A DNA stretch of 64,000 bases, taken from NCBI RefSeq assembly GCF_002005105.1, contig NZ_MSCV01000006.1:1-64000 (forward strand), written 5' to 3'. The notes beneath the pieces were generated by a model, which was not told where the DNA came from, did not search any database, and saw only the letters and a list, made by a program, of their open reading frames with translations. Origin of the DNA: Methylocaldum sp. 14B. Its GTDB lineage: Bacteria; Pseudomonadota; Gammaproteobacteria; Methylococcales; Methylococcaceae. The position numbers and the translations under genes are program-made. Of this stretch, positions 1 through 64,000 are shown in pieces (the first letter of the stretch is position 1; the number at the start of each line of letters is the position of its first letter).

Positions 1-4
1 TTAA

Positions 5-63
5 GTAGGTCGGCAATCCTTTGCCGACACAGCGGATCTGTCGGCAAAGGATTGCCGACCTAC
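5..63. repeat. Palindromic intergenic repeat (REP-like, family A, full copy)
   Basis: Two 25-nt arms (5-29 and 39-63) are perfect reverse complements around a 9-nt spacer, so the sequence can fold into a long hairpin. The arm begins GTAGGTCGGCAATCC. A diverged single arm of the same family lies at 16158-16181, which makes this a dispersed element and not only a terminator. It lies upstream of the peptide transporter operon. Confidence 0.85.
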
Positions 64-143
64 GGACTGAGCGGTGTCTGTTCACCTGCAACGCGGCTAA
101 CGATGCGACTATCGCACCGTTCGCTCGCGTATAATGGCCGCCT

Positions 144-2384
144 ATGGTGATCAGGCAAGAATCGGTACATCGTTTTTCCGGTCTGGCAAGTTCCGGCCGC
201 GAGCTTTTTTTTGCACGTCGAAGCTTTATACATTTATTCCGGCCGGCCGCGGTTCTGCTGCTGACTTTCCTGCTTGCCGCCTGCGGCAGTCCTCTGAACA
301 ATCCTTATCCGGCCGGGGACAAGGGCAGGAACATTCTTTATACCTCCTTCACCGAGCGGCCCAAGCACCTGGACCCGGCGCGGGCCTACAGCTCGAATGA
401 ATACGAGATCATCGCCCAGATTTACGAGCCGCTGTTGCAGTATGCCTATCTGAAAAGGCCCTATCAGCTCGAGCCGCTGACGGCGGAGGCTCTGCCAATA
501 GTGACTTACCTCGATAAGGATTTGCGTCCGCTCCCGGACAACGCGCCTGAGGAACGGATAGCGTACAGCGAATACGATATTCGCCTTCGTCCGAACATCC
601 TGTTTCAGCCTCATCCGGCATTCGCCAGGAACGGCGATGGGAGCTTTCGCTATCACGCGCTGACCGAAGGCGAATTGGCGAAAATAAGCACGATTACCGA
701 TTTTGCCGAAACCGGCGCCCGAGAGCTGACGGCCGAGGATTACGCTTATCAGATCAAGCGGCTGGTGCATCCCCAGCTGCATTCTCCGATCGCCGAGATG
801 ATGAAGAGTTATATCGTCGGTCTCAAGGAGACGGGCGAGCGGATGGCGAAGGATTTCGACGCCCGGCCGGATAAATCGGAATTTTTCGATATTCGCGGCT
901 ATACCGTGGAGGGCGTCGACATCGCCGATGCGCACCGCTTGAAGATCCGGCTGCACGGCAAGTATCCGCAGTTCCGCTTCTGGCTGGCGATGCCGTTTTT
1001 TGCCCCCATGCCTTGGGAAGCGGATGCGTTTTATGCCCAGAGGGGGTTGATCGAAAAGAACATCACCCTCGACTGGTATCCGGTCGGCACCGGCGCCTAT
1101 ATGCTGGCGGAGAACAATCCGAACCGGCGCATGGTGTTGCTGAAAAACCCCAATTATCACGATGAGTTCTACCCGGCAGAGGGCGAGCCGGAGGATGCGG
1201 CGAAGGGTTACTTGAAGGATGCCGGGCAAAAGCTGCCGTTTATCGAGAAAGTCGTCTTCACTTTGGAAAAGGAAACGATTCCCTATTGGAACAAGTTCCT
1301 GCAGGGCTATTACGACGCCTCGGGGATCGCTTCGGACAATTTCGATCAGGCCGTCCAGTTCACCGGGCAGAACGATGCCGAACTGACGCCGGAGATGAAG
1401 GCCAAGGATATCCACTTGGAGACGGCGATCACGACGACCATATTCTATATGGGCTTCAACATGCTCGATGCCACGGTGGGCGGGCTGGACGAGGCCAAAT
1501 CCAAGCTTCGCCAAGCCATCAACATCGCGGTCGATTACGAGGAATTCATCGATATTTTCATCAACGGACGCGGCGTTCCGGCCCTGGGGATTTTGCCTCC
1601 GGACATTTTCGGTCACGTCGAGGGCAAGGACGGGATCAACCCTTACGTGTACGACTGGGCGGACGGCGCGCCGCGCCGCAAGAACATCGAGGCCGCGAAA
1701 AAGCTCCTGGCCGAGGCCGGCTACCCCAACGGTGTCGACGCCAAGACCGGCAGGCCCTTGGTGCTTTATCTCGATACCGTGGCGCGGGGCCCCGACGACA
1801 AATCGATTCTGAACTGGTACCGCAAGCAATTCGCCAAGCTCGGCATTCAGCTGGTGCTGCGCACCACCGATTACAACCAGTTCCAGCAGAAGATGCTGAA
1901 CGGCAACGCACAGATTTTTATGTGGGGCTGGAATGCCGATTATCCCGACCCGGAAAACTTCTTTTTCCTGGTGTACGGCGAGAACGCCAAGGTGGGCAAG
2001 GGCGGAGAGAACGCGGCCAATTATAAGAACCCGGAATTCGATCGCTTGTTCGAGCGTATGCGCAACATGGACGACGGGGAGGAGCGTTTCCGTATCATCC
2101 AGGCCATGCAGGAAATCCTTAGGCACGATTCGCCCTGGTTATTCGGTTATCATCCCAAGGCTTTTTCGCTGCATCATGACTGGTTCCGCAACCTCAAACC
2201 CAATCTGATGGCCAACAACGGGCTCAAGTACCGGCGCATCGAAGCCGAGCAGCGGGAGCTCAAGCGGGCGGAGTGGAACCGGCCGATCTATTGGCCGCTG
2301 GCCGCGGGTTCGGGGCTGCTGGTCGCGGCGATCGTCCCGGCCTATTCGACCTATCGCCGCCGCATGAGGTCCACCGCGTTATGA
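144..2384 (+). CDS. Oligopeptide ABC transporter substrate-binding lipoprotein (YejA/SBP_bac_5 family)
   Basis: Binds peptides in the periplasm for the permease and ATPase encoded just downstream. The 746-residue product has a long positively charged start, a hydrophobic stretch and a lipobox ending LLAAC at Cys47, so it is probably a lipoprotein. The rest is a family 5 extracellular binding domain, with typical text such as MWGWNADYPDPENFF near residues 593-607. Unusually, a second hydrophobic segment at about 717-735 followed by RRR suggests a C-terminal membrane anchor. The family is normally 500-620 residues, so this is long. ATG144 is the only good start before the lipobox (GTG147 is equally possible). 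The stop overlaps the permease start (ATGA). A TATAAT at 130-135 lies too close to the start for a normal leader, so I do not call it a promoter. The exact substrate is not determinable. Confidence 0.9.
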   Translation: MVIRQESVHRFSGLASSGRELFFARRSFIHLFRPAAVLLLTFLLAACGSPLNNPYPAGDKGRNILYTSFTERPKHLDPARAYSSNEYEIIAQIYEPLLQYAYLKRPYQLEPLTAEALPIVTYLDKDLRPLPDNAPEERIAYSEYDIRLRPNILFQPHPAFARNGDGSFRYHALTEGELAKISTITDFAETGARELTAEDYAYQIKRLVHPQLHSPIAEMMKSYIVGLKETGERMAKDFDARPDKSEFFDIRGYTVEGVDIADAHRLKIRLHGKYPQFRFWLAMPFFAPMPWEADAFYAQRGLIEKNITLDWYPVGTGAYMLAENNPNRRMVLLKNPNYHDEFYPAEGEPEDAAKGYLKDAGQKLPFIEKVVFTLEKETIPYWNKFLQGYYDASGIASDNFDQAVQFTGQNDAELTPEMKAKDIHLETAITTTIFYMGFNMLDATVGGLDEAKSKLRQAINIAVDYEEFIDIFINGRGVPALGILPPDIFGHVEGKDGINPYVYDWADGAPRRKNIEAAKKLLAEAGYPNGVDAKTGRPLVLYLDTVARGPDDKSILNWYRKQFAKLGIQLVLRTTDYNQFQQKMLNGNAQIFMWGWNADYPDPENFFFLVYGENAKVGKGGENAANYKNPEFDRLFERMRNMDDGEERFRIIQAMQEILRHDSPWLFGYHPKAFSLHHDWFRNLKPNLMANNGLKYRRIEAEQRELKRAEWNRPIYWPLAAGSGLLVAAIVPAYSTYRRRMRSTAL

Positions 2385-3358
2385 TCCGCTATATCATCCG
2401 CCGCGTGCTCTACGCTCTTCCGCTGCTATTGGGCGTGAACATCCTGACCTTTCTGCTGTTCTTCGTGGTGAATACGCCGGACGACATGGCGCGTATGCAT
2501 CTCGGGGAGAAGCATGTCACCCAGGAGGCGGTCGAAGGGTGGAAACACGAGCGCGGCTACGATTTGCCCCTGTTCTGGAACGATAAAGCGGAAGGCGCCG
2601 AGAAGGCGACCCGGACGATTTTTTATCAGAAGTCGGTGGGTCTGTTTATGTTTCGGTTCGGACGTTCCGACAGCGGACGCGAAATCGGCGCCGATATCCG
2701 TCAGCGCATGTGGCCGTCCCTCGCCATCGCGGTGCCTTCGCTCATCGTCGGGCTTTTGGTGCACATCAGCCTGGCGCTACTCCTGGTGTTTTTCCGGCTG
2801 ACTTATCTGGAATTCTGGGGCATTGCCTTGTGCGTCGCGCTGATGTCCGTTTCGTTCCTGTTCTACATCATCGGCGGACAATACCTATTGGGAAAACTGC
2901 TGCAGCTCACGCCGATCTCGGGTTACGACTCCGGAGTCAACGCTATCCGTTTCCTGATCCTGCCCTTGGCCATCAGCGTGGTTGCCGGCATTGGTTCCGG
3001 CGTGCGCTGGTATCGAACCCTGTTCCTGGAGGAAGTGGAGAAGGATTATGTCCGTACCGCGCGGGCCAAGGGGCTGTCCGAGCCGCAGGTGCTGTTCGGG
3101 CATGTGCTCAAGAATGCGATGATTCCTATTTTGACCGGGGTGGTCGTGGTGCTGCCCTTGCTGTTCACCGGCAGTCTGATCACCGAATCGTTCTTCGCCA
3201 TTCCGGGGCTAGGCAGCTATACCATCGATGCCATCAGCCAGCAGGATTTCGCCATCGTGCGCGCCATGGTGTTTCTAGGCTCTGCGCTTTACGTCCTCGG
3301 TCTTCTGCTGACCGATCTTTCCTATACGCTGGTCGATCCAAGGGTGAGGCTGGGTTGA
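2381..3358 (+). CDS. yejB: Peptide ABC transporter permease (YejB-type)
   Basis: Inner-membrane permease of a peptide importer, 325 residues. It opens with MIRYIIRRVLYALPLL, the classic first transmembrane helix of DppB/OppB/YejB permeases. It carries the binding-protein-dependent transport (EAA) loop near residues 225-235 (YVRTARAKGLSEPQV) that contacts the ATPase, and ends with the family tail TDLSYTLVDPRVRLG. The start is set at ATG2381 because it overlaps the stop of the binding-protein gene in an ATGA arrangement. The reading frame is open further upstream but that part is out of frame with any homology. A YejB-like extended first loop is present. It is first of two permeases; the second begins only at 3731 because the junction has been invaded. 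Confidence 0.92.
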   Translation: MIRYIIRRVLYALPLLLGVNILTFLLFFVVNTPDDMARMHLGEKHVTQEAVEGWKHERGYDLPLFWNDKAEGAEKATRTIFYQKSVGLFMFRFGRSDSGREIGADIRQRMWPSLAIAVPSLIVGLLVHISLALLLVFFRLTYLEFWGIALCVALMSVSFLFYIIGGQYLLGKLLQLTPISGYDSGVNAIRFLILPLAISVVAGIGSGVRWYRTLFLEEVEKDYVRTARAKGLSEPQVLFGHVLKNAMIPILTGVVVVLPLLFTGSLITESFFAIPGLGSYTIDAISQQDFAIVRAMVFLGSALYVLGLLLTDLSYTLVDPRVRLG

Positions 3359-3420
3359 GCGGGACTCGCAAGCGTCGAAAAAGACAGGCCATTGCAACGG
3401 TGTTAAATGCGGAGACGCAC

Positions 3421-3606
3421 ATGAACAGAGAATACACGGCGATTACCAAGCAAATCGGCGAATGGCGGGTGGGATGGATCGAAGAAATCCCCGGCGTGAA
3501 TTGCCAGGAAAGAACTCATGAAGAGTTGTTGAAAAGCCTCAGGATAACTCTGATCGAGGCGCTGCAATTCAATCACGAGGAGGCGAGTTCTCGTAGGGTG
3601 GGTTAG
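3421..3606 (+). pseudogene. Truncated HicB-family antitoxin
   Basis: The 61-residue frame begins MNREYTAITKQIGEW and contains GWIEEIPGVNCQERTHEEL, the hallmark of HicB/UPF0150 antitoxins. It breaks off after the helix LRITLIEALQFNHEEASS. The last few residues (RRVG) and the stop codon come from the palindromic repeat that starts at 3593. Family members normally run another 8-15 residues. A short frame at 3674-3724 after the repeat resembles a HicA tail, so this looks like the left end of a broken HicBA module lying in the yejB-yejE junction. It could still make a shortened protein. The family call is firm; loss of function is inference. Confidence 0.7.
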
Positions 3607-3672
3607 GCCGCGAGGCCGTAACCCACCGAGAGACCTCGGATTGGTGGGTTACGCTGCGCTAACCCACCCTAC
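3593..3672. repeat. Double palindromic REP-like element (family B)
   Basis: Outer 13-nt arms GTAGGGTGGGTTA (3593-3605) and TAACCCACCCTAC (3660-3672) are perfect inverted repeats. Inside are TAACCCACC (3619-3627) and GGTGGGTTA (3643-3651), so the element can fold as two neighbouring hairpins, like a pair of REP units in a BIME. Its left edge supplies the stop codon of the truncated hicB. Confidence 0.85.
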
Positions 3673-3673
3673 A

Positions 3674-3724
3674 ATTAATCTTCTCAAGATTTGCAAGGAC
3701 TTAGGTGTGCCGCTCGCAAAGTAA
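3674..3724 (+). pseudogene. Possible 3' remnant of a HicA-family toxin gene
   Basis: Immediately after the palindromic element a 16-residue frame reads INLLKICKDLGVPLAK and then TAA. This resembles the C-terminus of the HicA toxins that pair with HicB proteins of the type at 3421, which end in a motif like LLxKKICKDLGIP from memory of the family. The rest of the toxin, including the catalytic GSH motif, is missing. The fragment is short, so the call is tentative. Confidence 0.4.
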
Positions 3725-3730
3725 TCCGAC

Positions 3731-5119
3731 ATGTTGAAGCTGCTCTGGACCGACATTCTGTTCTTCATCCTGCTGGCGGGGTTCGCCGTGCTCGTCGTCC
3801 GGGCCAGGGGCCGCGAGCATTTGCGCCGGCCCTGGCGCAAGGTGGCGCAGAGCCGCAGCGCCATGGTGTCGCTGGTAATTCTGCTGGCTTACCTTTTCAT
3901 TGCCGTATTGGATTCGATCCACTTTCATCCGCGGATTGAAGGCGAAAACGGCCAATACCAAGGCGAGGTGATCAGCGTGCTGGACAGCTGGATGACGCCG
4001 ATCCGGACGCGCGTGGAAAAAACCTATTCGGCGCCTTTTTCGTCCTACGCCTATGCCAAGGAAATGATCCGTCAGCCGGACGGTACGCAACGATGGGACT
4101 ATCCCCGTTTGCAATACGGCGGCGCGCATCTGGCCGATCCGGAACACGAGAATATAGCGGATATTCTGACGACCGGCATGAAGGGATTTGGAAAGGGAGT
4201 ATTGGTCTGGCTATTGCCGGCTTTGCTGGTCGTCGCCTGGCGCAGCCGCCAGGACCGTATCGGTCCGGCCGAGAGTTTCAAGCGCATCGCCCTCGGCCGA
4301 ACGGAAATTCCGTGGCGGGCCGCATTACTGACGCTGTTCCTCATTTTGGCATGCGGCGGCACGCTGGGCGAGCTGGGGCTGCGCTATCACGTGCTCGGCA
4401 CGGACAAGGTCGGCGAGGACGTGTTCTACCAAAGCCTCAAGAGCGTTCGGACCGGGCTTTTGATCGGCACCCTGACCACCTTCGCTACGCTGCCGCTGGC
4501 CTTGGGATTCGGTATCCTCGCCGGTTATTTCCGCGGCTGGGTCGACGATGTGATCCAGTATCTTTACACCACCCTCAATTCCATCCCCGGCGTGCTGCTC
4601 ATCGCTGCCGCCATGCTCATCATGCAGGTGTACATGGCCCGGCACGAGGACGACTTCGCCAGCCTGGCGCTGCGGGCCGATTTCAGGCTGCTGTTTCTTT
4701 GCCTGATTCTCGGCATGACCAGCTGGACCGGCTTGTGCCGCCTGCTCCGCGCGGAAACCCTGAAGTTGCGCGAAATGGAATACGTTCAGGCGGCTCGGGC
4801 GCTGGGCGTCAGGCAAGGCACGATCCTGGCGCGGCATATCCTGCCCAACGTATTCCATCTGGTGCTGATTTCGGTAGCCCTGGATTTCAGTTCGCTCGTG
4901 CTGGCCGAGGCCGTGCTGTCGTACGTGAATATCGGCGTCGATCCCACCATGGAGAGCTGGGGCAACATGATCAACAGCGCCCGGCTCGAAATGGCGCGGG
5001 ACCCGGTGGTGTGGTGGTCGTTGGCGGCCGCGTTTCTGTTCATGTTCACCCTGGTGCTCGCCGCCAATCTTTTTGCGGATGCCGTGCGGGATGCTTTCGA
5101 TCCGAGGCGGGCGGAGTGA
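3731..5119 (+). CDS. yejE: Peptide ABC transporter permease (YejE-type)
   Basis: Second inner-membrane permease of the peptide importer, 462 residues. YejE-type features are visible: an N-terminal membrane helix, the motif HLRRPWRKVAQSRSAMVSL, a large periplasmic insertion (about residues 60-150) holding ENGQYQG and SYAYAKEMI, and a C-terminal transport domain. The EAA loop is near 355-370 (EYVQAARALGVRQGTI) and is followed by HILPNVFHLVL. The length is greater than E. coli YejE (about 340) because of an extra membrane segment around residues 155-170 and a longer middle region. The gene is separated from yejB by a broken HicBA/REP insertion and from the ATPase gene by an intact HicBA pair, but all lie on one strand and probably on one transcript. 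Confidence 0.9.
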   Translation: MLKLLWTDILFFILLAGFAVLVVRARGREHLRRPWRKVAQSRSAMVSLVILLAYLFIAVLDSIHFHPRIEGENGQYQGEVISVLDSWMTPIRTRVEKTYSAPFSSYAYAKEMIRQPDGTQRWDYPRLQYGGAHLADPEHENIADILTTGMKGFGKGVLVWLLPALLVVAWRSRQDRIGPAESFKRIALGRTEIPWRAALLTLFLILACGGTLGELGLRYHVLGTDKVGEDVFYQSLKSVRTGLLIGTLTTFATLPLALGFGILAGYFRGWVDDVIQYLYTTLNSIPGVLLIAAAMLIMQVYMARHEDDFASLALRADFRLLFLCLILGMTSWTGLCRLLRAETLKLREMEYVQAARALGVRQGTILARHILPNVFHLVLISVALDFSSLVLAEAVLSYVNIGVDPTMESWGNMINSARLEMARDPVVWWSLAAAFLFMFTLVLAANLFADAVRDAFDPRRAE

Positions 5120-5189
5120 TGGACTAGCCATTGTCATCATGTTCGATAAGGCCATGGTATTTTTTCCAGATTCCCGGAGGTAGCTTTTC

Positions 5190-5393
5190 ATGAAATTAAA
5201 AGTGATCGTCCATCAGGCCGAGGAGGGCGGTTATTGGGCTGAAATTCCTGCGATTCCAGGCTGTGCTTCTCAAGGCGAAACCTTAGAGGAGTTGTTGGCG
5301 AATCTTCATGAGGCCGTAGAAGCTTGCTTGTCCATTGAGGTCGAGGAGAAAGGTCTCGCACAGACGGACAGGATTTTGGAGATCGCCGTTTGA
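5190..5393 (+). CDS. hicB: HicB-family antitoxin
   Basis: Antitoxin of a type II HicBA module, 67 residues. The sequence has the partial RNase H-like HicB fold: KVIVHQAEEGGYWAEIPAIPG, then CASQGETLEELLANLHEAVEA. Short HicB proteins of this class usually neutralise the toxin by direct binding and lack a separate DNA-binding domain; none is visible here. A good ribosome site (CGGAGG, 5175-5180) precedes ATG5190. The stop overlaps the toxin start (TTGA). The antitoxin-first order is the reverse of E. coli hicAB but common for this class. It lies between yejE and yejF. Confidence 0.88.
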   Translation: MKLKVIVHQAEEGGYWAEIPAIPGCASQGETLEELLANLHEAVEACLSIEVEEKGLAQTDRILEIAV

Positions 5394-5596
5394 AAACCAT
5401 TTCCGGCAAAGCTTTAGGGAAATTGCCGGAGCGGCATGGATGGGAGCTAAAGAGAATCAACGGCAGCCATCATGTCTACGGAAAGCAAGGTTATTCGGCG
5501 CGTATTTCGGTTCCTGTTCACGGCAATGAGCCGCTCAAAATCGGGCTTCTAAAACATTTTCTTAAGGTGGCCGAAATTTCGGAGCATGAATTGTGA
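5390..5596 (+). CDS. hicA: HicA-family mRNA interferase toxin
   Basis: Toxin of the HicBA pair, 68 residues with the double-stranded RNA-binding-like HicA fold. HicA toxins cleave mRNA and depend on a histidine in a GSH motif; here it reads INGSHHVYGKQGYSARISVPVHG split as INGSHHVY followed by the usual VPVHGNEPLKIGLLKHFL. The start is TTG5390, overlapping the last codon and stop of hicB, so synthesis is coupled to the antitoxin. The stop overlaps the GTG start of the ATPase gene. The key residues are all present, so it is predicted to be active. Being inside an essential-looking frame of the transporter operon, it is co-transcribed with it. Confidence 0.88.
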   Translation: MKTISGKALGKLPERHGWELKRINGSHHVYGKQGYSARISVPVHGNEPLKIGLLKHFLKVAEISEHEL

Positions 5597-7260
5597 GTGT
5601 TGTCTCTGAGGTGCTGGAAACCGGTGTAGAGCGGCAACCGGCCAGCTCGCTTTTGTCGGTCTCCGATCTCCACGTGAGTTTCCGTCAGGGCGCGGAGCTG
5701 ATACCTGCCGTTAGCGGGGTTTCGTTTCATATCGACAAGGGCGAGACTTTCGCCCTCGTGGGCGAGTCGGGTTCGGGAAAATCGGTCACGGCGCTGTCGG
5801 TATTAAGGCTCTTGCCCCACAATGGACGAATCATGAGGGGGCAAGTGAGTCTTGGGGGCACCGATTTGTTCGGGTTGCCGGAATATGCCATGAGCGCCAT
5901 CCGTGGGCTGCGCATCGGCATTATTTTCCAGGATCCCATGAGTTCGCTGAACCCGGTCATGACGGTAGGACGGCAAATCGGCGAAGTCCTGCGCTTGCAA
6001 CGGGGTTTGCAGGGCAGGGCGGCGAGAAATCGTGCCTCGGAGCTCCTGGATCATGTGGGACTGCCGAATCCGGAGCGGCATCTGAATGAATATCCCCACC
6101 AGCTTTCCGGCGGCATGCGGCAGCGGGTCATGATTGCCATCGCTCTGGCCGGGGAGCCGGACCTCTTGATCGCCGACGAGCCGACTACCGCTTTGGACGT
6201 GACGATTCAGGCGCAAATTCTGGAGCTTCTCGAGCGACTGAAGCGCGAAAGCGGAATGGCGCTGTGGCTGATCACCCATGATTTCGGCATCGTCGCGGAA
6301 CTGGCCGACCGCGTGGCCGTCATGCGCGCCGGCAAGATCGTGGAACAGAGCGATCGAGAAGGGTTTTTCGAAAAACCGGAGCATCCTTACAGCCGCGAGC
6401 TGTTCACGGTCATGCCCCGCTTGGACGCCTGCCTAGCCCGGCCCGAAACACATCATTCGGACCCGCTGCTAGTCGTGGAGGACTTCAAGGTCCATTACCC
6501 GATCAAGCGCGGCATCCTTCAGCGGACCGTGGATTATGTCAGGGCTGTGGATGGTGTTTCGCTTTCGGTGGCGCAGGGCGAGACCCTGGCCCTGGTGGGC
6601 GAGTCCGGATGCGGCAAGACTACCCTGGGCAAGGGGATTCTCAATCTGATCGAGAATTCCGGTGGGCGGGTCCGCTTCGATGGCGCCGATATCACCGGGC
6701 TTCGCGGCGAGGAACGCCGGAAACGTTACGCCGAGATGCAGATCGTGTTTCAGGACCCGTATTCCTCCATGAATCCGCGCATGGTCGTGGGCGACATCGT
6801 CGAAGAGGGACTACGTGCCTTGCATCCGTCCATGACCGAGAAGGAGCGGCGCGAACGAGTCGAGGATTTGCTCCACAGCGTCGGTTTGCCGAAAGAGGCC
6901 CGATTGCGTTATCCGCACGAATTTTCCGGCGGACAGAGGCAGCGCATCTGCATCGCGCGGGCCTTGGCTGTCGATCCCAAGCTGATCGTGTGCGACGAGC
7001 CGACCAGCGCCCTCGACGTTTCGGTCCAAGCCCAAATTTTGAAGCTTTTGAGGGATCTGCGCGATCGGCGTGGTCTCAGTTATTTGTTCATCACCCACGA
7101 TTTGGCCGTGGTGGCCGAGTTGGCCGATCGGGTGGCGGTCATGCACCGGGGCAAGATCGTCGAAATGGGGTCGACTCAGCAAGTTCTTTTTAAGCCGGCT
7201 CACTCTTACACCAAGCGTCTGTTGGAGGCAGTGCCGAAGTTAAGAAAGGGACAAAAATAG
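5593..7260 (+). CDS. yejF: Peptide ABC transporter, duplicated ATP-binding protein (YejF-type)
   Basis: Energises the peptide importer; 555 residues forming two fused nucleotide-binding domains, equivalent to OppD plus OppF. Domain 1 has Walker A GESGSGKS at 57-64, signature LSGGMRQR and Walker [10 protein letters not shown]. Domain 2 has Walker A GESGCGKT near 336-343, FSGGQRQR and LIVCDEPTS. Each domain ends with the family's oligopeptide C-terminal extension ([12 protein letters not shown] and [12 protein letters not shown]). The start is GTG5593, which overlaps the hicA stop, so the last transporter gene is translated by coupling through the toxin gene. In E. coli YejABEF imports microcin C-like peptides; the substrate here is unknown. 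Confidence 0.93.
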
Positions 7261-7323
7261 TTTCTCTCACTTCCAAGTGACAGTGAGCGGAACGAAACGC
7301 CTTATGGCCGCTCGGCTGAAATG

Positions 7324-7348
7324 AAAAAGCCGGGCGCAAGGCCCGGCT
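7324..7348 (-). terminator. Intrinsic terminator for the GlcG-like gene
   Basis: Read on the minus strand, AGCCGGGC pairs perfectly with GCCCGGCT around a 5-nt loop and is followed directly by TTTTT. It lies 25 nt downstream of the minus-strand stop at 7376. On the plus strand no T run follows, so it serves mainly the minus-strand gene. Confidence 0.85.
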
Positions 7349-7375
7349 AAATGCAGATCGATAACAGGCGTTCGT

Positions 7376-8182
7376 CTAGTTCTGTACCGCCGGCAAAGTG
7401 AGAGGACTGCCACCTGCGTCATTAATACAGCCGGGCTGTTCAAAGCCGGCCGTGACGCCATCCCCGTTGCCGTTATACTGGTCGAGAATAATATTGTCCG
7501 GACGAGCGGGATCGCCCGATACACCGCCGACACCCTGCATCTGGTCCAATCCCAGGTTCTTACGAACGCGCCAGGCGATGTTGTGGTCGGCACAGGAGGT
7601 ATCGCCGCTAACACCCACGGCACCGATGATCTTTCCATTCTTGTAGAGGCCCAATCCGCCCCCGAATACGTTTACGCCACCGGGACGTTTGCCCACCATC
7701 GGGTCATTGGCCTGACCATAGTGCTTCGGGTTACCGCCGTAAGCCACGCCGGGATTTACCGGATTGCTGAACTGAAGGCCGTACAAACTGCCGCCGAGCA
7801 TCGTTTCCGCGTTGGCGCCGGAGGTTCCTTGCGCGGCCGAGTAAAGGTTACCGGTGGAGAGTGCTAGGCCATTAAGGCTAAATGCATTGGCCGTATTGGC
7901 TTTTTGGGCGGAAATTACGCGGCTGCCGGGCCATTGGGCGCCACGGTTAGCTCCGGAGAAGGCAACCGCACAGACTACGCCATCACGATTGACGATGGTG
8001 CCCCACATGTCGAAGTCCAGTCCGCTGCTTTCGCTGGCAACGGCGCTGATGAGAGCATTTTTCAGCTCGGCATGGGAGGGCAAACCGTTGCACGCCTCCT
8101 TGCCAGCGGAAGAATCCGCCATAACATTGCTGCAAGCCAAGGCAGCCGCCCCCAAGGCTATTATTATTTCTCTTGATTTCAT
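7376..8182 (-). CDS. Secreted GlcG/HbpS (DUF336) family protein
   Basis: 268 residues with a Sec signal peptide (MKSREIIIALGAAALACSNVMA) and a GlcG/HbpS fold, a family that includes haem-binding HbpS and proteins of unknown function beside oxidoreductases. Recognisable parts are AFSLNGLALSTGNLYSAAQ, the glycine-rich FGGGLGLYKNGKIIGAVGVSGD and the acidic SCADHNIAWRVR helix. The signal peptide and later part are longer than the roughly 140-residue core family, with a 40-residue tail holding NDAGGSP. ATG8182 is chosen because the signal peptide starts there and GGAAA precedes it; the frame stays open to 8284. It stands alone on its strand, with a terminator right after it. The ligand is unknown. 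Confidence 0.8.
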   Translation of the reverse strand: MKSREIIIALGAAALACSNVMADSSAGKEACNGLPSHAELKNALISAVASESSGLDFDMWGTIVNRDGVVCAVAFSGANRGAQWPGSRVISAQKANTANAFSLNGLALSTGNLYSAAQGTSGANAETMLGGSLYGLQFSNPVNPGVAYGGNPKHYGQANDPMVGKRPGGVNVFGGGLGLYKNGKIIGAVGVSGDTSCADHNIAWRVRKNLGLDQMQGVGGVSGDPARPDNIILDQYNGNGDGVTAGFEQPGCINDAGGSPLTLPAVQN

Positions 8183-8347
8183 AGCAGAATTTCCATTCGT
8201 TTGTTGGTGTTGAAAGACAAATAAAGTTATTGAGCGTACCGTCCGCAGCCGGCGGATTACAGGCAAATTAAGAAAAAAGCCCAAAAAGCATTAATTAACA
8301 GGGTTTGAAGTCAGATTTCGACAATAACAGGAGCATAAAGCGGGCCA

Positions 8348-8376
8348 TGTCTTTTGTCCCAGTGTTGCAAAAGACA
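8348..8376. promoter_or_regulatory. Perfect inverted repeat, possible operator or RNA hairpin
   Basis: TGTCTTTTG (8348-8356) and CAAAAGACA (8368-8376) are exact reverse complements separated by 11 nt. It lies about 166 nt upstream of the GlcG-like start on the minus strand. There is no adjacent T run, so an operator or a leader hairpin is more likely than a terminator. The function is not known. Confidence 0.45.
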
Positions 8377-8465
8377 ATACGGGCTTTCCAGGAAGCGATT
8401 TTCCATTAAATCTAGATTGCTAAGACAAATGGCACGACTATAAACCGGCTATACCGTTTTGCGAC

Positions 8466-8598
8466 TGTAAAAAAAACTGACATTTTCTGTTATCAAGAAG
8501 CCGGAATGAGTGATTAATCCGGATAAACCTATGTCCGTATCCTTTTTCATATGTTTTTACATCTTTATCAGGAAGTTAAAGTGTCAGCTTTTTTTACA
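8466..8598. repeat. 133-bp block with 17-bp terminal inverted repeats (MITE-like)
   Basis: The left end TGTAAAAAAAACTGACA (8466-8482) and right end TGTCAGCTTTTTTTACA (8582-8598) are inverted repeats matching at 16 of 17 positions and starting TGT/ending ACA, as many transposable-element ends do. The interior has no reading frame. The flanking five bases differ (GCGAC and AATAA), so no target duplication is visible. It may be a miniature element or a long-range hairpin at the end of the upstream binding-protein transcript. Confidence 0.45.
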
Positions 8599-8613
8599 AA
8601 TAAGCCGAATCGG

Positions 8614-9582
8614 TTAGCGCCAGAACACTCCTTCAGGTAACGTTCCAGACTTTCCGGTCAATCGTCCCTCGCCCGATTGATGCAGCAGCGCAAAAATTTC
8701 GGCGGCGGCTTTTTTCTCGGTTTCCCCCCAGCTTTTGATTCTTCCGTCGCAGTAATGCTGTCGCAGGGCGTTTTGAATCCGTTCGTCGGTTTCCTGCGTT
8801 AAGGGGACGACCTTGCGCCAAACGGCGTCCGACTCGCAGATCGATTTTTTGGCCGCGTCCGCCGCCTTCAAAAATCCTGAAAGCGCATTCTCGTGAGCAT
8901 TGGCCCAGTCCTCCCTAAAAACATAACCGAGACTCGGTACATCGGCGTCTACCCCCAAGCCTCGAAGTATGCCGCGTCCATCGATAAGACGACGATAATT
9001 CTGAGCCTCCAGTTTGGCGGCGAAATTCCAGTAATTCAGGACGGCGTCCAGCTTGCCTTGTTGCAACTGTTGGTTGAGCAGCGGCGGCGCGCCGAAGACC
9101 TTGTCGGCGGACTTGTCGAGGTCCAGGCCGTGCTGTTTTTGAGCCAGAGCGCGCAGCAGCAGCCAGTTTTTGTCCAATCCGCCGCCCGCGATGCCTAGCC
9201 GCTTTCCCTTGAGATCGGCGATCCCTTGGATGGAAGAGCCGGCCGGTACGATCAACGCCCCATGGCTGGTAGAGTAGGGCAGAAAAGTGACATCCATGCC
9301 TTGCCCGCGCTGATTGGCCACCCAGATCCAATCGGACACGATTACATCGACGCTTCCTCCTTGCAGGGCGATTTTCCCCGCCTCGGCGCTGGCAAGGGGA
9401 GTCGTTTCTATGGTGATCCCCTGCGCCTTATCGAGTTTTTCCTCTTGAATAACGGCAAGCTCCCAGTTGAGCGTGCCGAAAGCCAGCATGCCGATTTTGA
9501 TCTTTTGATCGACGGTTTCGGCACAAACGTGACCGGCAGCGATCAGGGCGAGGAAAATCGAGATGACGATTTGATTGTGCAT
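8614..9582 (-). CDS. Orphan ABC transporter substrate-binding protein (NitT/TauT/SsuA-like)
   Basis: 322 residues. ATG9582 opens a signal peptide (MHNQIVISIFLALIAAGHVCA) that would be cut before ETVDQKIKIG; the frame is open to 9654 but the earlier part is not signal-like. The fold is a periplasmic binding protein type 2 of the nitrate/sulfonate/thiamine-precursor class: GGSVDVIVSDWIWVANQRG, VPAGSSIQGIADLKGKRLG, then an LNQQLQQGKLDAVLNYW helix. No permease or ATPase gene of this class is nearby. Binding proteins of this kind occur as stand-alone sensors or share distant permeases. Substrate unknown. Confidence 0.82.
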   Translation of the reverse strand: MHNQIVISIFLALIAAGHVCAETVDQKIKIGMLAFGTLNWELAVIQEEKLDKAQGITIETTPLASAEAGKIALQGGSVDVIVSDWIWVANQRGQGMDVTFLPYSTSHGALIVPAGSSIQGIADLKGKRLGIAGGGLDKNWLLLRALAQKQHGLDLDKSADKVFGAPPLLNQQLQQGKLDAVLNYWNFAAKLEAQNYRRLIDGRGILRGLGVDADVPSLGYVFREDWANAHENALSGFLKAADAAKKSICESDAVWRKVVPLTQETDERIQNALRQHYCDGRIKSWGETEKKAAAEIFALLHQSGEGRLTGKSGTLPEGVFWR

Positions 9583-9655
9583 GATGTTTAAACCGGTGCT
9601 AAAGAAAGGACTGTAACATTTCCAGGGCGGTAGCTTCAGGATAAAGCCGAACACA

Positions 9656-10726
9656 TCATTGTCCGCATGCCTCGCTTAAAATTCTTGCCATTTTGGGCCC
9701 GTTGACTGCGGTACAGTATTCGCGTTTGACCGCGGCTCGTCCGGCTTGTCCCAGGCGGATGCGCAGGTCGGGGTTATGCAGTAGTTCCAGCAAGGCGGCT
9801 TTCCATTCCGATTCGGTGGAGGCGAGAAAGCCGTTGACGCCATGCTCGACGATCCTGAGGTTGGCTCCGACCGGCGAGGCGACCACGGGTTTGTGGCAGC
9901 CCATGTACTGGATGAGTTTATAGCCGCATTTCCCCCTTTCCCAAGGGGTATCGGACAGGGGCATGATGCCGACGTCAAAGCGCCGGATTTCGTCCACTTC
10001 GGTTTGTTCCGACCAGTCGCGATACTCGATGTCAACATTGGAGAGCCGCAAATGCGCGGCTTCCGCCCCCACCACTTTTATCCGTAAGGGATGGTCCCGT
10101 GCTATCGCCGAAAAAACGTCGTTCAAATTTCGCAAATACTGCGCCGTAGTGGGCGAACCTATCCAGCCGATGGTGAAGATGTCGTTTGGTTCGGTCGGAT
10201 TCTGGGGATAGCGGTTCAAGTCGATCGAGGTTGGGATAAGCGCCACACGTGCGGCGCCGGCTTTAGTCGCCCGCTCGGCGAGGTATTCGCTTCCCGCGAT
10301 CACCGCTTTGGAATGCCGCATGACGCGGTCTATCTTATCGCCCAGGATTTTGCGGATGACAGGATTGGCGTGACGATCGTAGCGGTGGAAGATGGCGTCG
10401 TCGTAGTCGACGACATAGGGAATTCCCGCGCGCGCCATGGCGGTCTCGATCCAAGCCGGAAGCCAGGGCAATACCTCCGCTTCGATCCAGATCAGGTCGT
10501 ATGCGCGTAATCCCATCAGGGATACGATCCGCCTGCCGTAGCCGGCGAGCGCATAGCGCAGCGATTTTCCGTGTCCGGCATAGAATCGTTCGAGATACTC
10601 GTCCTTGAAGAAAGGCGCGACCGTGATCCGAAATCCCTGGCTTTCGAGATAGGGTAGATACTGATACGAGCGGAGCCGGCTGCTGGCCCCGAGTTGGCCG
10701 TAGCGGCTAAGAAGCAGCACCTTCAT
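9656..10726 (-). CDS. Glycosyltransferase family 4 (GT-B fold)
   Basis: 356 residues, cytoplasmic, expected to transfer a sugar from a nucleotide donor to a growing surface glycan. The N-terminus MKVLLLSRYGQLGASSRLRS fits the acceptor domain of GT-B enzymes. YVVDYDDAIFHRYD near residues 105-118 and the donor-domain text FTIGWIGSPTTAQYLRNL and FDVGIMPLSDTPWERGKCGYK are typical of family 1/4 transferases; the last motif carries the usual Pro/Lys-Gly/Tyr-Lys donor contacts. The start codon sits immediately next to the stop of the methyltransferase gene (10727), so the two are one operon. The sugar specificity cannot be read from sequence. Confidence 0.87.
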   Translation of the reverse strand: MKVLLLSRYGQLGASSRLRSYQYLPYLESQGFRITVAPFFKDEYLERFYAGHGKSLRYALAGYGRRIVSLMGLRAYDLIWIEAEVLPWLPAWIETAMARAGIPYVVDYDDAIFHRYDRHANPVIRKILGDKIDRVMRHSKAVIAGSEYLAERATKAGAARVALIPTSIDLNRYPQNPTEPNDIFTIGWIGSPTTAQYLRNLNDVFSAIARDHPLRIKVVGAEAAHLRLSNVDIEYRDWSEQTEVDEIRRFDVGIMPLSDTPWERGKCGYKLIQYMGCHKPVVASPVGANLRIVEHGVNGFLASTESEWKAALLELLHNPDLRIRLGQAGRAAVKREYCTAVNGPKMARILSEACGQ

Positions 10727-11686
10727 TTATCGATCGGCGCGTCTGGCCCAAACCGTCATCCGTGCGGTTTGGCCGAGCCGGCTCAGGATCAGGGCCAGCG
10801 GATAAAGGGGCAGGTTGAAAATTTCGGGATGCCGCTTGAGGAAGCGGGAAACGGTCGAATTGGGCCATTTGTCTTCGATGAGATAAGCCGTGCTCGCCAC
10901 TAAATCGGTCATCACTTTCTGGTAAAGAATCTTCTCGATGCGCCAACCCGTAGCGTTCAGCAGGGCTTCCAAAGTCTCCGGGGTGAAGTGGTACAAATGG
11001 GCGGGCAAGTGCAAGGGAAACCATCGCTGTTTGAACCAGCCGAGTTGGAAGCAGGCCGCGTTGGGAACCGAGATGGCCAGCCAGCCGTCCTTCCGGGTCC
11101 AGCGATGCAGCTTGTTGAGCGCGAGCACGGGGTCGTGCAGGTGTTCCAGCACCATCCAGCCTACCACCAGATCGAACTGTTCGGCGGGTTCGGGCGCCGA
11201 TTCCAGGCTCCCGCAATGAACCGAGAAGCCTGCATCTTGAGCATTCTTCGCCGCCGTGGGCGAAAATTCTATGCCTTCCACTCGCCAGCCTTTATCGGCC
11301 ATTCGCCCTAGAAAGCTGCCCGAGGCGCAACCGATTTCCAGCATTCGTCCCGGTTCGAGTGCGGGCAAGGACAGGCTGTGTATCCTCAAGGCATTTCTGA
11401 CGAATTCCTTAATGGCATTCGCCGCTGTTCTGAAACGCGAATGGGTAATGCGGGTGCCGGCGTAAGGCCCGTAAGTCTCGGGATAGTAATAGCCGATGGT
11501 GTCCGCGGTCGGTCTCGGATCGGTTCGCAACAACCCGCACGCCGAACATCGAACCACGGAATACGTGCCGGGCAGGTCATGCAGTCTGTCCCTTCCTTGC
11601 AGAACCAATTCATCGCGGCTTTCGCAGCCCATGGGACAGGGCTTGCTTTCAAGAGCAATAGAATCTGGCGTATCAGTTGAAACCAT
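10727..11686 (-). CDS. SAM-dependent methyltransferase with N-terminal Cys motif
   Basis: 319 residues. A probable zinc-ribbon-like N-terminus has cysteines in CPMGC (about 17-21) and CSACG (about 48-52), common in methyltransferases of polysaccharide clusters. A class I methyltransferase domain follows: SAM-binding motif I MLEIGCASGSFLGRM near 114-128, FDLVVGWMVLEHLHDP as motif post-II, and GWLAISVPN. A C-terminal hydrophobic stretch is present at about 290-303. It probably methylates a sugar or lipid-linked glycan, judged by its neighbours. It is followed without gap by the GT4 gene. Confidence 0.85.
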   Translation of the reverse strand: MVSTDTPDSIALESKPCPMGCESRDELVLQGRDRLHDLPGTYSVVRCSACGLLRTDPRPTADTIGYYYPETYGPYAGTRITHSRFRTAANAIKEFVRNALRIHSLSLPALEPGRMLEIGCASGSFLGRMADKGWRVEGIEFSPTAAKNAQDAGFSVHCGSLESAPEPAEQFDLVVGWMVLEHLHDPVLALNKLHRWTRKDGWLAISVPNAACFQLGWFKQRWFPLHLPAHLYHFTPETLEALLNATGWRIEKILYQKVMTDLVASTAYLIEDKWPNSTVSRFLKRHPEIFNLPLYPLALILSRLGQTARMTVWARRADR

Positions 11687-11694
11687 ATTGATGT

Positions 11695-12594
11695 TTAGCG
11701 AGAGCTGGCTAGACGGGCTTTATCGATCCACGCCAGGCCCAGACCGATCGGAAGACTGATCCCGAACAGCAGCGGAAAGCCGACTTCCGCCAAGCTGGCA
11801 TATAAGGATTCTCCGGCATGGACCGAGTATCGGATGAAGTTGGCCATATTCTTGAGCTTGGGTTTGATCCCGGTGGGCAAGCGTACCGCTTCGCCGTAAT
11901 AAAGCCGAGCGCCTCTCGGGCTTCGATAGCGTATTGCCCTCGCTTTGGCGGTCAATCCGTCGGGCAGATACTGAATGATCCGCATCACCTCGTTGACGCA
12001 CCGGAATCTCGGATTGAGCCGGTTGAACACGACACCTTCCACCAGGAATCTTTCGCCGGGGATTTCCGGAAAAGGATATGACCGCAGCCGTTCGGTCCGG
12101 ACGAAATAACACTTGTCGCCTTTCATGTTCATTTCGAACCAGTATTCCCGATGGCTCATATCCATGGAGTCCCGGGGAAACCGCTTCGGGACGATGCTCC
12201 CGTCGCGATAAGCGCACAATCCCATGACGCCATCCAAGGACTCTTTTTCTTCGGGAGGAATGGCATTCCAGATTTCATGGAATCGTTTCAGAGTGTGGGG
12301 CAGAAGGAGATCGTCGGAATCCTGGATCAGAAAAAACTCGCCGGATGCCAGGCTCAGCCCCCGATTGATCGCCACATGCTTGCCCCGATTCTCCTGATGA
12401 ACGTAGACGATAGGGAAGCCGGCGTTGGCTTGCCATTCCTCGACCCGTGCCCGGGTATCGTCGGTGGAACCGTCGTCCACGATGATCCACTCGAAATCGG
12501 TAAACGTCTGCGCCTTGAGGCTCTCAAAAACCTCGGCCAGCAACCGAGCCCGGTTGTAGGTCGGGGTGAAGATCGTGAATGTGTATGACGGCAT
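11695..12594 (-). CDS. Glycosyltransferase family 2 (GT-A fold)
   Basis: 299 residues. It opens with YTFTIFTPTYNRARLLAEV and DFEWIIVDDGSTDDT (about residues 34-48), the nucleotide-binding start of GT2 enzymes, and carries a metal-binding DSDD (about 93-96, in FFLIQDSDDLLLPH). A short hydrophobic C-terminal segment near 270-290 could associate with the inner membrane. The acceptor and donor are unknown. It lies 8 nt upstream of the methyltransferase gene and 11 nt downstream of the fkbM-type gene, in one minus-strand polysaccharide operon. Confidence 0.88.
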   Translation of the reverse strand: MPSYTFTIFTPTYNRARLLAEVFESLKAQTFTDFEWIIVDDGSTDDTRARVEEWQANAGFPIVYVHQENRGKHVAINRGLSLASGEFFLIQDSDDLLLPHTLKRFHEIWNAIPPEEKESLDGVMGLCAYRDGSIVPKRFPRDSMDMSHREYWFEMNMKGDKCYFVRTERLRSYPFPEIPGERFLVEGVVFNRLNPRFRCVNEVMRIIQYLPDGLTAKARAIRYRSPRGARLYYGEAVRLPTGIKPKLKNMANFIRYSVHAGESLYASLAEVGFPLLFGISLPIGLGLAWIDKARLASSR

Positions 12595-12605
12595 CGTCGA
12601 ACCGA

Positions 12606-13454
12606 TCAGGCAGACCGCTCGAACAGGGTATTTTCCCGTTCCCGAAGAATGCGGTACCCGTTGTCCGAAATGAGGGATCGTAGTTGTCGTTTCCGCTCGG
12701 CCGTTTGCGGACCGCCTTCGATCTCGACCAGGATGTAGGCTGGTTTAAGCTGGGGAATATCGGCAATGTCATCGAAAAACCGATTCAGGACCGGATATTC
12801 GAATCCTTCGATATCCAGCTTCAGGACATCGATCTTTTTGATATCAGCCATCTGCAAAGCGTCATACAAGGAATGGCACTGGACCTCCTCCGTCTCTCCC
12901 TCGGCCTTGAGGAAACTGTTGGCGCCCCGGTTGCCTTGCCGATTGAGCCCTAGCCGCAGCATCTCCTTCTTGTCCGAGATGCCGATTTGATAGGCGGCGA
13001 TCACGCTGTTCCGACCGTTGATTTCGATATTTTTTCGCAGGAGTCGGAAATTTTCCGTCGCCGCCTCGAAGGCGATCACCTTGCCGGATGCGCCGACGAT
13101 CTCCGCGGCGAACAGCGCGTAGGCGCCGATATTGCTGCCCACGTCCACGAATACGCCGCCTTTCGGCAAACGCTTCATCAGGAATTTTCGCTCCCACCGG
13201 TCGTACATGTGCGGGATGAAGAACAGATTGCCGCCCACGCAATCGGAAGGATCGAGGATCATCTCGATGTCGCGTCCCCGGTAATTCCAGATGGTGGAGC
13301 GAAACAAGGCCCCGGAGATGAACGAGCAGACCAAGGGTTTGACGATGCGGTTGCTGATTCCGCTAAACCGCCAAACGGGCGGAATAAGCCGCGTCATGGC
13401 TTTGGCGGCTTTGACGAAAGGCGGTATCGGGCTGATCGCTAGATCCATGTTCAT
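12606..13454 (-). CDS. FkbM-family methyltransferase
   Basis: 282 residues. The FkbM-type SAM domain is visible as GVFVDVGSNIGAYALFAAEI (about 100-119), VIAFEAATENFRLLRKNIEIN and the acidic DVLKLDIEGFEYPVL near 215-229. FkbM enzymes O-methylate sugars and other hydroxyls in glycans and natural products. ATG13454 is chosen as the start (a second ATG follows at 13448). The frame is open upstream to 14984, but that extension merely shadows the flippase gene in another frame and is not protein-like. Operon partner of the flippase and GT2. Confidence 0.85.
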   Translation of the reverse strand: MNMDLAISPIPPFVKAAKAMTRLIPPVWRFSGISNRIVKPLVCSFISGALFRSTIWNYRGRDIEMILDPSDCVGGNLFFIPHMYDRWERKFLMKRLPKGGVFVDVGSNIGAYALFAAEIVGASGKVIAFEAATENFRLLRKNIEINGRNSVIAAYQIGISDKKEMLRLGLNRQGNRGANSFLKAEGETEEVQCHSLYDALQMADIKKIDVLKLDIEGFEYPVLNRFFDDIADIPQLKPAYILVEIEGGPQTAERKRQLRSLISDNGYRILRERENTLFERSA

Positions 13455-13477
13455 CGTTGATTTTTGTTGTTGGGCGT

Positions 13478-14785
13478 TTAGCCGATGAGACCCAATTTTA
13501 ACCTGGTTTTGACGATTACCAGCGCTGAAAGATTTATGCCGGCGACTGCGATTGCGCTGGCAATAGCCGCGCCCATGGCGCCGTGTTCGCCGATGAGATA
13601 CAGCTCCAAAGGCAGTTGCACGGCCAAGCCGCCGCCCATGAGCCATGTGGCTTCCTTCTGATGTCCGGTCATGGTCAGCAGGATGGTCCCGAGACCGGTC
13701 AGAGCGTACAGCGATTTTCCGGCCAGGAGCATGATCAGAAGAGGGTAAGCATCCACGAACGATGCTCCGAAAATACCGAGTATGTATTTTCCGGTGCCGG
13801 CAATGAATGAGGCGGCCGTCAAAACGAACAAGGCATTGCCTATTGTGGTGATTTTCAGTAGCCGCCGGAGGTCCGGAATCAAGCGATTGTTCCAATGTGC
13901 GGCGATTAAAGGCGCGGTTACGCTGCTGGCCACGACCAAGCCGAAAGCTGCGAAATCTGCGACTCTGGCCGCTACCGCATACGAACCGGCTTCCCGCGTG
14001 CCCACCATCGATCCGATCAGGAGGATGTCCAATTGGCTGATCAGCAGCTGGATGCCGACGACGACGAACATGGGAACGGCCATGGTCAGCCATTCTTTTT
14101 TTCGATAGGACGGCAGGCTGCCGGAAACGCCCTCCGGCAGGGATTGCCGAAGCCATGCGCTGCCCAGCAGGAAGTTGGTCATGGCTACGGCCAGGCTGAT
14201 CAGCATTGCCGTCACGGGATCGACGAAGTCGTGAAACCCGAAATAAATCGCCGACAGCAGAATGATCAGGAGCAGGGGGCGAACGAGGTTTTCCGGGAGT
14301 TCGGCGAAACTGATTTTGAGCAGGCCGCGGAGAACGCCCACGCGCAATTCGGACAAGGACATGAAGGGCACATGGAGGAAAGCCAGGATGAAAACATAAC
14401 GATGCAGATCGTCCATTGTGTCTTTCAGCAGCCAGCCGATCATCGCTGCGGCTGACCCGATGACAAGGCAAGCTCCGAGCGTGCTGCGCGTCGCGAAAGC
14501 CATGAAACCTAGAATGGCGCCCCAGTCTTTCTGCGAGTTGTAAATCGCGACGTACCGGATCGAGGTCTGTACCATGCCCAGTTGGGCCAGCCAGGATAAG
14601 ATCGGGGTGAAGGCGAGGGCGTACACGAATAGCCCGTAATTGTCGGAACCCATGAACCGCGCGGTAATCGCCTGAGCCGTGAACGACAGGCCGATGCCGA
14701 CCGCTCGGAGGCTGAAAGTGCCTATTGCGTTGCGAACGAGATAAAAAAAGGTCCGGTCTTTCCCGAACCTCGGTTTTGCGATCAT
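13478..14785 (-). CDS. Wzx-like oligosaccharide/lipopolysaccharide flippase
   Basis: 435 residues with about 12-14 hydrophobic segments, a polysaccharide-synthesis (MOP/MATE superfamily) flippase. The N-terminus FFYLVRNAIGTFSLRAVGIGL and the following FTAQAITARFMGSDNYGLFVYA are the standard Wzx opening, in which helix 1 is followed by the G-x-x-xYG motif. It would move undecaprenyl-linked repeat units across the inner membrane. ATG14785 is chosen because the earlier frame (to 14881) is arginine/serine-rich and unlike the family. It heads the minus-strand cluster. No Wzy polymerase or Wzz regulator is in the window. Confidence 0.87.
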   Translation of the reverse strand: MIAKPRFGKDRTFFYLVRNAIGTFSLRAVGIGLSFTAQAITARFMGSDNYGLFVYALAFTPILSWLAQLGMVQTSIRYVAIYNSQKDWGAILGFMAFATRSTLGACLVIGSAAAMIGWLLKDTMDDLHRYVFILAFLHVPFMSLSELRVGVLRGLLKISFAELPENLVRPLLLIILLSAIYFGFHDFVDPVTAMLISLAVAMTNFLLGSAWLRQSLPEGVSGSLPSYRKKEWLTMAVPMFVVVGIQLLISQLDILLIGSMVGTREAGSYAVAARVADFAAFGLVVASSVTAPLIAAHWNNRLIPDLRRLLKITTIGNALFVLTAASFIAGTGKYILGIFGASFVDAYPLLIMLLAGKSLYALTGLGTILLTMTGHQKEATWLMGGGLAVQLPLELYLIGEHGAMGAAIASAIAVAGINLSALVIVKTRLKLGLIG

Positions 14786-15038
14786 TGATTCCGATAAGGT
14801 TTGAATGGGTTTGCGCGAGCGCGCGACCGATCTTTTTTGGTTGCGGCACGAAGCGGCGGATGCTGACCCTGAACCGATCAAGTTCGCGCCATCGGGTATT
14901 ATACTGTCCTATTTTCTTGAGTCTTTCTTCGCGAGTTTCGGGACGACGGGCTGCGGGTCGAGTGCGAACAGGCAACCAAGACACGGGCCATACGAAAAGA
15001 CGACGTTCCGCCTTTCCAGGTCATTGAGCCAAGCCGTT

Positions 15039-16154
15039 TTGAACAAGAAACTTTTATTTTTCGTTACCGAAGACTGGTTCGTTTGCTCGCATTGGCTGCC
15101 CCACGTGACTGCCGCCCGTGACGCAGGCTACCAGGTCTACGTGGTGACGCGGGTACGGCAGCACAGGGCTATCATCGAAGCGCGAGGCGTCCATGTCGTT
15201 CCGCTCGAATTGTCGCGGCGCGGCCGCAATCCGATGGCGGAACTCCGGGTGATTGCCGATCTGATCAAGATTTACCGAAAGATTCGGCCCGATCTGGTGA
15301 AGCATGTCGCCATGAAGCCGGTGGTGTACGGCACCATTGCTGCGTGGTTCAGCCAGCCATGTGCCGTGGTGAATTACATGGCCGGTCTCGGCTGGCTGTT
15401 TACTTCGGACAGCGTCAAGGCGCGGCTGCTTCGTCCGGTGGTCCGTGCCGTGTTGAGGCAGCTTTTCGCACGGGGGCACGTTATCGTGGAAAACCCGGAC
15501 GATTACGAGCAGATGATGAGCTTGGGGTTGCCGGCCGCCCGCGTGAGCTTGATCCGGGGCGCCGGTGTGGATCTCCGGGAATTCAGTCCGGCGGTAGAGC
15601 GCGATGGGGTCCCTTTGGTCGTCCTGCCGGCGCGCATGCTCTGGACCAAGGGGGTAGGAGAGTTCGTCACGGCCGCCGAGCGGCTGCGCGCCGAAGGCGT
15701 CGCGGCGCGATTCGTCCTGGTAGGCGATCCTGACCCCGACAATCCGGAATCGGTCTCGATCGACCAACTCGAAAGCTGGCGGCAGAAAGGGGCGGTCGAA
15801 TGGTGGGGGCGGCGGGACGACATGCCTCAAGTGCTCGCCGCATGCCATATCGTCTGCCTGCCCTCATATCGGGAAGGCCTCCCCAAGGCGCTGCTCGAAG
15901 CGGCAGCCGCGGGAAAACCCATCATCACCACCGATACCCCCGGCTGTCGGGAGGTGGTCCGTCACGGCGACAACGGTCTGCTGGTACCGGCGGCGGATGC
16001 GCTCGCTCTGGCCGAAGCGCTCAAAACGTTAATCGAGGATGGGCCGCAGCGGGAGCGGATGGGGCGTCGCGGCCGGGAAATCGCGGAGACCGAATTTTCC
16101 TCGGAAAAGATAACCTCCGAAGCTTTAGCCCTGTATAATGCCGTCCTTTCGTGA
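15039..16154 (+). CDS. Glycosyltransferase family 4 (GT-B fold)
   Basis: About 371 residues. Similarity begins at LNKKLLFFVTEDWFVCSHW, coded from TTG15039; no ATG or GTG lies near it, while the frame is open back to ATG14805. Donor-domain motifs are clear: LPARMLWTKGVGEFVTAAERL, VWWGRRDD equivalent VEWWGRRDDMPQVLAAC, and LPSYREGLPKALLEAAAAGKP with the conserved E-x7-E. This matches transferases that add the first sugars in capsule or O-antigen synthesis (PglA/WbpY-like). It faces away from the flippase operon across a 253-bp gap. The exact start is uncertain. Confidence 0.82.
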   Translation: MNKKLLFFVTEDWFVCSHWLPHVTAARDAGYQVYVVTRVRQHRAIIEARGVHVVPLELSRRGRNPMAELRVIADLIKIYRKIRPDLVKHVAMKPVVYGTIAAWFSQPCAVVNYMAGLGWLFTSDSVKARLLRPVVRAVLRQLFARGHVIVENPDDYEQMMSLGLPAARVSLIRGAGVDLREFSPAVERDGVPLVVLPARMLWTKGVGEFVTAAERLRAEGVAARFVLVGDPDPDNPESVSIDQLESWRQKGAVEWWGRRDDMPQVLAACHIVCLPSYREGLPKALLEAAAAGKPIITTDTPGCREVVRHGDNGLLVPAADALALAEALKTLIEDGPQRERMGRRGREIAETEFSSEKITSEALALYNAVLS

Positions 16155-16157
16155 GTG

Positions 16158-16181
16158 GTAGGTCGGCAATCCCTTGCCGAC
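16158..16181. repeat. Single arm of palindromic repeat family A
   Basis: 24 nt starting GTAGGTCGGCAATCCC match one arm of the element at 5-63 with one mismatch. The second arm is absent. It lies between the convergent glycosyltransferase and pmbA genes. Probably a decayed copy. Confidence 0.7.
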
Positions 16182-16205
16182 GAAGGTGTCTCCGTCAGGG
16201 GAACT

Positions 16206-17558
16206 TCAATTCCCCGCTACCGTCATCTTTTCGAGCAAAATAGATCCGGTTCGGGTATTGCCCCGCAGGTCTACATCGTTTCCGACGGCCTGTAGATTCA
16301 TGAACATATCTTTCAGGTTGCCCGCGATGGTGATTTCCTCCACGGGGAACTGGATCTCGCCGTTCTCCACCCAAAATCCGGATGCGCCGCGGGAATAATC
16401 GCCGGTGACCGGGTTGACGCCCTGGCCCATCAGCTCGGTGACGAGAAGTCCCGTGTTCATGCGTTTCAGCAAGCCCTCTAAATCGAGTTCGCCGGGGTCG
16501 ATGACGAGATTGTGCACGCCGCCGGCATTGCCGGTGGTTTTCATGCCGAGCTTGCGGGCTGAGTATGTGCTCAACACATAGGATTCGAGTATGCCGTCCT
16601 TGACGATGTGGTGAGGTCGGGTCCGAACGCCCTCGGCGTCGTAGGGTGCGCTGCCCAAGGCCTTCTTGAGGTGCGGTTCCTCGCGAATTCGTATGAAGGC
16701 CGGGAAGATCTGCTTTCCCAGATGGTCGAGCAGGAACGACGACTTCCGATAGAGATTGCCGCCGCGGATGGCGCCGATGAGATGGCCCAGCAGGCTGGAC
16801 GCGATATCCGCCGCGAAGATGACCGGGCATTGCCGGGTGCTCAGCGAACGGGCGCCGAGCCGCTTTACCGTGCGCTCGGCGGCCTTTCGGCCCACCAGCT
16901 CGGCCGCTTCCATGTCTCGGGCGTCTCGCGCCACGGTCCACCAATCGTCCCGCTGCATGCTGTCGCCCCGCTGGCCGATGACCGAACAGCTCAGGCTGTG
17001 GCGGCTGGACGCATAGCCATGCAGGAATCCCAGCGAGTTGCCCAGGACTCGTAACCCTTGGAAGGTGTTGAGGCTCGCGCCCTCGGAATTGACGATTTCG
17101 GGATGAAACTGGCGTGCGGCATTTTCGCAGCCTATCGCCAGGTTTATGGCGGTTTCCGCGTCCAGGTCCCAGGGATGATAAACGTCGAGATCGGGGAACT
17201 CGGTGGCCAGCATGTCCCGGTCGGGCAATCCGGCATATTCGTCTTCGGCCGCGTATTGAGCGATCCGGCACGCGGCTTCTACGGTTTCCCGCATCGCCGT
17301 CGCGCTGAGGTCGGTGGTGCTGGCCGAACCCTTGCGCTGGCCCACGTAGACGGTGACGCCGAGTCCGCGGCTGCGATGATGTTCAATGGTTTCGACCTCG
17401 CCCATCCGCGCGGTGACGGAAAGGCCGTGCTCCAGACTGACGCCGGCCTCCGCCGAGGTGGCGCCTTGCCGCCGGGCTTCGGCCAGGCAATCCGCCACCA
17501 GGGATTTCAATTGTTCGAGTTGTTTTGCTTCACGTGCGAAAGTCGTGGGTTCCTGCAC
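16206..17558 (-). CDS. pmbA: Metalloprotease partner PmbA/TldE
   Basis: 450 residues, cytoplasmic. PmbA (TldE) pairs with TldD to form a protease complex that in E. coli matures microcin B17 and degrades the CcdA antitoxin. Family signatures include the N-terminal EAGVSLEHGLSVTARMGEVET and the C-terminal SRGASGFWVENGEIQFPVEE and NDVDLRGNTRTGSILLEKM. As expected of the E subunit it lacks the metal-binding HExxxH of TldD. The start is GTG17558 with a strong AAGGAG upstream (plus-strand 17567-17572). It follows tldD by 58 nt on the same strand. Confidence 0.93.
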   Translation of the reverse strand: MQEPTTFAREAKQLEQLKSLVADCLAEARRQGATSAEAGVSLEHGLSVTARMGEVETIEHHRSRGLGVTVYVGQRKGSASTTDLSATAMRETVEAACRIAQYAAEDEYAGLPDRDMLATEFPDLDVYHPWDLDAETAINLAIGCENAARQFHPEIVNSEGASLNTFQGLRVLGNSLGFLHGYASSRHSLSCSVIGQRGDSMQRDDWWTVARDARDMEAAELVGRKAAERTVKRLGARSLSTRQCPVIFAADIASSLLGHLIGAIRGGNLYRKSSFLLDHLGKQIFPAFIRIREEPHLKKALGSAPYDAEGVRTRPHHIVKDGILESYVLSTYSARKLGMKTTGNAGGVHNLVIDPGELDLEGLLKRMNTGLLVTELMGQGVNPVTGDYSRGASGFWVENGEIQFPVEEITIAGNLKDMFMNLQAVGNDVDLRGNTRTGSILLEKMTVAGN

Positions 17559-17616
17559 GGATGGCTCCTTCTAATCGTTAAATCGTTCGGATATAGGAAC
17601 GGGTGGGGCGCTGGTC

Positions 17617-19062
17617 TTAAACCCGAGTACCGCCCACGGTCAGCCCGTCCACCCGCAAGGTCGGCTGGCCGACGCCCACGGGTACGCTCTGGCCGTCCTT
17701 TCCGCAGGTGCCGACGCCGGTATCGAGCTGCAAATCGTTGCCGACCATGCTGACGCGGGTCAGCACGTCCGGGCCGTTGCCGATCAGGGTCGCGCCTTTG
17801 ACCGGCCGGGTGATTTTCCCGTCTTCGATCAAATAGGCTTCGCTGGCGGAGAACACGAATTTGCCCGAGGTGATGTCGACCTGGCCGCCGCCGAAGTTCT
17901 TGGCGAACAGCCCTTTTTTCACCGAACCGATGATTTCCTGCGGGTCGTGAGGTCCCGCCAGCATGTATGTATTGGTCATGCGGGGCATGGGCAGGTGGGC
18001 ATAGGATTCGCGGCGGCCGTTGCCGGTCGGCGATACGCCCATGAGCCGGGCGTTGAGCTTGTCCTGCATGTAGCCCTTGAGAATGCCGTTTTCGATCAAA
18101 ACCGTGCATTCCGTCGGCGTGCCTTCGTCGTCGATATTGAGCGAACCGCGCCGGCCGGGCAGGGTGCCGTCGTCGACTACCGTACAGAGCGGCGAAGCCA
18201 CGCGTTCGCCGATTCGCCCGGCAAAGGCCGAAGTGCCTTTGCGGTTGAAATCGCCTTCGAGTCCGTGGCCTATCGCTTCGTGCAGCAAAACGCCCGGCCA
18301 GCCGGGTCCCAAGACCACGGTCATGGTTCCCGCGGGAGCTTCGACCGCTTCCAGATTCACCAGGGCCTGACGCACGGCTTCCCGTGCGTATTCGATGGCC
18401 CGGTCTTCTTCCAAAAAGAAGCGGTAATCGGTGCGGCCGCCACCGCCGCAGCTGCCTTGTTCGCGGCGCCCGTTTTCCTCGACGATCACGCTGACGTTGA
18501 GCCGCACAAGCGGACGCACGTCGCCGTGGAGCGCTCCGTCCTGGCCGATCACCAGAACGACTTCGTGGCTGCCGGCAAGGTTCACCATGACCTGCTCGAC
18601 ACGCGAATCGAGTCTCCGGCATTCCTCGTCCAGACGTTTGAGGAGGGCGATTTTCTCTTCTTCGGGCAACGATTGCAGCGGATCGATCGGCAGATAAAGC
18701 TGTGGCGGGCGATATAGGCCGGAGACTTCCCGTTTGCCCTGTGCTCCCTCTCGAGCGATGGCTCGCGCGTTCTTGGCGGCTTCGAGCAGGGTCGGCAGCG
18801 TAATTTCGTCGCTGTAGGCGAATCCGGTCTTTTCGCCGGAAACGGCGCGTACCCCGGCGCCTTGTTCTATGCTGTGGCTGCCTTCCTTCACGATGCCGTC
18901 TTCCAGCATCCAGGACTCGAACCGGGTGGATTGCAGATAGACGTCGGCGGCATCCACCGACGCGCTCAAGAGCTGTCCCATGACGCGGTCGATGTCGCCG
19001 CCTATGAGTCCAGCCGGCTCCAGCAGGGTTTGCCGGGCGATTACAAGAGGATCATGACTCAT
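17617..19062 (-). CDS. tldD: Metalloprotease TldD
   Basis: 481 residues. The catalytic zinc motif HEAIGH is at residues 261-266 within [14 protein letters not shown], followed by the third-ligand region near [10 protein letters not shown] and [16 protein letters not shown]. It is the active subunit of the TldD/PmbA protease that trims unfolded peptides. Length matches E. coli TldD. Both subunits lie together here, unlike E. coli, where they are far apart. The order yhdP-nit-tldD is the usual gammaproteobacterial arrangement. Confidence 0.95.
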
Positions 19063-19116
19063 GATGAGGTGTGAGAATTAAGCTGATGATAAAAACTAGC
19101 CTACACGCCATAGCCC

Positions 19117-19938
19117 TCAGCGGCAATGCAGTTTGCGGTGGGTCAGGGCCGGAAACGCGGCCCGCACTTTCTGCAGCCGGTCGCGGTCGAATTCCGCAGT
19201 CACCACACCGGCGCCCTGTGGAAGGCTGCCGAGCACCTGGCCCCAAGGGTCCACGATCATGCTGTGGCCGAAGGTTTCGCGGCCGTTGACGTGAAACCCG
19301 CCCTGATTGGCGGCGACGGTGTAGCACAGGTTTTCGACCGAACGGGCGCGCACCAGGATTTCCCAGTGAGCGGCGCCGGTTTGCGCAGTAAAGGCCGAGG
19401 GAACGACGAGAATGTCCATGCCGCTGTCCGCCATCTGCCGGAACAGTTCGGGGAAGCGGAGATCGTAGCAAATCGACAAACCGAGTCGCCCGAACGGCGT
19501 GTCCAGGACCAGAGCCTCGCTGCCGGCGTCTATGGTCTTGGACTCGTGATACTGTTCGTCGGTGCCGGGCACGTTGACGTCGAACAGATGAATCTTGTCG
19601 TAGCGTCCTGCCCGCTCGCCTTTGTCGTTATAAACCAGGCAGGCAGCGCGGACTTTGCCGTTGTCGGCGCGGATCGGCATGGTGCCGCCGACCAGCCAGA
19701 CCTTCAGCCGCTCCGCCGTCTGGGCGAGAAAATCCTGGATCGGTCCGGAACCGTCGGCTTCGGCTACGGCCAGTTTGTCGGCTTCGGATGTACCCATGAT
19801 GGCGAAATTTTCCGGGAGCACGATCAGGGAAGCGCCCTGGGACGCGGCTTTCTCGACTAGTCGCCCCGCCTCGATGAGGTTGGCGCTGACATTGGGACTG
19901 GACGCCATCTGGATAGCGGCGAGAACCGTTTTACTCAT
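19117..19938 (-). CDS. Carbon-nitrogen hydrolase (Nit/YafV-type, probable deaminated-glutathione amidase)
   Basis: 273 residues of the nitrilase superfamily. The catalytic triad is visible: Glu in IVLPENFAIMG, Lys in RYDKIHLFDV and Cys in SICYDLRFPELFR. The Nit1/NitB subfamily hydrolyses deaminated glutathione as a metabolite-repair step, and the position between yhdP and tldD is typical of that subfamily. ATG19938 is chosen; it overlaps the last codons of yhdP by 8 nt. An upstream ATG at 19965 would overlap further and adds only KRRKRR-type residues. Confidence 0.88.
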   Translation of the reverse strand: MSKTVLAAIQMASSPNVSANLIEAGRLVEKAASQGASLIVLPENFAIMGTSEADKLAVAEADGSGPIQDFLAQTAERLKVWLVGGTMPIRADNGKVRAACLVYNDKGERAGRYDKIHLFDVNVPGTDEQYHESKTIDAGSEALVLDTPFGRLGLSICYDLRFPELFRQMADSGMDILVVPSAFTAQTGAAHWEILVRARSVENLCYTVAANQGGFHVNGRETFGHSMIVDPWGQVLGSLPQGAGVVTAEFDRDRLQKVRAAFPALTHRKLHCR

Positions 19939-22900
19939 TCGTCTTTTTCTCCGTTTCGGTGCCAAAACCTGATAAATCTTTCATGCCGCTCCAGGCCCGG
20001 TCGAGAATGTCGAGCGGCAGGTTGCGGCTAATCTTGGTGATTTGCGGTTCGTCCCAACTACCCTTGACGGCGTAGTGGGTCGCGGTGATGCTGTCCACTT
20101 CCTCGCCGACCAGTTGTTGTGCCAGAAGCACGGCAGCCCCGACTGCGGGTCCGCCGGCCAGAGCGCCCGCGATGGGCAGAGCGACGCTGGTGTGGGGTAT
20201 GACGGTGACGACTTGATCCAAATCTCTCGCCACCAATCCGGCGCGGCCGTTGATGACGATCTTGGCGGGAACCGCATCGATTAGAAAACCCTTCGTTACG
20301 GCTTGACTGTTGCCGAGCTGAAAGGTTCCCAGGACGCTGTCATAGGCTAGGCCCTTGCCGAACAAATCGCTGAAATCGAAGGACAGCCTGCGCCACAACG
20401 TGTCCAAGTTTAACATACCGAGCACCCGGCCCAGCCCCGGCTCGACCTTGAGAATCGCGCCTTTGCCCAGCTTCATCCGGATGTCGCCGTTGACGCTGGC
20501 ACGGGAAAATTGCTGGGGCGCGCCCGGCCAGGACAAAGTGAAGTCGACGTCGGAAGGGGTTTCCCTGACCTCGCCGGAATAACCGATGACGGTCAACAAA
20601 TCACCCATGTCCTCGATGCGGAGTTTCCCCTCGATACGCGTGGATACGGTTTGGTCCGCCGACCGTGTCCAACTGCCGTGGATGTCGAAGCGGTGATTTT
20701 TGGTCCCGCCCTCGAGTGTTCTTATGATCATGCCATGAGCGTGGCGTTCGGTTTGGAGTGTGAATGGGCCTAAATCGGCGTCCTGCCAGAGTAGCCGCTT
20801 GGCATTAAGCGCCAGATTCGGTACGGCGGACGGATCGATGGGTTCGATGTTCGCCGGTCCGGCTTTATTGGCCTTCAGTTTCGGTATCTTGAGGTGTTCC
20901 AGATCGAAAGCGATCGAATCGGCCGTGGCTTTGAAGCCCCCCTTGCCGTAAGCGCTGGCGATATGGCCCCGCCAATGTCGGTCTTCGCTCTCCATGTCGA
21001 TGATCAGCGGACCCAAGGTTTCTTTGTTCCAATATAGCGTCCCGACGTTCAATTCCAGTTTACGCAAGAGACCGGTACTGCCCGGTTCGTCCGAGGAGTT
21101 GGGCAGCAAGCGCCGCCATTCGGCGGCTTCGAGTTCATCCAGTCGGGCGAAGATCGCCAGGCCGGGTTCCGATGAGGAGGAGGGGAGCAGTGTTCCGATG
21201 GCGATATCGCCCCCTTCCAGCTCGATGCCGGTATCCGATTCCGAGAGCCTGAGCCGTGCGGTGACATCGTGTCCATAGCTCAGCCGAAGCGGGATCTTGC
21301 TGCCGGCGAGAATCGCCGTTTCGATGAATAGATCTTTTCTCGCTTTTTCGCGCTTTCCGAGTGGCGCCGGCAGATTCAACTCCAGGCCCGTCATTCCGGA
21401 CGACAGCGACAGAACCAGCGGATCGCTTTCGGTATCGAGCGATTCCGGAATCCGGAGATTGAGCCGATAATCCGTGGCTCCCCGCGCCCATCGCCAAAGA
21501 CTGCCGGGGATTTGTTCCTGCAGGTCCGACACTCCGATTCGGCCTTTGATCTCGACCGAAGTCTCGGCCTTCTGTCCCGAGATGCGGATGACGGCGGGAC
21601 GATCGAACGCCGAGGCTCGAATGGCATTGGCGCTCAAACCGGTTCGCGTAAAATGCAAGGGGCCGTTGATGTGCCCCAGTTCCAGCCCGGCATCCTCGAC
21701 GCGGAGGGTCGCATTTTTGAATTCCGCTTTGCCTTCGACTTCGGTATCGCCCAGTTTTTGATCGAGCGGAATGGTCAGGTTCAGCGAAATATCCGTTTCG
21801 CCGGCGGTGCTCACGAACTTGCCGAGCCGTTCAGGGATATCCCGAAGGGGAGTGTGGGCGAGAAAATCCAGGGCATCCGGCACCGTCGCGCGAGCGGTTC
21901 CGCTCAGTTTGAGCCAAGGCGAAGACTTTAGGTCCTTGGTTTCGGCGTGCGCTTCCACAATCTGGCCCTGGCCGATTCGTCCTTTGGTCGAGCCGATTTC
22001 CATGCCGGGACCGTGGAATTGCACGCGGGCGTCGGTTTGGGTCAGCGGCGGCCAGTCCGGATGAAAGCGAAGTTCGATGTTTTGCGCTTCGATCGAGGAT
22101 TCGAATACGCCTTCGTTCCGATAAAACGGGAAATCGGCGATCGCGCCGTGAAACAGAAGATGGGCATTTCGGACTTGTCCGCCGATCAGCGCCTGCTCCA
22201 ACCAACGCGAAGTTTGGGGGATTACGGCGAAAGGCAGGTAATTCTTGACGGCGGCCACAGTCGTTTCGCCGAGTTGCACGCGAAGATCGAGGAAGGGAGA
22301 GGCATTTGGGCTTTTCGGCAGGACGACTCCGAACCGGCCGCGTGCGGCGAGATCGGCGTTTTCGAGCGAAAGCGAACGGGATGAAATCGACCAATCCGTG
22401 TCGGTTTGCCGCCAGGACAGATCGGCCGTGGCCTTATTCAGATGAACCGGGCTCTTCAGTCCCAGCGCGGCCGGTTGGATATCCCCGTTTTCGACTGATA
22501 CCGAGATCCGGCCGGTTTTGTCGGTACCGCAGAGTTTTCCGGTGAAGCCGGAAACGCCCGGAAGCGATTGCCAGGCATTCGAGCCGAAATCGTCGAATGT
22601 TCCGCACAGGGCTACGCGTTCGCCCAGCGATCTTCCGGGTGCGAAAAAGAAACTGGTATTCCGTACGGTGCCGCGCGGAGCCAAGTCCCTCAACATTCCG
22701 CCGGCTTTTTCGCCGAGCACCGGGAGAGCGTGCAAGACGGTGTTGATATCGCCCAATTCGAGGTACGACGCTGCGGCGCGTATGACGGCAGGCGTTCCGC
22801 CGGCGCGACGGGTGAGAGCGAAGGAAAGGCGGGTCTTGGGCCAGGTGTCGGTCAACGCCGGCCTGAAGCGATCGAGATCCAGTCGCCAGCCGTCGTTTTC

Positions 22901-23806
22901 CAGCTGCCACCTGAACCGGCTTTCCAGGGAGGCCAAAGCCAGCTGATTTTCGGTGTTTGAATCCCCATGGAAAACGAATAACGGCTTTGCGAGCTTGACG
23001 TCTCCCGTCACGGAATTCAGCGCGCCGTTCCAGTTTCCCCAAAGTCTGAAATCCGCTATTCCGGATTTCATGGCGAAACGCGGCGTCGATAAGGCGTCGG
23101 CTATCCGGGCCGTATCGATGCGCTTTCCTTCGAGGTAAAGCTTTCCGGACCACTCCTCGGCCCGGAAGAGATCGCCTTCCGCATTCAGGACAAGCCGGAA
23201 TGCTTGGCCCAGACTTTGAGGCAAGATGATATCGGCACCGAGCTTATGTTTTCCGTTTTTGTTGGCAAGCCGGATATTCGCCCGTCCTAAGTGCAGAGAC
23301 GGTTTGTTCCCTTGCAAATCCAGCCATTCCAGATCGCAGTCCAACAGTTCGAAGCGGCCGTCGCCCATGAGCCAGGCCGGCGGCTGGTCGCGCACGTGCA
23401 GACCTACGATGCCGATCGTGCCGTCTTGCCTGCGCCGGATCGAGAGTTTCGCTCCGATAATCTGCAGCCGGTCGAAGCTGGGTTGGCCGGTCAACAAGGT
23501 GCGAAGCGGATCGACGTCGACGCGGATTGCGGCGAATCGGATCGCCGGCTGGCCTTGCGAGTCCAGGATATGGAAGCCGTTCAGGGAAAACTCGGGATGG
23601 AAGCCATGCAGGCGGGCCGACAGTTCGTCGATTCGGACGGTTTCGCCGATCAGGAAACCGATTTCGGTTTCCAGGCGGCGGCGATACTCCGCCGCTCCGG
23701 GAAACAGCCAGAAGCGCAGGACAGTAACCGTCAGCGCCAATATGACAATGAAGCAAAGACCGAAATACAGCGCCGTTCGGTGGGTAAAACGAAGAATTCT
23801 TTTCAA
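19931..23806 (-). CDS. yhdP: AsmA-like envelope phospholipid-transport protein YhdP
   Basis: 1291 residues. An N-terminal membrane anchor (about 10-32, ALYFGLCFIVILALTVTVL) holds a very large periplasmic domain of repeating beta strands, which in AsmA-like proteins forms a lipid-conducting groove between the inner and outer membranes. The YhdP family C-terminus is clear in RGDLVARDLDQVVTVIPHTS-like text (GLVARDLDQVVTVIPH near residue 1197) and in GPAVGAAVLLAQQLVG. E. coli YhdP is about 1270 residues. The start is TTG23806, since no ATG lies near the anchor. It follows rng by 9 nt and overlaps the nit gene. Confidence 0.92.
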   Translation of the reverse strand: MKRILRFTHRTALYFGLCFIVILALTVTVLRFWLFPGAAEYRRRLETEIGFLIGETVRIDELSARLHGFHPEFSLNGFHILDSQGQPAIRFAAIRVDVDPLRTLLTGQPSFDRLQIIGAKLSIRRRQDGTIGIVGLHVRDQPPAWLMGDGRFELLDCDLEWLDLQGNKPSLHLGRANIRLANKNGKHKLGADIILPQSLGQAFRLVLNAEGDLFRAEEWSGKLYLEGKRIDTARIADALSTPRFAMKSGIADFRLWGNWNGALNSVTGDVKLAKPLFVFHGDSNTENQLALASLESRFRWQLENDGWRLDLDRFRPALTDTWPKTRLSFALTRRAGGTPAVIRAAASYLELGDINTVLHALPVLGEKAGGMLRDLAPRGTVRNTSFFFAPGRSLGERVALCGTFDDFGSNAWQSLPGVSGFTGKLCGTDKTGRISVSVENGDIQPAALGLKSPVHLNKATADLSWRQTDTDWSISSRSLSLENADLAARGRFGVVLPKSPNASPFLDLRVQLGETTVAAVKNYLPFAVIPQTSRWLEQALIGGQVRNAHLLFHGAIADFPFYRNEGVFESSIEAQNIELRFHPDWPPLTQTDARVQFHGPGMEIGSTKGRIGQGQIVEAHAETKDLKSSPWLKLSGTARATVPDALDFLAHTPLRDIPERLGKFVSTAGETDISLNLTIPLDQKLGDTEVEGKAEFKNATLRVEDAGLELGHINGPLHFTRTGLSANAIRASAFDRPAVIRISGQKAETSVEIKGRIGVSDLQEQIPGSLWRWARGATDYRLNLRIPESLDTESDPLVLSLSSGMTGLELNLPAPLGKREKARKDLFIETAILAGSKIPLRLSYGHDVTARLRLSESDTGIELEGGDIAIGTLLPSSSSEPGLAIFARLDELEAAEWRRLLPNSSDEPGSTGLLRKLELNVGTLYWNKETLGPLIIDMESEDRHWRGHIASAYGKGGFKATADSIAFDLEHLKIPKLKANKAGPANIEPIDPSAVPNLALNAKRLLWQDADLGPFTLQTERHAHGMIIRTLEGGTKNHRFDIHGSWTRSADQTVSTRIEGKLRIEDMGDLLTVIGYSGEVRETPSDVDFTLSWPGAPQQFSRASVNGDIRMKLGKGAILKVEPGLGRVLGMLNLDTLWRRLSFDFSDLFGKGLAYDSVLGTFQLGNSQAVTKGFLIDAVPAKIVINGRAGLVARDLDQVVTVIPHTSVALPIAGALAGGPAVGAAVLLAQQLVGEEVDSITATHYAVKGSWDEPQITKISRNLPLDILDRAWSGMKDLSGFGTETEKKTNE

Positions 23807-23815
23807 AAGACGGCG

Positions 23816-25270
23816 CTACAGCAGGACGACATCGTATTGCTCCTGGGTATACTGCGTTTCGGCGCGGAACTTGATGCGAACCCCTAGGAATGTCTCCAGT
23901 TCCGACAAGGTGTCGGCTTCCTCGTCCAGCAGTCGCTCGACGACTTCGTTGGATGCCAGCACGAGGAGTTCCTGGACATTATATTGACGCACTTCGCGAA
24001 TGACTTCGCGGAAAATCTCCATGCAGACCGTTTCCGGCGTTTTCAACACCCCGCGTCCGCTGCACGCCGGACAGGGCTCGCACAGGATGTGCTCGAGGCT
24101 CTCGCGGGTGCGCTTACGCGTCATTTCCACCAGCCCGAGCGAAGACACCTCGCTGATGGTGTTCTTGGCGTGGTCCTTTTCCAGGCTTTTTTCCAGCGCT
24201 TGCAGGACCTGCTGCTTGTGGTCCTCGTCCCGCATGTCGATGAAATCGATGATGATGATGCCGCCGAGATTGCGCAGCCGTAGCTGGCGCGCAATGGCTT
24301 GGGCCGCCTCCAGATTGGTCTTGAAGATGGTTTCTTCCAGGCTGCGTCCGCCGACGAAGGCGCCGGTGTTGACATCGATGGTCGTCATCGCCTCGGTCTG
24401 GTCGAACACCAGATGGCCGCCTGACTTGAGCATGACCCGGCGCTCCAGAGCCTTCTGTATTTCGTCCTCGACGCCGTAAAGATCGAACAAAGGCCGTTCG
24501 CCGGAATAATGCTCGACGAGGGGAGCCAGTTCCGGAACGAATTCCTTGGCGAACTTGACCAGGCGACCGTAGGTTTCGCGAGAATCGACCCGAATTTTCT
24601 CGACTCGGGCGCGGTGCAGATCGCGCAAGACCCGCATGCTGAGCGGCAGGTCCTCATGAAGCAAGGTTTTCGGCTTGACGGTCTTGATCCGCTGAGCGAT
24701 GGAGTTCCACAGCTTAAGCAGGAACAGCATGTCGGTGCGGAGCGCGGTTTCTTCGATGCCCTCGGCGGCGGTGCGCGAGATGAATCCTCCGGTGGCGTGC
24801 TCCTTCTGAAAGGTTTCGATGACGGTGCGCAGCCGAATCCGTTCCTGAGCGCACTCGATGCGCTGCGATACGCCGCAGGTTCGGCTGTAAGGCATATAGA
24901 CCTCGTACACCGACGGAATGGCGATTTCGGTGGTGAGCCGCGCGCCCTTGGCACCTATGGGGTCTTTGACGACTTGTACGACCAGTTCCTGCCCTTCGTG
25001 AAAAATCAGCTCGATCTGGTCGGTCGGTGTTTTCTCCCGATCGGTGGCTCCTAGATCCGATATGTGCAGGAATGCCGCCCGTTCCAGCCCGATATCCACG
25101 AAAGCGGCCTGCATGCCGGGCAGCACTCGGCAGATCTTGCCCTTGTAGATGTTGCCGACCAGCCCGCGGCGGCGGGTCCGCTCGATCAAGACCTCTTGCA
25201 AGACGCCGTTTTCGACGATGGCTACGCGAGTCTCCCGCGGTGTGACGTTGATGAGTATTTCGTCGCTCAT
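23816..25270 (-). CDS. rng: Ribonuclease G
   Basis: 484 residues. Cleaves single-stranded RNA, including 16S rRNA 5' maturation. The parts in order are: an S1-like RNA-binding segment (GNIYKGKICRVLPGMQAAFV, about residues 37-56), the 5'-sensor/RNase H-like region, the DNase I-like catalytic region with TTIDVNTGAFVGG, and the zinc-link motif CEPCPACSGRG near 405-415. The length matches RNase G and excludes RNase E, which has a long C-terminal tail. ATG25270 is the family start; the upstream 15 codons are not conserved. It lies 7 nt after maf. Confidence 0.95.
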   Translation of the reverse strand: MSDEILINVTPRETRVAIVENGVLQEVLIERTRRRGLVGNIYKGKICRVLPGMQAAFVDIGLERAAFLHISDLGATDREKTPTDQIELIFHEGQELVVQVVKDPIGAKGARLTTEIAIPSVYEVYMPYSRTCGVSQRIECAQERIRLRTVIETFQKEHATGGFISRTAAEGIEETALRTDMLFLLKLWNSIAQRIKTVKPKTLLHEDLPLSMRVLRDLHRARVEKIRVDSRETYGRLVKFAKEFVPELAPLVEHYSGERPLFDLYGVEDEIQKALERRVMLKSGGHLVFDQTEAMTTIDVNTGAFVGGRSLEETIFKTNLEAAQAIARQLRLRNLGGIIIIDFIDMRDEDHKQQVLQALEKSLEKDHAKNTISEVSSLGLVEMTRKRTRESLEHILCEPCPACSGRGVLKTPETVCMEIFREVIREVRQYNVQELLVLASNEVVERLLDEEADTLSELETFLGVRIKFRAETQYTQEQYDVVLL

Positions 25271-25277
25271 GCGCCGG

Positions 25278-25877
25278 CTAGGTGGCAGAAACGTTGAGGA
25301 CCGAGATCCCGACACATTTCAACAGTTCCGCCGTCTCGAAAAGCGGCAAACCCATGACGCCCGAGTAGCTGCCGGACAGATGCCGAATGAAGACCGCACC
25401 CTTGCCCTGAATGGCGTAGGCGCCGGCTTTGTCGCGGGGTTCGCCGGTGGCCCAGTAAGCTTCGATTTCTTCCTGGCTCATTCGGCGAAAGCTCACGCTG
25501 CTGACAGTCAGCGCTTCCCAATGCCGGTCGCCTTTCCGCAGCGAAACGGCGCTCAGGACCCGATGCTCCCTACCGGCCAGCTGCGAGAGCATGCGCGAAG
25601 CGTGCTCGAAATCTTGCGGCTTGCCCAAGATGTTCCCGTCCAATACGACCTCGGTATCCGCCGCCAATACCGGCAGCCTGCCGCCGCTGCTCTTCCATGT
25701 TTCGAGCGATTTTTCCGCCGCCACGCGCTGGACATAGGCTTCGGGGGACTCGTTCGGCTGCGGGTGTTCGTGAACTGCGGCCGGCATCACGTCATAGGCG
25801 ATGCCGAGTTGATCGAGCAGTTCGCGGCGGCGGGGCGATGCCGACGCCAAAATAATCTGCGGACTTCGGGTGTCCAT
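25278..25877 (-). CDS. maf: Maf-family nucleoside triphosphate pyrophosphatase
   Basis: 199 residues. Removes non-canonical or modified nucleotides by hydrolysing NTPs to NMPs; the YhdE type prefers dTTP/UTP. Family motifs are ILASASPRRRELLDQLGI (about 10-27), VLAADTEVVLDGNILGKP with the metal-binding Asp, and YAIQGKGAVFIRHLSGSYSG near the end. It lies directly between rlmH (1 nt gap) and rng, the usual order. Confidence 0.93.
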   Translation of the reverse strand: MDTRSPQIILASASPRRRELLDQLGIAYDVMPAAVHEHPQPNESPEAYVQRVAAEKSLETWKSSGGRLPVLAADTEVVLDGNILGKPQDFEHASRMLSQLAGREHRVLSAVSLRKGDRHWEALTVSSVSFRRMSQEEIEAYWATGEPRDKAGAYAIQGKGAVFIRHLSGSYSGVMGLPLFETAELLKCVGISVLNVSAT

Positions 25878-25878
25878 G

Positions 25879-26346
25879 CTATCGGTGATAAGGGTGATGC
25901 TGCAGAATGCTCCACGCCCGGTAGATCTGCTCGGCTACGATGATACGCACCACCGGGTGAGGAAAAGTCAACTTCGATAAGCTCCATCGTTGATTCGCGC
26001 GTTCCAGGCAAGCCGGAGAGAGTCCGTCCGGTCCTCCCACCAGAAGCGCCACGTCGCGTCCGCTTTCCAGCCAGCGCGCCAAAGTTGCGGCCAAGTCCGG
26101 CGTGCTCCACTCCTTTCCCGCCACATCGAGCGCGACTACATGCACATCGCGCGGCAATGCCGCCAGCATCCGCTCTCCTTCATCCTCGGTCAGTCGGACG
26201 ATGTCGGCATTCTTCCCGCGTTTCGCCGGGGCGATTTCCTTCAGCGCCAGTTCGCACTCCCGGGGCAGGCGTTTGGCATACTCCGAATAAGCTTCCGTCA
26301 CCCAATCCGGCATACGGTTACCGACGGCCACCAAATGAATCCGCAT
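25879..26346 (-). CDS. rlmH: 23S rRNA pseudouridine-1915 N3-methyltransferase RlmH
   Basis: 155 residues, SPOUT-family methyltransferase acting on the 70S ribosome at position 1915. Recognisable from MRIHLVAVGNRMPDWV, the knot region VALLVGGPDGLSPA (about 104-117) and the C-terminal YRAWSILQHHPYHR. The length matches the 155-residue E. coli protein. It begins a minus-strand run rlmH-maf-rng-yhdP-nit. No rsfS gene is upstream here; instead a palindromic repeat and nadA follow. Confidence 0.95.
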   Translation of the reverse strand: MRIHLVAVGNRMPDWVTEAYSEYAKRLPRECELALKEIAPAKRGKNADIVRLTEDEGERMLAALPRDVHVVALDVAGKEWSTPDLAATLARWLESGRDVALLVGGPDGLSPACLERANQRWSLSKLTFPHPVVRIIVAEQIYRAWSILQHHPYHR

Positions 26347-26434
26347 GTGACAGCGCGGGACAAAAAAACGAATTATAAGGCAATCGGCCTAATTTACCGA
26401 CTGCGACAAATGGGGTGGCTGAAAGAAAAAGCAC

Positions 26435-26505
26435 GTAGGATGTGCTGACCGAAGGGAAGCGCATCGGTTGCGAACGATTCGCTTCCTTGCGTCAGCGCAT
26501 CCTAC
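26435..26505. repeat. Imperfect long palindrome (REP-like, family C)
   Basis: GTAGGATGTGCTGAC at 26435-26449 is mirrored by GTCAGCGCATCCTAC at 26491-26505, and the inner GAAGGGAAGCG is mirrored by CGCTTCCTT. The whole 71-nt block folds into one long hairpin with few mismatches. It fills the gap between nadA and rlmH on the minus strand and has no T run, so it is a repeat element, not a standard terminator. Confidence 0.75.
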
Positions 26506-26530
26506 CGGCTCGCCATCGACGCGTTGCGAA

Positions 26531-27628
26531 TCAAGCCAGTTGCAGCATCTTGTTCAGAGCCAGCTTGGCCCAGCGTGCGTCACCCTCGGGTACTTTGATG
26601 CGGTTGACGACGTGTCCTTCCACAAGGTTTTCCAGCACCCAGAGCAAGTGTTGCGGATCGGTTCGGAACATCGTCGAGCACATGCACACGGTCGGGGACA
26701 TGAAATGAACTTCCTTGCCCTGCGGCTTGAGTTCCTCGGCCAGCCGATTGACCAGGTTGAGCTCGGTGCCCACCAGCCAGCGGGTGTTCGGCTCCGCCTC
26801 GCGTACGGTTTTCAGAATGTATTCGGTCGAGCCGATGTACTGGGCTTTCTGGCAGACTTCGAAAGAACACTCGGGATGGGCGATCACCCGTGTGTCCGGG
26901 TAACGCTCCAAAAAGCGGTCGATATGCTCGGGACGGAACATCTGATGCACCGAGCAGAAGCCCTTCCAGAGAATGATCCTCGCCCGGCGGATTTCGTCTT
27001 CGGTCAGGCCGCCCATGGGTTTGGCGAAATCCCAGGTCACCATCTCGTCGAGCGGAATGCCCATGCGATAGCCGGTGTTGCGTCCGAGGTGCTGGTCGGG
27101 AAAGAACAGCACTTTCTGCCGCTGGGCGAAGCTCCAGTCGAGAATCTTTTGGGCATTGCTGGAGGTGCAGACGATGCCGTTGTGCCGCCCGCAAAAGGCT
27201 TTCAGATCGGCCGCCGAATTGATGTAGGTCACCGGCGTCACGATTTCGTCGGGATCGAACAGTTGACCGAGTTCGCTCCAGCACCGCTCGACGGCGGCCA
27301 AGTTCGCCATGTCGGCCATCGAGCAGCCGGCCGCGAGGTCGGGGAGAATCGAGATTTGTTCGGGACGCGACAGGATATCCGCCACCTCCGCCATGAAATG
27401 CACGCCGCAGAACACGATGTACTGGGCACTGGACTTGGAGGCTTCGCGGGACAGCTTGAGGGAATCGCCGGTCAGGTCGGCGTGGCGGAACACCTCATCG
27501 CGCTGGTAATGATGGCCCAGAATCACGCAACGATCGCCGAGTTTTCGCTTCGCGGCGATGATTCGTTGCTCGCACTCGGCGTCATCCAATAGGGCAAATT
27601 GCTGTATGGCAAGAGCGGATACGGACAT
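26531..27628 (-). CDS. nadA: Quinolinate synthase NadA
   Basis: 365 residues. Condenses iminoaspartate with dihydroxyacetone phosphate to quinolinate in NAD synthesis, using a [4Fe-4S] cluster. Three cluster cysteines are seen in the usual contexts: FCGVHFMAE, the IVCTSSNA region and SPTVCMCSTM near the end. Other motifs are VILGHHYQRDEVF, HPECSFEV and GTELNLVNRL. The length fits the long-form enzymes of Proteobacteria. It is alone on its strand between two short gaps. nadB and nadC are not in this window. Confidence 0.95.
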   Translation of the reverse strand: MSVSALAIQQFALLDDAECEQRIIAAKRKLGDRCVILGHHYQRDEVFRHADLTGDSLKLSREASKSSAQYIVFCGVHFMAEVADILSRPEQISILPDLAAGCSMADMANLAAVERCWSELGQLFDPDEIVTPVTYINSAADLKAFCGRHNGIVCTSSNAQKILDWSFAQRQKVLFFPDQHLGRNTGYRMGIPLDEMVTWDFAKPMGGLTEDEIRRARIILWKGFCSVHQMFRPEHIDRFLERYPDTRVIAHPECSFEVCQKAQYIGSTEYILKTVREAEPNTRWLVGTELNLVNRLAEELKPQGKEVHFMSPTVCMCSTMFRTDPQHLLWVLENLVEGHVVNRIKVPEGDARWAKLALNKMLQLA

Positions 27629-27740
27629 AATTCGGCGGTAACACGAGTGAAATATGGCAGTGTGGAGGCCGATAATAACACAGCAAAATAGTGCGTAATA
27701 GGTGTCGCGAACGGGATCGACGGTGTGGTCTTGTTGCGAA

Positions 27741-27956
27741 TCAATCTGAGAAATGCGGACTGGCGTTTGGGATATTCCGACTCAGTTCCGCGGACGCAGT
27801 TGATTCAGGGGGGGCGCCGAATTGGCGGCGAAACGCGGTGGCGAAGTTGGCGGCACTGGTGAAACCGGCCCGGTGCGCAGCCTTGTTCACGCTAACGCTT
27901 TCGCGTTCCAGTGCGGTGCGTGCACCGTCCAGCTGAACCGCCCCGGTTTTCCCGGA
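27741..27956 (-). pseudogene. Remnant of an AraC-family transcription regulator
   Basis: About 70 codons read SGKTGAVQLDGARTALERES and then VSVNKAAHRAGFTSAANFA followed by TAFRRQFGAPP, which is the second helix-turn-helix of AraC regulators of siderophore and stress genes. The ligand domain and first helix-turn-helix are missing. In the same frame, upstream sequence runs into the end of the STN-domain gene, and no ribosome site is visible. It looks like a leftover of a lost gene. Confidence 0.65.
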
Positions 27957-28020
27957 GACAGTTAACGTTGAGTCAGGCCGCGATGACCGACCAGTTTCAG
28001 CTTCCGCCGCAGCAGGCCGG

Positions 28021-28926
28021 TCAGGGAATGGCGCCGCCATCTAATTCCGTCATCGTTGTTTCTGTGGAAGCCTCGCCAGTCTCGGCACCCGAGTTCATGG
28101 CGACGTTCCAGTCCCGCACCACGCGTTGCGCAAACGACCGCACTCCTTGATCGGCATCTCCGGCGAGTCGCTCGAATGCATCGATCACCGCACGATCGCG
28201 GAATCCCTGACTAGCGCCATGCTGCCATAAGTGGTGCGCTGCACGCTGACGGAACTCGGAGGTGCGGCCGGACGCTTGGGCGGTGGCGATCAGCGCTTCC
28301 GTAGCCCTGGGATCGTCAACGCCCTCCAGTACATCCAGCGCCTCCTCGTGCAATCGGCTATACGGCGATCGTAAGGCATCCAGGGCCCGTTCCACCGAAG
28401 CGGACAGTCGGCGCCTTTGAGCCTCTTCGAAAAGTTTCTGCTGGGCTTCGGGATCTCTTGCTTCGTCCGGATCGATCCCCGCGTACGATCCGGGCAGTGG
28501 GCGGAACTCGTCCAGGCTCTTAGGCTCGCCGGGAGCGGGTTTCGGCTCCGCGGCGATCAGCCGGAGCGTGTCCGCGCTGCCCGGATTTCCCAGGACTCGC
28601 GTCACCCAACGTCCTTGGTTGTCGGGATAAGCTACGAAGGAATAACCGTCGAGCAGTCGTCGCAGCGCCTCGGGCACGTCGAGGTCGGCGAACGTCACCG
28701 ATACCTTTCGGCGGTCGGCTTCCGCCTCGCCGATGAGGAAGCGGATTCCGGCGGCGGCCCCGACTTCTTCCAGGCAACGCTGCAAGGTTTGATTTTCGCA
28801 GCGCAGGCTCAGGCGCTGATCGGTATAGCGCGCTTCGGGCTCAACCGTGGAAGTGGCCGGAAGCGCTTCGCCGCAAACTCCCGCCAACAGTGCGACGGCT
28901 CCTAAAATGGTTTTCCGGTGGATCAT
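28021..28926 (-). CDS. Secreted STN-domain protein with helical-repeat C-terminus
   Basis: 301 residues. A Sec signal (MIHRKTILGAVALLAGVCG) is followed by an STN (secretin and TonB N-terminus) domain at about 33-105: LSLRCENQTLQRCLEEVGAA and VSVTFADLDVPEALRRLLDG. The remainder is alpha-helical, with HEAT-like pairs such as RLHEEALDVLEGVDDPRATEAL and DQGVRSFAQRVVRDW. STN domains occur in secretins and in TonB receptors and their FecR regulators; no such gene is adjacent. ATG28926 is chosen because the signal starts there. It is divergent from the PI-PLC-like gene at 29343. Its function is unknown to me; periplasmic location is inferred. Confidence 0.75.
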   Translation of the reverse strand: MIHRKTILGAVALLAGVCGEALPATSTVEPEARYTDQRLSLRCENQTLQRCLEEVGAAAGIRFLIGEAEADRRKVSVTFADLDVPEALRRLLDGYSFVAYPDNQGRWVTRVLGNPGSADTLRLIAAEPKPAPGEPKSLDEFRPLPGSYAGIDPDEARDPEAQQKLFEEAQRRRLSASVERALDALRSPYSRLHEEALDVLEGVDDPRATEALIATAQASGRTSEFRQRAAHHLWQHGASQGFRDRAVIDAFERLAGDADQGVRSFAQRVVRDWNVAMNSGAETGEASTETTMTELDGGAIP

Positions 28927-29342
28927 GATCACAAGACCTCGTTCGGTGTGGGTTCGCCCGTTACTTTCGCCATGCCCCGCCGGGCACGACGGCGCTTTTA
29001 CCTTGAAAGCAACCGGGATGCCATCGCCTCGAAGACTGGACACACGCGCGCCGAATTCCCGCACTCGGGAAGCTCGCCAGGCAGGGTGACGCGCTTCGGA
29101 TTGGGTTCCCCCTCGGTCGCCCCCCTCAAATCAGCGCCATTTTTACGCCATATCGTTTTGTGTACGAAATATCGTAATTCCTCGACGGATTACGATCGGC
29201 TCGCTGCCCCATGCTCTTAGGCATAACCCAGTCAATTCAGTCGCTTACATGAGGAGGCGAGTGTTGGCCCGCGGTTTGCGCCAGTACGCATCGTCACCGT
29301 ACCCGAAAAGAAATCTCTTTACATACATTCAGGAGACGAGCC
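28927..29342. other. Divergent intergenic region between STN-domain gene and PI-PLC gene
   Basis: 416 bp without a credible gene. It must hold both promoters. A perfect inverted repeat with 8-bp arms and a 10-nt spacer lies at 29171-29196. A strong ribosome site (AGGAG at 29331-29335) precedes the GTG start of the PI-PLC gene. I could not assign clear -35/-10 boxes. Confidence 0.5.
29171..29196. promoter_or_regulatory. Inverted repeat, possible operator
   Basis: ATCGTAAT (29171-29178) and ATTACGAT (29189-29196) are exact reverse complements, spaced by 10 nt so that the centres lie about 18 bp apart. This is the geometry of a dimer-binding site. It lies between two divergent genes, 146 nt before the PI-PLC start. 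No regulator gene survives nearby apart from the AraC remnant. Confidence 0.4.
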
Positions 29343-30437
29343 GTGAACACTCTTAAAACACTGACCGCCTGGTTCCTTACCGCAGCCACCGCCCTGGGAA
29401 GCACGGTTTCCCTGGCCATCGACAACTCCGCCTATTCGCACGACGCCGACAACGGCGCCCGCAATCCGCAGTGGATGAGTTCGCTGCCCGATAGCCGCAA
29501 GTTCAGCGAACTATCCGTGCCGGGAACCCACGACACCATGGCGTTGTACGGCGGCGACTATGCTCAGGCGCAATCCATGTCGCTCGCGAAACAACTCGAT
29601 GCGGGCATCCGGGCACTGGATATCCGCTGCCGCCATTACGAAAACACTTTCCAGATCTATCACGGCTTCGTGTACCAGTTTGCGAGCTTCGAGACCGTGC
29701 TGGACGCCGTGCAGCAGTTCCTGAATCAAAACCCCCGGGAAACCGTTTACATGTATATCCAGTCGGAAACCACAGACATCACGCCGGCCAAGGGAAACAC
29801 CCGGTCCTTCGCCGAAACCTTCGACGACTACAAGTCCCGGTATCCCGGTCTGTTCTGGGAGTATACCGGCGAGAATCCGACCCTGGGCGAAACCCGAGGC
29901 AAGGTCGTCGTCATTCAGAATTTCTATCACTCGCCCGCAGTGGGTCTCGATTACGACCGCTTCGTCAAGCGGGATAACGATTGGAAAGTCAGCACCAACT
30001 GGAAACTCTACGACAAATGGACCTCGGTCAAATCCCAGCTCCAACTGGCCGCGACGGCGTCGACCGATACGGTTTTTTCCATCGGCTTGAACGGCGCCGA
30101 AATCGCTTTTCCCTACTTCGTCGCCAGCGGCCATAGCTCGCCGGGCACCAACGCGCCCCAACTGATGACCGGCCTGACCACGCCGGGCTGGAAGGACTGG
30201 TATCCGGATTTTCCGCGGGTCAACTGCGTGTTGGGCATCTGCTCCATCGCCTTTCTGGGCACCAACCAGTTGACCAACCTTTGGCTTCTGACGCAGCGGA
30301 TGACGGTGGACCTGCTCAACATGGACCCGAGAAACAAAGACCGGGAGCGCATCCCCTATCCCCGCGTCGGCCTCATCTGGGCCGATTTTCCCGGTAGAAG
30401 CTTGATCGAGAACATCATCGCGCTGAATCGCAGGTAG
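29343..30437 (+). CDS. Secreted phosphatidylinositol-specific phospholipase C-like protein (PI-PLC X domain)
   Basis: 364 residues. A signal peptide (MNTLKTLTAWFLTAATALGS) precedes a PI-PLC X-type TIM barrel. The two catalytic histidines are in place, in SVPGTHDTMALYG (about residue 60) and QIYHGFVYQF (about 104). The metal/inositol pocket text IRALDIRCRHY and the strand ETVYMYIQSE match bacterial enzymes that cut phosphoinositides or GPI-like lipids without calcium. The start is GTG29343 with AGGAG at 29331-29335. About 90 C-terminal residues holding NCVLGICSIAFLGTNQ lie outside the usual motif set. It is a one-gene unit ended by a terminator at 30461. The substrate in this organism is unknown. 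Confidence 0.85.
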   Translation: MNTLKTLTAWFLTAATALGSTVSLAIDNSAYSHDADNGARNPQWMSSLPDSRKFSELSVPGTHDTMALYGGDYAQAQSMSLAKQLDAGIRALDIRCRHYENTFQIYHGFVYQFASFETVLDAVQQFLNQNPRETVYMYIQSETTDITPAKGNTRSFAETFDDYKSRYPGLFWEYTGENPTLGETRGKVVVIQNFYHSPAVGLDYDRFVKRDNDWKVSTNWKLYDKWTSVKSQLQLAATASTDTVFSIGLNGAEIAFPYFVASGHSSPGTNAPQLMTGLTTPGWKDWYPDFPRVNCVLGICSIAFLGTNQLTNLWLLTQRMTVDLLNMDPRNKDRERIPYPRVGLIWADFPGRSLIENIIALNRR

Positions 30438-30806
30438 TCTCGAGCGGTGGAGCACATGAAGGGGTGGCAAGATGAGGAGGCATTGCCACCCCTCTTATTA
30501 TCTTGGCACACCGTGAAAAGCATCGCTCATGCTGAAACTGGAAATAAAATGGGGTACATCGTTCCGCTTGGAATCCATTCCATTGCGCAATGCTGTCTGA
30601 GGCGGTTCGAAAAAGCATGACCGTTTCACGCGGAGACTTTTTTCAGACCTGGAAATAAGCCGAGCTGCACGAGAACTACGCATACTCGGCATCGCACGAG
30701 CCCGCCGTCCGCGAATTGAGATGCCTGCCGGCATCCTCTATTCTTAGCGACTTTAATGAAATTGGCCGATTCGTGCTCAATAAGACGATAACCGGCGGGC
30801 GGAGAT
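30438..30806. other. Intergenic region after the PI-PLC gene
   Basis: 369 bp. It contains the terminator at 30461-30492 and a stretch in which I see no gene, RNA or repeat. A weak ORF on the minus strand (30498-30734) is arginine/serine-rich and lacks a ribosome site. Confidence 0.5.
30461..30492 (+). terminator. Intrinsic terminator of the PI-PLC gene
   Basis: GGGGTGGCAA (30461-30470) and TTGCCACCCC (30483-30492) form a perfect 10-bp stem around a 12-nt loop, followed by the T-rich TCTTATTATCTT. It lies 24 nt after the stop codon. Confidence 0.75.
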
Positions 30807-32882
30807 GTGAACCTAATCCAGCAATTGTTATTGACGGTCGGCCTGGGTTTGATGGCTGTTTCGGTTAAGGGAAGCGATCTGGGCCTGAGCGACGAACCTT
30901 TATTAAAAGAATTTCATTTGGCGGATTTCGACGGTAAGGCGGACGAAGCCGCCTTATTGAGCGATTGGAAGATCATAGTGGAGCGACAACCGGCCAGCAT
31001 GGCGTTTCGGCTGGGCGAAGACCGAACAAACGGTGTTTCGGGGAAGTCCCTCCAGGTGAGATACGCCTTGCCGCCGTCGGCCGATTCGGTGGATCTCCCG
31101 GAAACCAGCGGCGAGTTCAGCGCGTCGCTGAATTTGAACTCGCTGGATGCGGCGGACTACGATCATTTGAGGTTCTGGGTCAAGGGAGATCCGGCCGAGG
31201 GTTTCAACCCCGAGTTCGAGGTGCAGTTTCGCCGTCCGGAACCGGCAGGGAGCGGGATGAAGGAAGTCGGCAGCTTTATGGTGAGCGGTATTACCGATCA
31301 ATGGAAACAGGTCGTCGTGCCTTTGAATTACATGATCGGCATCAAGGACTGGAGCCAATTGTCTTCCTTCGTCATTACTTTTTCGCCGCGCGAGATGCGC
31401 GTCCATAATGGGGCCTATTGGATCGACGATATCGCGCTGATCAAAACCGGCAAACCGGGGCCCGGCACCGGCGATCTGGTCATCGCCGAAAAGAAGAAAG
31501 CCTGGGAAGACGCTTTAGGCGGCGAAGCGGCGGCGCGTCCCAAACTGCGGGAGCGACTGGCCGGCTGGCCCGCTACGCCCTTGATCGACGGCAAAACCCT
31601 GCCTGCCGACGAGCGGGAATTTCTCCGCCGCATCGCGCAGGATACCTGGCGCGGCCTCGACGCTTTGACCGACAAGCTGCACGGTTTGCCGCTGGATCGC
31701 GTGCATTTCGGCAACGGCTCCGTCGATCTCTCGGTTTCGAAAATCGGCGATTACACTAGCGTCACCAATATCGGTTTTCATTTTCTAGCGGTGGTTGCCG
31801 CTCACGAGCTCGGATTCATTACCCGCGAGCAGGCGCTGGAACGGCTCGCGGCGACGCTCGCGACCTTGGAAGTTCTGGAAACCTATCGGGGCTTTTATTT
31901 CAATTACTACAACACCACGACACTGGAGCGTACCAGCAATTTCGTCTCGTTCGTGGATTCGTCCTGGCTGACGGCGGGTCTCGTCGTTGCGCGGCAGACG
32001 TTTCCGGAGTTCGCTGCCCGTTGCACGCGGCTGATCGAAAACGGCAACTACCGTTTTTTTTACGATCCCGACCATAAGCTCATGTCCCACGGGTATTATG
32101 TGAACATGGCCTTGCGGTCGACCTTCCATTACGGGGTGTTTTACGCCGAATCCCGCATCGGAAGCTTGATTGCCATCGGCAAGGGCGATGTTCCCGAGGA
32201 ACACTGGTTCAGGATGGCGCGCACCCTGCCGGCGGAATTCGATTGGCAGTCGCTTACGCCTCTGGAGCGCACGGAGAAGAGCGTGAACGGTTTTTGCTGG
32301 ATCGGCGGCTATTACCAATGGCGGGATTACCGCTATGTGCCTTCGTGGGGAGGCAGTTTGTTCGAGGCGCTGATGCCGGCGCTGGTGCTGGATGAAGCGC
32401 AGCACGCACCGGGCAGCCTCGGCTACAACGGCAAAGTGCATACCGACATACAGCGGGCATACGCGCTGGAGTCGCTCGGTTATCCGGTCTGGGGCATGTC
32501 GCCCAGTTCTACGCCGGGCGCGGACCGCTATTCGGAGTATGGCGTAAAGTTTCTCGGTGCGGCGGGCTACGGCGAGGGCGTGGTGACGCCTCATGCGGCG
32601 GCCCTGGCCCTGCTCACCGAACCCTCCGAAGCGGCGGTCAATTTGCGGAAACTGATCGAACTTTATCCCATTTACGGCGATTTCGGATTCTACGACGCGG
32701 TGAATCCGGTGACGGGCGAAGTGGCGTACAACTATCTGTGCCTGAATCAGGCGATGATTCTCGTGGCTCTGGCGGACCATCTCGCCGACCATGCGGTGCA
32801 GAAGCGCTTCGCGGCCGATCCGATCGTACAACGGGCCTTGCCCCTGATCGGCTTCGAGAAGTTCGTCGATCAGGCGCCTTGA
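30807..32882 (+). CDS. Secreted glycoamylase-domain protein (GH144-like)
   Basis: 691 residues. A signal peptide (about 1-22) leads into a carbohydrate-binding-like beta domain at about 33-215 (HLRFWVKGDPAEGFNPEFEV and GAYWIDDIALIK). A large alpha/alpha-barrel follows at about 270-685 that matches the glycoamylase domain family (PF10091): YTSVTNIGFHFLAVVAAHEL, WGGSLFEALMPALVLDE, YPVWGMSPSSTPGADRY and VVTPHAAALALL. Related enzymes cut beta-1,2-glucans, which fits a periplasmic glucan role, but the substrate is inferred. The start is GTG30807 with GGAG nearby. It sits 88 nt before an orphan sugar-type ABC ATPase. Confidence 0.82.
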   Translation: MNLIQQLLLTVGLGLMAVSVKGSDLGLSDEPLLKEFHLADFDGKADEAALLSDWKIIVERQPASMAFRLGEDRTNGVSGKSLQVRYALPPSADSVDLPETSGEFSASLNLNSLDAADYDHLRFWVKGDPAEGFNPEFEVQFRRPEPAGSGMKEVGSFMVSGITDQWKQVVVPLNYMIGIKDWSQLSSFVITFSPREMRVHNGAYWIDDIALIKTGKPGPGTGDLVIAEKKKAWEDALGGEAAARPKLRERLAGWPATPLIDGKTLPADEREFLRRIAQDTWRGLDALTDKLHGLPLDRVHFGNGSVDLSVSKIGDYTSVTNIGFHFLAVVAAHELGFITREQALERLAATLATLEVLETYRGFYFNYYNTTTLERTSNFVSFVDSSWLTAGLVVARQTFPEFAARCTRLIENGNYRFFYDPDHKLMSHGYYVNMALRSTFHYGVFYAESRIGSLIAIGKGDVPEEHWFRMARTLPAEFDWQSLTPLERTEKSVNGFCWIGGYYQWRDYRYVPSWGGSLFEALMPALVLDEAQHAPGSLGYNGKVHTDIQRAYALESLGYPVWGMSPSSTPGADRYSEYGVKFLGAAGYGEGVVTPHAAALALLTEPSEAAVNLRKLIELYPIYGDFGFYDAVNPVTGEVAYNYLCLNQAMILVALADHLADHAVQKRFAADPIVQRALPLIGFEKFVDQAP

Positions 32883-32970
32883 CCGTGGCATCGACAGCGA
32901 AGCTTATCCGCACCTTCGATCGCGGCGCAGCGCGCCGAAACGTCCATCATCCACTTTAGGCCTGTCGAGG

Positions 32971-34062
32971 ATGACCAGCGTCGAATTCGAGCACGTCGAT
33001 AAAACCTATCCGAATGGCCATCGGGCCATTTCCGACCTGAGTCTCCGCATCGAGGACGGCGAGCTGATGGTTTTCGTCGGTCCCTCGGGTTGCGGCAAAT
33101 CCACCCTGCTGAGACTGCTCGCGGGACTCGAGGAGGTCACCGGGGGAATCATAAGAATCGGCGACCGCGTGGCGAACGAGCTCAGTCCGCAGCAGCGGAA
33201 TATCGCCATGGTGTTCCAGGATTATGCCTTGTACCCGACCATGACTGTGCGCGGCAATCTCGAATTTCCCTTGAAGATGCGGAAGCTCTCCAAGGAGGAA
33301 ATCAGACGGCGGGTAGGCTGGGCCGCGGACATGCTCGGATTGGGGGATGTCATGGACCGCTTGCCCAAGCAGCTTTCCGGCGGCCAGCGTCAGCGTGTCG
33401 CCATGGGGCGGGCGCTGGTGCGGGAGCCGACGGTGTTCTTGCTCGACGAACCGCTATCGAATCTCGATGCGAAGCTGCGCACTCAGGTTCGGGCGGAAAT
33501 CGGCGATCTGCAGCGGCGCACGGGCGCAACCATGATCTATGTCACTCACGACCAGGTGGAGGCCATGACCTTGGGGCAGCGTATCGCCGTGCTGGATCAA
33601 GGCCGCATTCAGCAGGTGGCCAATCCCAAGGAACTGTATGAGCATCCGGCGAATGCCTTCGTCGCGGGATTTATCGGCAACCCGCCGATGAATTTGTTTA
33701 CCGCGGAATTGCGAAAGGACTTAGACGGACGCTTGCAACTCTTGGTCAACGGACAAGCCCTCCTGGTGTTGCCCGACAAGTGCGCGGCAAGCCTTCGCGA
33801 CCGCGGCTTGCCGGTAACCGCGGGTTTTCGCCCGGAAGCCGTGCGTTTGTCGGAAGAGGGCGGAAACGGCTTTCCGGCCGTAGTCGTCAACGCGGAATAC
33901 CTGGGCCACGAGACTTTGCTTCACTTTCGTCCCGGACGCGCCAGCGATCAACTGTCGGATGCGCCGGTCTGGACGGCAAGACTGCCCGGATTGCATCTCT
34001 TCTCCAAGGATGAGGCCGTTCGCTTGACGGTATCGCCGGATCAAATTTACTTGTTCGATTAG
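32971..34062 (+). CDS. Sugar-type ABC transporter ATP-binding protein (UgpC/MalK family)
   Basis: 363 residues. Walker A GPSGCGKST (about 36-44), Q-loop FQDYALYPTMTV, signature LSGGQRQR, Walker B VFLLDEPLSNLD and the H-loop VTHDQ are all present. The C-terminal TOBE/regulatory domain (from about 240) is as in MalK, UgpC and MsmK. These ATPases serve carbohydrate importers and one may serve several permeases. No permease or binding protein is adjacent. The preceding gene is a secreted glucan hydrolase, so a role in uptake of its products is plausible but unproven. Confidence 0.9.
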   Translation: MTSVEFEHVDKTYPNGHRAISDLSLRIEDGELMVFVGPSGCGKSTLLRLLAGLEEVTGGIIRIGDRVANELSPQQRNIAMVFQDYALYPTMTVRGNLEFPLKMRKLSKEEIRRRVGWAADMLGLGDVMDRLPKQLSGGQRQRVAMGRALVREPTVFLLDEPLSNLDAKLRTQVRAEIGDLQRRTGATMIYVTHDQVEAMTLGQRIAVLDQGRIQQVANPKELYEHPANAFVAGFIGNPPMNLFTAELRKDLDGRLQLLVNGQALLVLPDKCAASLRDRGLPVTAGFRPEAVRLSEEGGNGFPAVVVNAEYLGHETLLHFRPGRASDQLSDAPVWTARLPGLHLFSKDEAVRLTVSPDQIYLFD

Positions 34063-34150
34063 CTGAACGAACGGGATAAGCGCCTGTCGGATATTTATTC
34101 GCCGCCGGCTTTATCTATAAAGTAGCTGCCACGCCTAAGCCGGGGTAGTC

Positions 34151-35878
34151 ATGATCGACTGGAAACAACCGGCATTTTTTCTTGAACTGCTGGTCATTCT
34201 GACCAGTTCGCTGGTCAGTGTCGTCGTTTTTCGGCGTTTCCGCATTCCGGACATTCTGGCTTATCTATTCGCCGGCGCCGTGATTGGGCCTTATGCGCTG
34301 GGCCTGGTGAAAGACGACGCGAATATCCGTCTCTTCTCCGATCTGGGCGTCACCTTCCTGCTATTCGATCTGGGGCTCGAATTCTCTCTGCCCAGGCTGC
34401 TCGCTCTGCGCCGGTCGGTGTTCGGCTTGGGGGTATTGCAACTGACCCTTACGATCGCCGTAATGTCCGGCGTCCTGATCTGGTTCGGCGGTTATTCGTC
34501 CGCCGCCTCTCTGGTGATCGCCGGTGCGCTGACGGTGTCGTCGACCGCGATCATCGTGCGGGAATTAAATGAGCTGAGACTCATCAATCGGCACCACGCC
34601 CAGCTGTCCATAAGCGTTTCGATTCTTCAGGATCTCGCCGCTGTAATTCTTTTGATACTCATTCCGGCGCTCGCCGTTACCCCCGATCAACCGGTTTACC
34701 GGCAAATCGCGTGGACTCTCGGATCGAGTCTGCTCTTGGGAGGTTTTCTTCTCGGCGTGGCGCGATGGGTGTTGCCGCACGTTTTCTATGAGATCACCAA
34801 GATTCAATCCGAAGAAATCTTCGTGCTGACGACTCTGGTAATCGTATTGCTCTCCGGTTGGTTGATGAGTGCCTTTGGCCTATCGATGGCGCTCGGCGCC
34901 TTCATCATCGGGGTCATGCTGGGCGAGAGCGAATTCCGCCATCAGGTCGAGATGAGCATACGGCCGTTCCGCGATATCTTGATGGGACTGTTTTTCGCGA
35001 GTCTCGGCATGAAGCTCGACATCGGGCTGTTGAGCGGCGAGTGGTCCATGCTCCTGATCGGTACCGCCTTGGTGGTACTGGGCAAATGGGCCATCACAGT
35101 CGCATCGGCTCTGATCGTCGGCGAATCCTTCCCCACCGCCTGCAAGGCCGGGCTGCTGTTGGCTCAGGTGAGCGAGTTCGGTTTCGCCCTGATCGCCTTG
35201 GCCACCGAAGTGGGCATACTCGCCACGGACACCAGTTCACGGGTGCTTTTGATTGCCTGGGCCACTATGGTTTTGAGTCCCGTGCTGATCCGCTACAACT
35301 TCGAAATCAGCGAAGCTCTGGCCGGAATGGCAGGGCAGCGGTTCTCGGCGCGCGACAGAGAAAGCGAGCATATCCCGCCGGATTTGAGCGATCACGTGAT
35401 CCTTGCCGGTTATGGTAGGGTCGGGCAAATGATCGGGAGATTTTTGCGGACCAACCAGATTTCGTTCATCGCGATGGATATCGACAGCGAGCAGGTCAAA
35501 AAAGGGCGTAAGGACGGCGAGTTGGTGATTTACGGGAGTTGCGACCGGATCGAACTGCTCGAGCGTTGCCACATCGCCCGCGCGCGCCTGGCGATCCTAA
35601 CCTTCAAATCGCTTAAGGAAGCCCAGCGAGCGGTTTCGAAAATACGCTCGTCGGGCTATGCGCTGCCCATCATCGTCAGGACCCAGCACCACAGCGATTA
35701 CACCGGCTTGATCATGGCCGGCGCCAATCACGTGGTGCCCGAGATGTTCGAGGCCAGCCTGCTGATTGCGGCGGAAGTTCTGACCATGCTCGGTTTTTCA
35801 AAAGGCGAGGTCGAGGAGCAAATCGACGCCGAGCGGAAGCGCCATAGGCATTTGAGGTGGACTAGTAGGCTCGGATGA
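34151..35878 (+). CDS. Kef-type cation:proton antiporter with TrkA-N domain
   Basis: 575 residues. The N-terminal CPA2 antiporter domain has about 12 membrane helices (to about residue 385), with YLFAGAVIGPYALGLV, LLFDLGLEFSLPRLL, and SSTAIIVRELNE. The C-terminal RCK/TrkA-N domain begins at VILAGYGRVGQMIGRFL (about 417-433) and binds a nucleotide. Proteins of this type (KefB/KefC/YbaL) release K+ or exchange monovalent cations. No KefF/KefG accessory gene is near. The length is close to YbaL (558) and KefC (620). It is a single-gene unit; a small palindrome follows its stop. Confidence 0.9.
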   Translation: MIDWKQPAFFLELLVILTSSLVSVVVFRRFRIPDILAYLFAGAVIGPYALGLVKDDANIRLFSDLGVTFLLFDLGLEFSLPRLLALRRSVFGLGVLQLTLTIAVMSGVLIWFGGYSSAASLVIAGALTVSSTAIIVRELNELRLINRHHAQLSISVSILQDLAAVILLILIPALAVTPDQPVYRQIAWTLGSSLLLGGFLLGVARWVLPHVFYEITKIQSEEIFVLTTLVIVLLSGWLMSAFGLSMALGAFIIGVMLGESEFRHQVEMSIRPFRDILMGLFFASLGMKLDIGLLSGEWSMLLIGTALVVLGKWAITVASALIVGESFPTACKAGLLLAQVSEFGFALIALATEVGILATDTSSRVLLIAWATMVLSPVLIRYNFEISEALAGMAGQRFSARDRESEHIPPDLSDHVILAGYGRVGQMIGRFLRTNQISFIAMDIDSEQVKKGRKDGELVIYGSCDRIELLERCHIARARLAILTFKSLKEAQRAVSKIRSSGYALPIIVRTQHHSDYTGLIMAGANHVVPEMFEASLLIAAEVLTMLGFSKGEVEEQIDAERKRHRHLRWTSRLG

Positions 35879-35923
35879 CGAAGGATCCCGCCATTTCCGC
35901 GAAAATGCCCGTTTTCGTTTCCC

Positions 35924-35945
35924 AACCCAACTTACATGTTGGGTT
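35924..35945. repeat. Short palindrome (REP-like, family D)
   Basis: AACCCAAC (35924-35931) and GTTGGGTT (35938-35945) are exact reverse complements around TTACAT. It lies in the 167-bp gap between the convergent antiporter and 5'-nucleotidase genes. The absence of a T run argues against a terminator. Confidence 0.55.
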
Positions 35946-36045
35946 CACGACGCGCTCCGGAGGGAAAGAAGGCATTATCTTTCTCGACCATTTTGTGTGA
36001 CGTGGTCCGGAAGTCCGCTGACGCCGGTTTTAAAAGCGTAGGACG

Positions 36046-36969
36046 CTAACGATTGGCGATGCCGTGCGGTACGTGGCCGGTGGCGACGTGGAGGCAGGCG
36101 GATTCGCAATGGCCTTTTTGGTCGTCGAAAAAAATGTCCGCGCCGAACGCCCGCAGAAACGGGCCTTTATCCATCCCGCCCAGAAACAGCGCTTCGTCGA
36201 TGCGGATGTTCCAGGCGCGCAAGGTACGGACCACCCGTTCGTGGGCGGGAGCCGCGCGGGCCGTTACGAGAGCGGTCCGGATCGGCGACTGGTCCGGGCC
36301 GAACAGGGTCTGAATTTGGTGGAGCGCGGCCAGAAAGGCTTTGAACGGGCCGCCGGAGAGCGGATTTCGCGCCTCGGTAATTTCATTTTCAGTAAACGCT
36401 TGCAGCCCGTCGGAGCGATAGATACGCTCCGATTCGTCGGAAAACAGCACGGCATCGCCGTCGAAAGCGATCCTCAGTTGCTCGGATTCGTTCGCGGACT
36501 TGCTGGCCGACATGATGGTCGCCGCCGCGTATCCGGCATCCAAGGCCTTGGCCACGTCCTCCGCGTTCGCGGAGAGAAACAGGTGCGCGCCGAAAGCCGC
36601 GATGTAATTGAAAGGCGATTGGCCGCTGGTGAATGCCGCGCGACAGATATCGAGCTCATGATGCCGAATCGAGTTGAAAACCCTAAGTCCGGTATCCGCG
36701 CTATTGCGCGACAGCAGGATGACCTCGACCATCGGGGCGGCCAATACCCGGTTCAGCGCCAGGAGTTTCTTGACCAGCGAAAAAGCCACGCCCGGCGCCA
36801 AGACGCTGTCTTCGTGCTCGACCTGGTACCGGCAGAAGGCTTCTTTGCCGTCCTGTTCGAAAATAGCGTGGGATTCGTCCAAGTCGAATAGCGCTCTGGA
36901 CGAGATGGCCACCACCAGTTTCTTATCCTGTTTGGTAAGCTTGGCTGTCAAATCTGGAAGACTGGTCAC
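36046..36969 (-). CDS. 5'-nucleotidase (NT5C1-like, PF06189)
   Basis: 307 residues, cytoplasmic. The sequence KKLVVAISSRALFDLDESHAI, EAFCRYQVEHEDSVLAPGVAF, FDGDAVLFSDESERIYRSDG and FLGGMDKGPFLRAFGADIFFDDQKGH fits the cytosolic 5'-nucleotidase I-like family, which dephosphorylates nucleoside monophosphates by a HAD-type mechanism. The acidic SRALFDLDE and DIFFDDQ elements would supply the nucleophile and metal ligands. The start is GTG36969; no ATG lies near. A single-gene unit, convergent with the antiporter gene. Confidence 0.88.
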   Translation of the reverse strand: MTSLPDLTAKLTKQDKKLVVAISSRALFDLDESHAIFEQDGKEAFCRYQVEHEDSVLAPGVAFSLVKKLLALNRVLAAPMVEVILLSRNSADTGLRVFNSIRHHELDICRAAFTSGQSPFNYIAAFGAHLFLSANAEDVAKALDAGYAAATIMSASKSANESEQLRIAFDGDAVLFSDESERIYRSDGLQAFTENEITEARNPLSGGPFKAFLAALHQIQTLFGPDQSPIRTALVTARAAPAHERVVRTLRAWNIRIDEALFLGGMDKGPFLRAFGADIFFDDQKGHCESACLHVATGHVPHGIANR

Positions 36970-37216
36970 GTCGCGAAAAAATCCATAGAAAAATAATTCG
37001 TAACGTCAATGCGGGCACTAATAGCAATCTGAGGGGTCTTAGCTGCTGTTTTGCGGTCTGTTGCTTCGCCCAGCCGAGGGAGCTTCGAAAAGCCGTTTGG
37101 TTAAGCGATCAATATATACATTTTTTTTCTGCTGCCGCAAAATCTGTCCTCCTTTTATGAACGTGCCAAAATTATTCAATTGTCAATTTACCTAAGACTA
37201 TAACAAAGCGTCAGCC

Positions 37217-37666
37217 ATGAAAGATTTATTGCGTAGCAAGTATTCACTTCTTTTCTTATTCCTCTTCATCATCCTGCTTTATGTCCTTTTGGACAAAGCA
37301 GTGCTTCCTTTCGTGATGAAAGTGGTCGAATCGGATGTGTTCTTTGAGCAAGAAACGGAAGAAGAACAGTTGGGTAACGTCAAAAATGAACGTACCGACT
37401 TCGCGCTGATGCACTGCAAAAATTCGATGAAAGAAGAGGGTATGTTGCCTGAAAATGCCGACTTTCTCGACGCCAAGTACGATGCGTGGGCCTTGGGCAA
37501 TCGAACCTACATCATTCGTTCAGGCATCAGGGTGGTCGATCCCGAGAAGGGACAGATGGAGAGGAAGTTTGCTTGCAAAATCCGTTTGGTCGAGAACGAC
37601 CCGACGGATTTCAAGAATTGGTCGATTCTGGGTATCGATTTCCACTCGGAAGACGAGGAGGAATAA
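37217..37666 (+). CDS. Small membrane-anchored protein of unknown function
   Basis: 149 residues. One N-terminal membrane helix (about 9-28, YSLLFLFLFIILLYVLLDKA) is followed by an acidic, soluble domain of about 115 residues, probably periplasmic. Two cysteines (in LMHCKNSMK and KFACKIRL) could form a disulfide. The tail is very acidic (SEDEEE). The strand pattern TYIIRSGIRVVDPEKGQM and WSILGIDFHS suggests a small beta fold. I do not recognise the family. The surrounding 600 bp are poorer in GC than neighbours. It stands alone, preceded by an AT-rich 247-bp gap and followed by a strong terminator. Confidence 0.7.
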   Translation: MKDLLRSKYSLLFLFLFIILLYVLLDKAVLPFVMKVVESDVFFEQETEEEQLGNVKNERTDFALMHCKNSMKEEGMLPENADFLDAKYDAWALGNRTYIIRSGIRVVDPEKGQMERKFACKIRLVENDPTDFKNWSILGIDFHSEDEEE

Positions 37667-37704
37667 GTACCCGGCCGGGGTTTCCGGAAAATCCGTAGTG
37701 GCGG

Positions 37705-37739
37705 ATTAAAGATCCGGCGGAAAAACGCCGGATCTTTAA
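37705..37739. terminator. Bidirectional intrinsic terminator
   Basis: ATTAAAGATCCGGCG (37705-37719) and its exact complement (37726-37740) form a perfect 15-bp stem with a GAAAAA loop. The outer stem supplies A/T runs on both sides, so it can stop transcription from both strands. It sits between the convergent unknown gene (37217) and the HIT gene (37771). Confidence 0.88.
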
Positions 37740-37770
37740 TCCGGATCTGAGTAGCCCGTCGGCGTCGGCA

Positions 37771-38115
37771 TTAACCCGGCGGCCAGCTCATCGGGCGTCC
37801 GCCGAGAACGTGGAGGTGGAGGTGGTAGACCTCTTGGCCGGAATCCCCTCGGCAATTGATGACCGTGCGGTAGCCCGATTCCGCGATGCCTTCGGATCGG
37901 GCGACTTTCCTGGCCGCTTGCAGTAGCTCGGAAGCCAATACCGAGTCGGCCTCGGGCAGATCGTCGAGAGTCGGGATGTGCCGCTTCGGTATGATCAGCA
38001 CATGAACCGGCGCACGCGGCCGAATATCCCGAAACGCCAGCACGTGATCGTTCTCGTATACCACCGCAGGCTTGATGTCGCCGGCGACCATCTTGCAAAA
38101 CAGACAATCCGTCAT
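37771..38115 (-). CDS. HIT-family nucleotide hydrolase (HinT-like)
   Basis: 114 residues. The histidine triad is at the C-terminus: QEVYHLHLHVLGG (HxHxH about residues 97-101). The N-terminus MTDCLFCKMVAGDIKPAVVYE includes the CxxC pair typical of HinT-like proteins. HinT hydrolyses adenosine phosphoramidates and aminoacyl-AMP. The length matches E. coli HinT (119). It follows recR with a 107-nt gap on the same strand and is ended by the bidirectional terminator. Confidence 0.92.
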   Translation of the reverse strand: MTDCLFCKMVAGDIKPAVVYENDHVLAFRDIRPRAPVHVLIIPKRHIPTLDDLPEADSVLASELLQAARKVARSEGIAESGYRTVINCRGDSGQEVYHLHLHVLGGRPMSWPPG

Positions 38116-38222
38116 CGTTTCCTCCGCTGGGTCTAACCTAGAAACGGGAATAGTAAGGCTGGACAGTCGGAATCCCTAGGGCTTTTCTACACCATCAAAG
38201 CGGTCAACTGCCGTCTCGAGGT

Positions 38223-38819
38223 TCAAAAGTCTTTGCGGCCGTCGAACGCATGTGCCAAGGTGGCGCCGTCGACGTATTCCAGTTCGCCGCCGAAGGGTAC
38301 GCCGTAGGCTATGCGGGTCGTCCGAACTCCGTTCTTCCTCGCCATCTCGCTGATGTAGTGAGCTGTGGCTTCTCCTTCCACCGTGGTATTGGTGGCTAGG
38401 ATGATTTCCGCGACTTCGCCCGACCTCAACCGCTGTTCCAACAAATCGAGGCGCAACTCCTCCGGGCCGATGCCATCCAGCGGAGAAAGCCTTCCGTTGA
38501 GCACGAAAAAGAGACCCTTGAATCCGGTTGCCTGACTGATTGCATAAACCTCGGCAGGCGTTTCTACGATGCACAACTGCGTTCTGTCGCGATTGGGACT
38601 GGCGCAGATATTACACAGTTCGCCTTCGGTCAAGGTGCGGCATAGCGCGCAATGTCCGATTTTTTCGAGAGCGGAAAGCAGGGATTCGGCGAGACTCCGC
38701 GCGCCTTGCCGGTCGCGCTGAAGAAGATAGAACGTCATCCGCTGGGCCGATTTCGGACCCACGCCCGGCAGGCAGCGCAGGGCTTGCATCAATTGGGACA
38801 AGGCCCCGGTCTTTGGCAT
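38223..38819 (-). CDS. recR: Recombination mediator RecR
   Basis: 198 residues. Helix-hairpin-helix [18 protein letters not shown] (about 18-35), a zinc finger with CALC and CNIC (about 57-72), and a Toprim domain with [11 protein letters not shown] (read as [11 protein letters not shown]) and [17 protein letters not shown] are all present. It works with RecO and RecF to load RecA on gapped DNA. The arrangement dnaX-ybaB-recR on one strand is the standard operon of Proteobacteria. The ORF spacing to ybaB is 37 nt. Confidence 0.95.
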
Positions 38820-38856
38820 TGGCGATAGAGCGGTCGAATGTTAGGGCAGGACTCGT

Positions 38857-39180
38857 TCAAAACGGAAGTTTGAATCCGGCGGGCAGCTCGATACCGCCGG
38901 TTAAAGCCGACATTTTTTCCTGTTTGAGGCGATTGACCCGGTTTACCGCGTCATTTACGGCGGCGGCGACCAAGTCTTCCAACATGTCGCGATCGTCTCT
39001 TACCAGACTTTCGTCGATGCTGACCTTTTTCACTTCCTTTTTGCCGTTCATGACGACCTTGACCAGTCCGCCGCCCGATTCGCCTTGAACTTCCAAAGCG
39101 GCTAATTCCTCCTGGGCCTTCTGCAGGTTTTCCTGCATCTTCTGCGCCTGCTGCATGAGATTGGCGAGCGGGTTTTTCAT
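38857..39180 (-). CDS. Nucleoid-associated protein YbaB/EbfC
   Basis: 107 residues. The N-terminal [20 protein letters not shown] begins the coiled helix, and the core [17 protein letters not shown]-like strand ([18 protein letters not shown]) followed by [16 protein letters not shown] is diagnostic. EbfC/YbaB proteins bind DNA as dimers and may affect gene expression and repair. It lies between dnaX (11 nt) and recR (37 nt), the conserved arrangement. Confidence 0.94.
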
Positions 39181-39191
39181 GGGATTCTCCG

Positions 39192-40841
39192 TCAGTCAAT
39201 GGGTTTGGTGGAACCTGGGATGATACGGGCGTCGAAACGCTCTTTCAGTGCCCTGATGTTCTCGTCTTGCTCTATTTCGATTTCCGCGGTCCGCTGGCGT
39301 TCCTCTTTTTCGCGTTGAATCAGCGAAGCAGGCGTTTCCCGTCCGGGCGCCTCGATTTTGATCGTCAGTTTCAAAGGACTTCGGAAATAATCCCTCAGAG
39401 CCTTTTCCAGGTTGGCCTCCACCCGGCTGACGCGGAGGTGAGCATGTTGTGGATCGAGCACCAGGATACAGGATTTTTCGTCCAGGTCTTGCAATACGCA
39501 ATTGTTCGCCAGTTCGCGAGTCAGTCCGGCGACGCCCATCGCCTGGATCAGTCCGTGCCAGTCATGGCTCGATCCGATTCGAGACGCGGGCGGCGCAGGA
39601 GCTGTTCCGATCTCGGTCTTAATCGGTTCGGGAGCAGGCTCGGCTTCGACCTGAGTCGGCATGGAGACGGGGCTGGCGTCGAGCGGACGAGCAATTTTCG
39701 GCGGATCGGTTTTCCGTGGGGGAGCCGCGTCGACGGCACTCCGCAGGTCCGCAGATTTCGTCGCCGGACGAAAGGCCAGCATGCGCAGCATCACCATTTC
39801 GAAACCCGAGCGCGGATCGGGGGCGAGCGGCAAGTCCCGCTGTCCGATCAAGCCGATCTGATAAAACAGCTGCAAATCCTCTGCGCCGATCCGTTGTGCG
39901 AGATTCAAAATCAGGTCGGCGTCGTCCTCCCGCTTGATCGCCTCGGGAATCCATTGGGCGAGCGATGCATGGTGCAGGATGATCAGGATTTGTTGCAGCA
40001 CGTCGGCGAAATTCGGCGTGTGCTCCGCCATCTGCTCGATGTGCCGGAGCAAGGTTGCGGCATCGCCTTCGGCCAGTGCCGAAAGAAGCTCGAAGACCGG
40101 ATGCCTCGCCACGGTGCCCAGCATCAGGCTGACTTCGGCTTCCCTGAGCCGGCCGCCGCCGTGGACGATTGCCTGATCGAGAAGACTCAGCCCGTCGCGC
40201 ATGGAGCCTTCCGCGGCACGGGCTAGCAGCTTCACGGCGGCGGCCTCGTATTCGATGCTCTCGCGCCTTAGGATTTCTTCCATCTGGGCGCGAATCTGAT
40301 CCGGCGTCAGCCGCTTCAAATTGAATTGCAGGCATCGCGACAGCACCGTGACCGGAATTTTCTGCGGATCGGTCGTGGCCAGCAGGAATTTGATGTGGGG
40401 CGGCGGTTCTTCAAGCGTCTTGAGCAGGGCATTGAAGCTATGCCCCGAAAGCATGTGCACTTCGTCGATCAAGTAGACCTTGTACCGCCCCTGGTTGGGG
40501 GCGTACTGCACGTTTTCGAGCAGGTCGCGGGTATCTTCGACTTTGGTGCGCGAAGCGGCATCCACTTCGATCAAATCGACGAAGCGGCCTTCGTCCACTT
40601 CGCGGCAGATCACGCACTCGCCGCACGGGTCGTAAGTTTTTCGATCCTCGCAATTGAGCGCCTTGGCCAGGATTCGAGCGATGGTGGTTTTGCCGACGCC
40701 GCGGGTGCCGGTGAAGAGATAGGCATGGTGCATACGGTCGAATTCGAGCGCGTGGGTCAACGCTCGGACCACATGCTCCTGGCCTACGATTTCGCTAAAA
40801 GTGCGGGGTCGCCATTTCCGGGCTAGGGCCTGATACGGCAT
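39192..40841 (-). CDS. dnaX: DNA polymerase III subunit tau/gamma
   Basis: 549 residues. Clamp-loader ATPase. The AAA+ domain begins [20 protein letters not shown]; Walker A is GTRGVGKT (about 45-52), the zinc cysteines lie in [17 protein letters not shown], Walker B is [11 protein letters not shown] and the SRC motif is [10 protein letters not shown]. The C-terminal tau region contacts the polymerase and helicase. ATG40841 is chosen since the frame upstream (to 40916) would overlap the 4.5S RNA gene. I found no convincing A-AAA-AAG slip site for a short gamma form, so a gamma product is not claimed. Confidence 0.94.
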
Positions 40842-40885
40842 TCTGGGTTTGTGCACGCTATCGACCGGGATGAATGAATTAGGGC

Positions 40886-40997
40886 GGCAAGCCGCGCCAG
40901 CCGCACCTCGGCACACGAATCCGCTGCTACCGCTGCTCCCTTCCGGGCCTGACGGGGTTTACAGCGTATCGTTGCGAGGGGACCGACGCGACTCGCC
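40886..40997 (-). ncRNA. ffs: 4.5S signal recognition particle RNA (small SRP type)
   Basis: Read on the minus strand from 40997, the end sequence GGCGAGTCGCGTCGG pairs with the distal CTGGCGCGGCTTGCC through normal and G-U pairs, giving the long SRP helix. The tip carries the conserved GTCAGGCCCGGAAGGGAGCAGC split as GTCAGGCCCGGAAGGGAG and CAGC; GGAAG is the SRP tetraloop for Ffh. The 112-nt length matches the 114-nt E. coli RNA. It lies 44 nt upstream of dnaX on the same strand, as in Pseudomonas and many relatives. Confidence 0.93.
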
Positions 40998-41047
40998 ATT
41001 GAACTCGAAGACCCGGCCATGTCCTATGGCGGGGCTGAAGAGAACGT

Positions 41048-41076
41048 ATTATCGTCGATTAAGAGTCCGGCTTCAA
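41048..41076 (-). promoter_or_regulatory. Candidate sigma-70 promoter of ffs-dnaX
   Basis: On the minus strand, TTGAAG (41076-41071) and GATAAT (41053-41048) are spaced by exactly 17 nt. The predicted start is about 41041, leaving a leader of about 40 nt before the mature SRP RNA, which could be removed by RNase P as in E. coli. No closer boxes are as good. Confidence 0.55.
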
Positions 41077-41094
41077 GGCTATATAACGTTTGTC

Positions 41095-42138
41095 TCAAGC
41101 GGTCTTCCGGCGTAGGTGTCTCCGTTTGTGACGAACAGACGACAGCAGCGACAGCAGAATGAACCCCATCCCGGTCAGTCCGGTTATCACTTCGGACACT
41201 TCGACGACCATGCTGGCCAGCATCAGGAGGGCCAGCGCGCCTATGGCGTAGTGGGCGCCGTGTTCGAGGAACAGGTATTCGTCCAGGGTGCGCTTGTGAA
41301 CCAGGAAAACCGTGAGGCTGCGCACGAACATCGCGCCTATGGTCAGGCCCAGCATGATGATCACGACGTCCTTGGATAATGCGAAAGCGCCGATGACGCC
41401 GTCGAAAGAGAAAGACAGATCGAGTATTTCCAGATAAAGAAAGGACATGAAGCCGGCTTTGTGTGCCGTGTGTTCGGCGGCTTTCGGGGTTTCGAAAAGG
41501 GCGGACAGACTTTTTACCAGGACGAATAGGATGACGCCGGCCAATCCGGCGATCAGGGCGTCCAGGCGCTCTTCGTGCGGCAGATAGTGTTGAGCGGTCA
41601 AAAGAGCCGTGAGCGCGGTGATGACCTCGATCGATTCCAGTTTGCCCAGGCGCGACAAGCGGCGTTCGACCCAGCCCAGCCAGTGCAGCGTTCTTTCCGA
41701 TTCGAACAGAAAGCTGAAAAACACGAGCAGCAGGTACATGCCGCCGAACGCGGAAATCTGTATGTGCGCGGACGTGATGTGACGGGCGTACTCGTCGCTT
41801 TCTCGGAAAGCCATGATCACCACATCCTGTAGGCTGTGCCCGGTGATGACGGCGACGATCAGGATGGGCAGGAGAAAACGGGCCCCGAATACGGCGATAA
41901 CCATGCCCCAGGTGAGAAAACGCCTCTGCCAGCGCGGGGTCATTTTTTTCAGTACCGAGGCGTTGACCACGGCATTGTCGAACGAAAGGCTGACCTCCAT
42001 CACGCTCAAAATGCCCGCCAGGAAGAGACCGGCCAGTCCGGCCCAGTAGTAAGCGGTCGATAAGCCGATCAGCAAAATCAAGAACGAAAACAAGAAATAC
42101 CGCACAAAAAACTCCGCATTAAATAAAAGTACGGCCAT
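41095..42138 (-). CDS. TerC-superfamily membrane protein (DUF475)
   Basis: 347 residues, about 8-9 membrane helices. The TerC-type acidic membrane motif appears twice: LSVMEVSLSFDNAVVNASVL (about 42-61) and LDLSFSFDGVIGAFALS (about 230-250). TerC/YkoY/DUF475 proteins are implicated in metal (especially manganese) export or metal loading of secreted proteins. ATG42138 is chosen since MAVLLFNAEFFVRYF begins the first helix; the frame is open to 42270. Single-gene unit between ffs and mfd. The transported ion is unknown. Confidence 0.88.
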   Translation of the reverse strand: MAVLLFNAEFFVRYFLFSFLILLIGLSTAYYWAGLAGLFLAGILSVMEVSLSFDNAVVNASVLKKMTPRWQRRFLTWGMVIAVFGARFLLPILIVAVITGHSLQDVVIMAFRESDEYARHITSAHIQISAFGGMYLLLVFFSFLFESERTLHWLGWVERRLSRLGKLESIEVITALTALLTAQHYLPHEERLDALIAGLAGVILFVLVKSLSALFETPKAAEHTAHKAGFMSFLYLEILDLSFSFDGVIGAFALSKDVVIIMLGLTIGAMFVRSLTVFLVHKRTLDEYLFLEHGAHYAIGALALLMLASMVVEVSEVITGLTGMGFILLSLLSSVRHKRRHLRRKTA

Positions 42139-42199
42139 GAGGGTCGGTAACCGTTCTTTCCGCCAAGAGCCGCCGTCCAGGCGAAAGCGGTCAGTCGAA

Positions 42200-45100
42200 C
42201 TAAGCGGCAAGTTGCTCCAGCAATTGGCCGATGAAAACGACCTTACTCTCGGGAGTATCGAAGCGGGCAAAAAATTTCAGTTTATCCGGGCCGTCCAGTT
42301 TGTAGGTTTGCGGTTGGGCTTGGATCAGACGAATCACCTGGGCCGGATCGACGGCCGGATTCGGATTGAATAATAGCCGGCCGTTTCCGGAGCCCGCTTC
42401 GATCTTGTGGACCCCGAGGGCTTCCGCTCTCAGTTTGAGTTCGGTGATCGCGAACAAGTTCTTGGTCTGCGGAGGCAGGAGTCCGAACCGGTCGATCATT
42501 TCCACCTGCAGCTTGCGCAAATCCTCTTCGTTCTTGGCATTGGCGATGCGCTTGTAGAGCACGAGACGGGTGTGAACGTCCGGCAGATAAGTGTCGGGAA
42601 TGAGGGCTGGACACTGGAGGTCGATCTCGGGGCCGGCCTCGTGGGGAAGCATGTCGAGATCCAGCGATTTGCCCGATTTGAGTGCCGCCACAGCCCGTTC
42701 CAGCAACTCGGTATACAGGCTGAGACCGATTTCTTGAATCTGGCCGCTTTGTTCATCGCCCAACAACTCGCCGGCGCCGCGGATTTCGAGGTCATGGGAA
42801 GATAGCATGAACCCTGCTCCGAGTTCGCCCGTGGCCTCGATCGCCTCGAGCCGCTTGACCGCGTCGGCGGTCATCAAGGATTTCGGCGGTACCACCAGAT
42901 AAGCGTAAGCGCGATGATGCGAGCGGCCGACCCGCCCTCGAATCTGGTGCAGCTGGGCGAGTCCCAGCAAATCGGCGCGGTGGATGATGATGGTGTTTGC
43001 CGTCGGAACGTCGATACCGCTTTCGATGATGGTGGTGCAAAGCAGTACGTTGAAACGCTGATGGTAAAAATCCAGCATGATCCGCTCCAGTTCCCGCTCC
43101 GCCATCTGCCCATGAGCGGTGCGGACACGGGCGACCGGCACCAGCTTCTCCAAGTCCCGCGCCGCTTTTTCCATGGTTTCGATCTTGTTGTGCAGGAAAT
43201 AAACCTGCCCGCCGCGTTTGATTTCTCGGAGTATTGCTTCCTGAATCAGGGCATCGTCCCATTCGCTGACGAAGGTCTTGATGGCGTGCCGGTTGGGCGG
43301 CGGAGTGGCGATGATGGAAATATCCCGGAGCCCGGACATCGCCATATTGAGCGTGCGCGGAATCGGCGTCGCGGTCAGGGTGAGAAAATCCAGTTCGCTG
43401 CGGAGTTTCTTGAAATGCTCTTTCTGGGCGACGCCGAACCGGTGCTCCTCGTCGACGATCACCAGTCCCAGGTTCTTGAAGCGGACATCCTTTTGCAGAA
43501 TCTTGTGGGTGCCGATGAGGATATCTATCGTGCCCTTCTCCAAGTCTTCGAGGAGCTGCTCCTGCTGTTTTTTGCCGACGAAGCGTGAAACCACCTCGAC
43601 CCGAATCGGCCAGTCGGCAAAGCGGTCCCGGAAATTCTGAAAATGCTGCTGTGCCAATAGGGTCGTGGGCACCAGAACCGCCACCTGTCTGCCGTTTTGC
43701 GCCGCGATGAAAGCCGCTCGCATGGCTACTTCGGTCTTGCCGAAGCCGACATCGCCGCAGATGACTCTATCCATGGGGAGGGGCGCGGCCATGTCCTTGA
43801 CGACGTCGAGGATGGCGTTCTCCTGATCGGGCGTTTCCTCGAAGGGAAAGCCGGCGGCGAAAGCGGCATATTCCTCGGTCACCGTTTTATAGGCGTGTCC
43901 CTCCTTGGCCGCTCGCTTGGCGTAAATATTCAGCAGTTCCGCCGCGATATCCCTTACCCTCTCGAGTGCCTTGCGCCTGGCCTTTTGCCACTGTTCCCCG
44001 CCCAGTTTGTGCAGGGGGGCGGTGTCAGGGCTGGCGCCGCTGTACCGGCTGATCAGGTGCAAAGAGGAAACCGGGACGTACAGCTTGTCGTTGTTTGCAT
44101 ACTCCAGTGCGAGGAACTCGGTTTCGATCCCGCCTACTGTCAGCTTGGTCAGGCCGAGATAGCGGCCGACGCCGTGATCCTGATGCACGACCGGTGAGCC
44201 GATATCCAGTTCCTCCAGGTTACGGAAGATCTGTTCGAGGTTGCGATCGGCTGCGGTCCGGCGCCGTCTCCGTTGTTGAGCCCTTTCTCCGGAAAGCTGA
44301 GTTTCGGTAATGATGGCCAACGGCGGATCGGTAAGCCAGAGGCCGTGGTCCATCGGCGCGACGACCAGGCAGGGGCTTTTCTCGGCGGCGAGAAATCCTT
44401 GCCAGTTTTCGACGACTTGCGGCTTTATGGCGTATTTCGCCAGAGTATCCAGCAGTGCTTCCCGATGACCCGCGGTTTCCGCGACGAACAAAATCCTGCC
44501 AGCCTTCTCGCTTAGGAAAGAGGACAATGCGACAGCCGGCTGCTTCAATTTCGGGTCTATCGCGACAGGGGGAAGCGGCCGGCAATCGTAGTCGACCGAA
44601 TCGAATTTTTCGGTAGGACGCGCGGGAGAGGACGCAATCCAGATTCTGGGATGGACGGCAAGCCGTTCGGCCAGAATGCTGGGCGTCAGAAACAGCGATT
44701 CCGGCGGGAGTGGAGGGCGGTCGATATGCCCCGACCGGTGATCGTGCCGCTTTTCGACCTCTCGAAAGAAAACCTCGGCGGCATCGTCGATGGCACGGTG
44801 TAGAACGACCGCGGCCGTTTTCGGCAGATAGTCGAACAAGGTTTCGGTTTGGTCCACGAACAGCGGCAGATAGTACTCGATGCCGCCCGACGCGATGCCT
44901 TTGCTGACGTCCTGATACAAAGGATTGTTGATGGACGCCTCGGAAAAATGCGTTCGGAATGCCCGTCTAAACCGTTTGATCGCTTCCTCGTCGAAAGGAA
45001 ACTCGCGAGCGGGAAATAAGCTGATTTCTCTGACTTTCTCCAGGGAACGTTGAGTCTCGGTATCGAAAGTCCTGATCGATTCCACTTCATCGTCGAAAAG

Positions 45101-45682
45101 CTCGATACGATACGGGACGGTACTGCCCATAGGGAAAAGATCGATGATCGATCCCCGTACCGCAAATTCCCCGTGTTGCAGAACTTGCGACACGCACTCG
45201 TATCCGACGCTTTCCAGTCTTTGCCGGGTCTCTTCTAGATTAAGCCGGCTGCCTACTTTTAGCGCAAAGGTGTTGGCCAATACATGCGAGCGCGGCGCCA
45301 ACCGCTGCATCAAGGTGGCGACCGGAGTAATCAGTATTCCGTGTTCGATGCGCGCCAATTGGGCGAGCGTTTTCAGCCGTTCCGAGACGATTTCGGGCAG
45401 GGGAGAGAAAACGTCGTAAGGCAGGGTTTCCCAATCGGGAAAGTGGAGTACCGGCGCGCTTCCGTCCAGAAAAAACTCGATTTCGTGTTCGAGCCTCAGA
45501 GCGGTTTGCGTATCTTCGGTCACGATCAGATAGAGCCGTTTATCTTGCTTTACCGCCTGAGCCAAGGCCAGAGAATCGCCGCAGCCATTTAGGTTTTGCC
45601 AGACCATGGACGGGGCGTTGTAGCCCGGAACGGTCGGCGTGAACGGTGAAATGGCTCCGAACTGTTTTGCAGCTTGATTCAT
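42200..45682 (-). CDS. mfd: Transcription-repair coupling factor Mfd
   Basis: 1160 residues. Removes stalled RNA polymerase and recruits UvrA. The UvrB-like N-terminal module (LPDWETLPYDVFSPL), the polymerase-interacting CarD-like domain (VVHQDHGVGRYLGLTKL near 490-506), and RecG-like translocase motifs are present: Walker A GDVGFGKTEVAMRA, DEEH box VDEEHRFGV and TATPIPRTLNMA. The TRCF C-terminus (LKLRAEALGVHKIEAG) is intact. The length equals E. coli Mfd (1148). Encoded alone, upstream of an AT-rich gap. Confidence 0.96.
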   Translation of the reverse strand: MNQAAKQFGAISPFTPTVPGYNAPSMVWQNLNGCGDSLALAQAVKQDKRLYLIVTEDTQTALRLEHEIEFFLDGSAPVLHFPDWETLPYDVFSPLPEIVSERLKTLAQLARIEHGILITPVATLMQRLAPRSHVLANTFALKVGSRLNLEETRQRLESVGYECVSQVLQHGEFAVRGSIIDLFPMGSTVPYRIELFDDEVESIRTFDTETQRSLEKVREISLFPAREFPFDEEAIKRFRRAFRTHFSEASINNPLYQDVSKGIASGGIEYYLPLFVDQTETLFDYLPKTAAVVLHRAIDDAAEVFFREVEKRHDHRSGHIDRPPLPPESLFLTPSILAERLAVHPRIWIASSPARPTEKFDSVDYDCRPLPPVAIDPKLKQPAVALSSFLSEKAGRILFVAETAGHREALLDTLAKYAIKPQVVENWQGFLAAEKSPCLVVAPMDHGLWLTDPPLAIITETQLSGERAQQRRRRRTAADRNLEQIFRNLEELDIGSPVVHQDHGVGRYLGLTKLTVGGIETEFLALEYANNDKLYVPVSSLHLISRYSGASPDTAPLHKLGGEQWQKARRKALERVRDIAAELLNIYAKRAAKEGHAYKTVTEEYAAFAAGFPFEETPDQENAILDVVKDMAAPLPMDRVICGDVGFGKTEVAMRAAFIAAQNGRQVAVLVPTTLLAQQHFQNFRDRFADWPIRVEVVSRFVGKKQQEQLLEDLEKGTIDILIGTHKILQKDVRFKNLGLVIVDEEHRFGVAQKEHFKKLRSELDFLTLTATPIPRTLNMAMSGLRDISIIATPPPNRHAIKTFVSEWDDALIQEAILREIKRGGQVYFLHNKIETMEKAARDLEKLVPVARVRTAHGQMAERELERIMLDFYHQRFNVLLCTTIIESGIDVPTANTIIIHRADLLGLAQLHQIRGRVGRSHHRAYAYLVVPPKSLMTADAVKRLEAIEATGELGAGFMLSSHDLEIRGAGELLGDEQSGQIQEIGLSLYTELLERAVAALKSGKSLDLDMLPHEAGPEIDLQCPALIPDTYLPDVHTRLVLYKRIANAKNEEDLRKLQVEMIDRFGLLPPQTKNLFAITELKLRAEALGVHKIEAGSGNGRLLFNPNPAVDPAQVIRLIQAQPQTYKLDGPDKLKFFARFDTPESKVVFIGQLLEQLAA

Positions 45683-46033
45683 GGCTCTGAAGTGATGAAT
45701 GTCGAACGAATAACTAAAGGGGTAGTGTCGCAGAAAAATCCGCTCTAGGCTCTCGTGCGACCGGGTTAGCGGTATTCGGATGTCTACCTATATATATACG
45801 GTCAAATTGTTGACAGGTAGGACCGGCATCGATACAGCCTGGTTCTTGGAATTCAATCGAAATAACGCCAATCTTCCGTTTTAACACGGGCACTGCGGAA
45901 TCAGCGCTCATTGCTTCTATCTAATTGTCTAAAATATGAGCGATTTATTTTTTATATTTTTTTAATATACTAATTACGTCTTCACAAGGTTAACCTATAT
46001 CTTGTTACGTCAATTTTATAATAGAGGTAGTTT
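45683..46033. other. AT-rich gap between mfd and the H-NS-like gene
   Basis: 351 bp containing the divergent promoters of mfd and the H-NS-like gene. The last 100 bp are strongly AT-rich, with long T and A/T runs (around 45940-45970), the kind of sequence H-NS proteins bind. A TATAAT at 46017-46022 sits too near the start codon to be an obvious -10. No gene is seen. Confidence 0.5.
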
Positions 46034-46357
46034 ATGAAGGGCAATTTAGCAGACCTTTCCGAAGCCGAACTGGCAAACATGATCGAAAACGCTCAGAAAG
46101 CGTTGAAAGAAAAGAAGGAAACTAAGCGCAAGGAAGTCATAAGCAAGATAAAGGAATTGGCTGCTTCGATCGGTGTTAATGTGGACATCACTGAAGGCAC
46201 AAAGGTCTCCGGGAGAAAGGGCAGTAAAGTTCCGGTTAAATACCAAAACCCCAATAATCTGTCTCAAAAATGGACCGGCCGTGGTATGAAACCGAAATGG
46301 CTGCAAACGCTCATCGAGCAAGGCCATAAGCTGGAGGACTTTGAAGTGAAGTCCTGA
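46034..46357 (+). CDS. H-NS family nucleoid protein
   Basis: 107 residues. The N-terminal half (LSEAELANMIENAQKALKEK) is a coiled-coil dimerisation region; the C-terminal domain carries the H-NS signature WTGRGMKPKWLQTLIEQG (about 82-99). It binds AT-rich, curved DNA and silences acquired genes. This is the short H-NS/BpH3-like form, common in Beta- and Gammaproteobacteria. A good AGAGGTAG ribosome site precedes the start. Its own upstream region is AT-rich, so it may regulate itself (inference). Confidence 0.9.
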   Translation: MKGNLADLSEAELANMIENAQKALKEKKETKRKEVISKIKELAASIGVNVDITEGTKVSGRKGSKVPVKYQNPNNLSQKWTGRGMKPKWLQTLIEQGHKLEDFEVKS

Positions 46358-46496
46358 TCGAGAGCAAGATAAGGTCCCCGGCCGGACCGCCGGGTTCCAC
46401 TGCAATTCTGCTATCGAGTGAACAGGATCGAAAGGATTTTGGCTCCTGAAACTTGGCTGCCGATGAATTCTTGTACCTGGTTTCGCGGCGATTTTG

Positions 46497-47387
46497 CTAA
46501 TCCAGATAACGTTTAGTCAATCCGCCATACTCTTCGATCCGCCGGTCACGCAGGTACGGCCAGATTCGACGGACGTCCTCCGATCGGCGGCGGTTTATTT
46601 CAACCACCATAACCCGCTCTTCTTTCTCGTTGGCCTGACAAAGAATTTCCCCTTGGGGGCCGGCGACAAAACTATTTCCCCAGAACATGATGCCTCTGGT
46701 TTGACCGCTTGGATCAGGCTCGTGCCCGATGCGATTGCAGGAGATGACCGGTAGGCCATTGGCAACGGCGTGTGCCCGTTGAATGGTTATCCAGGCTTGC
46801 AATTGCCTTTGCTGTTCGTCGGCGTCGTCGTCCGGATTCCAGCCGATGGCCGTGGGGTACAGCAGCAGATCGGCACCCGCAAGGGCCATTAGCCGCGCGG
46901 CTTCCGGATACCATTGGTCCCAGCATACCAAGACTCCGAGTTTTCCCAATGAGGTGGTTATCGGTTTGAAACCTATATCACCGGGCGTGAAATAAAATTT
47001 TTCATAATATCCCGGATCATCGGGTATATGCATTTTTCGGTATTTACCCGCTAAACTGCCGTTTTTTTCCAGTACGACAGCCGTGTTGTGATATAGCCCC
47101 GGAGCGCGCCGTTCGAATAGCGAAGCTACGATGACTATTCCAAGCTCTTTAGCAAGTACGCCCAAGATTTCGGTGGTCGGTCCCGGTATGGGTTCGGCCA
47201 GATCGAAACGGCTGCAATCTTCCGTCTGGCAGAAATAAGGGCCGAGATGGAGTTCCGGCAGCAATACCAGTTTCGCACCCTGGGCCGCGCCATCTTTCAC
47301 ACCCTGAATCGATATCTTCAGATTGACATCCTTGTCCGCAGAGCCGCAGGCTTGTTGTACCAAACCTATTTTGATCGATTGTGTCAT
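46497..47387 (-). CDS. aguB: N-carbamoylputrescine amidase AguB
   Basis: 296 residues of the nitrilase superfamily. The triad is Glu in LLPELHLGPYF, Lys in AGKYRKMHIPDDP and Cys in VLVCWDQWYPEAARLMA, with the sequence CWDQWYPE diagnostic of N-carbamoylputrescine amidases. It converts N-carbamoylputrescine to putrescine, CO2 and ammonia. The start lies 1 nt after the aguA stop, so the pair is an operon. The tail RIEEYGGLTKRYLD is typical. Confidence 0.93.
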   Translation of the reverse strand: MTQSIKIGLVQQACGSADKDVNLKISIQGVKDGAAQGAKLVLLPELHLGPYFCQTEDCSRFDLAEPIPGPTTEILGVLAKELGIVIVASLFERRAPGLYHNTAVVLEKNGSLAGKYRKMHIPDDPGYYEKFYFTPGDIGFKPITTSLGKLGVLVCWDQWYPEAARLMALAGADLLLYPTAIGWNPDDDADEQQRQLQAWITIQRAHAVANGLPVISCNRIGHEPDPSGQTRGIMFWGNSFVAGPQGEILCQANEKEERVMVVEINRRRSEDVRRIWPYLRDRRIEEYGGLTKRYLD

Positions 47388-47388
47388 A

Positions 47389-48486
47389 TCAGGTTACTCG
47401 AACTATTCTCGGAAACTGCATGGTCATGCAGTGCAGGCTGCCGTATTGTCGGATGAGCAGTATACAAGGTATGCCCACGATTTCGCGATCCGGAAAGGCA
47501 TCGGCCAAACGCGCCACAGCTTCGGAGTCCGCCGGATCGTCATATACAGGGACTAGAACGGCTCCATTGATGATTAGAAAATTGGCGTAAGTCGCCGGCA
47601 ATCGATCGCCTTCTTCGCTGAAAATCGGTTGCGGAATATTTAAAGGTATCAAGCGATAAGATTGACCCGAAAACGTGACGAAGGTTCGCAGTTGATTTTC
47701 CATCGCTTTGAATTCGTCGTATAGCGGATCGCCGGGATCGTTGCAGGCGGTGTAGGCGATCGTATCTGCCGAACAAAAGCGGGCCAGGGTATCGATATGG
47801 GCATCGGTATCGTCGCCCTCGGCATGGCCATGGTCGAGCCAAAGAATACGGTTGGCGCCGAGGCTGGTTTTCAGCCGATTGTCGATTTGTTCGCGCGTCA
47901 GTTCCGGATTGCGGTTGGGATTGAGCAGGCAGCGGCTGGTTGTCATGATCGTGCCTTCACCGTCCGATTCCACACTTCCGCCTTCTAATGTAAAGTCGAC
48001 TCTATCCATCGGGATGTCGCCAAGCAATCCAGACGCGTGGAGGTGCTGAGCCAATCGGGCATCAGCCTCGTGCGGATATTTTCCGCCCCATCCGTTGAAG
48101 CGAAAGTCGATAAGCCTTACGCCTTGTTCGGTTGCTAGCGTGAGCGGCGCCGTATCCCGCACCCACACGTCGTCGTAAGACATCTGAGCGAACCGAACCC
48201 GGTCGAGATTCGCGGCGCATGCCGCCAACCGTTGATGGATATGCCTTTGATGGGCATCATCCCGGCAAATAATAATCACAGTTTCACGGCTAGCGATTTC
48301 GAGTGCGATCAGGTCGTATGTTTTTTCGACCGCATTTAGCCACGGCTCGAAATCGCCTTGAGAATAAGGCCAAGCGATCAAAACCGCTGATTGCTCCGCC
48401 CATTCGGGCACCAAAACGGATAAAAGTGATGATGTCACGGTCAGAATATCGGTTCCGGAAAAACCGATTATTGTACCGTAAAACAT
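47389..48486 (-). CDS. aguA: Agmatine deiminase AguA
   Basis: 365 residues. Converts agmatine to N-carbamoylputrescine and ammonia, feeding aguB directly downstream. Peptidylarginine deiminase-type motifs are seen: VLVPEWAEQSAVLIAWPYSQ, DVWVRDTAPLTL, LEGGSVESDGEGT, LDHGHAEGDDTDAHID, and the catalytic cysteine in SLHCMTMQFPR near the end. ATG48486 starts about 25 residues earlier than the conserved PEW motif; a GTG at 48438 is an alternative start. This gives a two-step putrescine route from agmatine. Confidence 0.92.
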   Translation of the reverse strand: MFYGTIIGFSGTDILTVTSSLLSVLVPEWAEQSAVLIAWPYSQGDFEPWLNAVEKTYDLIALEIASRETVIIICRDDAHQRHIHQRLAACAANLDRVRFAQMSYDDVWVRDTAPLTLATEQGVRLIDFRFNGWGGKYPHEADARLAQHLHASGLLGDIPMDRVDFTLEGGSVESDGEGTIMTTSRCLLNPNRNPELTREQIDNRLKTSLGANRILWLDHGHAEGDDTDAHIDTLARFCSADTIAYTACNDPGDPLYDEFKAMENQLRTFVTFSGQSYRLIPLNIPQPIFSEEGDRLPATYANFLIINGAVLVPVYDDPADSEAVARLADAFPDREIVGIPCILLIRQYGSLHCMTMQFPRIVRVT

Positions 48487-48644
48487 CCGTAGTAGCGGGG
48501 GCGCTCGGTTTGGTATACGGTAGCGGGGTATTAGGCACGGCCCAATACGTTATGCGGACAGCAACTCCGCTGGACAGCCGATAAAAATAATGGCGGCGAA
48601 AGGGTATTAATTCCGCACAAGAGCTTTTTTTCATAGAGAACACT

Positions 48645-50876
48645 ATGGCATCGACTCTCCATCCCGAATCGAAAACTATCCGCCTTTCCGTCTCCGGCAT
48701 GCGCTGCGCCGGGTGTGTCGAGGCCGTCGAGACCGCGCTGCGCTCGCTGCCCAATGTGTTTTCCGCCGATGTCAATTTTGCCGATCATTCCGCTCTGGTG
48801 CGAGGGAACGTGGACCCGGACGTCTTGCGCAAGGCCGTGCAGGATGCGGGTTACGATGCGGCGGTAATGGAGGGATTGGAAGATCCGGCCGAACAGGAGG
48901 CGCTGGAAACCGCCCGTTACCATACGCTGCTCAACAAGGCCGCCGTCGCCGGCGCGGTCGGCGCGCCTTTGATGCTGGTAGAGCACTTCGGATGGTTTCC
49001 TATGCTGGGGGAGCCGACCGCCCGCGGCGTGTGGCTGATCGTTTCCATGGTCACGTTGTGGGTTCTGTATTTCTCAGGCGGCCATTTCTTCAGGGGGGCG
49101 ATCAAGAGTTTGCAGCATCGCCAGGCCAATATGGATACCCTGATCGCGCTCGGCACCGGCGCCGCCTGGTTCTACTCGACCATGGCCATTTTCTTTTCCG
49201 ACAGCCTGCCGATGCTGGCGCGGCACGCCTACTTCGAAGCGGCGACCATCATTCTGGCGTTCATCAACCTGGGAAGCGCCCTGGAAATGCGCGCCCGCGG
49301 CAAAACGTCGTCCGCAATCCGTCAGTTGATCGGTCTTCAGCCGCGAACGGCACGCGTGTTGAGGGATGGTCAAGAGATCGATATTCCCATCGCGGAGGTT
49401 GGTCTGGATGAAACCTTGCGGGTGAGGCCGGGCGAAAAAATCCCGGTGGACGGCGTCGTCATCGAGGGTCATTCCAGCCTGGACGAATCCATGCTCACCG
49501 GCGAACCCATGCCGGTCGAGAAAACCGTGGGAGACGAAGTCGTCGCCGGCACGCTCAATCAGTCTGGAACGCTGCTGTTCAAGGCAACCCGGATCGGGCG
49601 CGACACCGTATTGGCGCAAATCATCGCCAGCGTTCGAAAGGCGCAGGCGAGCAAGCCGGAAATCGCCCGCCTCGTGGACCGTGTTGCTTCCGTGTTCGTT
49701 CCGGCAGTCGTGGCGGTTTCGCTGCTGACCTTCCTGGTTTGGTGGACGGCCGGGCCGGCCCCGGCGCTCGGCTACGCCTTCGTCACGGCCATGACGGTGC
49801 TGGTAATCGCCTGTCCCTGCGCCTTGGGGCTGGCTACGCCGATATCCATCATGGTGGCGGTCGGAAAGGCGGCGCAGAAGGGCATCCTCATCCGCAACGG
49901 CGACGCGCTTCAATCGGCGGGGAAACTGACCTGCATCGTGCTGGACAAAACCGGAACGGTGACCGAGGGCAAACCGCGTCTGGTTCGAATCGAGACCTCT
50001 CAGGATTGGACCGAGGAACAGGTACTCCAATGGGCGGCGAGTCTCGAAACCGGGTCCGAGCATCCCCTGGCCGCGGCGATTCTGGCGGCGGCCGCCGAGA
50101 AGAACGGCACTCTCCTGCCGGTTACGGGATTCGCGGCGGTTGCGGGTCATGGCGTTTCGGGTCTCATCGAAAACCGTGCCGTACTGTTGGGTAATTTGAC
50201 CTTGATGGCCGAACAGGGAATCGATTGCGGACGTTTCGCCGAACGCTTGACCGAGTTGGCTAGCGAGGGGCAAACCCCCGTCCTGTTGGCGGTCGACAGA
50301 ACCGTGGTCGGGCTGCTTTCGGTGGCCGATCCGATCAAGGCGGATTCCAAGCAAGCCGTTGCGCGATTGAGATCCATGGGCGTACGGGTGCTCATGGTAA
50401 CCGGCGACAACGAGGTCACGGCCAAGGCGATTGCCGCCGAGGCCGGCATCGACGAGGTACGCGCGCAGGTGCTTCCCCAGGATAAGGCTGCTGTCGTGAA
50501 AGCCTTGCAGGAGGCCGGGGAGATCGTAGGCATGGTAGGCGATGGCATCAACGATGCACCGGCCTTGGCCCAGTCCAACGTGGGGCTGGCGATCGGCACC
50601 GGCACCGATGTCGCCATAGAAAGCGGCGACGTGGTGATCATGGGCGGTTCGCTCCTGAAAGTAGCCGAGGCCATGGAGCTGTCGCGGGCCACGGTGCGCA
50701 ACATCAAGCAGAATCTGTTCGGAGCCTTTATCTACAACACGCTTGCTATTCCGATCGCCGCCGGTTTTCTCTATCCGGTTTTCGGAATCCTGCTCAATCC
50801 CATGATCGCCGGCGCAGCCATGGCGATGTCCTCGGTGACGGTGGTGAGCAATGCCAACCGCTTGCGGTATTTTTGA
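48645..50876 (+). CDS. copA: Copper-exporting P1B-type ATPase (CopA-like)
   Basis: 743 residues. One N-terminal heavy-metal domain with the GMRCAGC motif (cysteines at 21 and 24), about eight membrane helices, the CPC metal site in [13 protein letters not shown] (about 389), the phosphorylation motif DKTGT (about 433) and the hinge [13 protein letters not shown] are present. CPC plus a single CxxC points to Cu(I) (or Ag(I)) export from the cytoplasm. Length is slightly shorter than E. coli CopA (834), which has two metal domains. It is divergent from aguA. I see no CueR-type operator in the 158-bp gap. Confidence 0.94.
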
Positions 50877-50966
50877 CGGACCGGGCCCGCTCGCTTCTAT
50901 AGCAATGGTGGTAGAATTCTCCGGTTTTTCGGCACGGTTTTAGCTGAAGCGGAGGTAAGTTAATCA

Positions 50967-51713
50967 ATGGCAGGTCATAGCAAGTGGGCCAACATCCAAC
51001 ATCGCAAGGGCGCTCAAGACGCCAAGCGCGGCAAGCTGTTCACCAAGCTGATTCGGGAGATCACCGTGTCGGCCCGGAACGGAGGCGGCGATCCCGCGAA
51101 TAACCCGCGCCTTAGGGCGGCGATGGACAAGGCCCTCACCGCCAATATGTCCAAGGACACCATCGAACGGGCCATCAAGAAAGGTACCGGTGCTGGCGAA
51201 GGCGACAATTACGAGGAAGTGCGCTACGAGGGCTACGGCCCCGGCGGCATTGCGGTAATGGTGGATTGCCTGACCGACAACCGCAATCGCACGGTTTCGG
51301 AAGTGCGCCATGCCTTCACCAAGGCGGGCGGCAACTTGGGCACCGACGGCTCCGTGGCCTATTTGTTTTCGAAGACCGGCATCATCAGTTATCCGGCGAG
51401 CGTCGAAGAGGACCGGGTGATGGAGGCCGCGCTCGAAGCCGGCGCGGACGATGTGATCAGCAACGGCGACGGTTCGATCGATGTGCTGGTCGCTCCGGAT
51501 CAGTTCGAGACGGTGCGCGATACGCTCGCGCAAGCCGGGCTCGCGCCAGAGAGCGCCGAGGTGACTATGCGAGCCAGCACCAGCGTGGCCTTGGACAAGG
51601 ACGACGCGGAGAAGATGATCCGCCTTCTGGAGCGTCTGGAAGATTTGGACGACGTACAAAATGTTTATTCCAATGCTGATATCAGCGAGGACATCCTCGC
51701 CCAGATCGGATAA
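50967..51713 (+). CDS. YebC/PmpR-family DNA-binding regulator
   Basis: 248 residues. The family start [21 protein letters not shown] and [17 protein letters not shown]-like text ([18 protein letters not shown]) leave no doubt. Some YebC proteins are transcription regulators (PmpR of quorum sensing); others help translation of polyproline stretches. A GCGGAGG ribosome site precedes it. yebC stands immediately before ruvC, which is the usual order in Gammaproteobacteria, with a 9-nt gap. Confidence 0.94.
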
Positions 51714-51722
51714 AGAGGCGAT

Positions 51723-52229
51723 GTGACGGTCGTTTTGGGACTGGACCCGGGGTCACGCCGTACCGGCTACGGCGTCGTTCGCGATAGCGATAAAGGACCC
51801 GTCTTGATTGCCTGTGGGTGTATTCGCACGGAAACGGATCATTTTCCCGAACGCCTCAAGCAAATCTATGACGGGGTCTATAAAATCGCGCTCGAATTCC
51901 GGCCCGACGAACTGGCCATCGAGCAAGTGTTCATGCACAAGAATGCCGATTCGGCTCTGAAGCTCGGGCAGGCCAGGGGAGCCGCCATCTGCGGGGGCCT
52001 TGCGGCGGGATTGCCGGTTCATGAATATGCCGCGCGGCAGGTGAAGCAGGCCCTGGTCGGAAAAGGCAGTGCGGACAAGCTGCAAGTCCAGCACATGGTG
52101 CGTTTCCTGCTCAAATTTTCTTCGCCGCTGCAATTGGACGCCAGTGATGCTTTGGGCGTGGCCTTGTGCCATATCCACCACCGGCAGACCTTGCGGCGTC
52201 TGCGGCTGGCCGGAGTTGTGATGCGATGA
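51723..52229 (+). CDS. ruvC: Holliday junction endonuclease RuvC
   Basis: 168 residues. The four catalytic acids sit in LGLDPGSRRTGYG (Asp7), LAIEQVFMHKN (Glu), and the C-terminal LQLDASDALGVALCH (Asp pair). RuvC cuts Holliday junctions together with RuvAB. The start is GTG51723 with GAGG before it. The stop overlaps the ruvA start (ATGA), so the two are coupled. Confidence 0.95.
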   Translation: MTVVLGLDPGSRRTGYGVVRDSDKGPVLIACGCIRTETDHFPERLKQIYDGVYKIALEFRPDELAIEQVFMHKNADSALKLGQARGAAICGGLAAGLPVHEYAARQVKQALVGKGSADKLQVQHMVRFLLKFSSPLQLDASDALGVALCHIHHRQTLRRLRLAGVVMR

Positions 52230-52822
52230 TCGGATTTTTGCGCGGTTTGGTGGTCGCCAAAAAGCCGCCTTCTCTTTTGTTGGACGTGCGCGGCGTCGGG
52301 TACGAGATCGACGCGCCGATGTCGACCTTCTACAAGCTGCCGGAGATCGGCGAAGAGGTGACGCTGTACACCCATCTGGCGATCCGCGAGGACGCCCACA
52401 GCCTGTTCGGATTCGTATCCGAGGCGGAGCGCGCCCTGTTCCGCAGCCTGATCCGTGTCAGCGGCGTCGGTGCGAAGCTCGCCCTGGCGATTCTGTCGGG
52501 TTTGAGCGCCGAAGAGTTCCACCGTTGCGTGGAAGCGCAGGACGCCGCCCGTCTGGTGCGCTTGCCGGGGGTCGGCAAGAAAACCGCGGAACGCTTGATC
52601 ATCGAAATGCGGGACCGTCTGCCCGAGCTGCCCACGGTTCATCTGCCCGGCGCGGGAACCCTGCCGGCACCGGCGGCGAGTCCGGTGGACGATGCGGTCA
52701 GCGCATTGATCGCTTTAGGATTCAAGCCGCAGGATGCCAACAGCCTGGTGCGGAAGGTTCCGGTCGACGGCAAGAGCAGCGAGGAGATCATTCGTTCAGC
52801 CTTGCAGTCCGCGGCGAAGTAA
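52226..52822 (+). CDS. ruvA: Holliday junction DNA helicase subunit RuvA
   Basis: 198 residues. MIGFLRGLVVAKKPPSLLLDV is the OB-fold start; two helix-hairpin-helix motifs (SGVGAKLALAILSGLS and LPGVGKKTAERLIIEM) follow, then the C-terminal domain III (ALIALGFKPQDANSLVRKV) that binds RuvB. ATG52226 is set by overlap with the ruvC stop; the frame is open to 52166 but unlike RuvA there. RuvB does not follow directly: a Uma2 gene lies between. Confidence 0.95.
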   Translation: MIGFLRGLVVAKKPPSLLLDVRGVGYEIDAPMSTFYKLPEIGEEVTLYTHLAIREDAHSLFGFVSEAERALFRSLIRVSGVGAKLALAILSGLSAEEFHRCVEAQDAARLVRLPGVGKKTAERLIIEMRDRLPELPTVHLPGAGTLPAPAASPVDDAVSALIALGFKPQDANSLVRKVPVDGKSSEEIIRSALQSAAK

Positions 52823-52861
52823 AAACCGGCTGAACTTTGATACGATAGAATCCGAGCAGCC

Positions 52862-53422
52862 ATGGCGAATCCAGCGATTAAACCCGCGACCTACGAAGAC
52901 ATTCTCGCCCTTCCGCCCAATTTGGTGGGAGAAATCGTTTACGGGCGCCTGATCACCCATCCCCGTCCGGCGCCGCGTCATGCGCGGGCGTCATCGAATC
53001 TCGGGGTTCGGATCGGCGGTCCTTTCGATTTGGGTGATGGCGGCCCCGGAGGCTGGTGGATTTTGGACGAGCCGGAGCTTCATCTCGGTGGGCACGTCCT
53101 GGTGCCGGACCTGGCCGGATGGCGACGGGAGCGAATGCCCCGCTTGCCCGATGCCGCCTGGTTCGAATGCGTACCGGACTGGGTTTGCGAAGTGCTGTCG
53201 CCGTCTACGGCCCGCGACGACCGCGCCGAAAAGCTGCCGCTCTACGGCTCCCTGGGCGTAGCTCATGCCTGGCTGGTCGACCCTGACACGCGGGTTCTCG
53301 AGGCTTACGAAAACCAGCAGGGGCGCTGGTTGCTGGTACAGACCCATGCCGGCGACAGCCGGGTTTCCGTTCCGCCTTTCGAAGCCGTCGAATGGGCGTT
53401 GGGGGAACTGTGGGCGGAGTAA
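52862..53422 (+). CDS. Uma2-family protein (DUF820, restriction-endonuclease-like fold)
   Basis: 186 residues. Uma2 (PF05685) signatures are PATYEDILALPPN, GEIVYGRLITHPRPAPRHA, HVLVPDLAGWRRERMP, and VPDWVCEVLSPSTARDDRAEKLPLY; the PD and E/K residues form the PD-(D/E)xK-like core. C-terminal YGSLGVAHAWLVDPDTRVLE completes the domain. Uma2 proteins are abundant in cyanobacteria and myxobacteria, less so here, and their function is uncertain. It sits 39 nt after ruvA and 31 nt before ruvB on the same strand, an unusual insertion into a core operon. No ribosome site of strength is visible. Confidence 0.85.
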   Translation: MANPAIKPATYEDILALPPNLVGEIVYGRLITHPRPAPRHARASSNLGVRIGGPFDLGDGGPGGWWILDEPELHLGGHVLVPDLAGWRRERMPRLPDAAWFECVPDWVCEVLSPSTARDDRAEKLPLYGSLGVAHAWLVDPDTRVLEAYENQQGRWLLVQTHAGDSRVSVPPFEAVEWALGELWAE

Positions 53423-53453
53423 TTGCCGCTCAAAATAGACCGTATTTATAACT

Positions 53454-54482
53454 ATGCCTACCCACCGTCTCATCAATCCCGCCGGCTCCCCGGACGAAGA
53501 CGCAGTCGACCGCGCCATACGTCCGCGCCGTCTGGACGACTACATCGGCCAGGCGGCCATGCGCGAGCAGATGGCGATCTTCATTCAAGCGGCCCTGGCG
53601 CGACGCGAAGCTTTGGATCATGTTCTGATTTTCGGTCCGCCGGGACTCGGCAAAACAACCCTGGCCAACATCATCGCCAACGAGATGGGCGTCAGCCTAC
53701 GCCAGACCTCGGGGCCGGTTCTGGAAAAGGCGGGGGATTTGGCGGCTTTGCTGACCAATCTGGAGCCGCGCGACGTTCTTTTCATCGACGAGATCCATCG
53801 CTTGAGCCCGATGGTGGAGGAGGTTCTCTACCCGGCGATGGAGGATTACCAGATCGACATCATGATCGGCGAAGGTCCGGCTGCGCGTTCGATCAAGCTG
53901 GATATCCCGCCGTTTACCCTGGTGGGTGCGACTACCCGGGCCGGACTTTTGACTTCGCCCTTGCGTGACCGATTCGGGATCGTCCACCGCCTGGAGTTCT
54001 ACACGCCGGAGGAATTGACCCGGATCGTCACCCGCTCGGCGAAAATCCTCGGCGTTGAAATGAGCCCCGAAGGTGCCCGCGAAATCGCGCGCCGGTCGCG
54101 CGGAACGCCGCGCATCGCCAACCGGCTGTTGCGGCGAGTTCGCGATTTCGCCGAAGTCATGGCGGACGGAAGAGTCACCGTCGAGGTGGCCGGCAAGGCG
54201 CTGGAAATGCTGAACGTCGACCATAACGGCTTCGACCAGCTCGATCGCAAGCTGCTCCGCACCATGATCGAGAAATTCGAGGGCGGTCCGGTAGGGCTAG
54301 ACAACATAGCCGCCGCGATCAGCGAAGAGCGCGGCACCATAGAGGACGTTCTGGAGCCTTACTTGATTCAGCAAGGCTTCATCATGCGCACGCCGAGGGG
54401 GAGGGTTGCGACGCGCACGGCTTACCTTCATTTCGGTCTGGAGCCGCCGAAGGCGCTCAATGTGAACGAGGAGCTCTTTTAG
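53454..54482 (+). CDS. ruvB: Holliday junction DNA helicase RuvB
   Basis: 342 residues. AAA+ motor: Walker [13 protein letters not shown] (about 61-72), Walker [13 protein letters not shown], sensor 1 [19 protein letters not shown], and a C-terminal winged-helix domain ([19 protein letters not shown]). Pumps DNA through RuvA for branch migration. Length matches E. coli RuvB (336). Upstream is the Uma2 gene instead of ruvA. The stop is directly followed by the ybgC start. Confidence 0.95.
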
Positions 54483-54908
54483 TTGGGGGATATTTCCGAA
54501 CAAAGCGGGTTTCGCTGGCCCGTCCGCGTATATTACGAAGACACCGATGCCGGCGGCGTGGTTTATCACGCCAGCTATCTCAGATTTTTCGAGCGGGCAA
54601 GGACCGAGTTTTTGCGTTCGTTGGGTTTCGAGCAGGATGACCTTCGGACCCGACATGGGATCTTGTTCGCCGTTCGCTCGATGCAGATCGACTACGTGAA
54701 AGCGGCACGGTTCAACGAGATGCTCTGGGTGTCTGCCGAAGTGGAGCAGTTGAAGTCGGCGAGCTTGACGTTCAAACAACTGGCGGTACGGCAAGATAAC
54801 GAACTCGTGTGCGAGGCGCGGGTGCGCGTCGTCTGTCTCGTCGCCGAAACCTTCCGGCCCACGGCCATTCCTGATTTTTTATTGCAACGGTTAAAAAATG
54901 ACCTCTGA
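54483..54908 (+). CDS. ybgC: Acyl-CoA thioesterase YbgC of the Tol-Pal locus
   Basis: 141 residues with a hotdog fold. The catalytic loop YYEDTDAGGVVYHASYLRFFERAR holds the active Asp and the family signature. E. coli YbgC hydrolyses short-chain acyl-CoAs and associates with phospholipid synthesis. Start TTG54483 directly abuts the ruvB stop and has GAGGAG (about 54468) upstream; no better ATG exists. It overlaps tolQ by 11 nt. The arrangement ruvB-ybgC-tolQ is conserved. Confidence 0.93.
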   Translation: MGDISEQSGFRWPVRVYYEDTDAGGVVYHASYLRFFERARTEFLRSLGFEQDDLRTRHGILFAVRSMQIDYVKAARFNEMLWVSAEVEQLKSASLTFKQLAVRQDNELVCEARVRVVCLVAETFRPTAIPDFLLQRLKNDL

Positions 54909-55575
54909 ACTCTCCATATTCAAGTTAATCACCGAAGCGAGCCCGGTGGTCCAGATCGTTATGCTCATTCTGGTTTTGGCATCGGTTATTTCATGGACCT
55001 TCATTTTTTCGAAATACAAGGAGATCAGGCGCGCCGAGGAGACTTCGGAGGAGTTCGAAGAACGCTTCTGGTCGGGGATAGATCTTGCCGATCTCTACCG
55101 CCAATTGACCCGAGAGGATCTGGGGACGGAAGGGCTCGAAAATATCTTCATGGCCGGATTCAAGGAATTCGCGCGGCTGCGGCAACAGCCGAACATCGGT
55201 CCCGATGCGGTGATGGAGGGAACGCAGAGGGTGATGCGCGTGGCCCTGAACCGCGAATTGGAGAGCCTGGACGAGCGCTTGCCGTTTCTCGCCACGGTCG
55301 GTTCCACGAGTCCCTACGTCGGACTGTTCGGTACCGTGTGGGGCATCATGAACTCGTTCCGGTCGCTCGGCAGCGTCAAGCAGGCGACCCTGGCCATGGT
55401 GGCGCCCGGCATTTCCGAAGCGCTGGTGGCGACTGCCATGGGCTTGTTCGCCGCGATTCCGGCGGTCATGGCCTATAACCGCTATTCGACCGATATCGGG
55501 CGGCTGGCCAATCGGTACGAAGCGTTCACCGAAGAATTCCTGAGCTTATTGCATCGTCAGGCGCACGCAAAATGA
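54898..55575 (+). CDS. tolQ: Tol-Pal inner-membrane motor protein TolQ
   Basis: 225 residues, three membrane helices (about 17-37, 130-150 and 165-190). The channel-forming helices show YVGLFGTVWGIMNSF and GISEALVATAMGLFAAIPAV. TolQ with TolR is a proton-driven motor that energises TolA for outer-membrane invagination at division. Start ATG54898 overlaps ybgC; its stop overlaps the tolR start (ATGA). Confidence 0.95.
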   Translation: MTSELSIFKLITEASPVVQIVMLILVLASVISWTFIFSKYKEIRRAEETSEEFEERFWSGIDLADLYRQLTREDLGTEGLENIFMAGFKEFARLRQQPNIGPDAVMEGTQRVMRVALNRELESLDERLPFLATVGSTSPYVGLFGTVWGIMNSFRSLGSVKQATLAMVAPGISEALVATAMGLFAAIPAVMAYNRYSTDIGRLANRYEAFTEEFLSLLHRQAHAK

Positions 55576-56018
55576 ACGTATCATCCGGGGGAAGCGGGCG
55601 CGGCCGTCGCCGCAGGCCCATGGCCGAAATCAATGTCGTTCCTTATATCGACGTCTCTTTGGTGCTCTTGATCATTTTTATGGTGACGGCGCCGCTGCTT
55701 CAAACCGGGGTGGACGTGGATCTTCCCCAAGCCGAGGCCAGAACCGTCGATCCGCAGCAGGATCTGCCCATCATCGTATCGATCAATGCCGAAGGCCGCT
55801 TGTTCGTGGATGCCGGCAATCAGGAGGACGTCGAGGTCGATTCCGACGCGCTTACCGCCAGAGTCATGGATGCTCTCCAGAAAAAACCGGGGCTCTCGGT
55901 CTTGATTCGGGGCGACAAGACCGTGGATTACGGCAAAGTCGTGATGGTCATGGCCTCGCTCAAAAACGCGGGCGTACCGAGCGTCGGATTGATGACGGGC
56001 CCGGCCGAGGACGAATGA
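55572..56018 (+). CDS. tolR: Tol-Pal motor protein TolR
   Basis: 148 residues. One membrane helix (about 25-43) begins EINVVPYIDVSLVLLIIFMV, with the proton-carrying Asp in PYIDV. The periplasmic part carries VSINAEGRLFVDAG and SVLIRGDKTVDYGKV of the ExbD/TolR family. It overlaps tolQ and tolA by ATGA overlaps at both ends. Confidence 0.95.
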   Translation: MNVSSGGSGRGRRRRPMAEINVVPYIDVSLVLLIIFMVTAPLLQTGVDVDLPQAEARTVDPQQDLPIIVSINAEGRLFVDAGNQEDVEVDSDALTARVMDALQKKPGLSVLIRGDKTVDYGKVVMVMASLKNAGVPSVGLMTGPAEDE

Positions 56019-57532
56019 GTCGTTCCCATTCCAAACGCTACCGTGGTCCGTTCGGGCTATCGGTGGCGCTACACGCTGTTCTGATCCTTCTTTTTGCGGT
56101 TCAGTTCGATTCCGTCACGCCGGTCGCGCAGCCGCCCCAGCCGGAAATCATTCAGGCGACAGCGGTCGACGAATTCCAGATCGAGCGGGGACGGCAAGCC
56201 AGGCGGCGCGAGGAGCAGGCCCGTCAGGAAAAGCTGGAAGAGGAGCGGCGCGTCCAAGAAGAGGCCGAACGCCGGGAGCAGGCCGAAGCCCAAGAATTGA
56301 AGCGCAAACAGGACGAAGATGCCAAGCGGCAAGCCGAACTGGAAGCTCAGCGCAAAGCCGAGGCGGAGGAAAGAAAACGCCTGGAGGAGGCCAAGCGCCT
56401 CGCCGACCAGAAGCGTAAGGCCGACGAATCCAGGCAAGCTGAGCTGGAAGCCAAGCGCAAGGCGGAAGAACAGGCGTTGCGCAAAGCGGAGGCGGAAGCG
56501 AAGAAACGCCAGGAGGAAGATCGCCGTCAGGCCGAGCTCGAAGCCAGACGCCGGGCTGAAGAGGAGGCGAGGCGAAAGGCCGAAGTCGAAGCTAAACAAA
56601 AAGCCGAGGCTGAGGCCAAGCGTCAAGCGGAGGCCGAGGCAAAACAGAAGGCGGAGTTGGAAGCCAAGCAGAAGGCGGAAGCCGAGGCGAAACGGAAAGC
56701 GGAGCTCGAAGCCAAACAGAAAGCCGAAGCGGAAGCGAAACGGAAGACCGAGTTGGAAGCCAAACGGAAAGTCGAAGCCGACGCGAAGCGAAAAGCCGAG
56801 CTGGAAGCCAGACAAAAGGCGGAAGCCGAGGCAAAACGGAAAGCCGAGTTGGATGCCAAGCAAAAGGCTGAAGCGCAACGCAAAGCTGAACTGGAAGCCA
56901 AACTCAAGGCCGAAGCGGAAGCGAAGCGGAAGGCCGAATTGGAGGCCAAACAAAAGGCGGAAGCCGAGGCGAAACGGAAAGCTGCCGAATTGGAAGCTAG
57001 ACAGAAAGCGGAGGCCGAAGCAAAACGGAAAGCGGAGCTCGAAGCCAAACAGAAAGCCGAAGCGGAAGCGAAGCGAAAAGCCGAGCTGGAGGCAAAGCGG
57101 AAAGCCGAAGAAGAAGCGCGCCGGAAGGCCGAAGCCGAGGCGAAACGGAAGGCCGAGGAAGAGGCCCGCCGGCTACAGGCGGAGCGCGAATTGGCATTGC
57201 GCGAGCAGCTCGAGGAAGAACACCGAGCCGCGATGGAACAGCAAGCCAAGAAAGCGGCGAGCGACTGGGCGAATACGTACATCAAGCCGAAAGTTACGCG
57301 CTCATGGCTTCGTCCGCCGTCCGCCAAGAGCGGGCTGTCCTGTATAATTCAAGTCCGCTTGCTGCCGGGCGGTGAGGTGGCTGATGTCCAAGTGGTCAGC
57401 AGTAGCGGCGACTCCACGTTCGACCGATCCGCCGAGGCTGCCGTGCGCAAAGCATCGCCTTTGCCATGGCCTTCTGACCCGAAGGTGGCGGAACAACTTC
57501 GAGCATTTAAGTTCACATTCAAGCCCGAATAA
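56015..57532 (+). CDS. tolA: Tol-Pal linker protein TolA with expanded helical repeat
   Basis: 505 residues. An N-terminal membrane helix (about 13-31, FGLSVALHAVLILLFAVQF), a very long charged helical domain II (about 55-415), and a C-terminal domain III (ADVQVVSSSGDSTFDRS onward). Domain II changes at residue about 188 into tandem 16-residue units of the type KAEAEAKRKAELEAKQ, repeated roughly a dozen times with one 14- and one 17-residue variant. E. coli TolA has 421 residues, so the linker is longer here. It spans the periplasm from the motor to TolB and Pal. Confidence 0.93.
   Translation: MSRSHSKRYRGPFGLSVALHAVLILLFAVQFDSVTPVAQPPQPEIIQATAVDEFQIERGRQARRREEQARQEKLEEERRVQEEAERREQAEAQELKRKQDEDAKRQAELEAQRKAEAEERKRLEEAKRLADQKRKADESRQAELEAKRKAEEQALRKAEAEAKKRQEEDRRQAELEARRRAEEEARRKAEVEAKQKAEAEAKRQAEAEAKQKAELEAKQKAEAEAKRKAELEAKQKAEAEAKRKTELEAKRKVEADAKRKAELEARQKAEAEAKRKAELDAKQKAEAQRKAELEAKLKAEAEAKRKAELEAKQKAEAEAKRKAAELEARQKAEAEAKRKAELEAKQKAEAEAKRKAELEAKRKAEEEARRKAEAEAKRKAEEEARRLQAERELALREQLEEEHRAAMEQQAKKAASDWANTYIKPKVTRSWLRPPSAKSGLSCIIQVRLLPGGEVADVQVVSSSGDSTFDRSAEAAVRKASPLPWPSDPKVAEQLRAFKFTFKPE
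56577..57176 (+). repeat. 48-bp tandem repeats in tolA
   Basis: The DNA encodes successive copies of a 16-residue Lys/Ala/Glu unit. The copies differ slightly at third positions. One unit is two residues short (KAEAQRKAELEAKL) and one has an extra residue (KRKAAELEARQ). The 48-bp period could expand or contract by slippage, altering linker length without breaking the frame. Confidence 0.8.
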
Positions 57533-57550
57533 TTCTTGTCCAGGTGTTTG

Positions 57551-58840
57551 ATGAATAGACGATTTCGCAGCGTTTTCTTTTTGAGCGTCTTTCTCACGCT
57601 CTTCAGTGGTTGGGCGCGCTCCGAGCTAAACGTGGAAATTACTCAGGGCGTCGAAGGCGCCATGCCGATCGCCGTGGTGCCTTTCGGTCAGCAGATTTTG
57701 CCGGGCGACAACATCGGCAGCATCATCGCGGCTGATCTCGCACGTAGCGGACGCTTCAAACCTTTGCCGGAAAGCGAAATGCTGGAAACGCCGACGTCGC
57801 CGGAGCAGGTTCGATTCCGCACCTGGCAAGTGTTGGGGCAGGATCATCTGGTCATAGGGCGGGTACAGCCCGGTGCCGGCAGCCAGTACGAGGCCGAGTT
57901 TTTCCTGTACGACTCGATAAAAGGTACGCTGCTGACCAGCGCCAGAATCCCGTTCAATGCGCCGGAGACGCGCCGCACCGCGCACCGTATCGCCGACGTC
58001 ATTTATCAGCAGTTGACCGGCGAGCCCGGCGCGTTCGCTACTCGCGTGGCGTACGTAACCGTGACCGGCAGCGGCCCTCGCGATCGGCAGTACCGTCTCC
58101 AAATCGCCGATACCGACGGGTATAACCCGCAAACCATCATCAGCTCGGTCGAACCGATCATGTCCCCGGCCTGGTCGCCGGACGGCAAGCGGATCGCTTA
58201 CGTGTCGTTCGAGAACAAGACCTCGGCCATCTTCATCCAGACCCTTGCGACGGGCGAACGTCAGAAGGTGTCCGACGCGCCCGGCATCAACGGGGCGCCG
58301 GCCTGGTCTCCGGATGGCTCTCAATTGGCTATGACCCTCTCCAAGGATGGCAACCCTGATGTTTACGTGATGAATTTGGCGTCCCGCTCTTTGCGCCGAA
58401 TTACGGATCATATCGGCATCGATACCGAGCCGAACTGGTCGCGGGATGGCGGGAGCATCGTATTCACGTCGGATCGAGGCGGGAAACCGCAGCTCTATCT
58501 CGTGTCTTCCTCCGGGGGGCCGGCGCAGCGCTTGACCTACGAGGGAGAATACAATGCGCGCGGAGTGTTCTCGCCCGACGGACGCAGCATTGCGATGGTC
58601 CACGGCAATGGCGGCGATTACCGGATCGCCGTGATGGATTTGCAGACCCGTACATTGCGCGTGCTAACCAAGGGGCGTCTGGACGAATCGCCGGGTTTTG
58701 CGCCTAACGGGAGCATGATTCTTTACGCCTCGAAGAGCGGCGGAGTAGGGCAGTTGGCAGCCGTTTCGATAGACGGCAGGGTTCAGCAGAGCCTTCGTAT
58801 CGACAGCGGACAAGTGCGCGAGCCGGCGTGGTCCCCGTAA
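57551..58840 (+). CDS. tolB: Periplasmic Tol-Pal protein TolB
   Basis: 429 residues. A signal peptide ([20 protein letters not shown]) precedes an N-terminal alpha/beta domain ([20 protein letters not shown]) and a six-bladed propeller with repeated SPDG motifs: [56 protein letters not shown]. TolB binds Pal and TolA. ATG57551 opens the signal peptide; an alternative TTG57536 adds only five residues. 18 nt after tolA. Confidence 0.95.
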
Positions 58841-58924
58841 GGCGGCGTTGGCGGGTTTCGTGAGAAGGGCGGAAGCTTAGAAAAAACAGTAGGTCGATTT
58901 TTATCTTGCTAGTGGGGAAAACAG

Positions 58925-59506
58925 ATGAAACTTGTCAAGACTGCATTGGTTGTCGCTATGATGTCTCTTGTCCTTAACGGTTGTAGCTCGAAAGGCGGCG
59001 TGCAAGAGGAGGCCGGCGCCGAAGCGGGCATGGAGGGCGGGCCCGGCGGCCCGCAGATCAGCAAGTACGGCGAAGGCACGGATGGCGGCGCATACGGTCC
59101 GGGCGGCGCCGGTTACGGTCCGGGTGCGGGCGGGACCGGCGATCCGATGCTGGATGATCCGTCCAGTCCGTTGTCCAAGCGAGTCATCTACTTTATGTAC
59201 GATAGCTACGAAGTGCTGCCGGAGTATCAGCAGGTCGTCAGTGCTCATGCGAATTATCTGGCTTCCCATCCGGAGCGCAACATCATTCTGGAAGGACATG
59301 CGGACGAGCGGGGCTCTCCCGAGTACAACATCGCGTTGGGCGAGCAGCGGGCCAAGGCCGTAGCCAAGATGATGCAGTTCCAGGGCGCTAATGATGGCCA
59401 GGTCCAAGTGGTCAGCTTCGGCGAGGAAAAACCTGCCGTATCGGGTCACGACGAATCGGTTTGGCAGCAGAATCGTCGGGTGGAAATTTCCTATTCGGGA
59501 CGTTAA
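58925..59506 (+). CDS. pal: Peptidoglycan-associated lipoprotein Pal
   Basis: 193 residues. A lipoprotein signal ends in LVLNGC with Cys20 as the lipid site. A glycine-rich linker (about 25-75, GGPGGPQISKYGEG and YGPGGAGYGPGAGG) follows; it is longer than in E. coli. The OmpA-like peptidoglycan-binding domain shows IYFMYDSYEVLPEY, LEGHADERGSPEYNIALGEQ and NRRVEISY. It anchors the outer membrane to the wall and is recruited by TolB. Last but one in the Tol-Pal cluster. Confidence 0.95.
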   Translation: MKLVKTALVVAMMSLVLNGCSSKGGVQEEAGAEAGMEGGPGGPQISKYGEGTDGGAYGPGGAGYGPGAGGTGDPMLDDPSSPLSKRVIYFMYDSYEVLPEYQQVVSAHANYLASHPERNIILEGHADERGSPEYNIALGEQRAKAVAKMMQFQGANDGQVQVVSFGEEKPAVSGHDESVWQQNRRVEISYSGR

Positions 59507-59510
59507 CCGT

Positions 59511-60362
59511 ATGCATCTAAAAAAGCCGGTTTTCACATTGCTGTTTTTGGGATCGCTGCATGCGACGATTTCGAGTGCCCAGCAGTACGACCAGATATAC
59601 GATCGAAGGTACGATCAAAATCAAACCGGCTACGGGGTGGCTACCCTCGAGGAGCGCGTCTCTCAGTTGGAGAGGCGTCTCTCGGGAAACACCTTGATCG
59701 AAATGTTCAATCGGATGGAGCAGTTGCAGGCTGAAGTCCTCAAGCTCCGCGGGGAAAACGAGGAGCTTGCCCATCAGCTCGAAGAGCTGAAAAACCAGCA
59801 ACAGGCTATGTATACGGACTTGGACCAGCGTATGCAGCAGTTGTCCGCCGGCGGTTCCGCTGCGCCGCAGGCGCCCCTCGATCAGTCCGCTTCGCCCGAT
59901 GGCGCGGCCCCGACGGAAGCGACCGCGTCTCAGGCACCGGCGCCACAAGCGCCCGTTTCGCCTGGCGATCCGGGAAATCGCCAGGCGGCCTATCAAAAGG
60001 CTTTCAATACATTGAAAGAAGGAAAATATCCGGAAGCGGTCAAGGAATTCAAAAACTTCATCGCGGCCTATCCGACCGGCGAATACGCGGACAATGCGCA
60101 CTACTGGCTTGCGGAAGCGTATTATGTCAGCCGCGATTTCAATACTTCGCGCGACATTTTCCGGAAACTGATCAAGGACTTTCCACAGAGCAGCAAAGTG
60201 CCGGACGCTCTGTTGAAAATCGGTTTCATCGAGTACGAAATCGGCCAGAAGGCGAACGCGAAGGAACTGCTGACCGAGGTCGTCAAGCGTTATCCCGATT
60301 CCAGCGCCGCAAAGATGGCGGAGAAACGGCTGGATAAGCTACGGCAAGAAGCAAAGCGCTGA
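59511..60362 (+). CDS. cpoB: Cell division coordinator CpoB (YbgF)
   Basis: 283 residues. A signal peptide (MHLKKPVFTLLFLGSLHATIS), an N-terminal trimerising coiled coil at about 40-110 (LEERVSQLERRLSGN), a Pro/Ala linker at about 115-160 and C-terminal tetratricopeptide repeats (AYQKAFNTLKEGKYPEAVKEF, NAHYWLAEAYYVSRDF). CpoB couples PBP1B and Tol function at the septum. ATG59511 is chosen because the signal starts there, 4 nt after pal; the open frame upstream overlaps pal. Confidence 0.93.
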   Translation: MHLKKPVFTLLFLGSLHATISSAQQYDQIYDRRYDQNQTGYGVATLEERVSQLERRLSGNTLIEMFNRMEQLQAEVLKLRGENEELAHQLEELKNQQQAMYTDLDQRMQQLSAGGSAAPQAPLDQSASPDGAAPTEATASQAPAPQAPVSPGDPGNRQAAYQKAFNTLKEGKYPEAVKEFKNFIAAYPTGEYADNAHYWLAEAYYVSRDFNTSRDIFRKLIKDFPQSSKVPDALLKIGFIEYEIGQKANAKELLTEVVKRYPDSSAAKMAEKRLDKLRQEAKR

Positions 60363-60382
60363 TTTTTGGCAGCGCCTGATTA

Positions 60383-61024
60383 GTGAATCAACTTCGAGTA
60401 ACCGAAATCTTCTACTCCCTGCAAGGGGAGTCCCGCACCGTTGGATTGCCGACGGTCTTCGTCCGTTTGACGGGATGTCCGCTGCGTTGCGTGTATTGCG
60501 ACACGGCTTACGCCTTTACCGGCGGCCAAAAGATGTCCATCAACGAAATCGTGGCTGAAGTTGGGACCTACCATCCGGGTTATGTGACCGTCACAGGGGG
60601 CGAGCCGTTGGCGCAGCGCGGGTGTCTCGTCTTGCTGGATGCGCTGGTCGAGAAAGGCTATGAGGTTTCGCTGGAAACCAGCGGGGCTCTGGACGTGTCG
60701 GACGTCAACCCGAAAGTCGTCAAGGTTCTGGACCTCAAGACGCCTTCGTCCTGCGAAGAGTCGAGGAATCTCTATCGCAACCTGAACTATCTCGATCGGA
60801 AGGATCAGCTCAAGTTCGTCATCATGAACGAGGCCGATTATCAATGGGCAAAGGCCAAGATGGATGAATACGGCTTGTCGGATCGTTGCGAAGTGCTCTT
60901 CTCGCCGGCCATGGGCGCGCAAGATCCAGCGGAACTCGCCGACAAGATTTTGCGCGACCGTTTGCCGGTTCGTTTCCAAGTACAGCTACACAAGATCCTC
61001 TGGGGCGACACACCCGGACGGTGA
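60383..61024 (+). CDS. queE: 7-carboxy-7-deazaguanine synthase QueE
   Basis: 213 residues, a radical SAM enzyme. Cluster cysteines at 32, 36 and 39 in [26 protein letters not shown] is the SAM-binding GGE motif. It makes CDG from CPH4 in queuosine/preQ0 synthesis. Start is GTG60383. Its stop overlaps queC (TGATG). The closeness of queE/queC to cpoB is typical of Pseudomonas-like genomes. Confidence 0.93.
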
Positions 61025-61704
61025 TGACGATGATGAAAAAAGCGGTTGTTTTGCTCTCCGGCGGACTCGATTCGGCGACGACTCTGGTTATCGCGAAGTC
61101 GCAAGGATACGAGTGTTACGCCCTCAGTTTCGATTACGGACAGCGCCATGGCGCGGAGCTCCATGCCGCCCGGCGCGTGGCGCAGAGCTGCGGCGCGATC
61201 GAGCACAAGATTATCCGAATAGGTCTCGGCGAGTTCGGCGGCTCGGCGCTCACCGACACCCGCATCGCCGTGCCGGAGACTCCGCAGGAAGGCATTCCGG
61301 TCACTTACGTACCTGCGCGGAATACCGTCTTTCTCGCATTCGCCCTCGGCTGGGCGGAAGTCTTGGGCAGCGCGGACATTTTCATAGGCGTGAATGCCGT
61401 CGACTATTCCGGCTACCCTGATTGCCGGCCGCAGTATATCGAGGCTTTCGAGCGCCTGGCGAACTTGGCGACCAAGGCCGGTGTCGAGGGGAAGCATTTC
61501 AAGGTACATGCGCCGTTGATCACGCTCAAAAAGGCCGAAATCATCCGCATCGGGACAGATTTGGGCATCGATTATGCTTTAACGGTGTCATGTTATTCGG
61601 CCGACGATGAAGGGCGAGCCTGCGGTTCGTGCGACTCGTGTCGATTCCGAAAAATCGGTTTTGCCGAAGCCGGTATTTCAGATCCCACGCGCTATAAATC
61701 CTAA
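61024..61704 (+). CDS. queC: 7-cyano-7-deazaguanine synthase QueC
   Basis: 226 residues. ATP-binding P-loop SGGLDS (12-17) and zinc cysteines in [17 protein letters not shown] near the end are diagnostic. It converts CDG to preQ0. ATG61024 overlaps the queE stop; two in-frame ATGs follow at 61030 and 61033. No queD or queF is in the window. The next gene is convergent. Confidence 0.94.
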
Positions 61705-61726
61705 AGATCGAATGGTTCGGCTTCCG

Positions 61727-62002
61727 CTATTTGCCCGGCATTTTGCCGCTGAGCGAATAGGCGAAAGCGATCACTTCGGCCACCGCAAGATAGAGTTCCC
61801 GCGGAATTTCATTGCCCAGCGGGACCTTGGCCAACACGTTCGCCAAACCCTCGTCCGCGTGCAGCGGAATATTGTGTTGCCGCGCCCGCTCTATGATCTG
61901 CTCCGCGACCGCACCTTTGCCCTTTGCGGTCACGCGCGGGGTGCTCTCTCCGTCGTAATGCAGGGCGACGGCGATATCGGGAGGATTGACCAGCCGGGTC
62001 AT
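61727..62002 (-). CDS. FlhB C-terminal-domain-like protein (EscU/YscU/HrcU family)
   Basis: 91 residues corresponding to the cytoplasmic export-switch domain of FlhB (FlhB-CC). The region MTRLVNPPDIAVALHYD aligns with the FlhB cleavage strand, but the NPTH motif reads NPPD, so autocleavage is not expected. IIERARQHNIPLHADEGLANVL and IPRELYLAVAEVIAFAYSL complete the domain. Such FhlB paralogues occur beside fliK and may modulate export of flagellar substrates. It overlaps the fliK-like gene by ATGA. Confidence 0.88.
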   Translation of the reverse strand: MTRLVNPPDIAVALHYDGESTPRVTAKGKGAVAEQIIERARQHNIPLHADEGLANVLAKVPLGNEIPRELYLAVAEVIAFAYSLSGKMPGK

Positions 62003-63387
62003 GCGCGGATATCCAGGATCGGCGGGGAGGGATTTTCGGAGCGCGGCGAATCGGGCGGTCGATCCAGCGCCGTCAGTTGACCTACGGCTAGCCCTGCGCC
62101 ATGCAGTCGCGCTCTAAGACGTTCGCACTGCTCGCGGATGAGGTCGGATGTCGTTGCCGTGTCGCTCCACAAATAGGTGTCGATCCGGTCGCCCTTCAAG
62201 ACGACGCGCGCACAGAACGTCCCGAGCCCCGGCGGGTGCAATTCCAGCGTAAGCGACCAAGAGTCGGGACTCTCCGCGCTGCCGGGCTTCGCATCCTTGG
62301 TTATCAGCAGTTTTGCCGCGTCCTTATGCTGTCCATCGGTAAAAGGGATTTCCAATTGCCAAACAGATGGCGCGGCATCGTTCCTGGGCAGTGACGCAAG
62401 CTGATCCATGACCACCCTGGCGATTGCGGCTTCGACTTTTTGCGCGATACGTTCGGCTCCGCGTTCATTCCCCTGCACGAGTTCGTTCTGTTCGTCCGGT
62501 GACGGAAGAGTCTTGCGGCGTGCGGTGGATAATTCGTGCTCCGGGGTGCGCGGCGTCGCGAGCTGCGAGTCTCCAGGCAGTTTCGGTGAATCCTTTTCGC
62601 CGCGCTCCGCAGTTCGCGCGATTCGCTCATCCGCGAGCGCGATATCTTCGGATGTGCCGGCGTCTTCGAAACGAAACTCGGTTAGTTCCGCTTGCTCTTC
62701 GGCATCGGCGCTGAACGGTCGGGTTTGAATCTCTCCTCCGTCCGCCGTAGTGCGGGGCGTATCGGGGATAGCGTCCGCACTGGTCCGAAGCACCTTCAGC
62801 CTATCGAGAACTCGGAGCAGTTGCGCTTTGAAATCCGAATCGGCGAATTCGGCCGACGAATCGGCATTGTCGGCGAGCTTCGCTTCAAGAAATATCCCCG
62901 AGTTCAATAAACCTTTTTCCAAGCCCTCGGGTGTCGCCAACTCGGATTTTTTCGGGATCGAGGCCAACAGATTTTCTAAAGCTTGTGTGATCGGGACGGG
63001 CAACGGGGACGTTTGTCTGGCCTGCGCGACTAGGCGGTGGAGTTCCTGGATCACATCGGCGAGCGGTTCCTGTTTCGGCAAGAACAGGCGTAAAGCCTGC
63101 TGAACCGTCGATTCCGGCACATCGGCGCCGGAATCGCGCGGCACGATGCGAAGCTCGGGCGTGGTGCCGAGCTTGACCACCTCGAGTTCGAGTATCTGCC
63201 CCGGCTGGAGGTTCGCGCTGCTGTTTGCCGTAAGAGTGCGGCCGCCGGCGTCGAGTCGGAGAAGGAAGCTGTTGTCCTTGAGTTGTGTCTCAACGACCGC
63301 TCGAAGAATGTCCCCGAGCTTTAGCGGCTGCGCCCCGGCTTGAAGCAGGGGAGTCGTCGGGACGAGGACAGGCAGCCGGATTTCCAT
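61999..63387 (-). CDS. Flagellar hook-length control protein FliK-like
   Basis: About 462 residues. The poorly conserved, charged N-terminal two thirds are expected of FliK. The C-terminal Flg_hook domain is seen as LELHPPGLGTFCARVVLKGDRIDTYLW (split: LELHPPGLGTFCARVVL) and LRARLHGAGLAVGQLTALD. It sets hook length and switches export with FlhB. ATG63387 is chosen; TTG63396 overlaps the stop of the HDOD gene and is an alternative. It precedes the FlhB-like gene on the same strand. Confidence 0.82.
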   Translation of the reverse strand: MEIRLPVLVPTTPLLQAGAQPLKLGDILRAVVETQLKDNSFLLRLDAGGRTLTANSSANLQPGQILELEVVKLGTTPELRIVPRDSGADVPESTVQQALRLFLPKQEPLADVIQELHRLVAQARQTSPLPVPITQALENLLASIPKKSELATPEGLEKGLLNSGIFLEAKLADNADSSAEFADSDFKAQLLRVLDRLKVLRTSADAIPDTPRTTADGGEIQTRPFSADAEEQAELTEFRFEDAGTSEDIALADERIARTAERGEKDSPKLPGDSQLATPRTPEHELSTARRKTLPSPDEQNELVQGNERGAERIAQKVEAAIARVVMDQLASLPRNDAAPSVWQLEIPFTDGQHKDAAKLLITKDAKPGSAESPDSWSLTLELHPPGLGTFCARVVLKGDRIDTYLWSDTATTSDLIREQCERLRARLHGAGLAVGQLTALDRPPDSPRSENPSPPILDIRA

Positions 63388-63392
63388 TTGTG

Positions 63393-64000
63393 TCAACGTG
63401 TAAGCATTTGCTGAATCTGCAAAATTTCTTCCTTGGCAAGACCGAGCACGTCTTTGCTCAAATCCGTCGCCGCTTGTCCCTCCATGAGTTTGCGATAAGC
63501 CGGAATTTCATCCATGCGGGGGTATTTGTGGATCTGCAGCGTGCCGACGAAGCTGTGGAGCTGGGACAGAATGACCAGATCCGTATAATCCGGAGCGCCG
63601 GGGTGATCGCGAAACCAATTTTCGGCGTGGACCGTCACATCTTCGAAATCCGGAGGAAAATTCCACTTCCGTAAGATCATCGCGCCTACGGGGGCGCGCA
63701 AGGTTTGTATCGCCTGGTCGAGATGGCGGGGATCGGCGATCAATTCCGGATGCCGATCGGCGAAGGTGAGCACGGGAACGGTGCCGATATCGTGAACCAG
63801 CGCAGCCAGCATCGCCCGATCGGGATCGAACCCCCTGGTCTTATGGGCGAGCACGGCACAGATGGCGGCGACGTAGCTGCTGTGCGCCCACAGTTCATGC
63901 ATCCGTTTCCGGATCTGGGACGACTTGGCGATAAACACCGCTTTCAAGGAAAACGTGGTGATCAAGTGCTGCGCCGCCTTGAGCCCGAGTCGCGTCAGAG
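63393..64000 (-). CDS. HDOD-domain protein (partial, continues past the window)
   Basis: The frame is open to the right edge, so the N-terminus is missing. The visible 202 codons are an HDOD domain, which is a degenerate HD-type metal-binding region in signalling: LTRLGLKAAQHLITTFSLK, MHELWAHSSYVAAICAVLAH, LAALVHDIGTVPVLTFADRHPE (HD motif) and AVGAMILRKWNFP (read APVGAMILRKWNFP). It does not start at TTG63965, as conserved residues precede it. Likely role: motility or stress signalling near flagellar genes. Confidence 0.85.
   Translation of the reverse strand, partial: LTRLGLKAAQHLITTFSLKAVFIAKSSQIRKRMHELWAHSSYVAAICAVLAHKTRGFDPDRAMLAALVHDIGTVPVLTFADRHPELIADPRHLDQAIQTLRAPVGAMILRKWNFPPDFEDVTVHAENWFRDHPGAPDYTDLVILSQLHSFVGTLQIHKYPRMDEIPAYRKLMEGQAATDLSKDVLGLAKEEILQIQQMLTR

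Follow-up and report, generated by a model that had tools for sequence, protein, structure and literature searches.

Probable relic of a HicBA toxin–antitoxin module with a dispersed GTAG-tagged REP pair at its break in an ABC-transporter operon of Methylocaldum sp. 14B

What occupies the junction between two permease genes of Methylocaldum sp. 14B, where a HicB-like frame runs into a strong palindrome and a HicA-like tail follows on its far side? The junction lies in a stretch of 64,000 nt from contig NZ_MSCV01000006.1, which was analysed as a whole and is referred to here as the window. The site is a peptide-type ABC-transporter operon (Table 1), with yejA-, yejB-, yejE- and yejF-like as short labels for its genes; Pfam backs the roles, and the matching Yej-type NCBIfam models all stay under their cut-offs. 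Further along the same operon, past the second permease and ahead of the ATPase gene, is a second HicBA module of a different subfamily, and the stop codon of its HicA overlaps the next start codon. A sequence-only reading of the window had described the HicB frame, the palindrome and the HicA-like tail between the permease genes, all of which we located where it had placed them, and it had proposed that a REP-like element stands in place of the middle of a HicBA module. In our analysis the locus is very probably a decayed type II HicBA module with a dispersed GTAG-tagged REP-pair element at the break (probability about 0.88, a figure that excludes the order of events). A match to a defence model was looked for with three proteins, and none was found.

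Table 1. Features of the transporter operon and of the remnant between its two permease genes (window coordinates).
Feature	Position	Strand	Remark
Solute-binding protein, yejA-like	144-2384		Role from Pfam
Upstream ABC-transporter permease (BPD_transp_1), yejB-like	2381-3358	+	Role from Pfam
hicB remnant, ATG frame, 61 codons + TAG	3421-3606	+	Codons 1-55 (3421-3585) homologous to HicB
Left junction, AGTTCTC, 7 nt	3586-3592	+	By reading; neither clearly HicB nor element
GTAG-tagged REP pair, GTAG...CTAC, 80 nt (BIME/REPIN-like core)	3593-3672	none	Sequence and fold
REP1	3593-3627		
Spacer, 15 nt	3628-3642		
Inverse REP2	3643-3672		
13 nt similar to the right arm in full-length copies L009 and L023	3673-3685	+	11/13 by reading
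hicA 3' end, KICKDLGVPLAK + TAA	3686-3724	+	
Downstream ABC-transporter permease, yejE-like	3731-5119	+	Role from Pfam
Second HicBA, other subfamily, both frames open	5190-5596	+	HicB 5190-5393, HicA 5390-5596
Double ATPase, yejF-like	5593-7260		Role from Pfam

The window HicB lies below every Pfam and NCBIfam cut-off, and its identity comes from its relatives: it is a homologue of the 80 best HicBs out of at least 513 HicB loci in a GTDB-species collection, 63 of which adjoin a full HicA by thresholds of our own, the remaining loci having a HicA that is partial, missing or cut. After codon 55, the residues and the stop of the remnant come from the junction and the palindrome, whose first REP contains the TAG (3604-3606), just as the sequence-only reading had it. 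With start codons picked by a simple rule, HicB has 70 aa in 58 and 67-72 aa in 77 of the best 80 loci; the three outliers are 61 aa (G005), 58 aa (L186) and 114 aa (L172). On the basis of this length survey we rejected a native 61-residue antitoxin. The outlier L186, from a Nitrospirae MAG, has no HicA that we could find downstream of its 58-residue frame and is perhaps another decayed module.

What could the shortened protein still do? In a structure model of the HicB of an intact relative (pLDDT 94.5), strands at residues 7-12, 15-20 and 27-30 precede a helix at 33-59, and against this model the window protein keeps the helix except for its last turn and lacks the tail. According to the model, the beta-beta-beta-alpha core might still fold without the C-terminal tail. 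Since helix 1 of HicB packs on HicA, as described in an excerpt of PMC10865869, the truncated HicB could by analogy still bind a HicA. Retained binding is called into question by an arginine at a position where 17 of 17 other aligned proteins have tryptophan. It is improbable that the 61-residue HicB works as a solitary antitoxin under selection, with a loss of the tail that does no harm and a palindrome that merely gives a stop; this reading is compatible with the loss of HicA. In its favour, the HicB of G005 likewise ends at residue 61 next to an open HicA frame, the modelled helix stops at residue 59 with no strand predicted among the final residues, and HicB dN to G005 (0.126) is not above that of the permease (0.165). 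However, this dN mostly reflects the time before truncation, and the synonymous sites are saturated; both the lengths of the relatives and the substitutions at aligned positions (besides the arginine, a histidine where the 17 others have R or K) speak against it.

On the far side of the palindrome only the final 12 residues of HicA are present, i.e. the toxin domain that characterises HicBA Class 2 is absent. In a search with a profile HMM built from 63 full HicAs, the tail frame came out on top of 2122 window frames (E 0.014, 11.8 bits; next frame 0.57). A six-sequence HMM again placed it at the top, though tied with the second module's HicA at 5339-5593 (both E about 0.06), and a scan of 30 loci gave one apparently spurious match in L036 with 11.0 bits, near the 11.8 bits of the tail. 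The sequence-only reading had made its case dependent on HicAs with such a tail, and in the subfamily these are the norm: the motif KI[CF][KRQA]D[LMP] occurs in 62 of the 63 full HicAs, and KICKDL exactly in 44. The score alone is weak, and it is the strand, the place and the intact orthologue that, at the level of sequence, carry the probable identification. That no HicA was ever at this site and the likeness is due to chance, as the low score and the L036 match might suggest, is very hard to reconcile with a tail frame ranking first in the window on the right strand and in the right place, and with a full HicA at the orthologous site in G005. HicA is lost from this module, and its product presumably cannot be made.

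The earlier proposal had let this tail resume at 3674. We read 3673-3685 as a putative arm of the element and HicA as beginning at 3686; the 'LL' encoded in the 13 nt could also be HicA. The arm score is equalled at 2 of 3000 random window positions, and a match of at least 10/11 to the 11-nt arm start occurs once in the whole window, counting both strands.

In order to see the junction in relatives, we searched 61 genomes for the downstream permease, found it in 57 and took the loci of the best 30. An HMM scan detected HicB of the window's subfamily at the junction in two of these 30 loci, the window and G005, and none in the other 28, which include all three other genomes of the same genus. 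In 25 of the 28 (all except L034, L053 and L054) we could identify where the upstream permease ends; 24 of these junctions are nearly empty, the gap in L037 is about 100 nt, and in the three congeners the permease stop is 3 nt from the next start.

G005, which belongs to another genus of the same family, carries an uninterrupted hicB and a 62-codon hicA at this very junction (L030 1081-1475), so that the search for an intact HicBA recommended by the sequence-only reading was successful. The HicA reaches 22 bits against PF07927 (cut-off 27) and 110 bits against the subfamily HMM; it deviates from the ICKDL motif, having IGRDL instead. Its HicB is stopped at residue 61 by an in-frame TAG, about ten codons early, while the HicA frame is open. 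A complete 61-residue antitoxin in another species had been named beforehand as evidence against an interrupted module. Taken literally there is one, this G005 protein (1 of the 80), but the codons past its TAG, REEKIAV, match the usual HicB tail. Over residues 2-55 the HicBs of G005 and the window are 78% identical, and the downstream permeases 76-77%; since HicB and permease are equally similar, this fits an old shared presence at the site. In the permease tree G005 groups with G010, whose junction is empty, and the order inside the window's genus is left open. The empty junctions in the three congeners and in G010 mean that several losses or an old transfer are needed.

The intact modules also reveal how much is missing. 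From HicB codon 55 to the K of the HicA motif KICKDL, the distance is 194 nt in all six intact modules chosen, and in the window it is 100 nt (3586-3685), made up of 7 + 80 + 13 nt. Given that the 80 nt are the REP pair, 174-194 nt of the module have been replaced, the range depending on whether the 7-nt and 13-nt junction pieces are counted as module DNA. The lost segment comprises the end of HicB and about 50 codons of HicA, which bears out the proposal that a REP-like element replaces the middle of the module.

The same holds for the nature of the element. GTAG stands at the foot of an imperfect palindrome, and two such units lie inverse to each other, which is the hallmark of a REP pair; as RNA, the palindrome folds with -51.7 kcal/mol (z -7.2). 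The element pattern has 22 matches in the window's genome, G000, versus none for a reversed-pattern control. A GTAG-anchored pattern gave 20, 14, 0 and 17 copies in G000, G001, G002 and G003, all of the same genus, and none in six genomes of other genera. According to part of PMC2817692, REPs usually exceed 100 copies per genome, whereas G000 has fewer, 20-22. When 42 copies were examined (the 22 of G000, 10 of 14 of G001 and 10 of 17 of G003), 19 left ends were found, and it became clear that full-length copies extend outward from the core, as TTCCAAAT...GTAG and CTAC...CGAATGGAA. Both ends are readable in eight of the 42, six of them measuring 141-144 nt and two being longer (191 and 208 nt), and in five of the eight the 3-bp flanks are identical, TAA or TTA. 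L007, L009, L016, L023 and L111 combine TTCC/GGAA ends with identical 3-bp flanks at 141-143 nt (191 nt in L111) and are MITE-like. Some IS5-group elements produce TNA duplications.

The window copy is a shorter version. Among 41 copies with a found core, the left arm is full in 22, partial in 7 and absent in 12 (arm score 2 or less), counts that include one orthologous pair, L022 and L123, and two copies with a different arm in common, L012 and L025. The 12 copies without left arm, the window copy being one of them, break at GTAG itself. GTAG thus looks like a natural boundary, and insertion of the core only is simpler than trimming of a full element exactly there.

Could the short interval be an assembly artefact, with two element copies that flanked a longer insert collapsed into one? 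The 20-22 near-identical cores and a draft of 84 contigs would make this conceivable, but both flanks belong to one operon in correct order, the spacer of the window copy differs from those of the other copies compared, and 80 nt is less than an ordinary read length, and we regard an artefact as highly unlikely.

As to the history of the locus, it had been suggested that a palindromic element landed in the module or that a deletion ended there; the sequence needs both, gain of an element and loss of module DNA. We envisage that the element entered the HicBA module and that the same event, or one shortly after it, removed DNA, the deletion taking most of the toxin together with the end of the antitoxin. 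Such a joint loss would be safe for the cell, because HicA would never be left without HicB. Alternatively, there may have been two separate events, i.e. an ordinary deletion first brought hicB and the hicA tail together, and the REP pair was inserted into the resulting scar afterwards. This scenario is possible, if less probable: a fusion of a HicB head with a HicA end in G022 has no palindrome, and lone HicA tails are seen at the operon's next junction in G001 and G002. On the other hand, the element lies right at the break, flanked by no more than 7 and 13 nt, and an element arriving later would need to have struck the scar. Among the loci examined there is no intermediate, neither a module with the element and undeleted nor a bare deletion at the site, and for this reason the order of events is only inferred.

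Other copies of the element give a mixed picture. In an empty-site comparison of ten of them (22 of 26 matches compared, the four short ones, L152, L157, L159 and L160, being left out), L009 against G003 comes close to a clean insertion, whereas the L018 copy occupies the place of about 200 nt present in G001 and G002. The L022 copy is common to G003, L015 is unmatched, and the remaining copies are too diverged for a clear reading. Loss of DNA beside a copy is therefore possible, not a demonstrated rule. At the convergent gene junction of L018 and L147 the element has opposite orientations in G000 and G003, and at the same junction G001 and G002 have other palindrome-rich DNA.

Y1 transposases (Y1_Tnp) number 7 in G000, 31 in G003, 5 in G001 and 3 in G002, and none of the 24 Y1_Tnp loci examined, including all seven of G000, has this GTAG-tagged REP within up to 1.5 kb; in a REPtron, a cognate tyrosine transposase gene would have the REP on its flanks. 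On these 24 loci, a transposase beside the element is disfavoured as its mover, and we make no claim that Y1 transposases move this REP. One untagged GGTGGGTTA in L062 looked unrelated. Several of the 31 matches of G003 (within L056-L085) have equal scores, which, compared with 3-7 in the three congeners, suggests a recent expansion.

The palindrome itself resembles no Rfam RNA (best 16.6 bits, gathering score 69), nor is it an intrinsic terminator, as no T run follows it; the single terminator candidate is on the minus strand at 3488-3510. The missing T run favours a transcript hairpin rather than a classic terminator, so that a strong hairpin presumably separates the two permease genes on the transporter transcript.

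The toxin end is also retained elsewhere. At the operon's next junction, G001 and G002 have no second module, but the HicA tail is kept, 43 and 42 of 54 nt matching the window's second HicBA over a stretch that spans the tail and the first part of the ATPase gene. From homologues in G030 and G015 it is clear that the retained tail is the second HicA's own end. In G002 (L027) and G001 (L029), after position 2886, it forms a mini-frame of 15-16 codons before the ATPase gene, with GGAG just upstream and a stop that overlaps the next start; G003 (L028) has none of the second HicA's tail at that junction. In G022 (L095 1501-1668, minus strand) about 49 residues of a HicB head are followed directly by the final three codons of a HicA resembling that of L089; L095 and L089 have 16 nt in common, and there is no palindrome. 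This is the weakest case. Together with the window, which has the REP pair at its break, this makes three candidate scars in one family, limited to cases that could be recognised by eye. We tentatively suggest that loss of HicBA from operons preferentially spares the 3' end of the toxin gene and leaves a recognisable 'toxin-tail scar'; a reason, equally speculative, could be that the toxin 3' end is kept because it has come to house the translation-start region of the gene that follows in the operon. If this is true, such scars are a fossil record of lost toxin–antitoxin modules.

Related genomes show the junction in three states, empty, intact and gutted, which allows the lost DNA and the gained element to be sized almost to the base. 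A small dispersed palindrome is thereby seen where a toxin–antitoxin pair was removed, and toxin tails are suggested as markers of modules that have disappeared. Among the top-ranked matches in the open-licence literature, no paper was found that deals with a REP within HicBA. Nothing is overturned: both the occurrence of REPs within genes and the decay of toxin–antitoxin modules are known already.

The locus can be compared with three known systems. In HicBA Class 2, as an excerpt of PMC10865869 describes it, hicB comes first and encodes a HicB of 63-103 codons without DNA-binding domain. The window resembles this class in gene order, in the small HicB upstream of hicA (here a shortened copy) and in the HicA of its relatives, and differs in that HicA is cut to 12 residues and HicB lacks the C-terminal tail, which by sequence would leave no working pair. 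With GTAG REPs and REP dimers (BIMEs/REPINs), as portrayed in parts of PMC3733652, PMC8266576 and PMC3116915, the element shares the GTAG that ends an imperfect palindrome, the inverse pairing and the dispersal. According to PMC3733652, such REPs often provide adjacent frames with a TAG stop and in several species are located within genes; the window element likewise gives a stop to the adjoining frame, with the difference that the stop is in the stem and not in GTAG. Further differences are that full copies have inverted ends, a length of about 143 nt and in many cases 3-bp repeats on either side, that no transposase gene adjoins this REP among the loci examined, and that the window copy stands in place of parts of two genes. 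MITEs, by the definition given in a section of PMC3733652, are approached by the full copies, which are mostly 141-144 nt long with TTCC...GGAA ends and flanks identical in five of eight. Terminal inverted repeats and a target-site duplication, present in other copies, are absent from the window copy, which is incomplete, having no left arm and hardly any of the right one. Both the module, now a relic, and the repeat at its break are of known kinds, and the locus is a clear case of ordinary gene decay.
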